64,000 nucleotides of DNA, taken from Dehalobacter restrictus DSM 9455 (GTDB lineage: Bacteria; Bacillota; Desulfitobacteriia; Desulfitobacteriales; Syntrophobotulaceae). Under the pieces are notes generated by a model, which was given only the letters and a program-made list of their open reading frames with translations, did not search any database and was not told the origin of the DNA. Within the stretch, counting starts at the first letter, position 1, and every line of letters begins with the position of its first letter. Location: the NCBI RefSeq assembly GCF_000512895.1, contig NZ_CP007033.1:2281001-2345000 (forward strand). Direction: 5' to 3'. Both the position numbers and the translations under genes were made by a program. Shown one piece after another: positions 1 to 64,000 of the stretch.

Positions 1-913
1 CCCCTGAAGAAAGCGGTGCAAACTGCGCCGGCTGCACAAAGGTCGGCTGGACCTTCGGGGAGGGGAAATCCACGGGCGGCTGCCATTTGGTTTCCATTGG
101 CAAAGGTGGCGGAGCCTGAGGTCTCGGAATATTCGGCTCAAGCTGTACCGGGTCGGACGGTGCAGTATACTGGGGCATCGGCTCCGGTACTGTTTCCTGA
201 GCCGATGCCGTGTACATTTGTCCCAGAAGCTTATCGGCCATGCCTTTGGCGACGTCAAACGGAAGTACCTGAATCAGAACGCTGTCAATAATTCCTTCAA
301 TGATCATTCTAAAAGATACTCTGATCAATAATTCATCGGCATTCAGATTCTTGCTTAATTCATAGGCCTCCTCGTCCTTCTCCGCTACGATAACGCGGGG
401 TGGTGTAATATCCACAACGGAATTAAACACCGTGGACATGGATGTGGCCGCTGACCCCATCATTTGATTCATCGCTTCTGAAATGCCGCTTAATTGGATA
501 TCGGACAGTTCATTTGTCGGATTCTTGCCGGTTCCTCCCATCATCAAATCCACAATAATGGAACCATCTTCTCGGGAAAGAACCAGCATATTGGATCCTT
601 CAATCCCTTTTGTATATTTGACATCAATCAGTACATGCGGCACGGGATAATCTTCAAATACTTTCTTTGCTGTGGTCAAATCAACTTTTGGAGCAGTTAT
701 CTCAACGCGCTTTCCAACAAGCTGAGATAGCGTCGTTGCTGCTGTCCCCATCGATATATTCGCAATTTCTCCCATAGCGTCTTTTTCCATATCAGTAAGC
801 TCAATATGCTGGCTGCTGCGGGAAACAGGCTCGTCGGCCTCATGGGAATCGATATCCATCGAACCGGACAGCAAGGCATCTATCTCCTCCTGCGAAAGCA
901 TTCCGTTACCCAT
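1..913 (-). CDS. fliY: FliY flagellar switch phosphatase (partial, 3' end off window)
   Basis: Reads from an ATG at 913 with no stop before the left edge, so the C-terminal SpoA/FliN domain should lie outside. The N-terminus carries the FliM/FliY-type peptide EEIDALLSG. Two CheC-like repeats follow, EIANISMGTAATTL (near residue 50) and EAMNQMMGSAATSMS (near residue 145), each with the acidic-Asn pattern of CheY-P phosphatases. A Pro/Gln-rich linker ends the visible part. FliY sits in the C-ring and dephosphorylates CheY-P in Bacillus-type systems. The start overlaps the fliM stop by 8 bases, implying translational coupling. Family assignment is firm; the missing end is inferred. Confidence 0.93.
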   Translation of the reverse strand, partial: MGNGMLSQEEIDALLSGSMDIDSHEADEPVSRSSQHIELTDMEKDAMGEIANISMGTAATTLSQLVGKRVEITAPKVDLTTAKKVFEDYPVPHVLIDVKYTKGIEGSNMLVLSREDGSIIVDLMMGGTGKNPTNELSDIQLSGISEAMNQMMGSAATSMSTVFNSVVDITPPRVIVAEKDEEAYELSKNLNADELLIRVSFRMIIEGIIDSVLIQVLPFDVAKGMADKLLGQMYTASAQETVPEPMPQYTAPSDPVQLEPNIPRPQAPPPLPMETKWQPPVDFPSPKVQPTFVQPAQFAPLSSG

Positions 914-1898
914 CCTCATTCCCCCCTTTTTTTATGACCTCAGTAATCTGTACTGCCATTTTGTTTCCGAATAAACCAGGCATTCCCTTAAATTTAATGT
1001 ATTCCCCGACGTAGACGGAGAGAGGATCCTTGATGCCCTGATTCAGAGGGATCACATCCCCCCGTTCCAGATTGATCAGATCCTGTATCGTAATCTGGGC
1101 TTTACCGATAATGGCTTTCATCGGCACTTTGGCCCATTCAATCTTTTGCCGGATCAGTTCTCTCTCTGCGGATGATATGACCTTTCCTCCGGACGAGAAC
1201 AGCAGCAGATTATTCAGTTTTTCTAAAATCGGCTTCATAACAATATATGGAAGACAAACATTGATCATCCCCGATTGTTCTTCAATCTTCACCTCCATGG
1301 TTACAACAACCACCATTTCGTTTGAAGCAACAATCTGGGTGAATTGGGAATTTGTCTCCACATTAACCAGCTGAGGATTCCCTTCAAAAATTTCAGCCCA
1401 GGCTTCCCCCATTAATTGAACGATCTTGCCGAGCCGGCTGACAATGATTTTACGTTCGATTTCAGTCAGATCACGATTTTTGGCCGGTTCCGCACCATGA
1501 CCGCCAAGCAGTCTGTCCACCAGAATGAAGGCCAGCGAAGGGCTAAGTTCAAGCAGTCCATTTCCTTCCAGCGGCGGCATGCTGAAAATTCCAAGGATCG
1601 TCGGATAGGGCAAAGAACGGATAAATTCATCATACGTCACCTGCTCGGTAGACAGCACTTTGGCATCCACGGCAGTATGCATGTTCCCAGCCAGAAAAGT
1701 CGCCAGTGAACGGCAAAAATTCTCATGAATATTCAGCAAGGAGTTCAGCTGCCCTTTGGAAAACTTGTTGGGCCTTTTAAAATCATAAACTTTTATTTTA
1801 TGAGGGCTGGACATTTTGATGGTTTCTTCATCAACTGAGCCGTCCGATAACGCATTTAGTAAAGCATCGATTTCCGCCTGGGATAATACTTCACCCAT
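906..1898 (-). CDS. fliM: Flagellar motor switch protein FliM
   Basis: 330 aa, normal for FliM. The N-terminal CheY-P-binding peptide is LSQAEIDALLNALSDG. The middle domain includes the GGHGAEP-type segment around residue 130 (VDRLLGGHGAEPAKNRDLT), and a C-terminal SpoA domain follows (EYIKFKGMPGLFGNKMAVQI). FliM forms the C-ring with FliG and FliY/FliN and switches rotation direction on CheY-P binding. It lies downstream of fliL and overlaps fliY by 8 bases. The GGAGGGATTGG just before the ATG supports the start. Confidence 0.97.
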   Translation of the reverse strand: MGEVLSQAEIDALLNALSDGSVDEETIKMSSPHKIKVYDFKRPNKFSKGQLNSLLNIHENFCRSLATFLAGNMHTAVDAKVLSTEQVTYDEFIRSLPYPTILGIFSMPPLEGNGLLELSPSLAFILVDRLLGGHGAEPAKNRDLTEIERKIIVSRLGKIVQLMGEAWAEIFEGNPQLVNVETNSQFTQIVASNEMVVVVTMEVKIEEQSGMINVCLPYIVMKPILEKLNNLLLFSSGGKVISSAERELIRQKIEWAKVPMKAIIGKAQITIQDLINLERGDVIPLNQGIKDPLSVYVGEYIKFKGMPGLFGNKMAVQITEVIKKGGNEDG

Positions 1899-1925
1899 CC
1901 AATCCCTCCTCCTTAAAATTATGTT

Positions 1926-2363
1926 TTAATCATAAATGAAATTTTTAAACAACACTTCTTTGATCTGGTCGCCGCAGACGTCATTCAACTCGGTCAGCAG
2001 CTCCTTTTTGAGTTTTTCACGTCCTTCATTTGTCCGAATATCGTCAATTCCTTTTGATCCAACCACAGAAATGATACGGTCTCTCAAGAATATTTCTTTT
2101 TCAGTGATCTTCTCTGCAGATTTTTTGTTTGCGCCTTCCAGCACAATATTCGTCTTGACCATTCCACCTCCGTCGAGGTTGATCATGAATTCCTCTTCCA
2201 TTTCGATCAGCGGTCCGACTTCCTCCGTATCTTTTTTTTCGACCTGCGCGGTGCCTGAAGCGGAACCAGGAAAGATTTTATCTTTAACAATCATGCCGCC
2301 TACGCCAAGCCCGGCTCCAATGACCATAAAGATAAGGGGCACGACAATGCTTTTAATTTTCAT
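1926..2363 (-). CDS. fliL: Flagellar basal body-associated protein FliL
   Basis: 145 aa from the ATG at 2363, which has AGAGGAGG a few bases upstream; a longer reading to 2435 is open but has no site and would run into flbD. A single N-terminal membrane helix (IVVPLIFMVIGAGLGVGGMI) is followed by a periplasmic-type domain with the family pattern GPLIEMEEEFMINLDGG and a C-terminal VLFKNFIYD. FliL surrounds the stator and supports motor torque. Its start lies inside the end of flbD (11-base overlap). Confidence 0.92.
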   Translation of the reverse strand: MKIKSIVVPLIFMVIGAGLGVGGMIVKDKIFPGSASGTAQVEKKDTEEVGPLIEMEEEFMINLDGGGMVKTNIVLEGANKKSAEKITEKEIFLRDRIISVVGSKGIDDIRTNEGREKLKKELLTELNDVCGDQIKEVLFKNFIYD

Positions 2364-2568
2364 TACTGCGGGTTCCTCCTCTGAATTCTGGATGACAGCG
2401 TCTTCGAAATGCTGCAATCTTTTCGATGAGCTCATCGATGGATTCTTTGACGACGTACTTCTTTTCAGTGGTCAGTGTAATGACCGTGTCGGGAGTAGCT
2501 TCCGCCGTCTCAATCAAGTCGGGATTTATGGTAAATTCTTTGTTGTTCAGTCTTGTCAAAAAAATCAC
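2353..2568 (-). CDS. flbD: FlbD/YlzI family flagellar protein
   Basis: 71 aa starting at a GTG (2568) directly after AGGAGGATTGAT; the ATG two bases upstream is followed at once by a stop, so the GTG is the only sensible start. Sequence VIFLTRLNNKEFTINPDLIE and a VITLTTEKKYVVKES segment are typical of FlbD, a small conserved protein found in Firmicute flagellar operons between flgE and motA/fliL; its biochemical role is poorly known. Here it follows fliJ directly, because fliK, flgD and flgE are missing from the usual order. Confidence 0.88.
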   Translation of the reverse strand: MIFLTRLNNKEFTINPDLIETAEATPDTVITLTTEKKYVVKESIDELIEKIAAFRRRCHPEFRGGTRSNEN

Positions 2569-2569
2569 A

Positions 2570-3013
2570 TCAATCCTCCTGTGTTTTCCAGCCTCTGAGG
2601 TTCTGGGCGATTTCATCAATCTCAGTCTGTTCTTTCTTTAATTCCGCTATATGAAAAAGTCTTATTTTCTTTTCTTTAAGCCTTTTGTATTTTTCTGTTT
2701 TAATTCGGCATTCCAGCAGCTTTTCCCTTTGTTTTTCGACCCGAATATTTTGTTCTTCGACTTCTTTTTCCCGCTTCAGTAAAATATTCCTTTGATCATA
2801 ACAGTATCTTTGCCAGAGACTCAGCATCTGCGGCTCTTCAAGACAAGCTATTTTCTGTTTCTCCAAGGCCGCGTTCAGAAGCTGCGCCTGGAGATCCTTT
2901 TGTTCAGCCGCCTCGCGCAGCGTTCTAAGCTCCTGCGCCAGTAAGCCCTGCTCGATATCCATTTCCTGCTCGGCCAGCCGGAGAGAAGCCTCCAGCCGAA
3001 ATTTGAAAGGCAT
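2570..3013 (-). CDS. fliJ: FliJ flagellar export chaperone
   Basis: 147 aa, almost entirely charged coiled coil, starting MPFKFRLEASLRLAEQEMD, which matches the N-terminal pattern of FliJ (FxFrLqtvLrlae). FliJ inserts into the FliI hexamer ring and links it to FlhA, and escorts unloaded chaperones. The ATG shares its first base with the fliI stop (TGATG); a GTG one codon earlier is an alternative start. Function rests on position after fliH-fliI and the coiled-coil profile. Confidence 0.85.
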   Translation of the reverse strand: MPFKFRLEASLRLAEQEMDIEQGLLAQELRTLREAAEQKDLQAQLLNAALEKQKIACLEEPQMLSLWQRYCYDQRNILLKREKEVEEQNIRVEKQREKLLECRIKTEKYKRLKEKKIRLFHIAELKKEQTEIDEIAQNLRGWKTQED

Positions 3014-4326
3014 CACGTACCGTCCTCTTCAAAAACATTTTGCATGAAGCTCAGCATTTCGGCAAAGCTGCATTTTCCATTTGTATTCTGACAGACGAAA
3101 GCGCGTATCTTTTCATCATATTTGATAGCCTGGTCAATCCGGCTGCTGCTTCCCGCCACATAGGCACCGATGTCGATCAAGTCTTTGGCTTCACGGTAGA
3201 CTGCAAGATGTTCCCGGATTTTCCCGGCGAGTTCCTGGACCCGGGGATCCGCAACATCGTTCATTAAGCGGCTGATGGATTGCAGGACGTCGATAGACGG
3301 ATAATGATTTTTTGACGCCAGCTCCCTGGTCAAAACAATATGGCCGTCCAGTATTCCTCTTACAGCATCTGCAATGGGTTCATTATGATCATCACCATCA
3401 ACAAGGACGGTATAGATCCCTGTGATACTTCCTTTCTCCGATAAACCAACTCTTTCCAAAAGTTTTGGCAGCATAGCAAATACGGAGGGAGGATATCCCC
3501 TGGTTGCCGGAGGTTCCCCGACGGTCAGGCCTATTTCCCGCTGGGCCATCGCGAAGCGGGTCACGGAATCCATCATGAACAGCACATTCTTCCCTTTGTC
3601 GCGGAAATACTCGGCGACCGCAGTTGCCGTAAAGGCGGCTTTCAGTCTGACGAGAGCAGGCTGGTCCGATGTCGCGACGATGATTACAGACCGGGATAAA
3701 CCCTCTTCGCCGAGATCTTTCTCCATAAAATCCCGCAACTCTCGTCCGCGTTCCCCAACAAGCGCAATCACGTTTACATCAGCCTCCGAATTCCGGGCCA
3801 TCATCCCTAAAAGGGTGCTTTTGCCGACACCTGACCCGGCAAATATACCCATTCTTTGACCCCTGCCCATGGTCAGCAGTCCGTCGATGACTCTGACGCC
3901 AACGTTCAGAGGCTCACGAATACGCGGTCTAAGCAGCGCGCTGGGAGGCCTATTATGAAGCGGATAAGCTTGATCCGTATTCAAAGATCTTCCATCAAGC
4001 GGCTGTCCAAGTCCGTCCAGGATCCTACCCAGCAATCCAGGCCCCACTTTGACATTCAGCGTTTCATCCTGGGGGACCACCTTATCACCGGGGGCTACGC
4101 CTTCCAATTCCCCGAGCGGCATAAACAGGGTCTTTGTTCCTCTGAAGCCGACAACCTCAGCAGGGATTGCTTTGGAGCCGGAAGCCATAATATGGCAGTA
4201 TTTCCCGACGCTGACCCTCGGGCCGTCCGCCTCAACCAGAAGGCCGCTGATTTTAGAGACTAATCCCCAGGCTGAAATAGGCTCGTATTGTTCAATCTTC
4301 CGGGCCAGCGTCTTCCAGTCGGCCAT
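3013..4326 (-). CDS. fliI: FliI flagellum-specific export ATPase
   Basis: 437 aa, full length for FliI. Walker A is GSGVGKST near residues 164-171, and Walker B lies in NVLFMMDSVTRFAMAQREIG; the F1-beta-like fold continues through GERGRELRDF and the conserved LVDGDDHNEPIADAVRGILDG region. FliI hydrolyses ATP at the cytoplasmic face of the flagellar type III export gate. Its ATG lies 35 bases inside the end of fliH, so the two are likely translationally coupled. Confidence 0.97.
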   Translation of the reverse strand: MADWKTLARKIEQYEPISAWGLVSKISGLLVEADGPRVSVGKYCHIMASGSKAIPAEVVGFRGTKTLFMPLGELEGVAPGDKVVPQDETLNVKVGPGLLGRILDGLGQPLDGRSLNTDQAYPLHNRPPSALLRPRIREPLNVGVRVIDGLLTMGRGQRMGIFAGSGVGKSTLLGMMARNSEADVNVIALVGERGRELRDFMEKDLGEEGLSRSVIIVATSDQPALVRLKAAFTATAVAEYFRDKGKNVLFMMDSVTRFAMAQREIGLTVGEPPATRGYPPSVFAMLPKLLERVGLSEKGSITGIYTVLVDGDDHNEPIADAVRGILDGHIVLTRELASKNHYPSIDVLQSISRLMNDVADPRVQELAGKIREHLAVYREAKDLIDIGAYVAGSSSRIDQAIKYDEKIRAFVCQNTNGKCSFAEMLSFMQNVFEEDGT

Positions 4327-5158
4327 ACTTCAACCCCTCCCTGATGTATTTCTCTATCTTTTCCAACTGCATATCTATCCGGGCGTCAAATATCCCTTCT
4401 GAACATTCCAGAAAAATATCACCGCCCTTGAGCGTTTCATCGACAATGACCAAATAGCCCGGTTTGCTCTCCGCCGGAAGCTCTTTGTACCACTCCCAAT
4501 CTCTGCCGGACAGGTGAATTTTAATACTCTGTTTATCACTGGGCAGCAGGGTAAGATTCTTGATGAGACCTAAAAGAATTTCCGGATTGATATCCAATGA
4601 GGTATGTATAATTCTGCTGCAAATCTTCAGACAAAGGTCTGCTAATTCCCTGTCTGCTTTGTTGAATTCATCCGCCAGAACCTTTTGGGCCATCTCCAGA
4701 TAGTTTTTGGCCTGCCGGGTAATCACGTCCGCTTGAGACTGAGCTTCGTCGAGCCCTTTATTGTAACCTTCCGTGTAAGCGACGGTTGCAATCTCACTTT
4801 TGGCTTTTTCCTGGTACGCGGTAGTTAAGGCTTCGCTTTCCTTCCGAGCGTTTTCAATGATTTGAGCCGATGTTTTTTTTGCTTCGGCAATCAGCTCATC
4901 CGCTTCAGCCCTGGCTTTCGCCAGGATATCGGATACCTCCGGTCCCCAGTCTTCCTCTGGAAGCGCAGCCGTTTCAGTTACACACTGCTCCATGACCATA
5001 CGTTCTTCCGATACGGACATTACGGCCAGGGACGACGTGGTATCATAAACATTCGTCCTATTTCTGTATTTCTCCGGGTCAGGTGACTCCAGAATCCGCG
5101 GAGAAGAAATTTCAATAACTTTGCTCTTCAGAACCGAGGTCTTAATAGATAATTTCAT
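4292..5158 (-). CDS. fliH: FliH flagellar assembly protein (FliI regulator)
   Basis: 288 aa from the ATG at 5158, preceded by AGAGGTGGTG; GTG codons just upstream are possible alternatives. A variable N-terminus leads to a long Ala/Glu/Lys helix (about residues 80-170, AKARAEADELIAEAKK) and a C-terminal V-ATPase-E-like domain (CLKICSRIIHTSLDINPEI; GDIFLECSEGIFDARIDMQ). FliH dimers bind FliI and restrain its ATPase. The start overlaps the fliG end by 17 bases and the end overlaps fliI. Confidence 0.9.
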   Translation of the reverse strand: MKLSIKTSVLKSKVIEISSPRILESPDPEKYRNRTNVYDTTSSLAVMSVSEERMVMEQCVTETAALPEEDWGPEVSDILAKARAEADELIAEAKKTSAQIIENARKESEALTTAYQEKAKSEIATVAYTEGYNKGLDEAQSQADVITRQAKNYLEMAQKVLADEFNKADRELADLCLKICSRIIHTSLDINPEILLGLIKNLTLLPSDKQSIKIHLSGRDWEWYKELPAESKPGYLVIVDETLKGGDIFLECSEGIFDARIDMQLEKIEKYIREGLKYGRLEDAGPED

Positions 5159-6149
5159 CTGCACCACCTCTGGAGATCACAATCGCTCCAGCTTCCTCCA
5201 GCTTACGAATTACTTTGACAATCTTCTGCTGAGCCTCTTCCACTTCACGCAGCCTAACGGGGCCCATAAACTGCATATCTTCCTTCAGCATACCGGCAGA
5301 CCTACTGGACATATTCGCGAGAATCTTCTGCGTGACATCTTCATTGGAACCTTTTAGCGCCAAGGCAAGATCCTTGGTCTCCACTTCACGTAGCACCAGC
5401 TGAACAGAACGGTCGTCAAGTAGGATGACGTCATCAAACACAAACATCTGCCTCTTAATCTGTTCGGCAAGATCGGGATCATCCATCTCCAGAACGTCCA
5501 TGACCGTTTTTAACGTACCGGGATCCGTCCGGTTAAGCATATCGACGACAGACTGCATCCCGCCTGAAGATGTATAATCGGTCGGGGCAAGATTGGAGAT
5601 TTTATTTTCAAGGACCTTCTCTATTTCTTTCAGTACTTCCGGACTTGTTCTTCCCATCAGAGCAATCCTTTTCGTGACTTCAGCCTGGAGGTCCTGAGGC
5701 AGGCTCCCTAAAATCGTAGCCGCTTTGTCCGACGGAAGGTGCGTCATAATTAAAGAAATCGTCTGCGGGTGCTCGCCCTGAATAAAAGAAAACAACTGTT
5801 TGGCATCCGTACGGCGAACAATGTCAAACGGACGCATCTTCAGCGAAGAGGACAAACGTCCAATAATATCAAACGCTCTTTGCTGTCCCAAAGCCCGTTC
5901 TAAGACATCCCTGGCATATTCAATGCCGCCTTGCGCGATGTAATTGCTGGCCAGACACATTTTATGAAATTCATCAATCACCGAGTCCCTTTGTTCCTCA
6001 GACACCTTGCGCATATTGGACATTTCCAGCGTAAGCTGTTCGATCTCCGGCTCCGAAAGAAATTTTATGATTTCCGAAGATCTTTCCGGGCCCAAGGTAA
6101 TCAGTAGTACTGCCGCTTTTTGTAATCCCGTAAAAATTCCGCTGCTCAT
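5142..6149 (-). CDS. fliG: Flagellar motor switch protein FliG
   Basis: 335 aa, standard length. The N-terminal FliF-binding domain starts KAAVLLITLGPERSSEI; the middle domain has the EHPQTI motif near residues 126-131; the C-terminal domain has DDVILLDDRSVQLVLREV and the charged torque helix. FliG is the C-ring protein that contacts the MotA stator. The start is two bases after the fliF stop, in a tight operon. Confidence 0.97.
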   Translation of the reverse strand: MSSGIFTGLQKAAVLLITLGPERSSEIIKFLSEPEIEQLTLEMSNMRKVSEEQRDSVIDEFHKMCLASNYIAQGGIEYARDVLERALGQQRAFDIIGRLSSSLKMRPFDIVRRTDAKQLFSFIQGEHPQTISLIMTHLPSDKAATILGSLPQDLQAEVTKRIALMGRTSPEVLKEIEKVLENKISNLAPTDYTSSGGMQSVVDMLNRTDPGTLKTVMDVLEMDDPDLAEQIKRQMFVFDDVILLDDRSVQLVLREVETKDLALALKGSNEDVTQKILANMSSRSAGMLKEDMQFMGPVRLREVEEAQQKIVKVIRKLEEAGAIVISRGGADEIIY

Positions 6150-6151
6150 CT

Positions 6152-7747
6152 TTATTGCTCCTCAGTCAGCCAGGTTTTGACTAATCTTGCCACATCATCC
6201 GGATTTTCCACCGTAAATTTTTCGACTTCTTGACGAATCTTCTCTTTTTCAATCTCTTCTGTCGTTTTGGCTTTCTTCCGAGCAAGTTTCAAATCGGCCT
6301 GCCGTTCAGCCTCAATCTGCGACGCCAGGATCTGTTCAGCTTCCTGCAGCGTGACAAATCTCGATCCATCCGCTATATCCATCGACTTGAGCGCCGATTG
6401 TTTCCTTCTAGACCTTAAGAATGCAAGCAAAAGAACAATTGCCAGCAACACACCTCCGCCAATTTCCGCATATTGCAGAATTTGGGCCTTGCGGACGGCA
6501 TTTTCTATCGCTGCCTGTTCTTCAAGCGCCGTCGTCTTTTCAAAAGGCAGTCTGGCCGCCTCAATCACATCACCGCGATCCTGATTATAGCCGACCGCAG
6601 AAGAAACAATATTCTTAACATTATCAAGCTGTTCATCCGTCACGCTGTCCGAATCCGCCAGAACAGATACGGTCAGCCTTTTGATCTGCCCCGGAGTTAC
6701 GACCGTTTCTTCCTGCGTCACGCTTGGTTGGAAATTTTCCGTCAGACTATTTTTCTCCGAAGTTGAGGTCGTGCCGTTTTGGCCGGTAACCGGATATCCG
6801 GGCACATTGGTTTCCGTGCCGGCAACACCCCCGTTGGCAGAAGTACTGCTGCTTTTCTCCGTGACTTCCTGACGGCTGGTAACAGCCCCGGTTTCATTTT
6901 TCTGACTGGTAATCTTTTTTTGATCAAAGTCAATGGTGGCGTTCGCTCTGACGATGGTGGTACCCGTCCCAAACACTTTATCCAGCATCGTTTGCACGGA
7001 ATTCTGGATGTCGTTTTCATACGTTTGCTGAACCTGAAGCTGGGTCGCAGATAATTTTTGCGGGGAAGTACTGCTCCCGAGAGCATCGGACAAGACATTG
7101 CCGTTCGTATCGACAATCGTTACCTTATCTATGCTAAGACCTTCAACCGAATAGGATAAAAGATTTGCGATTGCCCTTACCTGATTTTCCGACATTTCCT
7201 TTCCGTATTTTCGTTTAATCGTTACAGCAGCGGTTGTCACTTCCTGCTGCTCGGTAAACAGCGAGTCTTTAGGCATAACAATATGAACCCTTGCATATTC
7301 CACACCGTCAAGCGTTCCGATCGTTTGTTCAAGTTCTGTCTGCAGCCCCAATACGTACCTCAGTTTACGGTCCTCGTCAGTTTCACCGATTCTCATTTGA
7401 TTCAGGTAATCAAAACTAAAGGTACTTTCACTGGGAAGGCCTTCATTGGCCAGCTGCAGCCGGACTTCTGCAGCATCCTTTTGAGGAACCTCGATAGTTG
7501 AACCCCCATCCGCCAATTGATATTGGATCTTTAATCCTTTCAGCGCCTCCGTGATCGCTCCGGCTTCCTCGGTTTCCAAACCGGAAAACAGAACGGTATA
7601 CTCGGGACGGCTTGCCCAAAAGATAAGTGTAATCAAAGCAGTCGCAACAATAACCGGTGCGGCCACAAGAATGATCCTTTGCGGGTTGGTCAGTTTTTCC
7701 CAAAAATTACGCACAGCATTCCGTATTTCAGTTAAGGAAAAATTCAA
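6152..7747 (-). CDS. fliF: Flagellar MS-ring protein FliF
   Basis: 531 aa. Two membrane helices, near residues 25-45 (IILVAAPVIVATALITLIFW) and 437-455 (IGGGVLLAIVLLLAFL), flank ring-building domains with the conserved YTVLFSGLETEEAGAI, MRIGETDEDRKLRYVLGLQ and VHIVMPKDSLF segments. A Ser/Thr/Gly-rich insert lies around residues 290-350. The C-terminal tail binds FliG. FliF forms the membrane base of the flagellum on which export gate and C-ring assemble. Confidence 0.97.
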   Translation of the reverse strand: MNFSLTEIRNAVRNFWEKLTNPQRIILVAAPVIVATALITLIFWASRPEYTVLFSGLETEEAGAITEALKGLKIQYQLADGGSTIEVPQKDAAEVRLQLANEGLPSESTFSFDYLNQMRIGETDEDRKLRYVLGLQTELEQTIGTLDGVEYARVHIVMPKDSLFTEQQEVTTAAVTIKRKYGKEMSENQVRAIANLLSYSVEGLSIDKVTIVDTNGNVLSDALGSSTSPQKLSATQLQVQQTYENDIQNSVQTMLDKVFGTGTTIVRANATIDFDQKKITSQKNETGAVTSRQEVTEKSSSTSANGGVAGTETNVPGYPVTGQNGTTSTSEKNSLTENFQPSVTQEETVVTPGQIKRLTVSVLADSDSVTDEQLDNVKNIVSSAVGYNQDRGDVIEAARLPFEKTTALEEQAAIENAVRKAQILQYAEIGGGVLLAIVLLLAFLRSRRKQSALKSMDIADGSRFVTLQEAEQILASQIEAERQADLKLARKKAKTTEEIEKEKIRQEVEKFTVENPDDVARLVKTWLTEEQ

Positions 7748-7765
7748 CTACCTTTCCCCCTAGAA

Positions 7766-8086
7766 TTAGATTTGCATCTGCATGATCTGATTATAAGCAT
7801 CTATAACTTTATTACGTACGGTAACAGCTAGACCTAAAGTCAGGCTGGCTTTTTCCATGGCAATGACCGGCGTATGGAAATCATCGACTTGGCCCGTGGC
7901 CAGATCTGCCGCAGCCTGTTCAGCCTCCGCCTGCGTACGTTCAAGCTTATTGAGCGCGTCACTCAGAAAAGAAGAAAAACCAGTGGCACCATTGGCGTCG
8001 TTCGCTTTGGATGTTTGGGAAGTGCCTGTGTTATCCAAAGGAGAAAGCGGAACAATCGTCGTCAAAGGACCCAGCGCATTACTCAT
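7766..8086 (-). CDS. fliE: Flagellar hook-basal body adapter FliE
   Basis: 106 aa; the C-terminal half has the family signature (FSSFLSDALNKLERTQAEAE, then DFHTPVIAMEKASLTLGLAV and VIDAYNQIMQMQI). FliE joins the MS ring to the rod. It lies between flgC and fliF as in most flagellar operons. Confidence 0.95.
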   Translation of the reverse strand: MSNALGPLTTIVPLSPLDNTGTSQTSKANDANGATGFSSFLSDALNKLERTQAEAEQAAADLATGQVDDFHTPVIAMEKASLTLGLAVTVRNKVIDAYNQIMQMQI

Positions 8087-8089
8087 AGA

Positions 8090-8572
8090 TTACCCCTTTC
8101 CAATTTCCAGAGCTGTGGAAGCCATCGATTTACTGGCGTTCAAGGCGGTTACATTCGCTTCATAAGACCTGTTAGCCGAAATCATGTCAACCATTTCCGC
8201 TACAAGCGTCACATTCGGATAGCGCACATAGCCGACCGGGATTCCATCTTCGGCTGTTTGGGCCGCATCCGGGTTATCCGGATCATATTCCAGCCTGAAT
8301 TCATTGTCATCCTGAATAACAGCGGTGACCTGAACTCCTTCACCGCTTAAGCTGGTGCGGGCATCCTTAAATACACCTGCAAAATCCTTCTCCGATGGGC
8401 GAGAGGAAAAGACGGCGACTTCACGCTGATAAGGAATGGGGTTACCGGCCGCGGTTGTTTGTCCCGTATTGGTTGTATTGATATTGGCAATATTGTTAGA
8501 AATCAGGTCAAGCCTCAGCTTCTGAGCAGTGAGACCCGACGCGCTGATATTCATACCGGTAAACAGACCCAT
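8090..8572 (-). CDS. flgC: Flagellar proximal rod protein FlgC
   Basis: 160 aa. N-terminal rod/hook motif (FTGMNISASGLTAQKLRLDL, ISNNIANINTT) and C-terminal motif (EMVDMISANRSYEANVTALN). The ribosome site AAAGGAGGTAG lies in the last codons of cheB, so flgC is now translated as part of a cheB-flgC transcript. Its usual upstream partner flgB is absent here (see findings). Product assignment is firm. Confidence 0.95.
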   Translation of the reverse strand: MGLFTGMNISASGLTAQKLRLDLISNNIANINTTNTGQTTAAGNPIPYQREVAVFSSRPSEKDFAGVFKDARTSLSGEGVQVTAVIQDDNEFRLEYDPDNPDAAQTAEDGIPVGYVRYPNVTLVAEMVDMISANRSYEANVTALNASKSMASTALEIGKG

Positions 8573-8578
8573 ATTTTA

Positions 8579-9694
8579 CTACCTCCTTTTCACACATTCG
8601 ACGATTGTATTCCCGATATCGGGAAGCATTACAACTCTATCCGCGAGTTTCGCTTCAATAATGGCACGGGGCATGCCGTAAATAATACAGGTTTTCTCAG
8701 ATTCGGCAATCGCATAAGCCCCTTCTGCCTTCAAGGACTTCATGCCGGCCAGACCATCGCTCCCCATCCCTGTCATCACGACTCCCATGACACCGGCTCC
8801 GGCTTCTTTGGCCAGGGACAGAAACATTACATCGACAGACGGCTTGTAAAGAGTGGCAATCGGTGATTCTACAGTGACATTCGCGATAAGCCCGCTGCTG
8901 TTTCTTGTCACCTGAAACTGTTTTCCGGCCTGTCCGATATAAACCGTACCTGCTTTCAGCAGCTCGCCGTGCTCAACTTCCTTCACTGCAACCTCACAGA
9001 TGCTGTTCAGCCTGGAAGCCAGGGAGGCTGTAAATCCAGCCGGCATATGCTGGGCGACAATTACGGGAACCGGAAAATTTCGGGGCAGCTTGCTCAGAAC
9101 ATTCTGCAGAGCGCTTGGTCCGCCCGTCGAAGTACCGATCGCCACAATTTCTATTTTGCGGCCGGGAACGTTAACGACCGGCTTGCCTGCATCCTGTTTT
9201 CCCAATCCGGGAGTTGGCTGCATCTGCTGTCTAACAAGCGGTGGCGCAGACCCCATACTTTTTTTGTTCAAACGCGTAGGATCTACACCGGCAACACTTT
9301 TGATCTTCAAGATAATCTCTTCAGCCAGGACTGCGAGATCATCTCCCTCTCTGCCTGAAGGCTTCGCGACAACCTCAACAGCACCAAGGTCAAATGCTTT
9401 CATCGTCATCTTGGTGCCGTCAGTTGTTACGGAACTTAACACAATGACCGGTGTCGGCTGCCAGCGCATGATCTCTTCCAGCGCTTCCAATCCGTTCATC
9501 ACCGGCATCTCTACATCCATGGTCACAACATCCGGTTTTAGGGCTTGAAGCTTCAATATCCCTTCTTTTCCATCCTGTGCAGTATCCACGACTTGAATAG
9601 CCGGATCACTGCTCAATATTTTTTTCAAAGACATCCTGATGAAAGGTGAATCATCGACAACCAGGACCTTGATCGGCTTAAGCAATTTGTTCAT
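8579..9694 (-). CDS. cheB: CheB chemoreceptor glutamate methylesterase/deamidase
   Basis: 371 aa, full two-domain CheB. The receiver domain has the acidic pair VVDDS (residues 14-15) and phospho-acceptor Asp60 in VTMDVEMPV. The esterase domain has the Ser-His-Asp set: Ser189 in GTSTGGPSA, His216 in AQHMPAG and the Asp in GMGSDGLAG. CheB removes methyl groups from receptors placed by CheR (encoded at 35626), giving adaptation. The 5' end overlaps cheW by 17 bases. Confidence 0.97.
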   Translation of the reverse strand: MNKLLKPIKVLVVDDSPFIRMSLKKILSSDPAIQVVDTAQDGKEGILKLQALKPDVVTMDVEMPVMNGLEALEEIMRWQPTPVIVLSSVTTDGTKMTMKAFDLGAVEVVAKPSGREGDDLAVLAEEIILKIKSVAGVDPTRLNKKSMGSAPPLVRQQMQPTPGLGKQDAGKPVVNVPGRKIEIVAIGTSTGGPSALQNVLSKLPRNFPVPVIVAQHMPAGFTASLASRLNSICEVAVKEVEHGELLKAGTVYIGQAGKQFQVTRNSSGLIANVTVESPIATLYKPSVDVMFLSLAKEAGAGVMGVVMTGMGSDGLAGMKSLKAEGAYAIAESEKTCIIYGMPRAIIEAKLADRVVMLPDIGNTIVECVKRR

Positions 9695-10124
9695 TCATAC
9701 CATCTCCACTTATCAGTTGATCCAGCTTCAGGAGGATGAGCAGTCTTTCACCTATCTTGCCAACTCCGCGGATGTAATTTGAATCCATGCCAAGTGCTAT
9801 CGGCGGGGGCGGTTCTATCGCTTCACTGTCCAGCCACAGCACTTCTGTCACGCTGTCAACCCGAATGCCAAACACCCTGCCGTCAATTTGCAGAACAACG
9901 ATCCTGCTTAAATCGGTTTCTTCCGCGGCAAGCATACCAAACCGGGACCTGAGATTAACAATCGGAATGACGTTTCCGCGCAAATTGATGACACCCTCAA
10001 TATAGCTGCGGGCCTTTGGTACTCTGGTAATAGGAGGGATCCGGATGATTTCCTGGACCTTCATAATATCCACTCCAAATTCTTCCGAACCTAACGAAAA
10101 AGTAACCATTTGTTCTTCCGCCAT
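9678..10124 (-). CDS. cheW: CheW chemotaxis coupling protein
   Basis: 148 aa single CheW domain (VTFSLGSEEFGVDIMKVQEI; RSYIEGVINLRGNVIPIVNL). It links receptors to CheA. A GGCGGT-type site precedes the ATG, and the gene lies between cheA and cheB. Confidence 0.95.
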   Translation of the reverse strand: MAEEQMVTFSLGSEEFGVDIMKVQEIIRIPPITRVPKARSYIEGVINLRGNVIPIVNLRSRFGMLAAEETDLSRIVVLQIDGRVFGIRVDSVTEVLWLDSEAIEPPPPIALGMDSNYIRGVGKIGERLLILLKLDQLISGDGMNEQIA

Positions 10125-10143
10125 AATTAGAGTACCGCCTTTC

Positions 10144-12249
10144 TTAATGCTTGATTAAAATATCCTGTAGAAGAGATCCGATGTCCAAAATCAATGTTAC
10201 TTTGCCGTCTCCGAGAATGGTTGCCCCTGCAATCCCCGGTAAACCGTTCAGATAATCTCCCAGAGACTTGATGACAACCTCCTGTTGGCCCTGTAGTTCA
10301 TCGACGATAAGTCCTACGGTTTTATCGCCCAAACCAACCACAACGACATAGACTTCATCATGGATGGCTGCACTTTCGGGTAAATCAAATTTCTGTTTTA
10401 AAGAAATCAGCGGCAGGGTATTGCCCCTGAGCTGAACCATCGGCAAGCTTCCGACACTCTTAATATCACACTTGTTGACAAGAAGCGTCTCAACCACGGA
10501 AGACAAGGGTACTGCATAGGTCTCATTACCCACTTCAACGAGCAGCGCCTGAATAATAGCCAGCGTCAGCGGCAGCCGGATAATCATCGACGTTCCGGCA
10601 CCCCTACTTGTCTTGATATCAACGATGCCGCCTAAATTCGTAATGGCTTTTTTCACAACGTCCATACCGACACCGCGTCCGGAGATATCCGTTATTTGAT
10701 CGGCGGTGCTGAATCCGGGCAGAAAAATAAGATTGGCAATATCGTTTTCAGATAAGCCTTCCCTTTCACTGATCAGGCCTTTTTCTACAGCTTTTTTGTA
10801 GATTTTATCGAGGTTAAGTCCGGCGCCGTCATCCGAGACGATGATGGCAATATGGTTTCCTTCATGGTAGGCATCAAGGGTAATCGTTCCTGCTTCAGGC
10901 TTTCCGACTGTGAGCCTTTCTTCTGGCGGCTCTATGCCGTGGTCAACCGAGTTGCGGATAATATGTGTCAACGGGTCACCGATCATTTCGATGACGATCT
11001 TGTCCAGTTCTGTTTCTTCACCGTGAATAACAAGTTCGATCCTTTTACCGGTCTTCCGGCAAAAATCCCGGACAAGACGCGGATAACGGCTGAATATCGT
11101 GCCAATCGGCACCATACGCAGCCTCATGACACTTTCCTGAAGATCATTCATCAAACGCCCAAGGTAGACATTTGCTTCATTAAGGTTTGAAACAAGCGGA
11201 TCGGACTGGTTTTCCGTCTGCAGGTCCTGACCGATTTTCACCAGTCTGGTTCTGGTAATCACCATTTCTCCGACAAGATTAATCAGGTTATCCATTCTGG
11301 CTGTGTCCACACGGATCGTATGCACCTGATTAACATCTTTCTGCGGCTGTTCATTGTTTTGTTCAACAGGCTGATTCGCTTGTTTTGAACGGCTCATGGA
11401 AGCGGGTTCTTCGACATTCTTCTCTGTCCTGATAGGATTTACATCTGATTCCGGCAATGTGTAATTCATGACCCGGACGTCGAAAATTTCGGATATTTCT
11501 AGAATGTCAGCCCGGATGTCTTCCTGCGATTCATTGGTCACAAACAGCATATTGAACTCCAGTGCATCACTAACTTCAAGCTCATCAATTGAAGGGATGA
11601 TCTTCACAACATTGCCGAGCAGCTCCAGCCTTTGAATAGTCATGACCGCCCTTACCGCTTTCATCATGGTATTCGGTTCAAGTACCACGTTCAGCCGATA
11701 AACAGACTTGCTGGCAAATGCCGCTTCTCTGACCGTCCCGGTTTCCTCCGGTGACAGAGCGAAGGCAACCCCGGGCTTGTCTTCCTTTTCTTCTGCCTGA
11801 TTTTTTCCGGCGAACGGCTTGCTTTCTTGCGCCAGGGCTCCGGTCTCGGTGATGGTCTTCATCTGAGAGGTCAGATCCCCATAATCGACTGAAATAGCTA
11901 AACGCTGCCCGACCTGCGCCAACATCATTTTTACTTTATCGGTTACCGCCAGCAGCACATCAATAATCTCATTGGTTACCAGCATTTTTCCCTGTCTCAG
12001 TTTATCGAGCAGATCTTCCGCGGCATGCGTTAATTCGACGATCGGGGTAAATCCCATCGTTCCCGAGGCGCCTTTTAAACTATGCGCACTTCGGAAAAGA
12101 TCATTAACCAGCGAAATATTTTCGCCGTCTCTTTCTAATTCCAGCAGGCCGGAGCCAAGCTTTTCTATTTGCTCCTGAGAATCGAGTAAGTAGAACTCCA
12201 GAAAGTCATCAAGATCAATCCCCATATTTTTTTTATCAGCCTGACTCAT
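10144..12249 (-). CDS. cheA: CheA chemotaxis histidine kinase
   Basis: 701 aa. HPt domain with phospho-His56 in AHSLKGASGTMG; P2-like docking region near residues 175-270; dimerisation domain with HTIRVDTARMDNLINLVGE; ATPase N box (HIIRNSVDHGIE), G1 (SDDGAGL) and G2 (SGRGVGMDVV); C-terminal CheW-like domain. CheA phosphorylates CheY and CheB. GGAGGCGTGAATT precedes the ATG. As the first gene of the cheA-to-fliY run it probably lies near the operon promoter, although no convincing sigma box was identified. Confidence 0.97.
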   Translation of the reverse strand: MSQADKKNMGIDLDDFLEFYLLDSQEQIEKLGSGLLELERDGENISLVNDLFRSAHSLKGASGTMGFTPIVELTHAAEDLLDKLRQGKMLVTNEIIDVLLAVTDKVKMMLAQVGQRLAISVDYGDLTSQMKTITETGALAQESKPFAGKNQAEEKEDKPGVAFALSPEETGTVREAAFASKSVYRLNVVLEPNTMMKAVRAVMTIQRLELLGNVVKIIPSIDELEVSDALEFNMLFVTNESQEDIRADILEISEIFDVRVMNYTLPESDVNPIRTEKNVEEPASMSRSKQANQPVEQNNEQPQKDVNQVHTIRVDTARMDNLINLVGEMVITRTRLVKIGQDLQTENQSDPLVSNLNEANVYLGRLMNDLQESVMRLRMVPIGTIFSRYPRLVRDFCRKTGKRIELVIHGEETELDKIVIEMIGDPLTHIIRNSVDHGIEPPEERLTVGKPEAGTITLDAYHEGNHIAIIVSDDGAGLNLDKIYKKAVEKGLISEREGLSENDIANLIFLPGFSTADQITDISGRGVGMDVVKKAITNLGGIVDIKTSRGAGTSMIIRLPLTLAIIQALLVEVGNETYAVPLSSVVETLLVNKCDIKSVGSLPMVQLRGNTLPLISLKQKFDLPESAAIHDEVYVVVVGLGDKTVGLIVDELQGQQEVVIKSLGDYLNGLPGIAGATILGDGKVTLILDIGSLLQDILIKH

Positions 12250-12436
12250 AATTCACGCCTCCATTATTATTCCTTATAAACCAAAACGATAAAAAGCAGG
12301 CATCTGTTATAAAGTATGTCAAAAAACAAAATTCGCCATTTCTTATGGAAATCCTCTTAAATGACTGAATTATGCACAATTTTTCCTTAAATTTTTTGTT
12401 GAAAATTGTAATGAATCATTTGGGAAACGACAAATT

Positions 12437-12463
12437 AAAAAATTCCTTGGCAGGAATTTTTTT
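12437..12463 (-). terminator. Intrinsic terminator after the fliD-fliS-fliT-like genes
   Basis: AAAAATTCC, a 6-base TTGGCA/TGCCAA loop and GGAATTTTT form a stem ending in a T run on both strands. It lies between the FliT-like gene and cheA and would separate the two operons. The rest of 12250-12475 is AT-rich and shows no gene. A TTGACA box near 12320 has no good -10 partner. Confidence 0.65.
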
Positions 12464-12475
12464 GGGGATTGGCAT

Positions 12476-12985
12476 CTATTTTAATTTATTAATGAATCTT
12501 GCTTCTGCCGTTCCTTTTTGATGATACGCATTGCGTGTTGTCAGAACGTTTTGAAACCGGTGAAGTTCCAGTTTAACAGCTTCCAGCTCCATTTGTAATC
12601 TCGGTATAATGATCCTGTCCAGTTCCAAGACCTCCTGCCTATGCCTCTGCAAACTTTGCCCTGCCGCAAGCAGTGCTTCATAGCTTAGTTTACTTATACG
12701 AGGCTGTAAAGCCAATAGTCCAAAAGTACCATTTCCAGTCTCGGAGCAGATCTTTTCTTGAATCGTCTGGGACTTTACCGCTCTTTCCCGGAAACGAACG
12801 AAGGATTCATCCCGGTAAGCGGAAAAAGCGGATAACGCCTGTTCAAGGCGTTCATCTAACCTTTCTTTCATCTCCATATTATCCAGAAAGCTCCTGAAAG
12901 TATTCATTTTCCCCAGGAGCTCCTGGTAATCCAAAAAATCCTCCGTATATAATTCAGTCAGATCCTTGACCAGTTTTTCCAACAT
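12476..12985 (-). CDS. FliT-like flagellar coiled-coil protein (putative chaperone)
   Basis: 169 aa from the ATG at 12985, three bases after the fliS stop, with GGGGG upstream. The protein is helical and charged throughout, with no catalytic motif (start LEKLVKDLTELYTEDFLDYQ). I do not recognise the family with certainty. Position directly after fliS is where fliT lies in many bacteria, and size and helical content fit a FliD/FlgK export chaperone. Function is inferred from place and shape only. Confidence 0.6.
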   Translation of the reverse strand: MLEKLVKDLTELYTEDFLDYQELLGKMNTFRSFLDNMEMKERLDERLEQALSAFSAYRDESFVRFRERAVKSQTIQEKICSETGNGTFGLLALQPRISKLSYEALLAAGQSLQRHRQEVLELDRIIIPRLQMELEAVKLELHRFQNVLTTRNAYHQKGTAEARFINKLK

Positions 12986-12987
12986 AC

Positions 12988-13392
12988 TTATGCCCCCATA
13001 CGGACGATCCTGGCAGTTTCTATCCACATATCCCTGAAAGCTTCGAAGAATTCAATCACCGGCCGCAAATAGTCAGGATCTTTTTTGATATTCGCTTTGA
13101 CGACTTCACCATAATAGAAATCATACAACGATCTGAGGTTGACGGCAATCTCTCCGCCGGCCTCCATATCAAGGGTTGTATTAAGCTCATTAATGATATC
13201 GCCAACACGAACCAAGCTGTTGTTCGCTTCTTCGTATCTGTTCTCTTCAAGCGCCTTCTCCGCTAAACGCAGGAACTTGATCGCACCCGTATAGAGCATA
13301 ATTAAAAGTTTATCCGGTGAAGCTGTTTCCACCGCTGCCTGCCTATAGGCCGTCTGAGGATTGCTGAAAACATTTGGTTGCATGTTGCTCAT
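12988..13392 (-). CDS. fliS: FliS flagellin export chaperone
   Basis: 134 aa from the ATG at 13392 behind GGGAGAG. Conserved FliS signature: NPQTAYRQAAVETASPDKLL and IMLYTGAIKFLRLAEKALEE, then ANNSLVRVGDIINEL. FliS binds the C-terminal helices of unexported flagellin and, in Bacillus, also helps FliW release. It follows fliD, the usual order. Confidence 0.95.
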   Translation of the reverse strand: MSNMQPNVFSNPQTAYRQAAVETASPDKLLIMLYTGAIKFLRLAEKALEENRYEEANNSLVRVGDIINELNTTLDMEAGGEIAVNLRSLYDFYYGEVVKANIKKDPDYLRPVIEFFEAFRDMWIETARIVRMGA

Positions 13393-13464
13393 GATGCCAC
13401 TCTCCCTTGTTAATGATGCAGTCATACGCTGTGCTACTGCCGTAAAAGCACAAAATCTGTAAGC

Positions 13465-14904
13465 TTATTTGTCACTGTTACTGCTTGTCGACATCGATTT
13501 CACCATTGACGTCAGCCAGTCGCTCTGACTGCTGATCCCAGCCAGCTGCGTTTCCAGCTTGGAGAATTTCAGCCGGGTTTTTTCCTGGTAGTCGGCGATT
13601 TTCGCTGTAAAATCTGTAATTTGTGTTTTGATATCTTTAATCTGATCATCATACGTGCTCTTCGTCTTATCCATCGTGCCGCCATACATGATCAACGGAT
13701 GGAGATACTCCTCCATGATATTGGCAAGACCCTCGGCCTGCTGAGAGGCGGTTGACGCATCCACGGGCGTTACCGCTCCTGCCGGGGCCCCAAACAAGTT
13801 GGCGACACTGTTGGCATTTTCCTTCATGGCCGTGTTAAATTTTGCCGTGTCAAATGTCAAGGCGGCACTTTTACCATAATTGTCCGCCGAAGTCGAGATG
13901 CCAATATCAGACAGGACTTTATACGGGCCGGTCGGGTTGTTAACCCCATTGGAAACCATCTGCCTCAGCCTGCTTTGAATTGCCTGCAAGGCCGGATCCG
14001 CATACAGATCCCCTTTGCTCTTTGTTGTATCATTAAAAGATACCTTGGTATCAATAAAATTCATCACAGAGTTATACTGATCGACAAAAGACTTGACCGC
14101 TGCTTCGGCCTCTGAATAGCTTGCTGTTACCTTCACTGTCACTGTCGTATCGGGATCTTCACTGTTGATGTTCAGCGTGACCCCGGGAATAGCCGACGTA
14201 ACGGTATTACTGGCACTCTTAATATTGGAAATTCCGTTAATCGTCAGCTGGGCATCTTTGGCTTCCTGACTGACATTCAGGCTATCGTCCGCCTTGAGAA
14301 TTCCAAGCTGATGCAGCACCGTCCCACTGACTTCAGAGAAGGATGCCGCATTTTCCTCCCCGGTCTGCTTGGACATGACCGCCAAACGGTAACCGCCTTC
14401 GACCTGAATGACCGATGCGCTGACACCCACCTGGGCATTATTGATGGCATCCGCAAGATCTTTCAGGCTTTCCCCGGCGGCCACATTGATATCTGCCGTC
14501 TTTTCACCGACGGTGATCTTAAAACTCCCTGCACCCAAAGAAGTTGCAGAAGTGGTATCCATTACGGTCTGAACCTCACTGACGGCTGTTTGGGCTACTG
14601 CTGCCTGAATCACTTTGATGCTGTATGTCCCCTGAACCGCTCCGGAAGCCCCGGAAGCAGTCAGCAAAGAAGTATCACTGGAAGAAGCCGAAGTCGAACT
14701 CCAAGTAGCAGCCGACTGCAACTTGGTCAGCGTATTTTCGAGACTGGATAATCTTGTATTGACATCCTGCCAGGCACTCTGTTTCGTTTCCAGTGACGTC
14801 TTCCGTTCCTGCATCGTGGTTAACGGCTGGCTGTAGCTGGTTACCATCGTACTGACAATGGAAGAAAAATCATATCCGGATAAACCGGGCAAATTTACAG
14901 ACAT
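13465..14904 (-). CDS. fliD: FliD flagellar filament cap protein
   Basis: 479 aa from the ATG at 14904 with GGGGGG seven bases upstream. The N-terminal FliD_N domain begins LPGLSGYDFSSIVSTMV; the middle domain is variable; the C-terminal FliD_C domain has SALTFDTAKFNTAM-type features and a terminal coiled coil. FliD caps the growing filament and folds flagellin into place. Confidence 0.95.
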   Translation of the reverse strand: MSVNLPGLSGYDFSSIVSTMVTSYSQPLTTMQERKTSLETKQSAWQDVNTRLSSLENTLTKLQSAATWSSTSASSSDTSLLTASGASGAVQGTYSIKVIQAAVAQTAVSEVQTVMDTTSATSLGAGSFKITVGEKTADINVAAGESLKDLADAINNAQVGVSASVIQVEGGYRLAVMSKQTGEENAASFSEVSGTVLHQLGILKADDSLNVSQEAKDAQLTINGISNIKSASNTVTSAIPGVTLNINSEDPDTTVTVKVTASYSEAEAAVKSFVDQYNSVMNFIDTKVSFNDTTKSKGDLYADPALQAIQSRLRQMVSNGVNNPTGPYKVLSDIGISTSADNYGKSAALTFDTAKFNTAMKENANSVANLFGAPAGAVTPVDASTASQQAEGLANIMEEYLHPLIMYGGTMDKTKSTYDDQIKDIKTQITDFTAKIADYQEKTRLKFSKLETQLAGISSQSDWLTSMVKSMSTSSNSDK

Positions 14905-14952
14905 TTTCAATCCCCCCTACGGGCTGCACATGCCGAATACCATTCCGGTATG

Positions 14953-15327
14953 TTAGACCTTTTTATCAACCAATAATCCTACAAAATTATCCAAGGAACT
15001 CAGCATATCTAAAAGCTTTTTTGACGGAATTTCATTTAAAACCTCGCCGCTGTCTTCATCGATGATCTTAACCATCACCCGGTTGGACTGTTCATGAATT
15101 TCAAATTTCATTCTTTTATTGACCAGACCCAGGAGCCGGTTCATTTTTTCCGCAGCTTGTTCCACTTCTTCTCTCGGCGCATCTTCCTTAGCGGACGAAG
15201 CATTGTCTTTCTTGTCAACGACAAACTGGGGCAGCTCATCATTACCCCGCTGGAGCTTCTGTCCGGAAAAAGTGTCTGCAGGTATTACGGGCAGCTGGTT
15301 GGCAACAGGTTGGATCGGCGAAACCAC
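14953..15327 (-). CDS. flaG: FlaG family flagellar protein
   Basis: 124 aa from a GTG at 15327 preceded by GGGAGGCGATCGAG. The C-terminal half matches FlaG: NRLLGLVNKRMKFEIHEQSN, VMVKIIDEDSGEVLNEIP and KKLLDML. FlaG influences filament length in several bacteria, by an unclear mechanism. It lies between flagellin and fliD, as is common in Firmicutes. Confidence 0.9.
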   Translation of the reverse strand: MVSPIQPVANQLPVIPADTFSGQKLQRGNDELPQFVVDKKDNASSAKEDAPREEVEQAAEKMNRLLGLVNKRMKFEIHEQSNRVMVKIIDEDSGEVLNEIPSKKLLDMLSSLDNFVGLLVDKKV

Positions 15328-15420
15328 CTCGATCGCCTCCCTTTCTTATTTTCGTTCTCTTTGAAATCTATTCGATTTGCCTTAAGCAAATATCTTTCCA
15401 TTTGTCCCTTATACTGAAGA

Positions 15421-15449
15421 ACCGGCCGGCAGAAGCCGACCGGTTTTTA
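15421..15449 (-). terminator. Stem-loop terminator downstream of flagellin
   Basis: A GC-rich stem of 10 bases per arm (ACCGGTCGGC / GCCGGCCGGT, one mismatch) with a TTCT loop, flanked by a short A run and T-rich tail. The T run is stronger on the plus strand, but the only nearby gene end is flagellin on the minus strand, so flagellin termination is the likely role. Confidence 0.6.
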
Positions 15450-15501
15450 AGTTCACACAAAGTTTAAAACCGGCAAACTTCGGGCGAAAAAGTCTAAAGT
15501 A

Positions 15502-16959
15502 TCAACCCAAGAGTTTCAGAACAGCCTGCGGTACCTGGTTAGCCTGGGCCAGCATCGCAACACCGGCCTGACTCAGGATCTGGCTCTTGGTGAAGCTGGA
15601 CATTTCCTGAGCCATATCGACGTCTTTAATAGTCGATCTGGAAGCAGTCAGGTTCTCAGAAGCAGCCTGCAGGTTGTTGATGGTGTGTTCCAGACGGTTC
15701 TGCATAGCACCAAGGGTGGAACGCTGTGCTGAAACACTTTCCAGAGCGTTGTTGATGGTTGTAATCGCCGTGTTGGCAGCTGCTTGGGTGGAGATATCCG
15801 CACCTGCTACAGTTACGGCCTGCGCCAGTATCGTTTTGTCAGTATTAAATGTAGCAGCGGAAGATGACAGCATCGTTACGACCTGCGTAGCAGTTCCATC
15901 AGTTAAACTACCTAAGCTTGCAGAATTAATTTTCATTGTTCTGCTGGATGCAGCATCCCCAACGGTAACAGAGCTCATATCGTTGTAGACGGTAACAGCA
16001 GCTCCAATATTAGTTCCAGCGGCATCTTGCAACTGGATTGAATCGTTGGCTGCGGTTAGGGTATATTGGGCGGTCTGACCTACAGCATTACCGGCATTGT
16101 TTCCAAATGTGAAAGTTGCACCTTTATAAGCAAATGCATTGGCAGCAACCGTTGCGCCCGTCCAAGTAGTCCCACCGTCGAGTGAATAACTTGCTGCTGT
16201 AACATCACCAGCTGCGACAGCGTCAACTTTGATCATCAAATTTTCATTTCTGTCTCCATTATATGTGCCAGCTGTAATACTCACGCCTCCTGTAATACCG
16301 TCGGCTATTTCAGCAGTTGAAGCAGCAGTATTGTTTACTACAATTTTATATGTCTGGGCACTTAGTCCTCTGCCTAAAGAGCTAGCTTCAATACTCCCAG
16401 CTGCTAATGTTGTTGCACCGGCACCATACAAGCCCAGTTGTGCTCTTGAGGTCGATACCCCTAATGAAAATGCATCCATCGCACCAATTGAGAGGCTTAC
16501 ACTCTGTCCGGCGTTAGCACCGACATGGAAGGTGTCACTCAGTCCACCGGCCAACAGGTTCTGGGTGTTGAATTCAGTAGTATTGGTAATACGGGTGAGT
16601 TCCCCGGCAAGCTGGTCAACTTCAGCCTGAAGTTTGACACGGTCACTTGCTGTGTTGGTATCAGACGCGGACTGAACAGCCAGTTCTCTCATTCTTTGCA
16701 GAATGCTGTGGGATTCGCTCAAGGCACCTTCAGCAGTCTGCACTAAGGAAATTGCACTGGAAGCGTTGCTGATGGCTTTGTTCAAACCGTTGATCTGTCC
16801 GGTCATTTTCTCAGTAATGGCCAGACCTGCTGCATCATCGGCAGCCTTGTTGATTCTGTAACCTGAGGAGAGTTTCTCCAGAGATTTCTGCATAGTATTC
16901 TGGGTACTATACAGACTGCGCTGAGCATTTAAGCTCAAAATGTTGGTATTAACGATCAT
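15502..16959 (-). CDS. fliC: Flagellin
   Basis: 485 aa, longer than the about 300 aa of Bacillus Hag. N-terminal D0/D1 (IVNTNILSLNAQRSLYSTQ; LSSGYRINKAADDAAGLAI) and C-terminal D1/D0 (QNRLEHTINNLQAASENLTA; ending QAVLKLLG) are conserved. The surface-exposed middle, about residues 170-390, is rich in Ala, Gly, Ser and Thr and poor in lysine, giving many hydroxyl side chains that could accept O-glycans. The gene has its own sigma-28 promoter and a structured leader with probable CsrA sites. Nearby fliB and the sugar locus suggest the protein is modified. Confidence 0.97.
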   Translation of the reverse strand: MIVNTNILSLNAQRSLYSTQNTMQKSLEKLSSGYRINKAADDAAGLAITEKMTGQINGLNKAISNASSAISLVQTAEGALSESHSILQRMRELAVQSASDTNTASDRVKLQAEVDQLAGELTRITNTTEFNTQNLLAGGLSDTFHVGANAGQSVSLSIGAMDAFSLGVSTSRAQLGLYGAGATTLAAGSIEASSLGRGLSAQTYKIVVNNTAASTAEIADGITGGVSITAGTYNGDRNENLMIKVDAVAAGDVTAASYSLDGGTTWTGATVAANAFAYKGATFTFGNNAGNAVGQTAQYTLTAANDSIQLQDAAGTNIGAAVTVYNDMSSVTVGDAASSRTMKINSASLGSLTDGTATQVVTMLSSSAATFNTDKTILAQAVTVAGADISTQAAANTAITTINNALESVSAQRSTLGAMQNRLEHTINNLQAASENLTASRSTIKDVDMAQEMSSFTKSQILSQAGVAMLAQANQVPQAVLKLLG

Positions 16960-16963
16960 GATT

Positions 16964-17005
16964 ATCCCTCCATGAATTTTATTCGTTCCGCATCCTTGCA
17001 GAACG
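16964..17005 (-). promoter_or_regulatory. Probable CsrA-binding sites in the flagellin leader
   Basis: Read on the minus strand, CGTTCTGC and GCGGAACG pair (16984-17005; eight pairs including one T-G) and present AAGGAT as a six-base loop, i.e. GGA exactly in the loop. A second GGA lies in the Shine-Dalgarno ATGGAGGGA at 16966-16974, about 25 bases downstream. Two sites, one in a hairpin and one over the SD, match the known arrangement of the Bacillus subtilis hag leader bound by CsrA. csrA and fliW are at 26648-27349. Binding itself is inferred. Confidence 0.75.
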
Positions 17006-17016
17006 TTCCTGATTTT

Positions 17017-17038
17017 GTTTCCAGGCCGGTCCGGAAAC
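17017..17038 (-). promoter_or_regulatory. 5'-end hairpin of flagellin mRNA
   Basis: GTTTCC ... GGAAAC with a 10-base interior (minus strand GGACCGGCCT) lies just a few bases after the predicted transcription start, ahead of the CsrA hairpin. It could protect the 5' end or serve as an extra GGA site. The role is inferred. Confidence 0.5.
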
Positions 17039-17051
17039 CATTTCAGTTATC

Positions 17052-17079
17052 TTATCGGAATAAGTCTTTTGCTTCTTTA
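17052..17079 (-). promoter_or_regulatory. Sigma-28 (SigD/FliA) promoter of flagellin
   Basis: On the minus strand TAAA (17079-17076), 16 bases, then TCCGATAA (17059-17052). This matches the sigma-28 consensus TAAA-N15/16-GCCGATAA in 11 of 12 positions. Predicted start near 17045 gives a leader of about 86 bases. The anti-sigma factor FlgM is encoded at 31638-31922. The region from 17080 to 17266 is AT-rich with no gene seen. Confidence 0.85.
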
Positions 17080-17324
17080 CAAGCATATTCGATCAAAATA
17101 TAGGACTTATTCACAATTATCTCTTGATTTCGCTTTATTGCTTTGTTTTTTAGCAAATTATCTTAGGTATGCATTTTGTTTAAGAATGCTCAAAAATTGA
17201 TTTATATATTAAGAAAAGCCCAAATTCCTAGACTATAAATGATTTTACAATCCTAAATTATATAATTAATGACTCAACTTTCCCACCATTAAATAATGGT
17301 TAAAGCCATGATTTTTCTGACACA

Positions 17325-17579
17325 TCAGGTTGCAAACAACAATCGTTCTTTGAAAGACCGTGGAATAGTGCTAAGAAAAGTATCCATAATCATATTGGCT
17401 AATTCCTGGCTTATGACAGGAAAATTGCTTAGAACACGCCTGAGAGTGTCGATTAACAATACTAATGCTTGAGAAAGTTTGAGATCTTCCATTTCATCAC
17501 TGTAATAGTAAAATAGTTCTCCAATTGTCCTATCATCCTGAGTATTTCTGCTTTCAACTGCTAACATAATGTATCTTAG
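17325..17579 (-). pseudogene. IS4-type transposase, C-terminal fragment (copy A)
   Basis: Encodes the last ~84 residues of the transposase (MLAVESRNTQDDRTIGELF onward, ending KERLLFAT), identical in register with the intact C-terminus of copy B. It is cut off from the rest of its gene by the IS5-type insertion at the duplicated TTAG (17576-17579). Confidence 0.9.
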
Positions 17580-18777
17580 GGAACCACTGATTAATAACGT
17601 TTTTTATCATCCCAATAAATAATAAAGTGGGATAATCCCAAGTTAGCGGCCCTATCGCCGCCGATTTCAGCTGCCTTTTCCGAGTAATTCTCGAAAAAAG
17701 GCGTACTTATCCCCGGATTACGCGCATTGGCTTCGCCAGCCGCCGCTTCGGGCGCACATCAGCAGGTTTGCGCTGGCGGCCAGCATATACAGTCTATTCA
17801 GATTCTTGGCAATTCCTCTATAACAAACCTTTTTGAAGCCAAATATGTTCTTAATGATATGAAAGGCGTGCTCCACTTTGGCTCGGACAGACGCTTCCCG
17901 AAACTCTATATGGCAATAAAAATCCCGTGCAGGGCCATTGTCCATGCTGCGTTTCTTTCCGGGACGCTCAGCGATACGGTAATCAATTTGTGATTTGTGA
18001 GGGTCCTCTGTGATTTCCGGTCGTTTATTTAGTCCCAAATATCCGGCGTCACCGTAGAAAACCTCGTCTTCCGGCCTCATTAGCTTTGACGCTTCGGCTA
18101 TGTCATGCACATTTGCGCCTGTTGCCGCTATACCATGAATATAACCGGTCCCTGCGTCCACACCGATATGGCATTTCATGCCGAAATACCACTGATTACC
18201 CTTCTTTGTTTGGTGCATCTCCGGATCGCGGCTACCGCTTGCGTTCTTCGTTGAGGATGGCGCGCTGATCAGTGTGGCGTCAACAATGGTTCCACCTTTC
18301 ATGATATGTCCGCACTGTTCCAAACAACGGTTGATCGCCTCAAGAATGCCTTCCCTAAGCCGCTTTCCTCAATCAAATGACGGAATTTGAGCAGGGTGGT
18401 CGCATCCGGCGCCTGCTCATGTATGAAGTCTATTCCCATAAATTTTCGCATGGCGTAACTGTCGTAAATGGCATCCTCTACACCTTCGTCAGAAAGGCTA
18501 AACCATATCTGCAGCAGATACATTCTCAGCATTTTTCCAATCCCGAGCGGTGGACGACCGCGCTTACCGTCAAAATAGTGCGGCTGTATAAGCGCCACCC
18601 ATTCGTCCCAGGGGATGATCTCGTTCATTATTTCAAGAAATTCTTCTCGTTTCGTTTTCTTCCGTCGGTTTGAGTATTCTATATCCGAAAAGGTTTGTTG
18701 CCCCATTTTTACCACCTGTTACTGTTTTCTTTAATTTTACCATTTTTTGTCCGGGGGGCGATTTAATCAGTGTTTCC
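17580..18777 (-). mobile_element. IS5-type insertion sequence nested in copy A
   Basis: 1198 bases. Terminal inverted repeats GGAACCACTGATTAA and TTAATCAGTGTTTCC (one mismatch over 15). Flanked by a 4-base duplication TTAG (17576-17579 and 18778-18781), which fits the YTAR target rule of IS5-group elements. Removing the element and one TTAG restores the sequence seen without interruption in copy B (GTATCTTAGAAATACG). Confidence 0.93.
17718..18706 (-). pseudogene. IS5-type DDE transposase, frameshifted
   Basis: Two overlapping reading frames make one transposase. The first (18706 down to 18299) has the N-terminal domain DUF772-like (RRKKTKREEFLEIM, YFDGKRGRPPLGIGKMLRMY); the second (to 17718) has the DDE core (GTIVDATLISAPSSTKN, GMKCHIGVDAGTGYIHG, VFYGDAGYLGL). 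The join falls near 18330, where restoring one base (GCATTC to GCAATTC) gives a continuous LGKAILEAINRC. No slippery heptamer is visible, so a one-base loss is more likely than programmed frameshifting. The ATG at 18706 has AGGTGG upstream. Confidence 0.85.
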
Positions 18778-19903
18778 TTAGAAATACGATGGATGTTGCG
18801 GCTACCTGAGCATCATAGTTTCGTCCTTGGTATTCTTTAGCCAGAGCCAAATACGACTTGCATACTTTGAAGAAAACTTCTATGTCCCAGCGTTTGCCGT
18901 AAATACGGACAATTTCTTCTTCAGATAGCTCCAAGTCCGTACTCAGGAGGGCCAGCCAGTTTTTCGATCGCCTGTCCTGAACAAAAACAATTTTCACATC
19001 GGTTAAGTCTTGAATATTTTTGGTCTCACGTATTTGAACTGTTATTGAACCGATGATCCCTGTTTTAGCATCAGCAATATCACCTGCCAATTTACGAAGT
19101 TCCTGAAGGGGCTGCCATTTTCCGTTATAGTGGTAATGAATTTTCTCTGTAATCTTCAACATGCAAATAACATCGCGCTTTTCTTGTTTGACCCTTAAGA
19201 TCGTCTTAGGATGGGCAAACCAGCTGTCAAAAAGAACGTACTTAGCTGGAATATGAGCAGCACAGTGGAGAAGATTAATCAAAGCATCGGTTGTACTCCC
19301 CATCGCCTCGGTTCTTCTTTTGTAAGCAATCGTTCGCTTATCCAAAGGCTTGGCCGGATTCAAGATCTTCTCCGGTTTCTGGGAACTTAAGAGTGAAAAA
19401 CCAATAGGCAGAAATGTGTTTCCATCGGACCAGCCCAAAGTCAGCATTCGAAAGCCTTTCACAAATTTATGGGTTGTGTGGTCAAAGACCCGAGTCATCA
19501 GTTCAACTTTCTTACTTCGACTTCTGCTGTAAAGAGAATCATCAACAATGAGTACCGATTTCCGATCATCACTGGTCAAACCATTAACAAAATCAATGAC
19601 CTTAGATGCTAGTAACAACAGGAGTTTTGACCAATTATAATGACCGGAGTTTAAGAAGCGATAGGCTGTATTTTTACGGAAAGATAATTCTTCGGGTTTC
19701 ATTTCAAGTGTTCTAAAGAGATTCTTTCCGGTAAAAACAAGGGTGAAAAGTTCTTTTAAAATAGTCACACACGGAATTCCTGATTCTTTATAAAAATTGC
19801 AACGTTTAAGGAGCTTGGAAAATGAATTCTGGATAAAATATTGATCGATTCGTGAGGAAACAGCATTTTCGTTACTCGTCAAATCTGGTATAATACTGGT
19901 CAT
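18778..19903 (-). pseudogene. IS4-type transposase, N-terminal fragment (copy A)
   Basis: Starts at the ATG at 19903 behind GGAGGTTTCCT; runs in frame through both catalytic aspartate regions and the YREK signature and is then cut by the IS5-type element after IVFLR. It is in frame where copy B carries two single-base insertions, so this copy preserves the ancestral reading frame up to the break. Confidence 0.9.
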
Positions 19904-20138
19904 AGGAAACCTCCAAAGTACTGGTATTATTGGGTTTGTGGTTATTCTCATTATACCAGATTTGGTGGTTTCCTTGTTGTATTTAACCATACTTTCAAAG
20001 ACTTTCAAGGTTTCAACCTACCCGACAGGGTGGGAAAGTTGAGTTAATGAAAAATAATTATAAGACTTATAATGTAGGTATTATTTATGTTATATTTTGT
20101 ATAAATAAACAATTATTTAAAGAGGAGGAAATAAAAGT

Positions 20139-21275
20139 ATGATATCAGAAAAAAGTAAAAATGTTATCAATTCTGTTAATGGCGATCATGTTGCTGGTTA
20201 CAGTTGTCCCTGCTGTTTTGCCACAACTGAAGTAACACTTAATCCTTCAGATAAAGGTGGTGGGGTAGCTTTAAGTAACGGTAATCTAACTGTTTATGAA
20301 GGGGATACTAATTACAATCAAGGCGTCAGAGCTACAAAAAGTGTTACTAATGGAAAATGGTATTGGGAAGTTACATCAGTTTCAGGTCCAACGAATACAG
20401 GGATTGGAATAGCTAATAGTTCAGCAAGTGTTTCTAGTTGGTCTTGGCAAGAACAAAATAGCCGAGTTTATTATGGAGATGATTCGGGATATCCAAGCAT
20501 TAAAACAGAAGATTTAGGAGGTGGATATTTAGCTGTCGGCAATACAATTGGATTAGCTTTGGATATGGACGAAGGAACTTTAGAAATATATAAAAATGGA
20601 AACTTGCTTGGTACATTGTGTAGTGATATATCTTCACTCGGGGCTGTTTATCCGTTTTTTGTTTCAGCAACAAATGCTACCTCTGTAACATTTAATTTTG
20701 GAGCAACTCCATTTACGTTTACTCCCCCTAGTGGCTATCTAGCGTATAACCTATCTGTTTTGCCTAATGCACCAAGTAATTTAACAGCTACTTCTGGTAA
20801 TTCCCAAATCTCTTTAAGTTGGACCGCTGATTCTGGTGCTACTAGTTACAATGTTAAAAGGGCAACTGTAATCGGAGGTCCATATACAACAGTAGGAACT
20901 TCGACAACAAACTCGTATATTGACACGTCAGTAATAAACGGAACAACCTACTATTATGTCGTCACAGCTGTAAATAGTGCCGAGGAAAGTTCAAATTCGG
21001 ATGAAGCATCAGCAACGCCGTTAGAAGTTGTTACTGGAAGAGCTTTACTCGTAGTTACCATGATAAACGGAACAGAAAAGGAATATGACTTAACCATGAC
21101 CCAGGTAAATGATTTCATTAACTGGTATGATGGACGAACTGAAGGGACCGGAAGAAATTATTATATCATGAATAAAAACTTTAACCTTGGTCCCTTCCAA
21201 AGCCGGAAAGACTACCTAGTATTTGACAAGATCATGAATTTTGAGGTCATGGAATATCAGGAGCAAGAACAATAA
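20139..21275 (+). CDS. Secreted SPRY/B30.2 + fibronectin type III protein (signal peptide out of frame)
   Basis: 378 aa as read. Residues ~45-205 are a SPRY/B30.2 domain (GKWYWEVTSVSGPTNTGIG, LGLALDM-like, LEIYKNGNLLGTL); ~208-296 a fibronectin type III domain (PSNLTATSGNSQISLSWTA); the last ~75 residues form a domain around FINWYDGRTEGTG and LGPFQSRKDYLVFDKI. The annotated N-terminus is implausible, but the next frame over 20157-20225 encodes a textbook signal peptide (MLSILLMAIMLLVTVVPAV). One A fewer near 20158 and one T more near 20218 would give a secreted protein cut after AVFA. Strong site GAGGAGG precedes 20139. No partner is known; surface binding is a guess. Confidence 0.7.
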   Translation: MISEKSKNVINSVNGDHVAGYSCPCCFATTEVTLNPSDKGGGVALSNGNLTVYEGDTNYNQGVRATKSVTNGKWYWEVTSVSGPTNTGIGIANSSASVSSWSWQEQNSRVYYGDDSGYPSIKTEDLGGGYLAVGNTIGLALDMDEGTLEIYKNGNLLGTLCSDISSLGAVYPFFVSATNATSVTFNFGATPFTFTPPSGYLAYNLSVLPNAPSNLTATSGNSQISLSWTADSGATSYNVKRATVIGGPYTTVGTSTTNSYIDTSVINGTTYYYVVTAVNSAEESSNSDEASATPLEVVTGRALLVVTMINGTEKEYDLTMTQVNDFINWYDGRTEGTGRNYYIMNKNFNLGPFQSRKDYLVFDKIMNFEVMEYQEQEQ

Positions 21276-21284
21276 AATCAGCAA

Positions 21285-21320
21285 AGCCCGGGGAGATTGA
21301 TCCTCGGGCTTAGTTATTTA
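21285..21320 (+). terminator. Terminator of the SPRY/FN3 gene
   Basis: AGCCCGGGGA and TCCTCGGGCT pair over ten bases (one G-T) around GATTGA, followed by a T-rich tail. A near copy is at 22282-22318. Confidence 0.8.
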
Positions 21321-21522
21321 TTCAAAACGGGGAATAATTAACTGCGAGCATTAAAAACACCCCGCTTTTCGTACCTCAACGACAAACGCGTAGTTACATT
21401 GCGTGAATGGGGTGTGTTCGTTGCTTAACCATAAACGGCGCATCACACCCGAGTTGAGCGGGTAAAAATATTCCTTAATGTAACTAAAAATAGTTGCATT
21501 TTTTGAGGATTGAATATAATAT

Positions 21523-21661
21523 AAACAGGCGGTTCAAGAGTCGCTTTCTCCAACGGAGAAAATGATTACATCCGACTGCACAAGCCGCATCCGCGAAACA
21601 TCCTCAAGCCGTATCAAGTAGAGGATATTATTACAGCCTTACAAGAAAGGGGATTGTTATG
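21523..21661 (+). pseudogene. hicA toxin, N-terminally truncated
   Basis: In-frame codons from about 21525 to the TGA at 21659-21661 read TGGSRVAFSNGENDYIRLHK and then PHPRNILKPYQVEDIITALQERGLL. This is the C-terminal half of a HicA mRNA interferase including its conserved Gly-Gly-Ser and His positions. A stop codon directly precedes it and no start is available, so the first ~30-40 residues have been lost. The stop overlaps the hicB start (TTATGAG), the usual hicA-hicB coupling. Confidence 0.7.
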
Positions 21662-21997
21662 AGCAACTACATTCATTATCGAGACTACACCGGGAGCATT
21701 GAGTTTTCCGAGGAAGATGCAGTATTTCATGGAAAGGTCATTGGCATAAAAAACATGATTTCTTTTGAAGGTGACAGCGCAAAAGCCCTCACCGAAGATT
21801 TTCATAATGCGGTTGATGAGTATTTGGAATTATGCGAGAAAAGCGGCAAACAGCCCGAGAAGCCGTTCAAAGGTTCTTTCAATGTCCGCATTCAGCCCGA
21901 ATTGCACCGCCAAGCCGCCCTTGCTGCGTCCGCTCGCGGTCTGTCCCTCAATGCCTTTGTGGAGTATGCCATAAGACACAATGTGAATCAACCTTAA
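21659..21997 (+). CDS. hicB: HicB family antitoxin
   Basis: 112 aa. N-terminal RNase-H-like HicB fold (YTGSIEFSEEDAVFHGKVIG, SFEGDSAKALTEDFHNAVDE) and a C-terminal ribbon-helix-helix (SFNVRIQPELHRQAALAASA, LSLNAFVEYAI) for DNA binding. HicB neutralises HicA and represses its own operon. Here the toxin gene is truncated, leaving an orphan antitoxin. AGAAAGGGG precedes the ATG. Region 21331-21522 before it shows no gene, only a loose AACACCCC/GGGGTGTGTT inverted repeat. Confidence 0.88.
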   Translation: MSNYIHYRDYTGSIEFSEEDAVFHGKVIGIKNMISFEGDSAKALTEDFHNAVDEYLELCEKSGKQPEKPFKGSFNVRIQPELHRQAALAASARGLSLNAFVEYAIRHNVNQP

Positions 21998-22027
21998 CAG
22001 CCGCACATCTGAAAAGTTCAACATCAA

Positions 22028-22070
22028 AAGAAGTTGCGACCGCTCCGGGAGGGTTGCGACTTCTTTCTTT
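22028..22070 (+). terminator. Terminator of hicB
   Basis: A 14-pair stem (AAGAAGTTGCGACC with GGTTGCGACTTCTT, two G-T pairs), 10-base loop, then TTCTTTTT. Confidence 0.85.
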
Positions 22071-22114
22071 TTCCTATGATTAAACTTTACGGTGCCTGAC
22101 ACCAACTTATTCTT

Positions 22115-22270
22115 AACTGGTATGATGGACGAGCTGAAGGAACCGGAAGTAATTATTATATTGTGAACAAAAACTATAACCTCGGCCCCTTCCAAAGTAG
22201 AAAAGACTACCTTGTATTTGACAAGATCATGAATTTTGAGGTTATGGAATATCAGGAGCAAGAACAATAA
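22115..22270 (+). pseudogene. Duplicated 3' end of the SPRY/FN3 gene
   Basis: In-frame codons read NWYDGRAEGTGSNYY ... NLGPFQSRKDYLVFDKIMNF and end EYQEQEQ, nearly the same as the last ~51 residues of the protein ending at 21275. The similarity starts abruptly at TTAACTGGTATGATGG and continues through the terminator. No start codon or upstream domain is present. A GGTGCCTGACACC palindrome lies just before the junction (about 22090-22103). Confidence 0.85.
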
Positions 22271-22281
22271 AAAATAATCAA

Positions 22282-22318
22282 AGCCCGGGGAGATTAATCC
22301 TCGGGCTTAGTTATTATT
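22282..22318 (+). terminator. Duplicate terminator
   Basis: Same stem as 21285-21310 (AGCCCGGGGA/TCCTCGGGCT), loop GATTAA, T-rich tail; part of the duplicated 3' segment. Confidence 0.75.
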
Positions 22319-22431
22319 CAATCGATAAAATCCGATTTCTCAGAATAAAGGAAAGGTGATGGCGTAAGAAGCAAAGCTCCGGGTCATATTTGTGAAAACA
22401 TGTTCTGCGTATAGTCCTTAATATTTACGGG

Positions 22432-22476
22432 GGTGAGCATGCGATATTTCTCCTTTACAGATGAGAAATACTCACC
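22432..22476. other. Unexplained two-tier stem-loop
   Basis: GGTGAG and CTCACC form an outer stem, and ATTTCTC and GAGAAAT an inner stem, around CTTTACAGAT. It lies in a gene-free stretch (22319-22533) that also contains GCGTATAGTCC and a possibly complementary GGACGATACTATAC. No known RNA family was recognised. Confidence 0.4.
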
Positions 22477-22533
22477 GATAGCCTGTTTCGTAATGATTCT
22501 GTTGGACGATACTATACCCCTAAGCGATACAGA

Positions 22534-22580
22534 AAGCGAAAAACGAGGTGCTTCATAATGAAGTGCCTCGTTTTTCGCTT
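22534..22580. terminator. Very long palindrome / bidirectional terminator
   Basis: AAGCGAAAAACGAGGTGCTTCAT pairs with ATGAAGTGCCTCGTTTTTCGCTT across 23 positions (two G-T pairs) with a one-base centre. T runs sit within the stem on both sides. It may terminate transcription from both directions, or be the remnant end of a mobile element. Confidence 0.6.
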
Positions 22581-22612
22581 CTCTTGGTCAGCTAAGCTAT
22601 GCCGACTGGCTT

Positions 22613-22745
22613 TCATGCACTAACCCAATTCCCGAGCCCAAGGCCCTCAACTCGCTCAAATTCACGGACATTATTCGTGACGATAATAAGTCCTTTAGCC
22701 TTCGCATGTGCTGCACAATATATCCATAGCTCCAATCGGAGAAAA
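22613..22745 (-). pseudogene. vapC-type PIN toxin remnant
   Basis: The minus strand encodes the PIN-domain C-terminus CAAHAKAKGLIIVTNNVREF and ERVEGLGLGNW. Just upstream, in another frame, IGAMDIL continues the same motif (normal form IG..D..IAAHA), so a frameshift interrupts it. The rest of the toxin and its antitoxin are missing. It abuts the end of the DUF3102 gene. Confidence 0.65.
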
Positions 22746-23642
22746 TCAGGAATTAACTCTGAGCGGCTTCTTCGGGGGCGGCCACACTTTAATTGTCTCT
22801 GCCATATAATCAATCAGCTGGTTGGCCGCTTTTCTTTTTTCTTCTTTCAGCTCCGGATCGATATGAGCCAGATTGGTGAGCGCTGTCGTCAGATCGAAGA
22901 AGGTATCGGCGATCGTTTTGGAGCAAGCGTCGCATTTCTCTACATACTTGATGTAAGCGTCGGGGTTGCGTTCGGTTTTAAGGTTATGGGTAAAAGGGGC
23001 TGTCGTTGCAGAGGGGACATCACCGGCAGAGGAGGTATCGTTGGCAGATAAGGCTTCTGCATTGACATGTTCCGGATTCGTTGGCCTTGGCAAAGCCTTA
23101 GCGTGCTCCTTTTTTAATTCGGAGATTGTACTATCGATCGTCTCCAGCCCTTTTTTGAGTAGCTGATTCTCCTGAAGGGCCTGGCCCTTTTCCTGAAGCG
23201 CCTGCTCCTTCGCTTGATTGGCCTGATCTCTGTCCTTCAGAGCCTGCTGCAGCTCCTGTTTCGTCATACTGCCGACGTCATTGTGCGTGATGAATTCCTC
23301 CCGCTCCTCTGCCGGTAAACCCAGTAAGAGGAGAGCCTGGATGTAAGTCAGATGGGACACTGGTGTCCCATTTGAGCTGTCGGATCCTTCAGGGAAGCTA
23401 GGCCCATACTCTTCGTAGAGCTTTATCAGCCTGGAGGCAGTTCGGCGAGAATAGTTCACAGACTCTTCCAGCCACTTAATCCATTCCCCGTGTTTGAGCA
23501 TGGCCTTGGCTTCCTGCAAATGACGGCCGATTTCAATGGCGCTGGTAAGCAATATTTTTTTAGTTTGGCAGGTTATCATCTTTATTTCAGCCGCTATGAC
23601 AAGCGGCGTGCGTTCGGTGGCCGGATTATCCATACCGCCCAT
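22746..23642 (-). CDS. DUF3102 domain protein
   Basis: About 300 aa. The N-terminal domain (AAEIKMITCQTKKILLTSAI, EIGRHLQEAKAMLKHGEWIK, YSRRTASRLIKLYEEYG) is the DUF3102 domain, a helical domain seen in phage- and plasmid-type proteins. A Gln/Glu/Lys coiled coil follows (~residues 125-185), then a low-complexity Ser/Ala stretch and a helical tail with a CDAC pair. Start uncertain: ATG at 23654, 23642 or 23633 are in frame, and AAAGGA lies closest to the middle one. Longer readings would cross the fliB terminator. The molecular role is unknown; association with mobile DNA fits this island. Confidence 0.7.
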   Translation of the reverse strand: MGGMDNPATERTPLVIAAEIKMITCQTKKILLTSAIEIGRHLQEAKAMLKHGEWIKWLEESVNYSRRTASRLIKLYEEYGPSFPEGSDSSNGTPVSHLTYIQALLLLGLPAEEREEFITHNDVGSMTKQELQQALKDRDQANQAKEQALQEKGQALQENQLLKKGLETIDSTISELKKEHAKALPRPTNPEHVNAEALSANDTSSAGDVPSATTAPFTHNLKTERNPDAYIKYVEKCDACSKTIADTFFDLTTALTNLAHIDPELKEEKRKAANQLIDYMAETIKVWPPPKKPLRVNS

Positions 23643-23718
23643 CCGTCCTTTCATTATGAGTCTAATTACAGCATATGTAGATAGGCTTCGGACGGTGAGG
23701 GCTTGGCTTTTTAAAAAA

Positions 23719-23750
23719 CAGAACCCGGCCATTTTCGAACCGGGTTTCTG
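23719..23750 (-). terminator. Terminator of the flagellin methylase gene
   Basis: On the minus strand CAGAAACCCGG, loop TTCGAAAATGG, CCGGGTTCTG, then TTTTTTAA. It lies about 40 bases after the fliB stop codon. Confidence 0.8.
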
Positions 23751-23790
23751 CTTGATTTTTTTAAGGTATTCATTTATCATTTCCTAATTT

Positions 23791-25023
23791 TTAATTATGG
23801 CAGCGATATAAGGAAGCTGAAAAAAATACCTCCCGTTTAAAAAGAGTATAGATATCGTTAATATAGGAAGGAGTATGTTCTACCGTTCTTGAGAAAGACT
23901 GAAACAGCTTAATAATTATTTCATCAGTAATACCTTTATGATAAGCGGCTATACCTACAAGCAATAATGAAACATAAGCATAGTGAAGGATCATCATGCA
24001 AAAGGACTCAAAAAAAGTAGAATCATTGCGCAGAGGGACTAACTCTTTAAACACATAGTTAACCAAATAATTCTCAAATATATATTCATTTTTCTCCAGC
24101 CAGGGCTTAACAATATCCTGCAACGTTTTATCGAAATCGCACAAAATATCATCCCAATTCCTCCCATCTGAGAAATTTAGGCCCATAAGAAACTCATTGT
24201 AGCATTCCAGATATCTGCTTCCGTAAATTTGACCTTTATGAAGATATCTCAGATCGATGATACTTTTAATGAGCTTTACTTGGATATGATTTGCAGCGGG
24301 GATACCTGACAAGATGTTTTTTACGGTATTACAATCCGAAAGCAGCCTGTCGTATTCATCAATAAAATTTTCAATTTCTTTATAATTATTCGAAACTTGA
24401 TGCGTTCGATTATAGAATATACTTAAAAACATTAGTCTTTCCCATAATGTATACGATCTATCCTGTAAAACTTTGATGGTGAAGATTCTTAACGGCCAAA
24501 AATACTTTGTTACTGGAGAACTTTTAGTATCTATAGACGAAAGGATGAGGTAATGAATATGCGGCCATTCGTCTATGTGATCAAATTCAATCGTCTGAGG
24601 GTTCAGAAGTATTAATCTGGCCATTTCCGGGCAGCCCAGCGTTCCTGAACCTTCTAAGACTCCATCAATTAGATTAGCATGTCTGGGAAATACTGAACAT
24701 ATTTCTGACAGGTAATCCTCCCCCAGCTTGCATTGGATATTGCACAATTTATTTTCATTGAGAAAAGGGCACCTGCCTCCTTCCAACGTTTTCAATATTT
24801 TATAATGGCTATTTGTCTGGCATTGGTCATCTTTAACAATGTATTCTTCCAATAATGGTTTAAGTTCAGGATCCGTAACCTTTAAATATTTATCACTCGT
24901 TTTCTGGTCAATTGACACTATCCACCCGAAACAACAGCAGCAATCCTCGCATTGAGAACCTTGACAAGAAAAATCATGCAAATATTTTGGGATTAACACA
25001 GACTGATATTCTTTACCGCTCAC
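23791..25023 (-). CDS. fliB: FliB-type flagellin lysine-N-methylase
   Basis: 410 aa from a GTG at 25023 with GGGGGG six bases before it. The N-terminal cysteine signature (FSCQGSQCEDCCCCFGWIV), a second Cys set (GGRCPFLNENKLCNIQCKLG, YLSEICSVFPR) and the segment GSGTLGCPEMARLILL identify the FliB family, which methylates lysine side chains of flagellin, first known in Salmonella. The C-terminal half is helical and less conserved. It is cut off from csrA by IS copy B, 45 bases upstream, so its expression may now depend on reading through the IS. FliB here supports modification of the flagellin encoded at 15502-16959. Confidence 0.85.
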   Translation of the reverse strand: MSGKEYQSVLIPKYLHDFSCQGSQCEDCCCCFGWIVSIDQKTSDKYLKVTDPELKPLLEEYIVKDDQCQTNSHYKILKTLEGGRCPFLNENKLCNIQCKLGEDYLSEICSVFPRHANLIDGVLEGSGTLGCPEMARLILLNPQTIEFDHIDEWPHIHYLILSSIDTKSSPVTKYFWPLRIFTIKVLQDRSYTLWERLMFLSIFYNRTHQVSNNYKEIENFIDEYDRLLSDCNTVKNILSGIPAANHIQVKLIKSIIDLRYLHKGQIYGSRYLECYNEFLMGLNFSDGRNWDDILCDFDKTLQDIVKPWLEKNEYIFENYLVNYVFKELVPLRNDSTFFESFCMMILHYAYVSLLLVGIAAYHKGITDEIIIKLFQSFSRTVEHTPSYINDIYTLFKREVFFSASLYRCHN

Positions 25024-25068
25024 ATTTACCCCCCATATCAACGTATTGCAAGTATGTATTTGTTATTG

Positions 25069-26640
25069 ACTCAACTTTCCCACCATTAAATAATGGTTAA
25101 AGCCATGATTTTTCTGACACATCAGGTTGCAAACAACAATCGTTCTTTGAAAGACCGTGGAATAGTGCTAAGAAAAGTATCCATAATCATATTGGCTAAT
25201 TCCTGGCTTATGACAGGAAAATTGCTTAGAACACGCCTGAGAGTGTCGATTAACAATACTAATGCTTGAGAAAGTTTGAGATCTTCCATTTCATCACTGT
25301 AATAGTAAAATAGTTCTCCAATTGTCCTATCATCCTGAGTATTTCTGCTTTCAACTGCTAACATAATGTATCTTAGAAATACGATGGATGTTGCGGCTAC
25401 CTGAGCATCATAGTTTCGTCCTTGGTATTCTTTAGCCAGAGCCAAATACGACTTGCATACTTTGAAGAAAACTTCTATGTCCCAGCGTTTGCCGTAAATA
25501 CGGACAATTTCTTCTTCAGATAGCTCCAAGTCCGTACTCAGGAGGGCCAGCCAGTTTTTCGATCGTCTGTCCTGAACAAAAACAATTTTCACATCGGTTA
25601 AGTCTTGAATATTTTTGGTCTCACGTATTTGAACTGTTATTGAACCGATGATCCCTGTTTTTAGCATCAGCAATATCACCTGCCAATTTACGAAGTTCCT
25701 GAAGGGGCTGCCATTTTCCGTTATAGTGGTAATGAATTTTCTCTGTAATCTTCAACATGCAAATAACATCGCGCTTTTCTTGTTTGACCCTTAAGATCGT
25801 CTTAGGATGGGCAAACCAGCTGTCAAAAAGAACGTACTTAGCTGGAATATGAGCAGCACAGTGGAGAAGATTAATCAAAGCATCGGTTGTACTCCCCATC
25901 GCCTCGGTTCTTCTTTTGTAAGCAATCGTTCGCTTATCCAAAGGCTTGGCCGGATTCAAGATCTTCTCCGGTTTCTGGGAACTTAAGAGTGAAAAACCAA
26001 TAGGCAGAAATGTGTTTCCATCGGACCAGCCCAAAGTCAGCATTCGAAAGCCTTTTCACAAATTTATGGGTTGTGTGGTCAAAGACCCGAGTCATCAGTT
26101 CAACTTTCTTACTTCGACTTCTGCTGTAAAGAGAATCATCAACAATGAGTACCGATTTCCGATCATCACTGGTCAAACCATTAACAAAATCAATGACCTT
26201 AGATGCTAGTAACAACAGGAGTTTTGACCAATTATAATGACCGGAGTTTAAGAAGCGATAGGCTGTATTTTTACGGAAAGATAATTCTTCGGGTTTCATT
26301 TCAAGTGTTCTAAAGAGATTCTTTCCGGTAAAAACAAGGGTGAAAAGTTCTTTTAAAATAGTCACACACGGAATTCCTGATTCTTTATAAAAATTGCAAC
26401 GTTTAAGGAGCTTGGAAAATGAATTCTGGATAAAATATTGATCGATTCGTGAGGAAACAGCATTTTCGTTACTCGTCAAATCTGGTATAATACTGGTCAT
26501 AGGAAACCTCCAAAGTACTGGATTATTGGGTTTGTGGTTATTCTCATTATACCAGATTTGGTGGTTTCCTTGTTGTATTTAACCATACTTTCAAAGACTT
26601 TCAAGGTTTCAACCTACCCGACAGGGTGGGAAAGTTGAGT
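25069..26640 (-). mobile_element. IS4-type insertion sequence, copy B
   Basis: 1572 bases with the same 16-base terminal repeats as copy A and its own 5-base duplication TATTG (25064-25068 and 26641-26645). Nearly identical to copy A apart from single-base indels and one substitution. It is in the same orientation as copy A and landed two bases after the csrA stop codon. Confidence 0.95.
25122..26500 (-). pseudogene. IS4-type transposase, twice frameshifted (copy B)
   Basis: Starts at the ATG at 26500. Compared with copy A there is an extra T near 26055 (CCTTTTCAC versus CCTTTCAC) and an extra T near 25660 (CTGTTTTTAGC versus CTGTTTTAGC), each breaking the frame. Three fragments together cover the full transposase, including the C-terminus lost in copy A. 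All differences are in short homopolymers, so assembly error is possible. Confidence 0.9.
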
Positions 26641-26647
26641 TATTGAA

Positions 26648-26911
26648 TTATTTCTTTTCTTTCCCTATTCTCCTAGTTTGAAGCATTTCTTCTAAGACCG
26701 CTTTTGTATTTTGTTCATCTCCGGCAGTGGCAAGAGAAGCTTCCTGATTCTGTTTCTCGATTTCTTCCAGCACTTCACTGCGCAGAATCTTGACATCCTT
26801 CGGTGCGTTGATACCAATGCGTACCTGATCACCGGAGACAGACACAATCGTGATTTCAATGTTATCGTTAATGATGATCTTTTCATCGATTTTCCTGGAC
26901 AATACGAGCAT
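26648..26911 (-). CDS. csrA: CsrA carbon storage/translation regulator
   Basis: 87 aa. Core MLVLSRKIDEKIIINDNIEI, VRIGINAPKDVKILRSEV is canonical CsrA; the C-terminal tail (~25 residues, EQNTKAVLEEMLQTRRIGKE) is longer than in most 60-75 aa homologs. CsrA binds GGA in mRNA hairpins and blocks translation. The ATG directly follows the fliW stop, as in Bacillus fliW-csrA. Its expected target is the flagellin leader at 16964-17005. IS copy B begins immediately downstream. Confidence 0.97.
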   Translation of the reverse strand: MLVLSRKIDEKIIINDNIEITIVSVSGDQVRIGINAPKDVKILRSEVLEEIEKQNQEASLATAGDEQNTKAVLEEMLQTRRIGKEKK

Positions 26912-27349
26912 TCAGCCAACAACCCCTTCCATGGTACCTTCATTACAATCAGTCTCGAGTTCAGAAAATAAAGGTTGTCTGGATAATAAGCTGTCCTTAC
27001 TCAGGATAAACTGCGCGCCTTTACCGGTTCGGCGATTAATAACGATTGGCGCGCGCAGATTGATGGTTGTCTTTTGCATATCCTGTTGACACAGCGTCAG
27101 GATCGCCCAGACTTCGAGCTTGTCGTCCGGAGTAACTTCCAGAAGCTCTGCCTCTTCTTGCCCCAAATCAACGGTCGAAAGATAATCCGGAAAGAAAATT
27201 TGCGGTCTGACAATGATGAAACGGGCATGGACATCCTCGGCTGACAGCAATTGTGTTAGCAGGGAATTCTCTTCTTCCATCAGGTGGTATTGGAAATATC
27301 CTTCAAATCCCGGAATTCCTTTGGGAAAACGGATCAGCGTCCGGCTCAT
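26912..27349 (-). CDS. fliW: FliW flagellar assembly factor (CsrA antagonist)
   Basis: 145 aa from the ATG at 27349 behind AAGGAG. Conserved IRFPKGIPGFEGYFQYHL, the VRPQIFFPDY segment and INLRAPIVINRRTGKGAQFI. FliW binds free flagellin or CsrA, so flagellin build-up frees CsrA to stop flagellin translation. It lies directly upstream of csrA. Confidence 0.96.
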   Translation of the reverse strand: MSRTLIRFPKGIPGFEGYFQYHLMEEENSLLTQLLSAEDVHARFIIVRPQIFFPDYLSTVDLGQEEAELLEVTPDDKLEVWAILTLCQQDMQKTTINLRAPIVINRRTGKGAQFILSKDSLLSRQPLFSELETDCNEGTMEGVVG

Positions 27350-27390
27350 ATCGTTCACTCCTTCATGATTTATCTGGCGTTCTTCATTAC

Positions 27391-27954
27391 TTATTTTTTC
27401 ACATCAAACATTTGACCAACGGCCTTAATCTTCAAGTAAGGCTCTTGTTCCCAATAGACTTTCATCAGCGGCAGGGAAAAATCCTCTATCCTGACGCCGC
27501 CCCAATCCTCGAGCTGTGTATCCGTTCCTCCGAGCTGCGCCCGAAGTTCTAAAGTCCCAGGCTGGCCGATCATTTGGATGGAGGGAAGCGGAACCACAGC
27601 GAGTTGTTTCTCCGGCGGTTCCATGGAGCGGATGACAATCTCGGGGATGGTCGCTTGATTGGAGGTATCGGCGAAAGCATAGCCTGTCTGAACCGTTCTC
27701 TCAAGATTCGCCAGATAGCTGCTTTCTGCTTCATCGGCAAACGCAAAGGCCCGGAATTCCGGACCGCCATAACCCAAAGACTGCCGTACGGCAGAAGTAT
27801 CCACCTGCACATCCGGATAGGTGCGCTGCAGATCGATTTCCGCTTCTTTTTGCTGAACGGAGACTTCTGCTTTTCTGATATTCAAGTCGTAACTCGCTTT
27901 TTTCAGATCCAGCCCGAGCTGGGCAGGCTGCCGGTGAATCTGCAAATCAATCAT
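27391..27954 (-). CDS. DUF6470 (YviE-like) protein
   Basis: 187 aa, starting MIDLQIHRQPAQLGLDLKKA, with IRKAEVSVQQKEAEIDLQRT and a C-terminal WEQEPYLKIKAVGQMFDVK. This matches YviE/DUF6470, a protein of unknown role found between flgL and fliW in Firmicutes, exactly as here. Confidence 0.85.
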   Translation of the reverse strand: MIDLQIHRQPAQLGLDLKKASYDLNIRKAEVSVQQKEAEIDLQRTYPDVQVDTSAVRQSLGYGGPEFRAFAFADEAESSYLANLERTVQTGYAFADTSNQATIPEIVIRSMEPPEKQLAVVPLPSIQMIGQPGTLELRAQLGGTDTQLEDWGGVRIEDFSLPLMKVYWEQEPYLKIKAVGQMFDVKK

Positions 27955-27975
27955 TTCGGCACATCCTTACGTCAC

Positions 27976-28896
27976 TTACCGCATGAAATCAACCAGGGAA
28001 GGCTGAATGATCTGAGCGCCGACCGACAAAGCCGCCTTGTAGGTATTATTAACCGAGTTGAATTCCATGATCGTTTCAGCCATATCGGCATCTTGAAGGT
28101 CGGAAAGGTTCTGCTTCAGGTTAATCGTATTATTGACAAGCTGATCGCTGATCGTGCTCATACGGTTGGTTCTGGCCCCTAATTCGGACCGCAGAGCCAG
28201 GAAGTTATCCAAATGGCCGTCGATCTCATCCAAAGCTTCATTGATCTGGGTCTCATTGCCGCTGCTAAGCGAGGTACTTAATTTGTTCAAGGTATTGAAA
28301 AAGGAAGAATTTTCTGTATTGTCGGCATTGTAGGTAATCCCAAAAAGTTTCGTTCCTTCAATAGCGACCCCAATATTTACATTGGGTCCAACCTCAAATT
28401 CAATCACTTTATCGTTTCCGTCCCATTGCGTCAAAGTAAAAGGTACGGTTGCACTGCCGGGAATCGGCGGCGTATCAATCTTGCTGCCGGAAAAAATATA
28501 TTTCGAGTTCACCTGGCTGTTCGCCATGACCTGGAACTGCATATTAAGCTGATCGACTTCTTTGGCAATCTGGGAGCGGTCCGTATTGGAAAGGGAACCA
28601 TTGGCACCCTGTACCGTCAGCTCCCTGATCCGCTGTAGCATGGCCGTCATACCGCTCAGTACACTTTCACTGGATTCCAGGTAGGAAGTCGCTTCACTGG
28701 CGTTATTCTTCCATTGTTCCATCGAGGATATCGTGCTGTTGATGCGAATGACAGTTTCTGTCCCTACAGGATCATCCGATGGTTTCGTAATTGTATTACC
28801 GCTAGAAAGCTGATTCTGCAGCAATACCATTTTCTTATTCGATTGCTCCAAATTTCTTAATAGATTATGCGATAGAATATTATTGCTCACCCGCAT
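27976..28896 (-). CDS. flgL: FlgL hook-filament junction protein
   Basis: 306 aa, flagellin-like N-terminus (RVSNNILSHNLLRNLEQSNK; LSSGNTITKPSDDPVG) and C-terminus (ADMAETIMEFNSVNNTYKA). FlgL (HAP3) joins FlgK to the filament. It lies after flgK in the standard order. Confidence 0.95.
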   Translation of the reverse strand: MRVSNNILSHNLLRNLEQSNKKMVLLQNQLSSGNTITKPSDDPVGTETVIRINSTISSMEQWKNNASEATSYLESSESVLSGMTAMLQRIRELTVQGANGSLSNTDRSQIAKEVDQLNMQFQVMANSQVNSKYIFSGSKIDTPPIPGSATVPFTLTQWDGNDKVIEFEVGPNVNIGVAIEGTKLFGITYNADNTENSSFFNTLNKLSTSLSSGNETQINEALDEIDGHLDNFLALRSELGARTNRMSTISDQLVNNTINLKQNLSDLQDADMAETIMEFNSVNNTYKAALSVGAQIIQPSLVDFMR

Positions 28897-28917
28897 CTTT
28901 ACTCACCTGCTCCTGAA

Positions 28918-31035
28918 TTATTTGGTGGTTCCCATGGCAATAAGATTATCAAACATGCTGTCCAGCATGGTTACAAATCGGGCTGCTGAACTGTAAGTTT
29001 TTTGGTATTTGATGATGTTGGTCATTTCTTCATCAAGGGAAACGCCGGAAAGGATTTCTCTCTGGGTATACATCTGTTCCACAAGGACCGATTGTCCTTC
29101 CGTCATTCTTTCGGCCTGCTGCGCATTGACTCCCAGATCCGTGATCATCGCACCGTAGAAATCCCCGAAAGAAGTAGCGTCGACAGGATTTGCTCCATTT
29201 TGACCAAAGACATTCTGTCCGATAGCGGTCTTCAAACCCGTCCAGCTGTTGGCAAGCGAAGAAATCGCCAAGGCAACACTGCTGTCTCCGATTTCCAAAG
29301 GATTGGTTTTTATCCCGGTGGCAATTCGATTGTAATTAGCTTGCAGCACTGCATTAATTTCAATGTTGGCAGCCGTAATATCCGAGCCGTCGCTTGACGT
29401 AAAAAAGTCAATTCCCGTGGTCTCCAGCTCAAGCCCTTGGCCGGTGCGATGGAGAACATTAACGGCATTGGCGATGCCTTTCGCCAGGGTATCTAAGCGC
29501 GAGCGGACGCTTTCTATGTAATGATCGCGCATGTCCAGGTTGGCAGCAAGCTGCCCCATATTCGTACCGAGGTCTACCCAGTTGCTGGCGACGTTGGTCG
29601 AAAAGCCTAAGCTCGTCATGCTGTCATTTACCGTTAGGTCAAGGGTAAATGTGTCGCCATCGGCAGGTGCTCCGGCAACCGTTAAGGTGATTCCGGCCAT
29701 AGAAAGGCCGGTAGTGGCGCCTGCAGGAATCCCATTATCCGATAATTCCCAGGTACTGGTCGTTCCATTATACGTAGCCGTCAGCGTATTCCCTTTACCT
29801 GTATACGTTCCCAAGGCCGTCATACTCGTTACAGATCCAGTATTGGCGGGATCAGCCGTCAGAGCGGCCGGATCATGAAATGAGCGGCCCAGGCTGCCGG
29901 TGACATTCTCCAACGCGATAAGCGAAGTGCCGCCGGACGTGCCCGAGGTAATGGTCAAATGCCCCCCGGTGTAGGCGATTGAGACATCGGGCTGTCCCGA
30001 AACATTGTTAATAGCGGTTTGCAAATTAGCGGCCAAATCTGTCAAGGTATAACCGGCTGTTCCGTCATAGGTTCCGCGTATACTTGACAGATCGACTGTA
30101 TAGCTGGTTCCGTCAATATTGATTGCAATCTGGTCGCCATCGCTGATCGTTAGCGGCGTACCAATCGCTGAACCGGTATCAACCACTGCAGAAGCTGAAT
30201 CAGCCCAGACGACCCTGCTGAATCCATCCACGGTCGGAGGCGGATTCTGAAGATAGCGTATCGCCTGAAAGTCAACCAAGACATTATTAGGATCGTTTTC
30301 ATTGCCGATGATCACTTTATAATTATTGACCTGGCGGTCTGTAAAAGCAGGATCCCTCGATTCGATGACCCGTACCGGCACAATTTTTGATAGGTTATCG
30401 ACAAGACTGTCCCGTTGATCTTTCAAATCATTGGGATTATCCCCTGCAACCTCGGAATTTTTAATCTGGATATTCAGCGATCGGATCTGCTCGGCAAGGG
30501 TATTAATTTGCGTTACTGCCGCTTTGACACTGCTGTCCAGATCATTCTGAGTTTCAGAAATCTGTATCTCCATATGGTGGAACGTATCCACCAGCGTCTT
30601 GGTCTGTTCAATTAAAGATGTGCGTACTCCGGCATTTTGCGGATTATTGGCCAATACGCTCCATGAATTCCAGAATTTGTTCATGTCGTTGCTAAGACTG
30701 TAGCTTGACGGCTCGTTCACCATACTTTCCACTAAGCTTAACGTGCTCTGCCTCCCCGACCAATATTCATATTTGGATGTTTCAGACCTGAACTGAAGAT
30801 CCAAATATGAATCCCGGGCGCGGGTCACCGTATCCATGGCTGATCCCGTCCCCAATGTCAGAAATTTCCCTCCGGCCATAACGGTCAACGGGATTGCTGT
30901 CTTGAGATCCGCGATCTGACGGGAGTAACCGCTGGTACTCGCATTGGAAATATTATGTCCGGCAACGCCAAGGGCGGCCTGCTGGGAACTGAGTGTCCTG
31001 TTCGCTAATTCTAAGCCAAAAAAGGTTGAATACAT
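28918..31035 (-). CDS. flgK: FlgK hook-filament junction protein
   Basis: 705 aa, longer than the roughly 500-550 aa common in the family. N-terminus FGLELANRTLSSQQAALGVA, GHNISNASTSGYSRQ; C-terminus GVSLDEEMTNIIKYQKTYSS, ARFVTMLDSMFDNLI. The extra length lies in a Gly/Thr-rich surface region, about residues 290-490, containing beta-type repeats (TPLTISDGDQIAINIDG; GNTLTATYNGTTSTWELSD). FlgK (HAP1) starts the junction between hook and filament. Confidence 0.95.
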   Translation of the reverse strand: MYSTFFGLELANRTLSSQQAALGVAGHNISNASTSGYSRQIADLKTAIPLTVMAGGKFLTLGTGSAMDTVTRARDSYLDLQFRSETSKYEYWSGRQSTLSLVESMVNEPSSYSLSNDMNKFWNSWSVLANNPQNAGVRTSLIEQTKTLVDTFHHMEIQISETQNDLDSSVKAAVTQINTLAEQIRSLNIQIKNSEVAGDNPNDLKDQRDSLVDNLSKIVPVRVIESRDPAFTDRQVNNYKVIIGNENDPNNVLVDFQAIRYLQNPPPTVDGFSRVVWADSASAVVDTGSAIGTPLTISDGDQIAINIDGTSYTVDLSSIRGTYDGTAGYTLTDLAANLQTAINNVSGQPDVSIAYTGGHLTITSGTSGGTSLIALENVTGSLGRSFHDPAALTADPANTGSVTSMTALGTYTGKGNTLTATYNGTTSTWELSDNGIPAGATTGLSMAGITLTVAGAPADGDTFTLDLTVNDSMTSLGFSTNVASNWVDLGTNMGQLAANLDMRDHYIESVRSRLDTLAKGIANAVNVLHRTGQGLELETTGIDFFTSSDGSDITAANIEINAVLQANYNRIATGIKTNPLEIGDSSVALAISSLANSWTGLKTAIGQNVFGQNGANPVDATSFGDFYGAMITDLGVNAQQAERMTEGQSVLVEQMYTQREILSGVSLDEEMTNIIKYQKTYSSAARFVTMLDSMFDNLIAMGTTK

Positions 31036-31151
31036 AACGATTTCTCCTCTGCACTGTATTCAATCGCGTTTCATTTTACGGATATCTTACGGATAGCTAA
31101 TTATCGTTAAGACCGTTAAACAACTTTAGCCGGCCAATCAGTTATTTTAAG

Positions 31152-31637
31152 TTAAATACTTTTATCGATGATTTTTACACCGGTTTGATGGCTCTTATTG
31201 GCTTTGTCACCGGGATTGCTGTAAGTCGCCTGTCGATCGTTCGTCAGCAGCCGGACCGTGAAATTAACAAGTTTGACAGCGTTCTCCAACAGTTGGGTAT
31301 TCACTTCATGCAAACTCTTTAATTCACCGATAACGGACTCCAGTTCCAGTCTTACCGATTGTAAGGCCGGAAAACTGGAGGATAAATCCGCTAGGGTAAT
31401 ATCTTCAATGTTTTTGTTGGTTTCTCTGCCAAAAAAATCTGCCCAGTAAAGTCTTTCCTCTTCCAACTGTCCGACTTCGAGCAGAATTTTTTCTTCCTGA
31501 GCGGTGATGCTTTCTATTTTCTCAATCACATTGTCTACGAGCGCTTTCTGCTTTTCTTGTTCTAATTCGGTCAACTGGCGATAGAAAGCAATTTGCTGCC
31601 GTAGGTTATTTTCCAGACCTGCCACATATTCCGCCAC
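31152..31637 (-). CDS. flgN: FlgN-type export chaperone
   Basis: 161 aa, helical, starting VAGLENNLRQQIAFYRQLTE region and containing ALVDNVIEKIESITAQEEKI, the FlgN pattern. FlgN binds FlgK and FlgL before export. It follows flgM without gap and precedes flgK. The 116 bases between flgN and flgK contain no gene. Confidence 0.85.
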   Translation of the reverse strand: MAEYVAGLENNLRQQIAFYRQLTELEQEKQKALVDNVIEKIESITAQEEKILLEVGQLEEERLYWADFFGRETNKNIEDITLADLSSSFPALQSVRLELESVIGELKSLHEVNTQLLENAVKLVNFTVRLLTNDRQATYSNPGDKANKSHQTGVKIIDKSI

Positions 31638-31922
31638 TTATTTCCCCTCCATCCCGTTTGGAGAAAGAATTCCTTCGGCAATAGAAGCCGCATCAAGATT
31701 AAATTCACAATTTGCAATTTGTTCCGAAATTGCCGTGACCTTGTCTTCCCTGATGTCCGGCATATCTTTTATTTTTTGCAACAGCTTTTGAAAAACCTGC
31801 GCATTTTCGGATACGGCCAACTGATCCTGTTGCGAAACCGTATTGACCTTACTTATCTGAGATACCCGGGTAGCAGCCTGGACACTGCCAACGGGGGAAA
31901 TCGAAGCACTATCTATTTTCAT
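31638..31922 (-). CDS. flgM: FlgM anti-sigma-28 factor
   Basis: 94 aa from the ATG at 31922 behind GGTTGGTG; a GTG at 31934 is possible. Sequence MKIDSASISPVGSVQ, KVNTVSQQDQLAVSENAQVF and EDKVTAISEQIANCEFN is typical FlgM. It holds sigma-28 until it is exported through the finished hook, which links assembly to the flagellin promoter found at 17052-17079. Confidence 0.9.
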   Translation of the reverse strand: MKIDSASISPVGSVQAATRVSQISKVNTVSQQDQLAVSENAQVFQKLLQKIKDMPDIREDKVTAISEQIANCEFNLDAASIAEGILSPNGMEGK

Positions 31923-31934
31923 TACATTCACCAA

Positions 31935-32274
31935 CCTGACTGTTTTATCTTTTTTTAATGATATACAGTTTTCTTATCGTCCAGCAGCTCAGCAATCTGA
32001 ATACCTTTTAGGGTTGATTATGGTCAATTATCTCCGAGTAACTCTTAATATATCTAAATATCAAGCTATTATACCCAATAATAAAAATTGGTATAATCTT
32101 TCTCGTGTCATTATCCGGCAGAATGCTGTATAATATTGGTTGGCTTGATAAATGACGATCAAAAACCCTAATGTTTTCGGTTAAGAATTACGTTATTAAT
32201 AGTATATAAACGTATATGAAGAATTATCTGCAAAGCAGTTATTAATGAAGATTGCACAGGAGGAACATCGGTCA
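31935..32274. other. Divergent intergenic region flgM / motA
   Basis: 340 AT-rich bases between minus-strand flgM and plus-strand motA with no gene. On the plus strand TTATAC, 17 bases, TATAAT (about 32066-32094) is a fair sigma-A promoter candidate for motA. A GACGATAAG on the minus strand resembles a sigma-28 -10 box but has no TAAA at the right distance. Confidence 0.4.
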
Positions 32275-33075
32275 ATGGATATAACTACCATCTTGGGGCT
32301 TGTCCTGGGATTTTTCGGTATCTTATTCGGTTTTGTCTTAGAAGGCGGGCATCTTGGTTCTTTGTTTGCTGTATCTCCCATATTTATTGTTGTTTTCGGC
32401 ACACTGGGCGCTACGGTAATCGGTATCCCTTTAGACGAGCTTAAGAAATTGCCCAAATGGTTAAAAATTGCTTTTATGAATCAATCCTTCGGTGTGGAGA
32501 AAGCCTATTTCACCCTAGTGCATTTTTCCGAGAAAGCCCGTCAGGAAGGACTTTTAAGCCTTGAGCAGGAATTGGAAACCGTCGATGACAAATTCACCAA
32601 ACAGGGCATGCAGCTGGTTATTGACGGTACAGACCCGGAGATCACCAGAAGCATCCTGGAATCAAATATTGCTGTTTTGGAAAACAGACATAAGGTTGGG
32701 ATCACCTTTTTCGAGTCTGCAGGCGGCTACAGCCCGACTTTGGGGATTATCGGAACAGTCATGGGGCTAGTTCACGTTCTTGGTAATCTGACGGACCCCG
32801 ACAGTCTTTCCGGTTCGATTGCCGCAGCCTTTATTGCTACCCTCTACGGTGTTTGTCTGGCTAACCTGGTCTATCTGCCGATCGCAGCCAAGCTGAAAAT
32901 AAAAAACCAAATGGAAGTGCAGACCATGGAAATGATTCTTGACGGGATTATTTCGATTCAATCCGGGGAGAACCCCGCGATCCTGAAAGAAAAACTCAAA
33001 ACTCACCTCGGTTATATGCCCGAAAAAGAAACCAAATTTGAAGGTGCATTTGAAGCCAGTGAAGTGAATTATTAA
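32275..33075 (+). CDS. motA: MotA flagellar stator subunit
   Basis: 266 aa from the ATG at 32275; AGGAGGAAC lies 11 bases upstream, and a start at 32245 is less likely. Four membrane helices: MDITTILGLVLGFFGILFGF, LFAVSPIFIVVFGTLGATVI, then AGGYSPTLGIIGTVMGLVHV and SIAAAFIATLYGVCLANLVY. The cytoplasmic loop carries the charged torque region. MotA5MotB2 forms the proton or sodium channel that turns FliG. Confidence 0.95.
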   Translation: MDITTILGLVLGFFGILFGFVLEGGHLGSLFAVSPIFIVVFGTLGATVIGIPLDELKKLPKWLKIAFMNQSFGVEKAYFTLVHFSEKARQEGLLSLEQELETVDDKFTKQGMQLVIDGTDPEITRSILESNIAVLENRHKVGITFFESAGGYSPTLGIIGTVMGLVHVLGNLTDPDSLSGSIAAAFIATLYGVCLANLVYLPIAAKLKIKNQMEVQTMEMILDGIISIQSGENPAILKEKLKTHLGYMPEKETKFEGAFEASEVNY

Positions 33076-33113
33076 TAAAGTACTAAAAGCATTAGAACAG
33101 AAGCGGTGATAAA

Positions 33114-33989
33114 ATGAGAAGGCATAAAACACAAGATGGCCACCCCCCTGGTCAGGAACGGTGGCTTGTCACCTACTCGGACCTCATTACGCTATTAATG
33201 ATTTTTTTTATTGTGATGTATTCAATGAGTCAGGTTGACGCCAACAAATTCAGGGCAATGGCCCAATCCCTGAGCATAACGCTTGGCGGTGCGGCACCTT
33301 CTGCGGTTAACCTGTCGGAAACACAGGCCGGGGATTCTTTCATTGAAAGCGGGAGTACTGAAAGTTCAACTTCGACAGGCCAGGACGACCAGCAAGGAGT
33401 AGAGCAGGAGACCACCCCTTCAGAAGGAACTGGTCAAGGAGATACGGATTATCAGGAAAGCCTTACAATAGAGGGGATCAAAGCCAAATTGGACCAGTTT
33501 GCGAAAGAAAATGGAATTGAAAATAAACTCGTATCATCCATTGAGGAACGAGGCCTGGTCATCAGTATTCAGGACACCTTGCTGTTTAACAGCGGCTCGG
33601 CAGAAATATCAACGAATTCGCGGGCCATCCTGAAAAAAATCAGCACGGTCCTGTCCGCCTCACCGAATTATATAAAAGTGGAAGGACACACCTGCAACCT
33701 GCCAATCCATACCGCAGAATTTCGAAGCAATTGGGAACTGTCCGTACTCAGGGCGACCAATGTCGTCCATATTCTTGTCGATGACGGTGAGATCGATCCC
33801 CTTCGGCTGTCAGCAGCAGGGTACGGTGAATACCGCCCGATTGCCGATAACAGCACAGAACAGGGAAGAATCACCAACCGCAGAGTCGACCTGATTATCC
33901 TGCGTTCCAAGTATGATCTGCTCGAACCGGGCAGCAGCAGTAGCAATACGACCACAGGTGCCGACAGCAACGGAAACAGCAGCAACTAG
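33114..33989 (+). CDS. motB: MotB flagellar stator subunit
   Basis: 291 aa. The N-terminal helix contains the ion-binding Asp in VTYSDLITLLMIFFIVMYSM. A Ser/Thr/Gln-rich linker (~residues 65-120) leads to an OmpA-like peptidoglycan-binding domain (LLFNSGSAEIS, VEGHTCNLPIHTAEFRSNWE, LSAAGYGEYRPIADNSTEQG, NRRVDLIIL). It anchors MotA to the wall. Confidence 0.96.
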   Translation: MRRHKTQDGHPPGQERWLVTYSDLITLLMIFFIVMYSMSQVDANKFRAMAQSLSITLGGAAPSAVNLSETQAGDSFIESGSTESSTSTGQDDQQGVEQETTPSEGTGQGDTDYQESLTIEGIKAKLDQFAKENGIENKLVSSIEERGLVISIQDTLLFNSGSAEISTNSRAILKKISTVLSASPNYIKVEGHTCNLPIHTAEFRSNWELSVLRATNVVHILVDDGEIDPLRLSAAGYGEYRPIADNSTEQGRITNRRVDLIILRSKYDLLEPGSSSSNTTTGADSNGNSSN

Positions 33990-34032
33990 CTGTTACAGGA
34001 CTCCGAATCGTTCTACTAGCACACTTACCGCT

Positions 34033-35076
34033 TTAGTAAGCCAGGCTTTTGATGGCTCTATAGATAATATTGCACGTCATTTCCAGTTTCTCTTCGTTGA
34101 CTGCGGATATTTTGTCTTCCGTCGTATGATTGTTCACCAGCCACTCCTTGCCCAGAATGGTTACCGCAGGAATGCCGGTGCCTGTAAAGGATATTTCATC
34201 GCTGTGATGGCTACCGCCAGAAACGTGCTCAAGGACCGCCCCATTTACTCTACCGGCTTCTTTCATGGTCTCAATCAAAGTCTGAGAGCTTTCACTGGCT
34301 GACCAGAGAATATACTCGCCCACGGCCCCATTGGCAACTGTATCAGCGTTAATCACAGCTATGATTTCGGAGAGCGGGATCAAAGGGTTCTGTACAAAAT
34401 ATTTGGAGCCCAGAAAGCCCATTTCCTCAGCACTCCAAAAAGCCACTGCAATATTGATTTTAGGCGCAAAACCGTCCTGTGCTTCCTTCACCAGTTGACG
34501 CATGACTTGAAGAATGCAGCCTACACCAGAAGCATTGTCATTCGCACCCGGATAGACTTCCCCGTTATAAATACCGAGATGGTCAAAATGGGCAGAGAGG
34601 ATAAGTGTCTGTTCCGGGTTATTCCCGGTAATACCAGCTAAGATATTAGCCGCTGGGACCCGAAGTGTGTCCGTTTCATCCGGTCGAAAGAGCGCTCTGC
34701 CGTCAATCATCTTTTCTTTCATCGAAGGAATTGAAAAGAGCTGCCAGTAGTTGTCCGCGCTAAAAGACTCCAGCAGCAAGGCCTTGAATTGTTCTTCCAG
34801 GTAAACAAGCGCTTTGGTCTCTCCCGCAGTTCCCGCCCGGCGGCCTTCGAGATTGGCATGAGACAAGTACTGGACATCTTCGATGGCTTTTCTGGAAATC
34901 GCTTTGGTTGAAGGCACCCAAACAGTACCTTCGCCTGAAGCAAATTCAATACTGGAAGACGGAATTCCCAGAAGGCTTCCGAGTTTCTGCCCCCAGGCCC
35001 CAGGCAGGACCGTCCAGGGGATAACAAATGCCGCCATTCCGGCTGCAATTTTTAGAAAAGTCCGGCGTGATTTCAT
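34033..35076 (-). CDS. Tat-exported M28-family metallopeptidase
   Basis: 347 aa. The N-terminus SRRTFLKIAAGMAAFVIPW is a full twin-arginine signal. The catalytic domain has the M28 zinc set: HFDHLG, the bridging Asp in GANDNASGVG, SAEEMGFLGS, the INADT segment and a late His in NNHTTEDK. M28 enzymes are aminopeptidases of exported or surface peptides. It lies convergent with motB and divergent from yaaR; no link to motility is proven. Confidence 0.88.
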   Translation of the reverse strand: MKSRRTFLKIAAGMAAFVIPWTVLPGAWGQKLGSLLGIPSSSIEFASGEGTVWVPSTKAISRKAIEDVQYLSHANLEGRRAGTAGETKALVYLEEQFKALLLESFSADNYWQLFSIPSMKEKMIDGRALFRPDETDTLRVPAANILAGITGNNPEQTLILSAHFDHLGIYNGEVYPGANDNASGVGCILQVMRQLVKEAQDGFAPKINIAVAFWSAEEMGFLGSKYFVQNPLIPLSEIIAVINADTVANGAVGEYILWSASESSQTLIETMKEAGRVNGAVLEHVSGGSHHSDEISFTGTGIPAVTILGKEWLVNNHTTEDKISAVNEEKLEMTCNIIYRAIKSLAY

Positions 35077-35106
35077 ATTTTATAATCCTTTCACGGAGGG
35101 AGTAAC

Positions 35107-35547
35107 ATGTCACTAAAAATCAACAGTTCCACCCAAAAAAATAACTTTGGGATTGACCTTCATCAAACTTCAGAAAAAAAGGAAAGCAGCTTCAGCAATA
35201 TTTTATCACATTCCCGTCAACTTCAAAGCCAGGAAATGCAACTTTTTCTGGAACGCCTTGAAAAGCAGGGGCAAAAGCTCTCCGAGAACAGATCGTTGGA
35301 AAATCTGACGGAATTTAAAACCATGGTCAAAAGTTTTCTTCAGTCAACCTTTGGAAAAAGCAGAAATATGCAGGAGGAAACCTTTTGGGATTACCGAGGT
35401 CAGCCGAAAGTCATGGCCAGGGTAACGAAGATCAACAAGGCACTGGAAGAATTGGGTGAACAAGTACTCTCTTCTCAGTCTGAACCTTTAAAAATCCTGG
35501 AAAAAATCCATGAGATTAAAGGACTTATTATCGATCTATTCACCTGA
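35107..35547 (+). CDS. YaaR/DUF327 family protein
   Basis: 146 aa. The pattern LEKQGQKLSENRSLENLTEF, KTMVKSFLQSTFGK, MARVTKINKALEELGEQVL and ILEKIHEIKGLIIDLF fits DUF327/YaaR, a helical protein widespread in Firmicutes, often near flagellar or DNA-replication genes; its role is not established. GGAGGGAGTAAC precedes the ATG. Confidence 0.85.
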   Translation: MSLKINSSTQKNNFGIDLHQTSEKKESSFSNILSHSRQLQSQEMQLFLERLEKQGQKLSENRSLENLTEFKTMVKSFLQSTFGKSRNMQEETFWDYRGQPKVMARVTKINKALEELGEQVLSSQSEPLKILEKIHEIKGLIIDLFT

Positions 35548-35625
35548 TATTAAAAACGAGTTGGTCTTTACAATATTTTGAAAAGTATTTAAAATGTTGT
35601 ACCAGCGAAAGGAGTAATAAAAAGA

Positions 35626-36420
35626 ATGATGAACAGCACTGGCATGATTACGGATTATCCTAGATTCGTTAAATCCTTCCAAAATGTCAGCGGTCTTGAC
35701 TTGAACTATTATAAAGAAAACCAGATGAAAAGGCGAATCCTGAACTTCATGAGCACCAGGGGGTACCAGGAAGATTATACGGACTTCCTGAAAGATCTCA
35801 GTCTTAAACCTGACCTCTACGATGCGTTTTTTAAACATCTAACCATCAATGTCACGCAGTTTTTCCGCGATGTCAAGCAATGGGATGTCTTTAGGGAAAA
35901 AATTATCCCCGACCTGTTAAAGACCAGATCTTCCTTAAAAATATGGAGCGCGGGCTGCTCAGCAGGCCAGGAAGCGTGCACCATGGCGATCGTCATGGCA
36001 GAATATTTTCCTGGAATAAACTTCAGTATCCTAGGAACAGATATTGACATCAACGTCTTAAAACAGGCCCAGTCGGGTATTTATGACGAGCGTGATTTTG
36101 CCAGCACTCCCCCCCATCTTCTCGATAAGTACTTCAACAAGTCTGAAAAGAAGTTCCAAATCAAAAACACGCTGACCAGGAATCTGACTTTCAAGGCGCA
36201 GAACCTGCTTACCGACAAGTTTGACCGAGGCTTTGATCTGATTGCCTGCCGCAATGTCGTCATCTATTTTACCGATGAAGCGAAGGATGTGCTGTACAAA
36301 AAATTTGCAGACTCGTTGAACCCGAAAGGGATACTTTTCACAGGCTGTACAGAGCATTTATTCGGCCAAAGCCAGCACGGCCTTAAATCCGTTTCCTCGT
36401 TCTTTTATCAGAAATTATAA
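35626..36420 (+). CDS. cheR: CheR chemoreceptor methyltransferase
   Basis: 264 aa. CheR N-terminal helical domain followed by an SAM-binding fold with WSAGCSAGQEACTMAIVMAE and the FDLIACRNVVIYF motif. CheR adds methyl groups to receptor glutamates; CheB (8579-9694) removes them. No receptor gene is in the window. AAAGGAG precedes the ATG. Confidence 0.96.
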   Translation: MMNSTGMITDYPRFVKSFQNVSGLDLNYYKENQMKRRILNFMSTRGYQEDYTDFLKDLSLKPDLYDAFFKHLTINVTQFFRDVKQWDVFREKIIPDLLKTRSSLKIWSAGCSAGQEACTMAIVMAEYFPGINFSILGTDIDINVLKQAQSGIYDERDFASTPPHLLDKYFNKSEKKFQIKNTLTRNLTFKAQNLLTDKFDRGFDLIACRNVVIYFTDEAKDVLYKKFADSLNPKGILFTGCTEHLFGQSQHGLKSVSSFFYQKL

Positions 36421-36476
36421 AAAAGCTGCTCCCCTCTAAAATCTTACTAAACCTTAAACGAGAGCACAAACCGAAT

Positions 36477-36519
36477 AAGATGCTGCTAATAGTTTACAAA
36501 CTCTTGGCAGCATCTTTTT
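36477..36519. terminator. Bidirectional terminator between cheR and rfbB
   Basis: AAGATGCTGC and GCAGCATCTT pair perfectly over ten bases and are followed by TTTTT; the convergent genes cheR and rfbB end on either side. Confidence 0.8.
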
Positions 36520-36523
36520 GAAT

Positions 36524-37531
36524 TCATCCCAGCGGGTTTTTGCTGTCAGATTTATCCCACCAGGCTCGGTTGTCCCGATACCATTGAATCGTATCCCCAA
36601 TTCCCTCGTTAAGATGATACCTGCATTGCCAACCCAGCTTTGTTTTCAGCTTCGTGCTATCCAGCGCGTATCTCCAGTCGTGTCCGGCCCTGTCGGCAAC
36701 CTGAACCAGTGCATCCACCGGTTTACCCAGCATGTTCAGTATGGTCCGGGCCATCTCTAGGTTCGATGTTTCCTCCCCGCTCCCAATATTATACACCTCT
36801 CCTGGTTCCCCGTCCGAAAGTATCTCCGCAAGCGCCGCACAATGGTCCAGTACGTGGATCCATTCACGTTTATGCGACCCATCCCCATAGACAGTCAGCG
36901 GCATATTCTGTAAAACCTGAATAATACTATGCGGAATAAATTTTTCTTTATCCTGATTGGGTCCGTAGTTATTGCAGCACCGGGTCACGATCACCGGAAA
37001 ACCGTAAGTTCTGGCAAAAGACCTGGCCATTAAATCAGCAGCTGCTTTGGAAGCCGAATATGGGCTGTTTGGACGAATCATGGAATGCTCCGAAAACTGT
37101 TCTGCCTCATTATCAAGACTTCCGTATACTTCATCGGTGGAAACCTGAATAAAGCGTTTTCCCGTAAAGCCGTTCTTCTCCCAATGTTCCTTGAAACAAT
37201 GAAGCAGCGTTAAAGTCCCCATCAAATTGCTTCGGCCGAAAACCAGAGGATCGGTAATACTTCTGTCCACATGCGATTCGGCAGCAAAATTAATCACATC
37301 ATCGGGGTCACATTCCTGAAGAATGCGTTTAACTTCTTTCGCAGTACTGATATCCCCTTGCGTAAAATAATACCTTGGATGAGCTGCCAGGTCTTGAAGA
37401 TTTTCCACCTTTCCTGCGTAAGTCAGTTTATCAAAATTAATGACGATAACATCCTGATTGCGCTGCAAAATATATTTAATAAAATTGCTTCCGATAAAGC
37501 CTGCGCCACCGGTAACCATAAGAACTCTCAT
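36524..37531 (-). CDS. rfbB: dTDP-glucose 4,6-dehydratase
   Basis: 335 aa. Rossmann motif TGGAGFIGSNFIKYIL, substrate motif ESHVDRSI, catalytic VSTDEVYGSL and YSASKAAADL (Tyr-x3-Lys). It converts dTDP-glucose to dTDP-4-keto-6-deoxyglucose. It follows rfbA on the minus strand, 46 bases downstream, so the two form an operon supplying the sugar to the divergent cluster. Confidence 0.96.
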   Translation of the reverse strand: MRVLMVTGGAGFIGSNFIKYILQRNQDVIVINFDKLTYAGKVENLQDLAAHPRYYFTQGDISTAKEVKRILQECDPDDVINFAAESHVDRSITDPLVFGRSNLMGTLTLLHCFKEHWEKNGFTGKRFIQVSTDEVYGSLDNEAEQFSEHSMIRPNSPYSASKAAADLMARSFARTYGFPVIVTRCCNNYGPNQDKEKFIPHSIIQVLQNMPLTVYGDGSHKREWIHVLDHCAALAEILSDGEPGEVYNIGSGEETSNLEMARTILNMLGKPVDALVQVADRAGHDWRYALDSTKLKTKLGWQCRYHLNEGIGDTIQWYRDNRAWWDKSDSKNPLG

Positions 37532-37577
37532 ATTCTACACCTCAAATTATATTCTTTCGGCCAGCTCAACTGGCAAA

Positions 37578-38603
37578 CTAGAGATCGATCTGACAGTGGT
37601 CCCCAAGAAAAAAAGTACTGGCTGAAGAGCTGTTTTCGGGGCTGCCTTGAATGGAAACCTGGTTTCCGATTAAGCTTCCGCTGATTTTCTTGGAGACATT
37701 GGCAAGTTGCGTATCCTCTAGGATAATACAATTTTCGATCTCACATTCTGTAATCCGGGTTCTCCTGCCCACTGTCGTATACGGTCCGATAAAGCTGTCC
37801 GTAATGATAGCATCATCGTCCAGATGAACTGGCCCCTGAATAATACTGTTCCGAATGGTCACATTGTTTCCCATTTGGATTTTTTGGGCCAGCGCTGCAT
37901 CAAACATCAAGCGATTTGCTTCAAGAATGTCGTCTAATTTTCCGGTATCCTTCCACCATCCCCGGACCAGATCGCAAGTGACCCTGGCCCCGTTTTCCAA
38001 TTGATTTTGGATTGCATCGGTAATCTCAAGTTCTCCCCGACGGGACGGTTTGATTTTGTCAATCGCTGCAAAAATGCTGTGGTCAAAGGCATAGACCCCT
38101 GTGATGATCAAGTTGCTGATATACTTCTCAGGCTTTTCGTAAAGCGCTGTTACAAATCCGTCTTTCACCACCGCAACCCCGAATTGGGAAGGATTGCTGA
38201 CCGTATGAAGCAATACGCTGGTGTTGGCCTTTTGCTGGTAGAAATTTTGAATGAAGCTATCCAGCTCCATATTGAAGATGTTGTCTCCAAGGATCATCAC
38301 AAAATCATCGCGGCCAAGAAAGTCGGCCGCAGTCCGAACAGCATGGGCAAGCCCCAGGGATTTATGCTGATGAATATAGGTGATTGCCGTGCCCCACGTT
38401 TCTCCGCTGCCGACCGTTTTTTTTACTTGTTCCTGCGTATCCCCAACGATAATTCCAATATCATGGATACCTGCCCTGGCTATCTTTTCAATAAGATAGA
38501 TCAGAACTGGTTTGTTGACCAAGGGAAGAAGCTGTTTCGCCTTGGAATAGGTCAGCGGTCTGAGCCTTGTTCCGGTTCCTCCGCTTAAAATCAGAGCTTT
38601 CAA
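37578..38603 (-). CDS. rfbA: Glucose-1-phosphate thymidylyltransferase (long form)
   Basis: 341 aa. The N-terminal nucleotidyltransferase domain has LSGGTGTRLRPLTYSKAKQL and the metal-binding ILGDNIF; the C-terminal ~100 residues form a hexapeptide left-handed helix (IRNSIIQGPVHLDDDAIITD, IGPYTTVG). This is the long RmlA type. It makes dTDP-glucose from glucose-1-phosphate. It is divergent from the glycosyltransferase at 38794; 38604-38793 holds both promoters, but none was identified with confidence. Confidence 0.93.
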   Translation of the reverse strand: MKALILSGGTGTRLRPLTYSKAKQLLPLVNKPVLIYLIEKIARAGIHDIGIIVGDTQEQVKKTVGSGETWGTAITYIHQHKSLGLAHAVRTAADFLGRDDFVMILGDNIFNMELDSFIQNFYQQKANTSVLLHTVSNPSQFGVAVVKDGFVTALYEKPEKYISNLIITGVYAFDHSIFAAIDKIKPSRRGELEITDAIQNQLENGARVTCDLVRGWWKDTGKLDDILEANRLMFDAALAQKIQMGNNVTIRNSIIQGPVHLDDDAIITDSFIGPYTTVGRRTRITECEIENCIILEDTQLANVSKKISGSLIGNQVSIQGSPENSSSASTFFLGDHCQIDL

Positions 38604-38793
38604 ATTATTCTCCTGCCTTTAGCCGGTAAGATTTTCTATAAAGAGAGGGTTGTCTTTCTAATATAATATTGCGCAAGAACCGCAATGGTGTAACCACGGA
38701 CAACTCCTCCCATATAATAAAGTGATAGTTGCCCTAACAGAACCTGAAGGGATGATCAAGTAAAAAGACGATTAAGTGGAGGGAGATATAGAA

Positions 38794-39705
38794 ATGGTAG
38801 CGCCACTCCTAAGTTATGTAACCTTTAACCGCCTGGGCCAGACAATCAGGAGCCTTTCAAGTGTCCTTGAAACGCCGGAAAACTTTGAATTAGCAATCGT
38901 TGATAATAATTCCACAGATGGTACCTGGAAATATATCCAAAGTCTGAAGGACAGGCGGATCAAATTCAAAACAAGGCTCCCTGTCAATCTAGGACAGGTC
39001 TACGCCTCAAATCTAAATCTGTCCAAGAGAAGAGATGATCAATATTTTATTGCTGTCGATCAGGATGTTGTGATTGAAAGCAAAAATTGGCTGACCTACA
39101 TCCTAAGGGTGTTTAAAAATACTCCGAATATCGGTTTACTCAGTATTCATGCCGGGTTTCCGCCCCGAAATATGCCTCCGACTACCCCAGTCATCAAAAA
39201 TGATTTGGTTTATCTGGAATTAACCAAGAACAGGTCTGATTATTCGCAGGATTATATGCCCGGTAGCATCCTGGCCTTGAGCCCTGATCTTATCTCTAAA
39301 ATTGGCTTTTGGAGTGAAGAAAATAATTTTGGCAGCAGGGAGTTGTTTCTAAGGGCTAATCATTTTACAGCGTTTAAAACAGGAATTCTGATGAACGTGA
39401 ACATTTCTATCCCGCAACAAATAGTTTGCGGCAAATGTCCCGGTCAATCCTTCTGCCGTCTGTCAAAAAACGGAGAGACCAAAACCGGAGAAACCTGTTT
39501 TACCATCTACGAGAAATTAAACCAGAATAAATTATTCCGAGAACAATACCACTGGAAATTTGACGAAACAGTTAAGGATCTGCAGAGCGGTGCCCGTTCC
39601 CCATACTGCACTTCATTATTCAGTTGTAACTCCACTGCGGAGGAAACCTACAATCTTGACTGGGCAACCGAAAACTTTCAATTCTATGCATCCAAAGCCA
39701 ACTGA
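38794..39705 (+). CDS. Family 2-type glycosyltransferase with C-terminal Cys motif
   Basis: 303 aa from the ATG at 38794 behind GGAGGGAG. GT-A fold: PLLSYVTFNRLGQTIRSL, DNNSTDGTWKYI, the metal-binding acidic motif in FIAVDQDVVI, and MPGSILALSPDLISKIGFW. The C-terminal third has an unusual C-x2-C-x5-C (CGKCPGQSFC) plus further Cys in GETCF and PYCTSLFSC. No membrane helix, so it acts in the cytoplasm. It is a paralog of the gene at 41600, about 50% alike by eye. Likely target: flagellin or a surface glycan; the acceptor is not known. Confidence 0.8.
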   Translation: MVAPLLSYVTFNRLGQTIRSLSSVLETPENFELAIVDNNSTDGTWKYIQSLKDRRIKFKTRLPVNLGQVYASNLNLSKRRDDQYFIAVDQDVVIESKNWLTYILRVFKNTPNIGLLSIHAGFPPRNMPPTTPVIKNDLVYLELTKNRSDYSQDYMPGSILALSPDLISKIGFWSEENNFGSRELFLRANHFTAFKTGILMNVNISIPQQIVCGKCPGQSFCRLSKNGETKTGETCFTIYEKLNQNKLFREQYHWKFDETVKDLQSGARSPYCTSLFSCNSTAEETYNLDWATENFQFYASKAN

Positions 39706-39727
39706 ATATTTGCCAGGGGAGAAAAAA

Positions 39728-40894
39728 ATGATAAACAATGATGGTTTTTCTGAACCGGTCTATGTTACCGAACCTTTGCTGCCAGACTTGGCGGAGACTT
39801 ACAGCATGCTCGAAATAATATGGCAAAGCAGGCAGCTCAGCAATAACGGAAAGATGGTCCAAGAACTGGAAAGAAAACTGGCTGCTTTCCTGGGCACCCG
39901 ATATTTATCGGTTTTTGCAAATGGCACGAATGCCTTGCAAATTGCATGCAAAACCCTGGATCTGTCCGGGGAAGTCATCACCACCCCGTTTACCTTTGCC
40001 GCTACGGCCAACGCGCTGGCCTGGAATCATCTTACGCCGGTCTTCTGCGACATTGAAGAAGCCACGTTCAATATTGATGCCGACCGTATCGAGTCCCTGA
40101 TTACGAATAAAACCACTGCCATCCTGCCGGTACACGTTTTCGGCCATCCGTGCGAGGTCGAAAAGATTGACCGGATTGCAGCAAGGCATAACCTGAAAGT
40201 ACTTTATGACGGGGCCCACGCTTTTGGTGTGAAAATAAAGGATAAACCGGTCGGCTCCTATGGAGATATCACCATGTTCAGCTTTCATGCCACCAAAATC
40301 TTTCACACCGTCGAAGGCGGTGCACTTATCTTTCGGGATCAGGACCTCCAGCAGAAAGCCAAGTGTTTGAGAAATTTTGGTCTAAAAGAAGACTACAGTG
40401 TGGACGAACCGGGTATAAACGGCAAACTGAACGAATTGCAGGCTGCTGTCGGCATTTTGCTCTTAAAAGAAGTGGAAGCTGAAATAGCCCAAAGGAAATA
40501 TCTTACCAACCTGTACCGGCAAGTGCTGGCTGATGTCCCTGGGATAACCGTCTCCCAGGAGGCTGAAGAAATTACAGCCAATTATCCGTATTTTGTTATC
40601 CGGGTTGATCCGACCGCATACGGTATCTCCCGGGACGAGCTCTATAGCCGATTGTTAAGCTTCAATATTTTTTGCCGAAAATATTTTTACCCGCTCTGCA
40701 GCAATTTTAAGTGTTTTAAAGGTCTTCCTTCCTCCTCCGCAGACAATCTACCCACAGCCAACAAAGTCGCAGAAAGTGTTCTGGCTCTGCCGCTTCACGG
40801 CAGAATGTCAGCGTCCGACGTTCAAAAAATAGGCGGCATCATCAGGGAAATAAAAATTAAAAATAAAAAGCAAATCAACGAAATTTTCAATTGA
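39728..40894 (+). CDS. DegT/DnrJ/EryC1-type sugar aminotransferase
   Basis: 388 aa from the ATG at 39728 behind GGGGAG. PLP enzyme of the sugar-aminotransferase family: FANGTNALQIACKTL, TTPFTFAATANALAW, VHVFGHPCEV, DGAHAFGVK, and the PLP lysine in FSFHATKIFHTVEGGA; the NGKLNELQAAVGILLL segment is typical. With rfbA and rfbB upstream, the likely substrate is dTDP-4-keto-6-deoxyglucose, giving a dTDP-amino-dideoxy sugar. The exact amino position cannot be read from sequence. Confidence 0.9.
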   Translation: MINNDGFSEPVYVTEPLLPDLAETYSMLEIIWQSRQLSNNGKMVQELERKLAAFLGTRYLSVFANGTNALQIACKTLDLSGEVITTPFTFAATANALAWNHLTPVFCDIEEATFNIDADRIESLITNKTTAILPVHVFGHPCEVEKIDRIAARHNLKVLYDGAHAFGVKIKDKPVGSYGDITMFSFHATKIFHTVEGGALIFRDQDLQQKAKCLRNFGLKEDYSVDEPGINGKLNELQAAVGILLLKEVEAEIAQRKYLTNLYRQVLADVPGITVSQEAEEITANYPYFVIRVDPTAYGISRDELYSRLLSFNIFCRKYFYPLCSNFKCFKGLPSSSADNLPTANKVAESVLALPLHGRMSASDVQKIGGIIREIKIKNKKQINEIFN

Positions 40895-40910
40895 ATTGGG
40901 CGTGTGATCA

Positions 40911-41603
40911 TTGGCTATAAAAGATCTCATCATTTTTGGAGCCGGCGGCTTTGGCCGGGAAGCTACCGAGCTCGTTGAAGATATCAATACAGAAAAAAAG
41001 CAGTGGAACCTGTTGGGCTATATCGACCAAACTCCGGCCAAACAAGGAAAGGTTATTAATGACTATCCTGTTCTGGGCAACCTGGACTGGCTCGAAAAAA
41101 ACACAGGGCACCCTCTCTGGATTGTATGTGCGATCGCGAGACCGACGGATAAATACCGTCTGATCGCCAGCCTGTCCTGTTTTCAGCTATATTTTGCCAA
41201 CCTGATTCATCCCGCTGCCCGAATAAGCCACTCCGTTCAATTGGGCTGCGGCAATATCATCTGCTGGAACAGTTTTCTGTCGACGGATGTCAGGATAGGT
41301 AGTCACGTAGCCTTAAATCCGGGCTGCAGGATTGGCCACGATACGGCTGTCCGGGATTACTCCTCTTTATACTGGGACGTCACCCTGGCCGGAAACGTGC
41401 AGGTCCATGAAGGTTGTGAAATCGGTTCCAAAACTGTGGTGATCCCCGAAAAAGAGATTGGCAGGTGGAGCATCATCGGGGCTGGTGCTGCCGTCACTCG
41501 CAACATCCCGGAATACTGCACGGCCGTCGGTGTCCCTGCCCGACCGGTTAAACATTTAAAAGAATTGGTTGAAACCCATTCCCCTAAAGGACTGATGATA
41601 TGA
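40911..41603 (+). CDS. PglD-like sugar O/N-acyltransferase
   Basis: 230 aa from a TTG at 40911 (no better start; site weak). The N-terminal Rossmann-like domain (LIIFGAGGFGREATELVEDI) and C-terminal hexapeptide helix (ISHSVQLGCGNIICWNSFLS, IGSHVALNPGCRIGHD, IGAGAAVTRNIPEYCTAVGV) match the PglD/NeuD family, which acetylates amino sugars on nucleotide carriers. Together with the aminotransferase it would make an N-acylated dTDP sugar such as dTDP-Qui4NAc-type. It overlaps the next gene by 4 bases. Confidence 0.88.
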   Translation: MAIKDLIIFGAGGFGREATELVEDINTEKKQWNLLGYIDQTPAKQGKVINDYPVLGNLDWLEKNTGHPLWIVCAIARPTDKYRLIASLSCFQLYFANLIHPAARISHSVQLGCGNIICWNSFLSTDVRIGSHVALNPGCRIGHDTAVRDYSSLYWDVTLAGNVQVHEGCEIGSKTVVIPEKEIGRWSIIGAGAAVTRNIPEYCTAVGVPARPVKHLKELVETHSPKGLMI

Positions 41604-42775
41604 AGGAACTTTCTTCTATTTTGATCAAAACTGCGATACAGCTTGTTCTTGAAGCCATTAATCAGGCTCAAGCCTCTGCCCTGCAAAAACGCGTCAGCCC
41701 CTTCCCTGTTCAGGAAGCCGCTGACACCCCTACTGCGGAAATTTCTCAACAAGCGGTTCCAAAAAACATTGACTGGGAAGAATTAGACGACGCCACCATC
41801 CTTCAACAGATTCTAGATCCTGGGATCCTGGAAGAAATCATTGAACCTTCTGTACAGAACCCGACAGACAGCACCTCCCCTCCTCCTTTTATCAGCTATG
41901 TTACCTTCAACCGTCTCGGGCTTACCATGCAGAACCTAAACAAGATTTTGGATTCAGACGAAGATTTTGAAATGCATATCATCGACTGCAACTCCAAAGA
42001 TGATACCTGGAATTATATCAAAAGCCTTCAGGACAAAAGAATTAAATCCAAAACACGCTTGAAGGTTAACCGGGGGCCGATCTATGTCCTGAACTACAAC
42101 CTCAGAAAGAGAAAGCCCAACCAGTATTTCTTCACGATTGACAGCGATGTCTATATCAAGACCAAAAACTGGCTGACCAGGTATATGGAAATATTTGAAG
42201 CTTTTCCGGAAGTGGGTCTCTTAGGAACCATGCGGGATAACCCTTATCCGAGATTTCTCCCTCCCGTCATTCCTCAGGTCAAGAATGATCTATCCTATCT
42301 TCAGCTGAGAAATGCCGGCATTGATGTAATCATGGATTTTATTCCGGGATGTCTTCAGGGGTTACGGCCTGAGCTCATTGACCGGATCGGTTATTGGAAT
42401 GAGGAATGCGGGTATGGCGATGCTGAATTATCACCAAGGATTGTGCATTATACTCCTTTCAAAGTCGGCTTTGTCACGACCGTGGAAATTGATATGACCC
42501 AGTTCATCGGCTGTGACAAGTGTCAGGCCCAAAGCCTCTGCACGCTGAACAGAAGCATAAAAACCTGCTTTATGCTGGCCAAGCAAGCCAACAGTAACGA
42601 AAGCTTTGCCAAAAAGGCCAAATGGAAATACCTCGAAATATTTCAAGAGCTAGCCGATGGAAAAAGAACAGCCTATTGCACTTCACTTTTGGACCCTGCA
42701 TCCCGGGAAGGGAATTTGTACCATGATGCCTGGGCACTCGAGAATTTTGAATATTATTTGAGAAGATCGAACTGA
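41600..42775 (+). CDS. Family 2-type glycosyltransferase with N-terminal extension and Cys motif
   Basis: 391 aa. Residues 1-95 are an extra, Gln/Glu/Pro-rich region absent from the paralog at 38794. Then a GT-A domain: FISYVTFNRLGLTMQNL, IDCNSKDDTWNYI, acidic FFTIDSDVYIK, MDFIPGCLQGLRPELIDRI. The C-terminal third repeats C-x2-C-x5-C (CDKCQAQSLC) with KTCF and AYCTSLLDPA. No membrane helix. It is translationally coupled to the acyltransferase (ATGA overlap). It probably transfers the sugar made by this cluster, or extends the glycan started by its paralog. Confidence 0.8.
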   Translation: MKELSSILIKTAIQLVLEAINQAQASALQKRVSPFPVQEAADTPTAEISQQAVPKNIDWEELDDATILQQILDPGILEEIIEPSVQNPTDSTSPPPFISYVTFNRLGLTMQNLNKILDSDEDFEMHIIDCNSKDDTWNYIKSLQDKRIKSKTRLKVNRGPIYVLNYNLRKRKPNQYFFTIDSDVYIKTKNWLTRYMEIFEAFPEVGLLGTMRDNPYPRFLPPVIPQVKNDLSYLQLRNAGIDVIMDFIPGCLQGLRPELIDRIGYWNEECGYGDAELSPRIVHYTPFKVGFVTTVEIDMTQFIGCDKCQAQSLCTLNRSIKTCFMLAKQANSNESFAKKAKWKYLEIFQELADGKRTAYCTSLLDPASREGNLYHDAWALENFEYYLRRSN

Positions 42776-42878
42776 TCTTTACAAAATATGAACGGAGATG
42801 CTATACTTCTTTTCTGGACACAATCCAGTTGATCAGGATTTTTCAGATTTGCAAATAAAATATAATATGATTTTTAAT

Positions 42879-42952
42879 GTGTTGGGGCAAACTTCACGAA
42901 AGTGAAGGACGCTAAAGTTATGGGTCTAAATCAGGGAATTTGAAATGCATGC
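42879..42952 (+). ncRNA. Cyclic di-GMP-I (GEMM) riboswitch-like leader
   Basis: GGGGCAAAC, then stem CTTCAC-GAAA-GTGAAG with a GNRA tetraloop, then GGACGCTAAAG and GGGTCTAAA. These match in order the GEMM core (GGCAAAC, GNRA-capped stem, GACGCAAAGC, GGNCTAA) apart from an inserted T and a C-to-T change in the GACGCAAAGC block. A TATAAT lies at about 42860, and a terminator follows at 43037. The family call is made by eye. Downstream is the transporter at 43148. Confidence 0.75.
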
Positions 42953-43036
42953 AATACAAAATGAATGGAATCCAAATGCATTTCCAGGATATTCTGACAG
43001 GATTGCCAGACTACAAGGATTTTGAACTTCTCAGGG

Positions 43037-43073
43037 AAGAGCAGTTCCTTTTATGGATCTGCTCTTTTTTATT
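43037..43073 (+). terminator. Terminator / expression platform after the riboswitch
   Basis: GAGCAG ... CTGCTC with a weak inner extension and TTTTTT after it, about 75 bases before the transporter ATG. It could be the ligand-controlled part of the leader. A GAAATGCAT/ATGCATTTC stem (about 42961-43005) lies between it and the aptamer. Confidence 0.7.
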
Positions 43074-43147
43074 TCAACTATTTTGGTATATTCTAACCGG
43101 TTAGGCCAATAAAAATTGACCACACTAATGATGGAGGTGCACGATTC

Positions 43148-44422
43148 ATGACCTTGATTCTGACCCTTGTTATTTTTGTAGCTACGTATGCACTAATCGT
43201 AACGGAGAAAATCCCGCGGGCTGTCGCCGCGGCCCTCGGTGCCTGTCTCCTGATTCTTTTGGGTGTATTCCCGCAGGAAACTGCTGTGGAACACATCGAC
43301 TGGAATACGCTGGGCTTACTTATCGGCATGATGATCATTGTCGATCTGACCAGACGTTCCGGTGTCTTCGGCTTTCTGGCTATTTGGGTCGCCAAGAAAG
43401 TCAAAGGCAATCCAATCAGACTGCTGATCTCTTTGGCTATACTGACTGCCGTTTTATCGGCTTTTCTGGATAACGTGACGACTGTTTTGCTGGTCGTTCC
43501 GGTTTCCATTGTGATTGCTGAAACCTTGAAATTAAACCCAATACCTTTTTTGATTACCCAGATTCTAGCCAGCAACATCGGGGGAACCGCGACCCTGATC
43601 GGTGATCCGCCGAATATCATGATTGCCGGACCGGCAGAGCTTACTTTTATGGATTTCATGGTGAACCTGGCACCTGTGACGATTGTGATCTTGGCTGTTA
43701 CCCTATTGGGCTTTTATTTTCTTTATCGCCAAAAGCTAAAGACCGATAAGGAATCCATCGCCCTGCTGCTGTCGCAAAATGAATACGACTATATTAAAGA
43801 CTGAGCCCAGCTCAAAAGAAGCCTGGCCGTGCTCGCTCTGACCATTGTCGGTTTTATGCTGCACGCCGTCATCCATGTTGAGACCGCTACGATTGCGCTG
43901 GCCGGAGGCATGCTGCTCATGGTGCTGAGCCATGAGGAACCGGAAGAGGTATTTCTGGCGATTGAATGGCCGACGATCTTCTTCTTTACCGGATTATTCG
44001 TTTTAGTTGGAGGATTGGTCGAAGTCGGCGTCCTGGATAAGATTGCTGAATGGAGCCTTGGGCTTACCGGCGGTGTACCGGTCGTCATGGCGATGCTGAT
44101 TGTCTGGCTTTCCGCTATTTTTTCAGCTTTCGTCGATAATATTCCATTCGTGGCCACCATGATTCCGTTGATTCAAAAAATCAGGGTCCTCGGCGGGCTG
44201 ACCCCAGAACAGCTCCAGCCGCTCTGGTGGTCTCTGGCTCTGGGCGCCTGCCTGGGCGGAAACGGCACAATTGTCGGTGCCTCGGCCAACGTCATTGTCT
44301 CAGGGATTGCCGAAAAAAACGGCTATACGATCAGCTACAAAAAATACTTCCTGATCGGATTTCCGTTCATGATTCTATCCATTGTGATCGCCTCGGCGTA
44401 TATTTTGCTGCGGTACTATTAG
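43148..44422 (+). pseudogene. ArsB/NhaD-type ion transporter interrupted by in-frame TGA
   Basis: Two parts in the same frame, 43148-43804 and 43805-44422, together ~424 residues, read as one ArsB/NhaD-like (CitMHS/IT superfamily) permease with about 11 membrane helices. Both halves carry the repeat signature: SAFLDNVTTVLLVVPVS and GTATLIGDPPNIMIAG in the first, SAFVDNIPFVATMIPL and NGTIVGASANVIVSG in the second. The TGA at 43802-43804 lies between the halves (IKD-stop-AQLKRSLAVL). TGG to TGA is the simplest cause. GGAGGTGCACGATTC precedes the ATG. It may be inactive, split into two polypeptides, or an assembly error. Confidence 0.85.
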
Positions 44423-46203
44423 ATTCTTTCTCTCTCTTCAAAATGAGTATGAAGCAATCTATGGGCAGTGTCACTGAAAGGCTGGCCCAGATATTCCTGA
44501 TAAAGTTTTTGGATTTCTGAATTCTCATGAGATTTTCTGATCTTTTTATTTTTATCTTCCTGATAGATGGCTTCCTGACGCTTGCGGACAATTTCAAAAT
44601 TGCCGTGATGGTAGGGCTGCCCACCTCCGGCAACACAGCCTCCGGGACAAGCCATAATTTCAATGGCTTCGTATTGATTCTTACCGTCTCTGATTTCCTC
44701 AAGCAGGGTCCGGGCGTTTCCGAGCCCGCTGGCAATGCCTATCCGTAGCATCTTGTCGCCGATTTGAACTGTGGCCTTTCGCAAGCCTCCATCTCCCCGG
44801 AGCTGCTCGAACTCAACTTTCTGTAATTCATCACCGGTCAGCCACTCATAAGCTGTCCTGAGCGCAGCTTCGATAACCCCGCCGCTGGTCCCGAAGATCA
44901 CTGAGGCTCCTGTGGTTTCACCCAATGGTTTGTCATATTCACTCGAAGGCAGATTGATAAAATCCAGACCGGCTTCCTTGATCATTAGGCCAAGTTCCCG
45001 GGTCGTGACGACAATATCGACGTTATTATGCTCATCCTTAGTTAGTTCCGGACGCTTGGCCTCGGCTTTCTTGGCAATACAGGGCATGACGGAGACCACC
45101 ACGATATTGTCCGGATCAATGCCATTCTTCTCGGCATAATAGGTTTTGACGATTGTACCGAACATAATATGCGGTGACTTGCAGGTGGAAGGCACTTCCA
45201 ACAATTCAGGGAACTGATGCTCAATAAATTTGACCCAGGCCGGACAGCAGCTCGTAAGTATCGGAAGTGTTTTATTGTTCTGCAGACGGTAGATCAGTTC
45301 TGAGGCTTCTTCCATAATTGTCAAGTCCGCTCCAAAATCCGTATCGAAAACTGCGTTAAATCCGATACGCTTTAAGGCGGTTACAAGCTGGCCGGTTGCA
45401 ATCGTCCCTGGTTCCATATCAAATATTTCTCCGATGGCTACGCGGATAGCCGGAGCAGTTTGGACAATCACATATTTATCCGGATCATTTAAAGCTTCCC
45501 ATACTTTATCGGTATGATTAATTTCCGTAAGCGCTGCTGTAGGGCATACCTGAACACATTGACCGCAGTAAGTACAAGAAGACTCTACCATCGGAATGTT
45601 AAAGGCAGGGCCAACAAAGGCTTCAAATCCGCGGCCGATCCCTGACAGGATACCGCAGGTTTGGACCTTATTGCACATCGTTTCACAACGCCGGCAGTAA
45701 ATGCACTTGTTGGCGTCTTTGACGATCGCCTCACTGGATACGTCCTTCGGATAATTCATCCGTTCACCTTCCCAGCGGATATGCCGAACCCCTAATTCTG
45801 CAGCTAAGGCCTGAAGCTCACATTCTCCGTTTTTGGGACAGGTAAAGCATTCATTGGGATGATTCGATAACAGGAGTTCAACCGCCATTCTTCTGGCTGT
45901 AATCGCTGTAAGCGTATGCGTGAGTACTTCCATTCCATCCGTAATGGTGGTTACGCACGCCGGGACAAGTTTATTCCGGTTTGTCTTCTCATCGATTAGC
46001 TCAACCATGCAGACCCTGCAGGAAGCCGTCTGATTGACCATTTTGATATCATGCAAATCCAGATGACATAAAGTTGGAATCCGAACTCTTGCTTTATGGG
46101 CGGCTTCCAAAATGGTGATGCCTTCAGGGACCCGTAGATATTGATGATTAATTTTAAAATCAATCATTTTTTTAGCAGGATGCGTTTGTTGAACGTGGGT
46201 CAT
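44419..46203 (-). CDS. hydA: [FeFe]-hydrogenase catalytic subunit (HydA type)
   Basis: 594 aa. N-terminal [2Fe-2S] domain (Cys46, 62, 65, 83); His-Cys [4Fe-4S] site (NHPNECFTCPKNGEC, H115/C119/C122/C128); two ferredoxin clusters (CIYCRRCETMC and CTYCGQCVQVC); H-cluster motifs TSCCPAW (~318), MPCIAKKAEA (~374) and MACPGGCVAGGGQP; C-terminal small-subunit domain. AGGAGGCTAACC precedes the ATG. With the NuoE/NuoF-type subunits upstream it forms a soluble NAD(H)-linked hydrogenase. Its last four bases overlap the end of the convergent transporter. Confidence 0.97.
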   Translation of the reverse strand: MTHVQQTHPAKKMIDFKINHQYLRVPEGITILEAAHKARVRIPTLCHLDLHDIKMVNQTASCRVCMVELIDEKTNRNKLVPACVTTITDGMEVLTHTLTAITARRMAVELLLSNHPNECFTCPKNGECELQALAAELGVRHIRWEGERMNYPKDVSSEAIVKDANKCIYCRRCETMCNKVQTCGILSGIGRGFEAFVGPAFNIPMVESSCTYCGQCVQVCPTAALTEINHTDKVWEALNDPDKYVIVQTAPAIRVAIGEIFDMEPGTIATGQLVTALKRIGFNAVFDTDFGADLTIMEEASELIYRLQNNKTLPILTSCCPAWVKFIEHQFPELLEVPSTCKSPHIMFGTIVKTYYAEKNGIDPDNIVVVSVMPCIAKKAEAKRPELTKDEHNNVDIVVTTRELGLMIKEAGLDFINLPSSEYDKPLGETTGASVIFGTSGGVIEAALRTAYEWLTGDELQKVEFEQLRGDGGLRKATVQIGDKMLRIGIASGLGNARTLLEEIRDGKNQYEAIEIMACPGGCVAGGGQPYHHGNFEIVRKRQEAIYQEDKNKKIRKSHENSEIQKLYQEYLGQPFSDTAHRLLHTHFEERERI

Positions 46204-46214
46204 GGTTAGCCTCC

Positions 46215-47558
46215 TTATGATTCCAGACCAATTTTATTCTTTGCTTGATAATGGCCTTCCCCCTGAGGATGGTCGATGTCTTTGATCAGGGCCAGGTATT
46301 CGTCCCAAAAATATTTCATGGTACTGATGACCGGGCTGGGCGCAGTCTGCCCAAGCCCGCAGAGCGAACTACCTTTAACCATGTAAGCGAGCTGTTTGAT
46401 GGCATCTAAATCCGCCATCGTTCCTTTGCGGCGGGTAATGAGATTCAGCTTTTCATATAACCGCTTGGTACCGATCCGGCAGGGCGTGCAGCGTCCACAG
46501 GATTCATCCATCGTAAACTCCAGGTAAAACTTGGCGATATTGACCATATTATCGGTTTCATCCATGATGATCATGCCCCCTGATCCCATCATGGACCCTA
46601 TACTGAGCAGGTTATCATAGTCTAAAGGAATGTCCAGGTGTTTCTCCGGGATCACGCCTCCGGACGGCCCCCCTGTTTGAACGGCTTTAAATTTGTGGCC
46701 GTTGGGGATACCTCCGCCAATTTGAAAGATAATTTCTCGCAAGGTTGTTCCCATGGGGACTTCGACCAGGCCAACATTTTTGACTTTACCGACCAGCGCA
46801 AAAACCTTGGTCCCTTTACTTTTCTCAGTGCCAATGGAAGCGAACCAACTGCTCCCTTTGAGGATAATCGGAGAAATATTGGCAAACGTCTCCACATTGT
46901 TTACACAGGTCGGACAGCCCCAATATCCTTCTTCCGCAGGATAAGGCGGTTTAAAATTTGGCTCACCGCGTTTTCCTTCACAGGAGTTAATGAGCGCTGT
47001 TTCTTCCCCACAGACAAAAGCCCCGGCTCCATATTTCAACTGGATATCAAAGGAAAAAGACGTGTTGAAAATATTTTTGCCCAGGAAGCCCAATTCTCGG
47101 GCCTCCCGCAAAGCAATTTGCAGCCTAGAAATTGCCAACGGGTATTCGGCCCGAATGTAAATGAATCCGGTGGCGGCGCCAATCGCATAGCCACCGATCA
47201 CCATGGCCTCTAAAACGGAATGAGGATCGCCCTCCAGAATGCTCCGATCCATGAAAGCCCCGGGGTCACCTTCGTCTGCATTGCAAATAATATATTTGTC
47301 CTTGTTTTCTTGATTCTTTGTAATTTCCCATTTGAGACCTGTGGGGAATCCTCCTCCGCCGCGGCCTCGCAGCCCAGATTTTTTTATTTCGTCTATGACC
47401 TGATCCTGGGACATTGTTGTCAGCACTCTTCCCAAGGCCTCATAGCCTCCGACCGCAATATAATCCAAGATATTTTCCGGGTTAATCAGACCGCAATTGC
47501 GCAGGGCAATCCGGTACTGTTTCAGATTCTTTGCTGTTTCTGACATCATAGCCTCCAA
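46215..47558 (-). CDS. hydB: NuoF-like NADH-binding hydrogenase subunit (HydB type)
   Basis: 447 aa; the true start is probably MSETAKN a few codons in. FMN/NADH motifs: GLRGRGGGGFPTGLKW, CNADEGDPGAFMDR, YIRAEYPLAI, and the N3 cluster CGRCTPCRIGT with SLCGLGQTAPSPV. Unlike Thermotoga-type HydB it lacks both the N-terminal thioredoxin-like [2Fe-2S] domain (here a separate gene, 47593) and the C-terminal two-[4Fe-4S] ferredoxin domain. It transfers electrons between NADH and HydA. Confidence 0.95.
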   Translation of the reverse strand: MEAMMSETAKNLKQYRIALRNCGLINPENILDYIAVGGYEALGRVLTTMSQDQVIDEIKKSGLRGRGGGGFPTGLKWEITKNQENKDKYIICNADEGDPGAFMDRSILEGDPHSVLEAMVIGGYAIGAATGFIYIRAEYPLAISRLQIALREARELGFLGKNIFNTSFSFDIQLKYGAGAFVCGEETALINSCEGKRGEPNFKPPYPAEEGYWGCPTCVNNVETFANISPIILKGSSWFASIGTEKSKGTKVFALVGKVKNVGLVEVPMGTTLREIIFQIGGGIPNGHKFKAVQTGGPSGGVIPEKHLDIPLDYDNLLSIGSMMGSGGMIIMDETDNMVNIAKFYLEFTMDESCGRCTPCRIGTKRLYEKLNLITRRKGTMADLDAIKQLAYMVKGSSLCGLGQTAPSPVISTMKYFWDEYLALIKDIDHPQGEGHYQAKNKIGLES

Positions 47559-47592
47559 ATAAATTTACGTACTTTGTAATCTGCGCCCGCTT

Positions 47593-47985
47593 TTACACCC
47601 GGTCAAAGTTTATTTCCAAAGAGAGACTTTCAACTGCTTTGCCGTTTTTAATATGCTGCTCAATAATTTCCCGGACCTTGTCTTTGGTTACATTGCCATA
47701 GAGAACCGGTTGTTCGTCCGATTTATTTATCTGAACAGTTGGTTCCGAGTGACAGCAGCCAATGCAGCCAACTGGAACAACTTTGGCATTGGTTATGTTC
47801 TGGGCAGTGATCTCATCCAAAAAAGTATTGTAGGTCTCCCTTGAACCTGATGAGATGCCGCAGGTGCCCATCCCCACAAGAATTTTGATTTGTCCTTCCG
47901 GCTTTTGGCCGCCTTGTTCTATATTTATATTTTTTTGGTATTCTTCTTTAATTCTTTTTAAGTCCTCCAACGAACCAACTTTCAT
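47593..47985 (-). CDS. Thioredoxin-like [2Fe-2S] protein of the hydrogenase
   Basis: 130 aa. Thioredoxin-like ferredoxin with four Cys in GMGTCGISSGS and VGCIGCCHSEPTV. It corresponds to the N-terminal domain of HydB-type proteins, encoded alone. It overlaps the upstream NuoE-like gene by 4 bases and lies in the hydrogenase operon. It probably accepts or passes one electron at the NADH module. Confidence 0.9.
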   Translation of the reverse strand: MKVGSLEDLKRIKEEYQKNINIEQGGQKPEGQIKILVGMGTCGISSGSRETYNTFLDEITAQNITNAKVVPVGCIGCCHSEPTVQINKSDEQPVLYGNVTKDKVREIIEQHIKNGKAVESLSLEINFDRV

Positions 47986-48509
47986 ACCAGTATCTCCTTC
48001 CGGCGGTATGATTCGAGGATGGTATCCAGGTCCTCTTCTCTCACCCGGCCAAATACTTTGTCATCGATCATCATAACGGGAGCCATGCCGCAAGTGCCGA
48101 TGCAACGGACATCTTTCAGACCGAAAAGACCGTCAGGTGTAATTCCATTGGATTCAATGCCAAGCTTTTCTTTCAGTCTTTCCATAATTTTATCCGCCCC
48201 TTTGACAAAGCAAGCAGTCCCCATACAGACACTGATCGTATGTTTTCCCTTTGGCTTGGTTGTAAAGTAGGAATAAAAGCTAACGACTCCGAATACTTCC
48301 GCTCCCGGAATTCCTAATTTCCGGGCAATAAAAAGTTGTACATCCCTCGGTAAATAGCCGAAAATATTCTGGGCTTTATGTAAGATTTCAATCAGAGCGC
48401 TTTTCGTTGTTGGTAAACTGTTAATAAAAGCTTCCAGTTCCTCGAATTTTTCTCTGGGTAGATTTTCATTGGTTGGTTCCATAACATCGATTGCCTGTGG
48501 CTTAGTCAT
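47982..48509 (-). CDS. hydC: NuoE-like hydrogenase subunit (HydC type)
   Basis: 175 aa from the ATG at 48509 (MTKPQAIDVM) with AAAGGA about 12 bases before; a longer start at 48581 has no ribosome site. Conserved AQNIFGYLPRDVQLFIARKL, VFGVVSFYSYF and the [2Fe-2S] ligands in VCMGTACFVKGA and VRCIGTCGMAPVM. First gene of the hydrogenase operon hydC-[2Fe-2S]-hydB-hydA. Confidence 0.93.
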   Translation of the reverse strand: MTKPQAIDVMEPTNENLPREKFEELEAFINSLPTTKSALIEILHKAQNIFGYLPRDVQLFIARKLGIPGAEVFGVVSFYSYFTTKPKGKHTISVCMGTACFVKGADKIMERLKEKLGIESNGITPDGLFGLKDVRCIGTCGMAPVMMIDDKVFGRVREEDLDTILESYRRKEILV

Positions 48510-48653
48510 AGCAGGTACACGATCCTTTCCGATAACAGCAATGATTTTTTTTGATCGTTTCAAGACGCAATTATTTTTCATGGCAAAGAGCTATTCAGTA
48601 ATAGTTTGGAAAAATAGCATAGATTTATTCAGACAAGAGCCCGGGCATAAAAT

Positions 48654-48690
48654 AATGCAATGAACTTTTGCATATTCATTGCATTTCGGG
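48654..48690 (-). terminator. Terminator of the prepilin peptidase gene
   Basis: AATGCAATGAA and TTCATTGCATT pair perfectly over 11 bases, followed on the minus strand by ATTTTAT. The hydrogenase promoter must lie to its left within 48510-48653, but no clear box was identified. Confidence 0.75.
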
Positions 48691-48751
48691 TCAGCCATTA
48701 TCTTGTTTTCTTCATTACTCATATCATCATTTTTAAATTACTTACGTTCCA

Positions 48752-49513
48752 TTACACCGGCACAGCGAATAGAAAGATCTGCCCTCCAAAGATCATAGCA
48801 GTAAATATCCCGAGGGACAGAAACGGTCCGAAAGGAATCTCTGATTTCAGGGATCCTTTTTTGACTGTGATCAGTAACAGTGCAGTAAGACCTGCGTACA
48901 ACGAACCAAGGAATAACGCCAACAGCACCGGTGGGCCCATAAAAAGCCCTGCTGCAGCCATCAGCTTGATATCTTCTCCGCCTAGGCCATCGGGAAAAAA
49001 TAAGCTCAGAAAAAAAAGCGGTACGGAAGCCGCAAAAAAACCAATGACCCAAGTATACCACGCAGCTCCAAAATACACGCTCTGATAGACGCCGTGCAAA
49101 ACACTTAAGCCCAACAGAAAAACGACCAGCTTATTCGAAATCACCCTTTTCTGCCAGTCAATAAACGACACGACAATCAGCACAGACAAAAGCATTGCCA
49201 GAAAAGCACTTTCCAGGCTCAGTCCATAGGTGAACCAGACAATCAGGTACAAGATCCCGTTCAGCAGCTCGACCGCGGGATAGACCGGGGAGATCAGCCC
49301 CCGGCAGTTTTTGCAGCGCCCCCGCAGAAAGAGATAGCTGAAAACAGGGATGTTCAGATACCACGGAATCAGCGTATCACAGTGCGGGCAGTAGGATCTC
49401 CCGCCAACAACGCTTTTCCCGATCGGAATCCGGTAAATGCACACATTCAGAAAACTGCCGATGACTAAACCATACAGTAGCACAATGAAAGAAATGATAA
49501 TATTTTCGATCAA
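48752..49513 (-). CDS. Type IV prepilin peptidase (A24 family)
   Basis: 253 aa, about eight membrane helices. N-terminal methylase-type domain with GSFLNVCIYRIPIGKS and the two CxxC pairs (CPHCDTLIP, CKNCRGLISP). Catalytic aspartates in SFIDWQKRVISN and GLGGEDIKLMA. It cuts and N-methylates type IV pilin-like proteins at the membrane. No pilin or pilus assembly gene is in the window, so its substrates lie elsewhere. Confidence 0.94.
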   Translation of the reverse strand: MIENIIISFIVLLYGLVIGSFLNVCIYRIPIGKSVVGGRSYCPHCDTLIPWYLNIPVFSYLFLRGRCKNCRGLISPVYPAVELLNGILYLIVWFTYGLSLESAFLAMLLSVLIVVSFIDWQKRVISNKLVVFLLGLSVLHGVYQSVYFGAAWYTWVIGFFAASVPLFFLSLFFPDGLGGEDIKLMAAAGLFMGPPVLLALFLGSLYAGLTALLLITVKKGSLKSEIPFGPFLSLGIFTAMIFGGQIFLFAVPV

Positions 49514-49552
49514 GACGGCACCACCTTTTTAATGCTGGAATTAATTAAAGGC

Positions 49553-49819
49553 CTAATGTGGATAAACAATCTCCGCCACAGTCCAGAAGATAATCAGTGA
49601 TCCTACGAGTATTGGCAGAAACACCAGGATCGCCCTTTCCTTTTTCCCAACGATTGCAGCAATTCCGGCAATAAAGCCTGCTAATCCCAATGCAGCTACT
49701 GCAAACGTCGGCAAAGGCAATGCGCCCATCAATTTCAGCACGATCAATACAATAAAAGCAATGCTCAGTCCAGCCGACCATCGGCCGGAACGAGATTGGG
49801 GCCATAACTTTGTCTTCAT
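49553..49819 (-). CDS. Small three-helix membrane protein
   Basis: 88 aa from MKTKLWPQSRSGRW. Three hydrophobic helices, with a conserved GKKERAILVFLPILVG end segment. It resembles the protein at 50075 (short basic N-terminus ending in SRSGR/KSGRK, then helices, then a KKER motif), so the two are paralogs. I do not recognise a named family. A conflicting reading in another frame is a shadow. Confidence 0.65.
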   Translation of the reverse strand: MKTKLWPQSRSGRWSAGLSIAFIVLIVLKLMGALPLPTFAVAALGLAGFIAGIAAIVGKKERAILVFLPILVGSLIIFWTVAEIVYPH

Positions 49820-49893
49820 ATGATCATCCCTTCCTGTCACTTAACGCCTTCAACCTTATTATTGTATATATTCGAAAATTATTTTGATCGTTT

Positions 49894-50062
49894 CTAATCA
49901 TTGATAAATAAGCTGTGCAGCAGAAGAAACAGAATCGTACAAAATCCCAGAATGATGGATATCCTGACGAGAATAGCGTTGTCTTTATGTTTACGTACCG
50001 CTTTTATTCCTGTAATAAAGGCTGCGATACTTGCTAAAAAAACGAGTACGGTTACATCCCAT
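49894..50062 (-). pseudogene. Truncated copy of the small membrane protein family
   Basis: In-frame codons to the TAG at 49894 read DVTVLVFLASIAAFITGIKA, then KHKDNAILVRISIILGF, the same helix-KKER-helix pattern as its neighbours. The N-terminal third is missing and a TGA lies just upstream. Confidence 0.55.
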
Positions 50063-50074
50063 CAAAAGAGATGT

Positions 50075-50395
50075 TTAGCTAAAAAACACGTTCGCAGCGA
50101 CGCCGCAAAAACTCAGGATATAATACACGCCGATCAGAATCACCAGAAAAACCAGAACCGACCGCTCTTTCTTCCTGATAACAGCTTTCAGTCCAATAAT
50201 GGCCGCTGCAATGCCTGCGGCAAAGATCAGAACGGTAATGACAACCTGAAGGGGATTATGCGAGATCAGTTCTAAGCCGGAGTACCCTTCCTTGTATGGA
50301 AGTACGGAACCCACGACAAACAAAATCCAGCTGACAATCACCAGGATGAAGGATTTTCTGCCGGACTTGCTTTTGGGTAAAATCGTGATTCTCAT
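50075..50395 (-). CDS. Small three-helix membrane protein
   Basis: 106 aa from MRITILPKSKSGRKSF with GGGGTG seven bases upstream. Helices near residues 17-33, 51-70 and 80-102, with KKERSVLVFLVILIG. Paralog of 49553 and of the fragment at 49894. Function unknown. Confidence 0.65.
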   Translation of the reverse strand: MRITILPKSKSGRKSFILVIVSWILFVVGSVLPYKEGYSGLELISHNPLQVVITVLIFAAGIAAAIIGLKAVIRKKERSVLVFLVILIGVYYILSFCGVAANVFFS

Positions 50396-50640
50396 GACAT
50401 TCACCCCTTTTTATAAGAAAACTTGGCTGGTGCCAAGTCTTTGGCGGCTGCTTAGTTGCACTTAGATATACCAGAAAATAATTATACTTTCTGATATACA
50501 ACAGCCTATGTACACTATATAGCATTATAACGTCCCTTTCTCATTCTGGCAAGACGGGCCTAGCACATGCCGACGAAGATTTTCTGCAAGCCGGCGATGT
50601 AAATAATCTGGTGTTCTAACGCTGATGTAATAAGAGCTGA

Positions 50641-50787
50641 AATTATGTTAAAACAGCAGGGGAACTTTTTATCCACCGTAACTATCTCTTATACAGAATT
50701 GAACGAATCAGCGAGTTAACAGGGCTGGATTTGGATTCTTCCGATATCAGGCTTCATATTCTAATGTCTATCGGATCGAACGGTTGA
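50641..50787 (+). pseudogene. PucR-type regulator remnant (C-terminal HTH)
   Basis: In-frame codons read VKTAGELFIHRNYLLYRIER and then ISELTGLDLDSSDIRLHILM before a TGA. This is the C-terminal helix-turn-helix of PucR/CdaR regulators (compare QQLFIHRNTAVYRLEKINEL in the intact gene at 54368). No start and no upstream domain. The rest of 50405-50950 holds no gene. Stem-loops ACGCCCCGGAAT/ATTCCGGGGCGT (50857-50885) and CATAGAACC/GGTTCTATG (50915-50940) follow. Confidence 0.75.
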
Positions 50788-50856
50788 GTAAAATGAGCTA
50801 AAGTGTATTAAACCGCAAAAATCCGTAGAAACAAAACTCTTGGTGGTAACTGTATA

Positions 50857-50885
50857 ACGCCCCGGAATTGATGATTCCGGGGCGT
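50857..50885. terminator. Perfect 12-pair stem-loop
   Basis: ACGCCCCGGAAT and ATTCCGGGGCGT around TGATG. There is no long T run, so it may terminate the region upstream or simply mark an old boundary. Confidence 0.5.
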
Positions 50886-50914
50886 CATTCCCACGATAAG
50901 AACGATATCAGCTC

Positions 50915-50940
50915 CATAGAACCCTCATGCCGGTTCTATG
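50915..50940 (-). terminator. Stem-loop after the STAS-like gene
   Basis: CATAGAACC and GGTTCTATG pair perfectly around CTCATGCC, 10 bases after the stop at 50951 on the minus strand. No T run. Confidence 0.5.
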
Positions 50941-50950
50941 ATCACCATTA

Positions 50951-51340
50951 TTACTGCTTTTTTAGCCAAGCAACAGCCTCTTCAAAGCTTTCACAATAAT
51001 GAAAATCGATTAAAGACTTGGTATATGTTCCCAATTTGTTTAAAACTTGCTTCTGTATAATATTTTGAGGTAAAATTTGTGCTATCTTAGTAAACCCGGC
51101 TCTGGCTGCTTGGGGAATGTAAACTTCTTCCAGCCATTTTTGGTCGTCTGGTCTTATTGTTGTAAAATTTCTGTTATCTGTTAAACATTTTTTTGCTCGG
51201 TACTTTAAGCCACATTCTATGGTTTTTTCGAATGCTTCCCTGAGCTGCTCGCTGCTCATATAACCCTTAAATATTACTACAACAGCACGATTAACTTCAT
51301 CCCAAGATATTTCAACATACTTTTCTGAAAAATAGATCAT
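50951..51340 (-). CDS. Hypothetical protein with STAS/SpoIIAA-like pattern
   Basis: 129 aa, soluble. Alternating strand/helix order (VEISWDEVNRAVVVIFKGYM; SEQLREAFEKTIECGLKYRA; KKCLTDNRNFTTI; then ARAGFTKIAQILPQ) resembles the STAS/SEC14-like single-domain proteins found in many bacteria. No catalytic motif. GAAGGTTTTGTT precedes the ATG. Its connection to the neighbouring transporter genes is unclear. Confidence 0.6.
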   Translation of the reverse strand: MIYFSEKYVEISWDEVNRAVVVIFKGYMSSEQLREAFEKTIECGLKYRAKKCLTDNRNFTTIRPDDQKWLEEVYIPQAARAGFTKIAQILPQNIIQKQVLNKLGTYTKSLIDFHYCESFEEAVAWLKKQ

Positions 51341-51443
51341 AACAAAACCTTCTTTCTTACCAATTCTGTTGCTTCAGACTTGCCAGGGGTATGGCATACC
51401 TCTGGCAAATCTATGAAGGTTATTTCCGCGTTTTAGTCAGTAA

Positions 51444-52634
51444 CTATTCGTTTACTGTCGCATGCTTCGGTTTCGGCAAAGGATTGACAAAGATAAATAC
51501 AATACTCGCTACTGCAAGTCCGATCATGCACCATACCATCGGCATTGCAAGCATATCTCCGGTAACAGCACCGACAAAAGAGATAAAGTAACCTGAAAAG
51601 AAAGCAAAGATATTGACGGCAGCCAACAAGACAGATGTGCTGAGCGCGACTTCCTGGGGACTGGCAATCATGCCGGCGATCATATAACAGGCCGGCAATA
51701 CGATAGAGAATGAAGCGCCGGCTATCGCCATGCCTATCGCAACGAGAACGATATTTCCGGAATAGATGACCAGCGCATAACCAACCGCACCGAGCAGCAA
51801 GCCTAACGCCACGACATATTTTTTAATGGCTTTGAACAAAGGACCATAAACAAAGCCGCCACCCATACCGCCCAGGGTGAATACCGACAGCACCATACCG
51901 GCAACAGCAGGACCGCCTAAATTATTCTTTTGCAGAAATCCGGACATGAGGATGGCGGACGGGAATATTAAAATGATATAGATGCCGAGTAATAATGCTG
52001 TCAGCAAAACGCCTCCGCGAATTCTGACCTTTGGTTTCTCCGCTCCCGCAGGCTGTTCAACCTTGGGCGGTTCTGTCAGGAAGATCAGAACAAGGATCAA
52101 AGAAAGAATACCCAACGCGTGTGAATAGAAACTGTATTGCCAGCCGATTTCAGCCAGTGCGCCGCCCGCAAACTGCATGACGATTGCGCCCAAATTCATG
52201 ACCATTGATCCCATTCCCAACATGGTTGCTCTTTTGTTACCCTCGTAGACACTGAGAACAAGCGCATTGCCCATAGGTGTAATGAAGCCAAAGCCTATAC
52301 CGAATATAGCTCTTTCGATCAGAATGACGGTCATACTATTTGCAAATACAGGCGCAAGACCGCCTACAAGATAAAATAACATACCAATGATTATTATAGT
52401 TTTGTATTTAACTTTATTCCCTGCCAACGCACCAGCGATCAATGATGCCGGAATCATCAACAAAGACGGCAACGTTGATATTAAGGCTATTGTCGACATG
52501 GGCACGTTTGGAAACGCCGCCGAGATACTGGCCAGTGCTGCCGAAACGTTACCGGCCGACATGGTGATGACATATACCGACATAATTGCAAATGCGACGA
52601 TAAACGGACTTTTCTTTTCTTTTTCTGATAGCAT
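51444..52634 (-). CDS. MFS transporter
   Basis: 396 aa with about 12 membrane helices and the MFS loop patterns (LISTLPSLLMIPASLIAGAL, RAIFGIGFGFITPMGNALVL). Substrate unknown. It lies 63 bases downstream of the methyltransferase gene on the same strand, so it may import the methyl donor that enzyme uses. GGAGGG precedes the ATG. Confidence 0.9.
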   Translation of the reverse strand: MLSEKEKKSPFIVAFAIMSVYVITMSAGNVSAALASISAAFPNVPMSTIALISTLPSLLMIPASLIAGALAGNKVKYKTIIIIGMLFYLVGGLAPVFANSMTVILIERAIFGIGFGFITPMGNALVLSVYEGNKRATMLGMGSMVMNLGAIVMQFAGGALAEIGWQYSFYSHALGILSLILVLIFLTEPPKVEQPAGAEKPKVRIRGGVLLTALLLGIYIILIFPSAILMSGFLQKNNLGGPAVAGMVLSVFTLGGMGGGFVYGPLFKAIKKYVVALGLLLGAVGYALVIYSGNIVLVAIGMAIAGASFSIVLPACYMIAGMIASPQEVALSTSVLLAAVNIFAFFSGYFISFVGAVTGDMLAMPMVWCMIGLAVASIVFIFVNPLPKPKHATVNE

Positions 52635-52697
52635 AATTTTCCCTCCATTTTATGTTACATATATTTCAATGTAATTCTTGCTAGCTGTCAGCAATCT

Positions 52698-53675
52698 TTA
52701 GAACATACGGTATTTAAGCCACTCATCCTTCAATGCGCCCAATCGATCATCCCCAACGAAGACGCTGTTGCCGCGTTCGTTAATAATTGAAGGCCATAAA
52801 AAAAATCCTGGTTTTTTGTACTCAGTCAAGCAACGCCTAACCTCAGCGCGGATCATCTCTTCGTCTGCGCCAATATAGGACGGGGGTCCCGACGAATCCC
52901 AACCGCCTTCAACTGCGAGCTGTCCCCGGTACTTATCAAGAATCCCGGCCAGATCATTCATTGGCTGCGCAGACTGCCAAAAACTCACACCTATTTCGAC
53001 CATATCCGGAATAATGTCTTCGCATTTCCCGCAGTCATGAATATTGAAAAGCACGCCTCGCTTCGTCACAGCCTCCGCCATTCTTGCCCAATAAGGTTTT
53101 ATAAGCTTTCTAAATGTCTCCGGGGACATGAACAATCCGCGCGCCGTAGCATTGTCATCTCCAAGACAATAAATATCCGGGTTGTAAGCATCGATTGATT
53201 TGTTAATATAGGCGATCTTATATTCGGTAACGGCTTCAAAAAAGTCCATGCACGCCTGCGGTTCCATCACAAGAGCGCAAAGTGCTTCTTCAAAGGTCAT
53301 AAAAGACACCAACCGTTGAAATGGTCCTAAGCCATCCATAATCTCAACGAGTTTCTCTTCCCCGTCACTCGGCGGCCTCCTATTTATTTCCGCCTCAGCC
53401 ATAGCCTTAAAGTCCATAGAGGCGACATCGGGGATTTTTACGTGTTTTTCCCATTCTGTAACGTCGTCAAACAACATAAATCCTGGCTTTGGTATACTGC
53501 CTTCCTTCGTTGCTACCCAAGGAACGCCAAAAATATCAGTACCATTTCTCATTAACGGCGCTTCCTGATCAAGAGAGGCCATGCCGGCTAATTGAACATC
53601 TTCGTGAGAAAGCGGCACATATTCCGGCTTTCCGCCGTAGATAGATTCCAGCGCATTCTGTTTTGGGGTCATCAT
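52698..53675 (-). CDS. Uroporphyrinogen decarboxylase-family methyltransferase
   Basis: 325 aa. UroD-like barrel with N-terminal LESIYGGKPEYVPLSHEDVQ, the His-Asp-Cys-x-Cys zinc-type motif FNIHDCGKCEDIIPDMVEIG and C-terminal GWDSSGPPSYIGADEEMIRA. This pattern fits corrinoid methyltransferases of the MtaA/MtbA/MtvB type rather than heme synthesis. Remnants of a corrinoid protein and a CobW-like GTPase lie upstream. GGAGGAAAAATT precedes the ATG. Confidence 0.85.
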   Translation of the reverse strand: MMTPKQNALESIYGGKPEYVPLSHEDVQLAGMASLDQEAPLMRNGTDIFGVPWVATKEGSIPKPGFMLFDDVTEWEKHVKIPDVASMDFKAMAEAEINRRPPSDGEEKLVEIMDGLGPFQRLVSFMTFEEALCALVMEPQACMDFFEAVTEYKIAYINKSIDAYNPDIYCLGDDNATARGLFMSPETFRKLIKPYWARMAEAVTKRGVLFNIHDCGKCEDIIPDMVEIGVSFWQSAQPMNDLAGILDKYRGQLAVEGGWDSSGPPSYIGADEEMIRAEVRRCLTEYKKPGFFLWPSIINERGNSVFVGDDRLGALKDEWLKYRMF

Positions 53676-53684
53676 AATTTTTCC

Positions 53685-53829
53685 TCCGTCATATTAATTT
53701 TATTGTCGATCAGAGTTTCGAGTACCTTTTCGTCTAAATCACACGGATAATAGATGAAGCGTTAACGGCGTCGACAATTCTCTGTTTCCCAAATTCGACG
53801 GCTAGAGCGATATCGCTGATTTCCGAAAT
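53685..53829 (-). pseudogene. Corrinoid-protein remnant
   Basis: After AAAGGAGG the minus strand reads SEISDIALAVEFGKQRIVDA and, in another frame, CDLDEKVLETLIDNKIN. These resemble the N-terminal helical cap of methyltransferase corrinoid proteins with a deletion and frameshift. The B12-binding domain is gone. It lies directly before the methyltransferase gene. Weak, but consistent with a lost partner. Confidence 0.35.
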
Positions 53830-53897
53830 ATGTCATTCCTCCTTTGATTTTTCAGGCAATTTTTTACCTGCAAGTCTAATATGTTTGCTGCATGACG

Positions 53898-54227
53898 TTA
53901 TGATTCGCCACCCAGCATTGCCTGTAAAATATTAGCACCAATTTCCGCTATACCACTTACGCGATAATAAATCGCATTTCCATTGATTTCACGCGCGTCT
54001 TTCTCCACCGCTTCCGCTTCTTCCGGACTCACAAGATCTGTTTTGTTTATAAGTACTGTATGTGCGCCGCTCAGCTGACCAATAATCAGATTCTCCAACG
54101 GAATGCGCAGCCACTGCCATCGGCCTGCATCAATGATTACAGTAATCTGAGCATTAACTCTAAGGTGTGTAGATAGGGCCTCCGAGACATTGCTCGGAAA
54201 AGCGACACCAGTTGTTTCCAATGCCAA
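53898..54227 (-). pseudogene. CobW-type GTPase, N-terminally truncated
   Basis: 109 residues with the E-x2-G-VAFPSNV segment, ITVIIDAGRW and the G4 motif INKTDLVSPEE of the CobW/HypB/UreG-like GTPases. The Walker A loop and the first ~90 residues are missing; upstream sequence is AT-rich, with no matching frame. Such GTPases help reactivate or load metal/corrinoid proteins. Probably non-functional. Confidence 0.75.
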
Positions 54228-54367
54228 CTTGTGAAAAATGCGGATATTCAGTATAATTTAATAATAACTTGGTGTCGGCTTATATGCTATATATCGAAAC
54301 GACAATTGTTGAGGTGTCTTTCATTTAAGAAACTGTATCGCGCGTACAGTGAATATCGGGAGGCTGT

Positions 54368-55819
54368 ATGAAACTGAATATTTGGATGCTCGCACAATGG
54401 CTGAAGGAATATGACCCCATTCTGACCATGACTGGCGGCGCTGATGAAATCGAGGGAATGCAGTTTTTGTCCAGTTTTTCCCCGAAGGGCCGTCGGCATA
54501 TCTATATCGGCAGGGCAAAGGATTTTTTGAGCGGGAATACGTCCGAAGAAGTTTTGCTGACACATGGCAACGACGTCATCAGTTTACGGTCCTTGGATAT
54601 GGACGAGATATCCAGCAAAATCATCGATTGCTTTGAGTTTTATAACAATTGGGAAAGTATGGTTTTTGAGAGCGCGCAGCTGGAGCATCCCGAGCAGCGC
54701 ATAGTGGACGCCTGCAACAACCTGATTGGCCCGATATTAATTGTAGACCTGAAGCTGAATCTCATTGCATATTCCAAAAACTATAAACCCGGTGAAATCA
54801 ACCAGTTTTGGGACGAGTATATCAAATTGAACAAGTCCTCCCTAAAATCCATACACATGATGAATTCCAGCAATTCCATAAAGCTGATTCCCGTTCGGCA
54901 TAATCGACTCGTATATGAGGAACCCGTGGCTGCGCCTTACTCCTACGGAATCATGGTCAGCTACTGCGATAAAGACGACAACCTGATTGGGCAATGCGTG
55001 TTATGCATGAATCACCCGATCACGCCGCGTGAACTATGCCTGGCCAAAACGATCGAAGCTGCGCTTGCCTCGATCGCTCAGAACACGACTGGCAGCACTT
55101 TCATTAATTTCGCACAGTCGATCGTATTCGAAGCCTTGTCCTCAGGGAGCCTGGCGGAATACAACCAAAAAAAGCTCATTGCACTGATGGATTGGGATGA
55201 GGATGTCTCTTATCAGGTGACCGTTTGCAAAATAAACGGAGCGCCAACGAACGGCAACCTTATGATGTATCTCAGTGGCCTGAGCGAGTGCTTTAAAAAG
55301 ACGATCGGTCTTATTTTTCAGGAACAGCTCGTTTTCTGTCATCAGGCGGACGCATTTGCAGAGGACCAGCTGTTATCGACAATTCCGAGTGTGATCCCGT
55401 TATTTGTAGGTGTGAGTGCCCAATTTGTCAATCTTGGAGAGGTGGCGATTTACCATAGGCAGGCGTCAATCGCGGTAAAACGAGGAATTGAACAAAACAA
55501 AAGCTTGACACACTTTCGCGACTGCGCGATCGATGTGCTCGTTTTCGAACCGGACAGGGATTTCTGCCGCCATTGCGTCCATCCTGGAGTCCGGTACCTA
55601 AAGGATTACGACGACGAATATGGGACGTCGTATAGCCTGACGCTGCGCAACTACCTGCAGTCTGAGCGCAGTTATTTATTGACGGCTCAGCAGCTGTTTA
55701 TCCACCGCAACACTGCTGTATACCGCCTTGAAAAAATCAATGAATTGTACCGTTTTAATCTGGATGACCCAGAGGAACGGGAGCATATTCTGTTCTCCTT
55801 TCGCTTGCTTGGATGCTAA
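54368..55819 (+). CDS. PucR/CdaR-type transcriptional regulator
   Basis: 483 aa. N-terminal sensing region (~1-290), GGDEF-like middle segment, and C-terminal PucR HTH near residues 425-475 (LRNYLQSERSYLLTAQQL, FIHRNTAVYRLEKINEL). Related PucR-type regulators control aromatic, purine or methyl-substrate use. It is divergent from the GTPase-corrinoid-methyltransferase run, so it may regulate it. GGGAGGCTGT precedes the ATG. Confidence 0.85.
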   Translation: MKLNIWMLAQWLKEYDPILTMTGGADEIEGMQFLSSFSPKGRRHIYIGRAKDFLSGNTSEEVLLTHGNDVISLRSLDMDEISSKIIDCFEFYNNWESMVFESAQLEHPEQRIVDACNNLIGPILIVDLKLNLIAYSKNYKPGEINQFWDEYIKLNKSSLKSIHMMNSSNSIKLIPVRHNRLVYEEPVAAPYSYGIMVSYCDKDDNLIGQCVLCMNHPITPRELCLAKTIEAALASIAQNTTGSTFINFAQSIVFEALSSGSLAEYNQKKLIALMDWDEDVSYQVTVCKINGAPTNGNLMMYLSGLSECFKKTIGLIFQEQLVFCHQADAFAEDQLLSTIPSVIPLFVGVSAQFVNLGEVAIYHRQASIAVKRGIEQNKSLTHFRDCAIDVLVFEPDRDFCRHCVHPGVRYLKDYDDEYGTSYSLTLRNYLQSERSYLLTAQQLFIHRNTAVYRLEKINELYRFNLDDPEEREHILFSFRLLGC

Positions 55820-55984
55820 CGGATGATTTTGCTACGGTCGGAGACTGCGCACAGGCTCGCAATCCCGTGTTCGCAACTGGGAAGGTTTCCTCGTTGCGTT
55901 GCATCTGTAATCTTCTGACTTTTGCAAAGCGAGGACAGTCAGAGTGACCGTCCTGGCTTATTTGCATATTAAACACAATTGTGA

Positions 55985-56119
55985 TGGAATCTCCGAAAAC
56001 AGGAATTATCAGACGGCAAAATCACCGAAGAAGAATATGCCGAGTGGAAATTCAACTGGTCTGACACCGCTGATGATTGCTGCAAATTCCAGCCCAAGAA
56101 AAATTGGAGAAGAACATAA
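55985..56119 (+). pseudogene. Small phage/element-type protein remnant
   Basis: In-frame codons read LRKQELSDGKITEEEYAEWK and FNWSDTADDCCKFQPKKNWR before TAA. It looks like the end of short proteins common in Firmicute mobile elements (ITEEEYxEWKxNWP). There is no start or full domain. Apart from it and the terminator at 56119-56158, nothing is seen in 55820-56270. Confidence 0.4.
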
Positions 56120-56158
56120 AAACGTCCTCTGAAAACTCGTCGTTTCCAGAGGACGTTT
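56119..56158. terminator. Terminator near the end of guaA
   Basis: AAACGTCCTCTG and CAGAGGACGTTT pair over 12 bases, followed by TTATCC on the plus strand and an A run on the other side; it can serve either direction. Confidence 0.7.
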
Positions 56159-56270
56159 TATCCTTCTGTAATTTGTAGGTGGTTACGAAGTTAGTATCAA
56201 ATCAGCATCAACACTGATTTCACCCCTTTAAAATAATCAGTATTCTCAAGGCTTCCTGGACTTCGCGCCA

Positions 56271-57812
56271 TTATTCCCACTCAATCGTTCCGGGGGGTTT
56301 AGAGGTAATGTCATAAACCACGCGGTTCACACCGTGGACTTCATTGACGATCCTGTTCGAGATGACTTCGAGCAGTTCGTACGGCAGCTTTGCCCAGTCG
56401 GCCGTCATCGCATCGTCACTCGTGACCGCCCTTAAGACGATGGGATAACCGTACGTGCGTCCATCTCCCATCACGCCGACACTGCGGATAGAGGGCAACA
56501 CCGCAAAGTATTGCCATACCTCCATGTGGAGTCCGGCTTTAATAATCTCTTCCCTGACAATTGCATCCGCTTCTCTTAAATGATCCAGCTTTTCCGGCGT
56601 GATTTCGCCGATGATACGGATTGCAAGCCCCGGGCCTGGGAATGGCTGGCGCCAGACAATCTCTTCCGGCAAGCCAAGTTCCAGTCCGACTTCCCGGACT
56701 TCATCCTTAAAAAGCATCCGTAAAGGTTCGATCAGTTCGAACTGCATATCTTCAGGCAGCCCGCCAACATTGTGGTGCGTTTTAATGGTTTCAGCCGTTT
56801 CGGTGCCGCTTTCTACAATATCCGGATAAAGCGTACCCTGTACCAGAAAATCAATCTGGCCTAACTTACGGGCTTCATCTTCGAACAGCCTGATAAATTC
56901 ATTGCCAATCCGTTTGCGTTTTTCTTCCGGTTCGGAAATTCCTTTCACCTTAGCCATAAAACGTTCCGAAGCATCGACGAAATCCAGATTCAGGTGAAAC
57001 TTTCCAATAAACGTATCCTTGACCTGCTCCGATTCATTCTTGCGCATAAATCCATGATCGACATAAATACAGGTTAGCTGATCCCCGATCGCTCTATGAA
57101 CAAGCACTGCGGCAACAGAAGAATCGACCCCGCCGCTTAACGCGCATAAGACCTTTTTATCTCCGACTCTCTTCCTGATCTCCTGTACCTGGGATTCAAT
57201 AAAGGATTCCATGGTCCAGTTGCCCTGGCAGCTGCATACCCTGTATAGAAAGTTCTCAAGCATTGCCTGTCCTTCCGGGGTATGTTTGACTTCGGGATGA
57301 AATTGGACGCCGTAAAAGTTCTTTTCCGGACAGTAGATTCCCGCAACCGGTGTATTGGCGGTAAAGGCAGCCCGGATGAAACCGGCAGGCAGTTCCAGCA
57401 CTGAGTCCCCATGACTCATCCAACACTGACGAGCACCTTTGAGTCCGTGCCAGACCCCTTCATTATATTCAATCGTGATCTCTGTTTTCCCATATTCATG
57501 GGCTTGCGGTCTCTCCACACGTCCGCCTAGCTGTACGGTCATCAGCTGCATACCATAACAGATTCCGAGGATCGGTACCCCCAGTTCATAGATTGCCGGG
57601 TCAATGAAAGGCGCGCCCTCCTGATTGACACTAGCGGGACCTCCCGAGAAAATGATTCCTTTCGGGGCCATGGCTTTAATCTTCTCTACAGGGGTCTTAT
57701 ATGAAATCATCTCTGAATATACTTTTGCTTCTCTGACCCGGCGCGCAATCAGCTGATTATACTGTCCACCAAAGTCAAGAACCAACACCAGTTCACGTTC
57801 CACTTGCATCAT
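56271..57812 (-). CDS. guaA: GMP synthase (glutamine-hydrolysing)
   Basis: 513 aa, full length. N-terminal class I amidotransferase with catalytic Cys in GICYGMQLM and His-Glu in [16 protein letters not shown]-pyrophosphatase P-loop [18 protein letters not shown]-terminal dimerisation domain ending [13 protein letters not shown]. It converts XMP to GMP. Next to hpt, both supply guanine/hypoxanthine nucleotides. Confidence 0.98.
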
Positions 57813-57898
57813 CCTTTCAACATTTCAACATTTCAGTACTGAGACTTATGATATGATTTTTCTTAACTGGCAGTAAAATGGAGTAATCTCTTTTGATT

Positions 57899-58438
57899 TT
57901 ATTTCTCATAAACCTCGGGCTTCAAAACGCCAATATACGTGAGGTTCCTGTACATTTCGTCATAATCAAGCCCATAGCCGACTGCAAACTCATTTGGTAT
58001 CACAAAGCCATTGTAATCAGGCTGAATATCGACCTGTCTCCGCTCCGGCTTGTCCAGAAGCGTGACAATCTTCAGGCTTAAGGGTTGTCTCCTGAGAAGG
58101 TTTTCCTTCAAGTATTTCAGCGTAAGCCCTGTATCAACAATATCCTCAACAATCAGGACGTGTTTGTCTTCGACACTGGTTTCCAGATCCTTCAGTAGTC
58201 TGACGGCTCCTGAAGAACGGTTGGAGCTCCCATAGCTTGAAACGGCCATAAAATCATATCTCAACGGAATTCTTATTTGCCGGATCAAATCTGCAAAAAA
58301 AGGCACAGCCCCTTTAAAAATACCAATGGTCAGAAGATCCTTGCCAAAATATTCGTTGGTAATCTGTTCACCCAGTTCGGCCACCCTTTTTTTTAGCTGT
58401 TCCTCGGTTATCAGCACCTTCGCAATCTTTCTTTCCAT
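57899..58438 (-). CDS. hpt: Hypoxanthine phosphoribosyltransferase
   Basis: 179 aa from the ATG at 58438 (TAGGA upstream; GTG at 58447 possible). PRPP motif [18 protein letters not shown], and the flexible-loop [14 protein letters not shown] segment. Salvages hypoxanthine and guanine. Upstream of guaA on the same strand. Confidence 0.95.
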
Positions 58439-58496
58439 TCCTACCACTCCATTAAGCTATTACCACTGAATTATATCACAAGTTGAACAGGATAAA

Positions 58497-58550
58497 AAAG
58501 AAGATACTGCAAAAACTGCATTCGAACAGCGTTTTTGCAGTACCTTCTTT
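58497..58550. terminator. Strong bidirectional terminator
   Basis: AAAGAAGATACTGCAAAAAC and GTTTTTGCAGTACCTTCTTT pair over 20 positions (one mismatch), with T runs on both sides. It closes the gene ending at 58566. Confidence 0.85.
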
Positions 58551-58565
58551 TATGAAGCCAGACAT

Positions 58566-59231
58566 TTACTCTGCCGTTTCAGGCGGCTGGATTGAAATCT
58601 TTCTTCCGATATCCTTAAATTCCAGGATCAGGGTCATCGGTTCTCCGGTTTCTTTGTTTTGCGCTCTCACTTCAACCTGCGTTACAGTTTTGGTGCTTCT
58701 GGTGATATAGAGCGTGTACTCAAAACCGGTCCATAGAGTTTCCATCATCTGATTCTGTACACTTGGTTTTAGCGTGCATACCCAGCATTTCTTGCTGTTT
58801 AGTTCTTTCTCTCCTTTAAGCATCACCTCACCGATCTCTTTCAACTGCAGACTGGCCAAAGGGTTAAGCTCCACCAGAAAGACTTTTTGGGCAACTGATA
58901 CATCGCTGAATTTTACCCACGCTTTGCTGAAAGGGTCCTTGTTGTAGAGAACATCACCCACCTTAATCATCTCAACTTTGCTTCCCGCCAGCTGACCCTG
59001 AATCTGAATGTTTTCACCGCTCTTATAGCCGGTAATCCTCGTCAGTAACCGCGCTTTGCCATCCACTGTCTGCTGCTGCGTTAAAGCATAAGAAAATGAA
59101 TTGGCTTTGTTCAGGTTTTCCAGGCCCAAGATAACCAGCTGCTGCGGATCGGGCTGACGCATTATGGTAATCATTCCTCCAATGACGAACAAAAAAATGA
59201 TGATGGAACCGACAATGATTTTCTTTTTCAT
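58566..59231 (-). CDS. Membrane-anchored LolA/LppX-like protein
   Basis: 221 aa. One N-terminal helix (IIVGSIIIFLFVIGGMITIM) without lipobox Cys, then a beta-rich domain (FSYALTQQQTVDGKARLL, ENIQIQGQLAGSKVEMI, CWVCTLKPSV) whose pattern resembles LolA/LppX-type lipid-carrier folds. The function is not known. GGAGGGCAAGGT precedes the ATG. Confidence 0.65.
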   Translation of the reverse strand: MKKKIIVGSIIIFLFVIGGMITIMRQPDPQQLVILGLENLNKANSFSYALTQQQTVDGKARLLTRITGYKSGENIQIQGQLAGSKVEMIKVGDVLYNKDPFSKAWVKFSDVSVAQKVFLVELNPLASLQLKEIGEVMLKGEKELNSKKCWVCTLKPSVQNQMMETLWTGFEYTLYITRSTKTVTQVEVRAQNKETGEPMTLILEFKDIGRKISIQPPETAE

Positions 59232-59359
59232 ACCTTGCCCTCCTGGCGGAGTTCTTACTTAATATTATGACCGGCTAAATCAAGGTATTACTGGTAATTC
59301 CTGTTTGGGCTGAATTATCGATTATACGATTGCCTATTGGCAAATCCGAAATCAATGGA

Positions 59360-59674
59360 TCAAAAGCCGGGAGTCGCCATATCCACACCGGAAATTCGAT
59401 GTCGGTGGCCGTTGTCTACGGTCGTGTAGAAATCCCAATTATGCGCATGCCATCCATTCTTCAGCGGAATTGAAGGGCTCGAAACAGCTTTGTAGTAATG
59501 CGTATGTCCATGCTCATACAAAACGAAATTTTCTGAATGATGAACATGACTATCACCGGTTGAAATAGCTATTCCCGAAATATCCAAGCATTGATGAGAA
59601 TGCCCGTAATCGCAGGATGTATGCGTTGAACTTCCATGATTATGGTTTGGCGGGCTTTTCGCAGTTTGCACCAT
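59360..59674 (-). CDS. ymaF: YmaF family histidine-rich protein
   Basis: 104 aa from the ATG at 59674 behind AGAGGAGG. Very rich in His (NHNHGSSTHTSCDYGHSHQC, GDSHVHHSEN, YEHGHTHYYK, GWHAHNW, NGHRHRISG), in the HxH spacing of YmaF proteins from Bacillus and Clostridia. Possible metal binding; role not established. Confidence 0.85.
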   Translation of the reverse strand: MVQTAKSPPNHNHGSSTHTSCDYGHSHQCLDISGIAISTGDSHVHHSENFVLYEHGHTHYYKAVSSPSIPLKNGWHAHNWDFYTTVDNGHRHRISGVDMATPGF

Positions 59675-60063
59675 AAAAGATAACCTCCTCTTTCTATAAA
59701 ATATTTTCAGAGGAGATTTTTTGAGCATATTCTATTCTTCCATCTTTAACCAAATAAGTATTTAAGGTGCCATCCCGCTTTTTATATGACTAAATTAGTA
59801 GGCCAAGTTCCTCTGCAAAGTTTTTTTGCGAGGAAAGATATTTGGCCATTCCTAACCTGTCCCCGAAAACAACGGAGATACCCAAAGACGTTCACCGAAC
59901 TCTCTAAAAAGACCATCCATCTCGGACAGTCTACTTAATTCTTAAGACAAACATTTTAAGTCTAAACTTGTATAACTAGCATATATACTACTACAAATAT
60001 ATTTAGAATAATAAATTTCCAAAGGTAAAGCAACCAATTCTTCTTGAGAGGAGGAATTGGACT

Positions 60064-60165
60064 ATGACAAAACTCTATCAGACAATGATGATCATTTTTG
60101 GTTCCTGTTCCCTTCTTGTAAGCCTGATCGCTTTGATTATCCAAATAATTAAACTATGTATTTAA
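60064..60165 (+). CDS. Putative holin-like small toxin (33 aa)
   Basis: ATG at 60064 after GAGAGGAGGAATTGGACT. It reads MTKLYQTMMIIFGSCSLLVS and then LIALIIQIIKLCI, one hydrophobic helix with a short polar N-terminus, as in holin-like/BhrA-TxpA type I toxins. The strong site and hydrophobic helix support translation. An antisense RNA antitoxin would be expected but was not identified. 59729-60063 otherwise contains no gene. Confidence 0.6.
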   Translation: MTKLYQTMMIIFGSCSLLVSLIALIIQIIKLCI

Positions 60166-60193
60166 TTAAAAACTTGCCTAGATCTAGCCTTAT

Positions 60194-60240
60194 GTGTAAA
60201 AAGTAGCCGCCTACAAATTGAACTACTTTTTACACCAAGC
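60194..60240. terminator. Terminator after the holin-like gene
   Basis: GTGTAAAAAGTA and TACTTTTTACAC pair perfectly over 12 bases about 28 bases after the stop. Usable in both directions, as found between type I toxins and their antisense RNAs. Confidence 0.7.
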
Positions 60241-60443
60241 AATATGGTTGCTTTGCCCATCTATAAGGGAAATTCCTTATAGATTTTTTGTTCACAATTT
60301 TATTTTATGAGATTGATTAACCATTTATGATAAGACAAAAAAAAGAAAGAGGCTTCCCAAAAGTTCAGCAAACTAATGAGAAACCTCTAACCGAAGGATT
60401 TATTATAACCCCTATACCAGGAGATTATTTTTATCACCTTCAC

Positions 60444-60468
60444 GCTACCCCGTAGGGGATATTTTTTA
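60444..60468 (+). terminator. Short stem-loop with T run
   Basis: CTACCCC-GTA-GGGG then ATATTTTTTAT on the plus strand, in the gap between the holin-like gene and groEL. The stem is short; the T run faces plus-strand transcripts from the left. Confidence 0.45.
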
Positions 60469-60503
60469 TCAGCGCATGATATATCAATGGGTTTGGTCTT
60501 TTC

Positions 60504-62138
<1,635 letters not shown>

Positions 62139-62211
62139 CTAAATGTTCCTCCTTTAATTCTATCAAAAAATACTTTGGAATGTTATCTGATAAGTAATAC
62201 TGGGCTGTTAC

Positions 62212-62496
62212 TTAACCAATGACTGCCTGAATATCGGCTTCTCTTAAAATCAAATATTCGTTTCCGTCATATTTAACTTCTGTGCCGGCATATTTAGAAT
62301 AAATCACGCGGTCGCCGACGTTAACTTCCATTGGGATTCTTTCCCCTTTTTCAACTTTTCCAGGACCTACGGCAATCACTTCGCCTTCCTGAGGCTTTTC
62401 TTTTGCGGTGTCGGGCATAATGATCCCGCTCTTAGTTCTTTCCTCAGACGGGACCGCTTTAATAATTACCCTGTCAGCCAACGGTTTGAGTTTCAT
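62212..62496 (-). CDS. groS: Co-chaperonin GroES
   Basis: 94 aa. [39 protein letters not shown] (mobile loop), [18 protein letters not shown]. Upstream of groEL by 73 bases. GGAGGGAAAT precedes the ATG. Confidence 0.97.
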
Positions 62497-62547
62497 AAAA
62501 TAATTTCCCTCCTTGAAACCTTTATATTTTTATATTTCGCTTTATTG

Positions 62548-62574
62548 TTAGCACTCAATCAAGATGAGTGCTAA
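62548..62574. promoter_or_regulatory. CIRCE operator (HrcA site) of groESL
   Basis: Perfect inverted repeat TTAGCACTC, nine-base spacer AATCAAGAT, GAGTGCTAA. HrcA binds it and represses groESL when GroEL is free. It lies just downstream of the -10 box, covering the predicted start. Confidence 0.97.
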
Positions 62575-62586
62575 TACCTAGGTATA

Positions 62587-62615
62587 ATAATATGCAACGT
62601 CTGGTAGTATTGCAA
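62587..62615 (-). promoter_or_regulatory. Sigma-A promoter of groESL
   Basis: On the minus strand TTGCAA (62615-62610), 17 bases, TATTAT (62592-62587). Start expected near 62580, leading straight into CIRCE. Confidence 0.8.
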
Positions 62616-62758
62616 CCCCATCCACGCATAACTACGGACGATTAGAATTGATTATCACTTATTTTCTTCATCAATCTTTAAATTGCTATAACGCTTAATA
62701 AATACGTTATATAGAATAACCGTAATTTTCCTTATTTATTCATTACTGTTAGCAGATT

Positions 62759-63094
62759 TTAATCAAGAAAATTTTCTCCGGTACGGATCCGGCGAAAGTC
62801 CTCAACAGCGGTCACCCAGATGACGCCGTCGCCAAATTTACCGGTTAGGGCATTCTCCCTGATGGTTTCCTGAACGCTTTCACTTTCCGAATCATTGACA
62901 ATGATTTCGAGTTTGACTTTGGGCAGCAGCCGGACGGATACTTCCGTTCCGCGGTAAACCTCGGTGATATTCCCTTTCTGCCTTCCCCAGCCAAGTACCT
63001 GAGATACGGTAATCCCGCTGATTCCCAAATTACTAAGCGCCTTTTCCACTTGGTCAAGTTTATTGCTGCGAATTACTGCCTCAATCTTTTTCAT
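62759..63094 (-). CDS. PII-family nitrogen signalling protein
   Basis: 111 aa. GlnB-like: MKKIEAVIRSNKLDQVEKAL, T-loop GRQKGNITEVYRGTEVSVRL, B-loop TGKFGDGVIWV and C-terminal RIRTGEN. Compared with E. coli GlnB the T-loop has one extra residue and Val in place of the uridylylated Tyr51. It should bind ATP/ADP and 2-oxoglutarate, but without that tyrosine it is probably not uridylylated. No ammonium transporter is next to it in the window. Confidence 0.9.
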   Translation of the reverse strand: MKKIEAVIRSNKLDQVEKALSNLGISGITVSQVLGWGRQKGNITEVYRGTEVSVRLLPKVKLEIIVNDSESESVQETIRENALTGKFGDGVIWVTAVEDFRRIRTGENFLD

Positions 63095-63112
63095 TCCAGC
63101 CTCCCCAAAGCA

Positions 63113-63730
63113 TTATTGGATTTTTTGTAAAATGAGTTCCCACTCCTGAGGCGTATTGACATTCAGGAAACTTTCCTCGATCATTTCCTTCAGCATGCTG
63201 CCTTCCATCTCCTCAGAAATATTCACGATCTTATGCCTGCATTCATCAGCAATATCAAATAGACGCAGTTTGTCCTCTTTAATCCGTTTCTCGACAACTT
63301 TAAGCACTTTTTTGTGGTAAAAGGCGTGCAGCGGATGTAGTCTGTCCCGAACATACGGGAGAACCAACTTATAATCCTCAATCCGTTCATAAATATAGGC
63401 AATGGCTTCACTGTTTAAGAACGGCATATCACAGGCAGCCACGAAGACATAGTCATACTTAGCCACCGGAAGGACGGAATACAGCCCGCCCATCGGCCCT
63501 TTACCTTTGATTTGGTCGGCAACCGCCTGATAACCGTATCCAGAATATTGTTCAGGCTCCCTGCAGCTGATAAGGACTTCACTACAGATACTGTCCAGCA
63601 CTTCCAGATTTCTTTCCAGAAGCGGTTTTCCGCCTATCTCAAGGAATGCCTTGTTCTGGCCCATTCTTTTGCTTTCTCCTCCGGCAAATAGCACTCCTGT
63701 GATCTCCAGCTTTTTCTTTTCCACGCCCAT
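63113..63730 (-). CDS. mobA: Molybdenum cofactor guanylyltransferase MobA
   Basis: 205 aa. Signature VLFAGGESKRMGQNKAFLEI (LxxGxxxRMGxxK), metal Asp in VAACDMPFLN, and NVNTPQEW near the end. Transfers GMP to molybdopterin to make the bis-MGD form of the cofactor, used by DMSO-reductase-type enzymes. Upstream of the PII gene on the same strand, 18 bases apart. Confidence 0.92.
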   Translation of the reverse strand: MGVEKKKLEITGVLFAGGESKRMGQNKAFLEIGGKPLLERNLEVLDSICSEVLISCREPEQYSGYGYQAVADQIKGKGPMGGLYSVLPVAKYDYVFVAACDMPFLNSEAIAYIYERIEDYKLVLPYVRDRLHPLHAFYHKKVLKVVEKRIKEDKLRLFDIADECRHKIVNISEEMEGSMLKEMIEESFLNVNTPQEWELILQKIQ

Positions 63731-63931
63731 CTACCTTCAAACATATTCAGACGTTACTATTTAGACGTGCCCTGCGAAATACCTTCTAATACTTGTAAAC
63801 CCTAAAATAATTATAATGGTATATCAGGTACTAAGTCTGTACTTAATAATCTACCATATTTTCAGTGGAAATTACATAAATTATTTTCCTCAATAAAGCT
63901 GGAAGATCTTAAAAATTAACTATTTTATGTC

Positions 63932-64000
63932 TTAGAAAAATAGATTCAAGTTTGATTCCTCAGACTTGGCAAGCATTGTGGCAACACCGCCGATTTCTAC
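63932..64000 (-). CDS. C-terminal end of an unidentified gene (partial)
   Basis: From the right edge the minus strand reads VEIGGVATMLAKSEESNLNL then FF and a TAA at 63932. Twenty-two residues of open frame are too few to identify a family, and chance is possible. Between it and mobA (63731-63931) nothing is seen. Confidence 0.35.
   Translation of the reverse strand, partial: VEIGGVATMLAKSEESNLNLFF

Follow-up and report, generated by a model that had tools for sequence, protein, structure and literature searches.

A signal peptide out of frame between two homopolymer runs in a SPRY-fn3 gene of Dehalobacter restrictus DSM 9455: probable consensus errors beside insertion elements

Homopolymer indels are the main type of error in long-read assemblies (PMC12007338), and a survey of phase-variable genes applied cut-offs of at least 11 for poly-A/T tracts and 9 for poly-G/C tracts (PMC5953494). 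The gene described here bears a likeness to both systems. As with the gene-fragmenting homopolymer indel errors of bacterial assemblies (PMC12007338), the frame is shifted by single-base differences in run length, and neighbouring repeats are affected too. However, in the present case two such differences compensate each other: the open reading frame (ORF) is kept, with the loss of the signal peptide alone. With the phase-variable simple-sequence-repeat genes of the Neisseria phasome (PMC5953494) the gene has in common that it codes for an exported protein and has homopolymer runs close to its start, but the runs are far too short and both would be needed at once. Lastly, like secreted SPRY/fibronectin type III (fn3) proteins of Firmicutes (Paenibacillus L034 and the proteins of genomes G067 and G001), its product combines a signal peptide with SPRY and/or fn3 domains, and some of these proteins also share its C-terminal domain. 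In those examined the signal is in frame, and it is out of frame here alone.

The window, that is the whole stretch of DNA analysed, comprises 64,000 nt of Dehalobacter restrictus DSM 9455 (NZ_CP007033.1, positions 2,281,001-2,345,000, forward strand). The gene is located in an island that is bounded by a fliC-type flagellin gene (15502-16959) and csrA (26648-26911). An IS4-family copy lies on either side; the two share one orientation, and the left copy is interrupted by an IS5-like element, which is presumably of the IS5 family. The relevant features are:

17261-20046, minus strand: left IS4-family element, interrupted by the IS5-like element; transposase part at 18767-20008
17600-18760, minus strand: IS5-like copy within the left IS4 copy
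20123-20128, plus strand: ribosome-binding site AGGAGG, from direct reading, with ATG 20139 10 bases further on
20139-21275, plus strand: ORF of 378 aa with disrupted signal peptide region, SPRY, fn3 and conserved C-terminal domain
20149-20154, plus strand: A6 run at which the frame departs from that of the signal peptide; A5 expected
20155-20217, plus strand: stretch coding for the predicted signal peptide, VKMLSILLMAIMLLVTVVPAV, in frame +1 relative to the ORF
20216-20219, plus strand: T4 run at which the frame comes back; T5 expected
21284-21311, plus strand: terminator-like hairpin 3' of the ORF
25063-26642, minus strand: second IS4-family copy, in which three single-base indels break the coding sequence into three ORFs

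As assembled, the ORF begins with MISEKSKNVINSVNGDHVAGYSCPCCFATTEVTLNP and has a hydrophilic N-terminus of 28 residues (MISEKSKNVINSVNGDHVAGYSCPCCFA). Downstream of this N-terminus follow a full-length SPRY domain (aa 73-189; Pfam E-value 3.8e-13), an fn3 domain (aa 211-287; E-value 5.1e-5, with 23.8 bits slightly below the Pfam cut-off of 25 bits) and, at the C-terminus, a conserved region of some 75 aa. The reading frame of the ORF itself holds no N-terminal signal peptide, but one exists in frame +1. Shortening the A run by one base and lengthening the T run by one gives MISEKVKMLSILLMAIMLLVTVVPAVFA, followed by TTEVTLNP. The frame of the ORF is then regained right where cleavage is expected, A-V-F-A / TTEVTLNP, just after the T4 run, and the mature protein is predicted to start from 20223. 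The hidden signal peptide is complete and contains no stop. The first-pass annotation had described this hydrophilic start and the out-of-frame signal sequence correctly, coordinates included, and we reproduced the pair of changes from which it had derived the AVFA end.

It had also proposed comparing homologues, and signal peptides were found in frame in three of them. The closest homologue with all domains, from G067 (L007), reads MFKKKLICLFILIVMLLSLPTVSFA / EGNVTWNPDDKG in a single frame. Its cleavage (S-F-A / EGNVTWNP) is in register with VFA / TTEVTLNPSDKG of our ORF, and the cleavage site precedes the conserved VTxNP motif by 3 residues in both proteins. The other two are the Paenibacillus homologue L034 and the protein of the same-genus relative G001 (L005), which comprises fn3 and the C-terminal part. 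Among 73 genomes of the order, the SPRY region is present in one other, where the signal peptide is in frame; the two runs can therefore not be read in any close relative. The sole strong copy within the genome covers the 3' part of the gene (22110-22321) and so does not include the runs, and the DNA of the signal peptide had no match in the viral contigs scanned.

The flanking insertion elements offered a yardstick for the local quality of the sequence. Nine other IS5-like copies in the genome are identical to one another; relative to them, two runs in the window's copy are each one base short, and T is replaced by C (plus strand) in two places at the edges of runs. Three single-base indels (T4 to T5, T3 to T4 and one T lost) are private to the right IS4 copy, which shows zero private substitutions relative to other copies, and these indels are probably sequence errors. 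No such differences were seen across about 1.6 kb of the left IS4 parts, the outer edge of the element excepted, and three other IS4 copies elsewhere in the genome have no indel. In total, about 4.3 kb of the three flanking IS copies contain 5 single-base indels and 2 run-edge T/C changes, with 4 of the indels located in homopolymer runs and private indels outnumbering private substitutions, while no private indel or run-edge change was found in 12 IS copies elsewhere in the same genome. All seven private differences thus fall within 22% of the compared IS sequence (a probability of about 3e-5, by a hand calculation that takes all copies as equally likely to differ). An excess of run-length indels relative to identical sequence elsewhere is therefore present locally, as would be the case for consensus errors. 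The two suspect runs lie 103-173 bases away from the IS end at 20046.

The quality of the surrounding sequence was checked by comparing genes of G003, a genome of the same genus, with 264 kb (the window and both of its sides). Only 1 frameshift was found among 113 conserved genes (111 kb aligned), and the unique genes of the island, encoding HicB, a DUF3102 protein and a homologue of the flagellin lysine-N-methylase FliB, are intact. To judge from these comparisons, the genome is good overall and the excess of indels is restricted to the IS copies and the signal peptide region. In the course of this check, a frame anomaly at 27574-28182 was traced to a spurious antisense ORF and dismissed. A mutator background was also considered, but MutS and MutL, both of full length, gave no sign of it, full length being no proof of function.

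Could the signal-like reading be due to chance in an AT-rich frame, with the hydrophilic N-terminus being genuine? When one compensating pair of run-length changes was allowed in each of 190 ORFs (150 aa or longer) from the window and related regions, a hidden signal-like N-terminus was obtained in 7, but no other matched this ORF in strength (mean of the hydrophobic core 3.1 versus 2.7 for the next-best), and the N-termini of the second- and third-ranked ORFs are hydrophobic already as they stand. When the codons of the ORF start were shuffled, a core of 3.0 was reached in 35 of 3000 trials (~1%), which leaves chance some room. The alignment of homologues, with signal peptides in frame and an agreeing position of cleavage (SFA/EGN-VTWNP versus VFA/TTE-VTLNP), is the stronger evidence against chance, compared with the scan and the shuffles. 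We regard this homologue evidence as decisive: the out-of-frame stretch is the signal peptide of the gene itself, and a fortuitous origin is very unlikely. From the hidden signal and the in-frame signals of the homologues, it follows that the product of the gene is, or was until recently, a secreted SPRY-fn3 protein. It is equally hard to believe that the sequence is correct and that length variation or slippage at the two runs lets the cell make this protein in two forms, one cytoplasmic and one exported. The first-pass annotation had offered phase-variable control of secretion as one of two options, and the signal peptide is indeed bracketed exactly by two homopolymer runs. However, A6 and T4 are common lengths, of which the window counts 28 and 349, respectively, and they fall far below the cut-off of at least 11 used for tracts of this kind. 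No change in one tract toggles the full product: altering the A run alone gives a product of 31 residues and altering the T run alone one of 30, so the exported form requires two simultaneous changes per switch. Moreover, the one homologue of the order with the same SPRY region has no such arrangement. We therefore consider this option, which found no support, highly improbable. Even more doubtful is recoding, by which some exported protein would be made from the sequence as it stands, either through slippage of ribosomes or polymerase at both runs or through a start at ATG 20161 combined with one slip at the T run. ATG 20161 is in the signal frame and A6 is a possible slippage site, but a reading of the sequence shows no in-phase canonical -1 heptamer at the A or the T run, the main ATG is preceded by a good ribosome-binding site and ATG 20161 by none, and the frame would have to shift twice, in opposite directions.

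The other option of the first-pass annotation, two compensating errors, fared better, with indels and run-edge changes concentrated in the neighbouring IS copies. We consider it probable that run-length consensus errors, in a stretch where the assembly is locally poor, displace the signal peptide of an ordinary Sec-exported SPRY-fn3 protein. Translation would start at ATG 20139 and the product would be exported via Sec, the consensus having an extra A at 20149-20154 and lacking a T at 20216-20219. The poor stretch, of about 17.5-26.6 kb around the repeated IS elements, would give rise to run-length errors, and incomplete correction at and beside repeats would yield such a pattern of indels. 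The hidden signal, the signals of the homologues and the indel excess in the IS copies are direct observations, from which we infer errors rather than real changes at the two runs. Some points weigh against errors: the rest of the sequence is good, two compensating errors within 70 bases are a coincidence even at the local rate, and the identity of the distant IS copies might be owed to the assembler. We do not rate consensus errors as more than probable because the IS copies are not under selection and their indels could be real decay. The first-pass annotation left out a less likely alternative, in which the two single-base differences are genuine mutations of recent date. The first frameshift would have removed the signal peptide and the second would have restored the downstream frame, in which case the product is no longer exported or the gene is decaying in its IS-flanked island. 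The low overall rate of frameshifts in conserved genes speaks for this alternative, and the broken IS copies, the partial duplicate of the 3' end of the gene and the apparent 3' remnant of hicA in the island, as well as a CitMHS-type transporter gene with an in-frame TGA elsewhere in the window, are compatible with relaxed selection. On the other hand, the signal is otherwise undamaged and 1.05 kb downstream are open, which means that both changes would necessarily be very recent. In addition, the frame would be restored more simply by a back-change in the same A run, and the indel-rich neighbouring IS copies resemble error more than bacterial mutation. Because the hidden signal is complete, without a stop, and ends where the homologues predict, the differences would be at most very recent in any case. 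They are thus most likely consensus errors and otherwise recent real mutations, as far as sequence comparison can tell.

The disrupted signal peptide represents no new mechanism, and neither outcome would surprise a specialist. If the differences are errors, the gene should be annotated as encoding a secreted protein and about 17.5-26.6 kb should be treated as sequence of lower quality. If the changes are real, the gene neatly illustrates how a double frameshift can take away a signal peptide and nothing else.

Several minor observations were made in the course of this work. The IS4/IS5-like composite is also present at genome position 979-982 kb. The partial second copy of the SPRY-fn3 gene at 22110-22321 (plus strand) is 90% identical to the 3' end of the gene and its terminator, and it stands behind a HicB gene, adjoining the sequence GGTGCCTGACACC. 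Directly before hicB (21659-21997), an open stretch at 21530-21660 (plus strand; ...SNGENDYIRLHKPHPRNILKPYQVEDIITALQERGLL) resembles what is left of the 3' end of hicA, so that HicB would lack its partner. The frameshifted gene near genome position 2369000 (L087), called gamma-carbonic-anhydrase-like from a reading of its sequence, differs from G003 by a single base, with GTCTGGCC where the frame suggests GTCGGCC. In the gene for the CitMHS-type transporter (43148-44422, plus strand), another indel was considered as the cause of the break and rejected in favour of one in-frame TGA near 43802 (D*AQLKRSL), and the Pfam model is matched end to end by the two halves. The C-terminal domain of about 75 residues (residues ~300-378 of the ORF, L001) has neither a Pfam nor an NCBIfam model and reads ALLVVTMxNGxxKEYDL...FxxWYDxR...GPFxxRKDYxVFDKIxxFEVxEY in L001 and its homologues. 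It occurs in secreted proteins of the order, of Paenibacillus and Tepidibacter, and of Bacillus plasmids.
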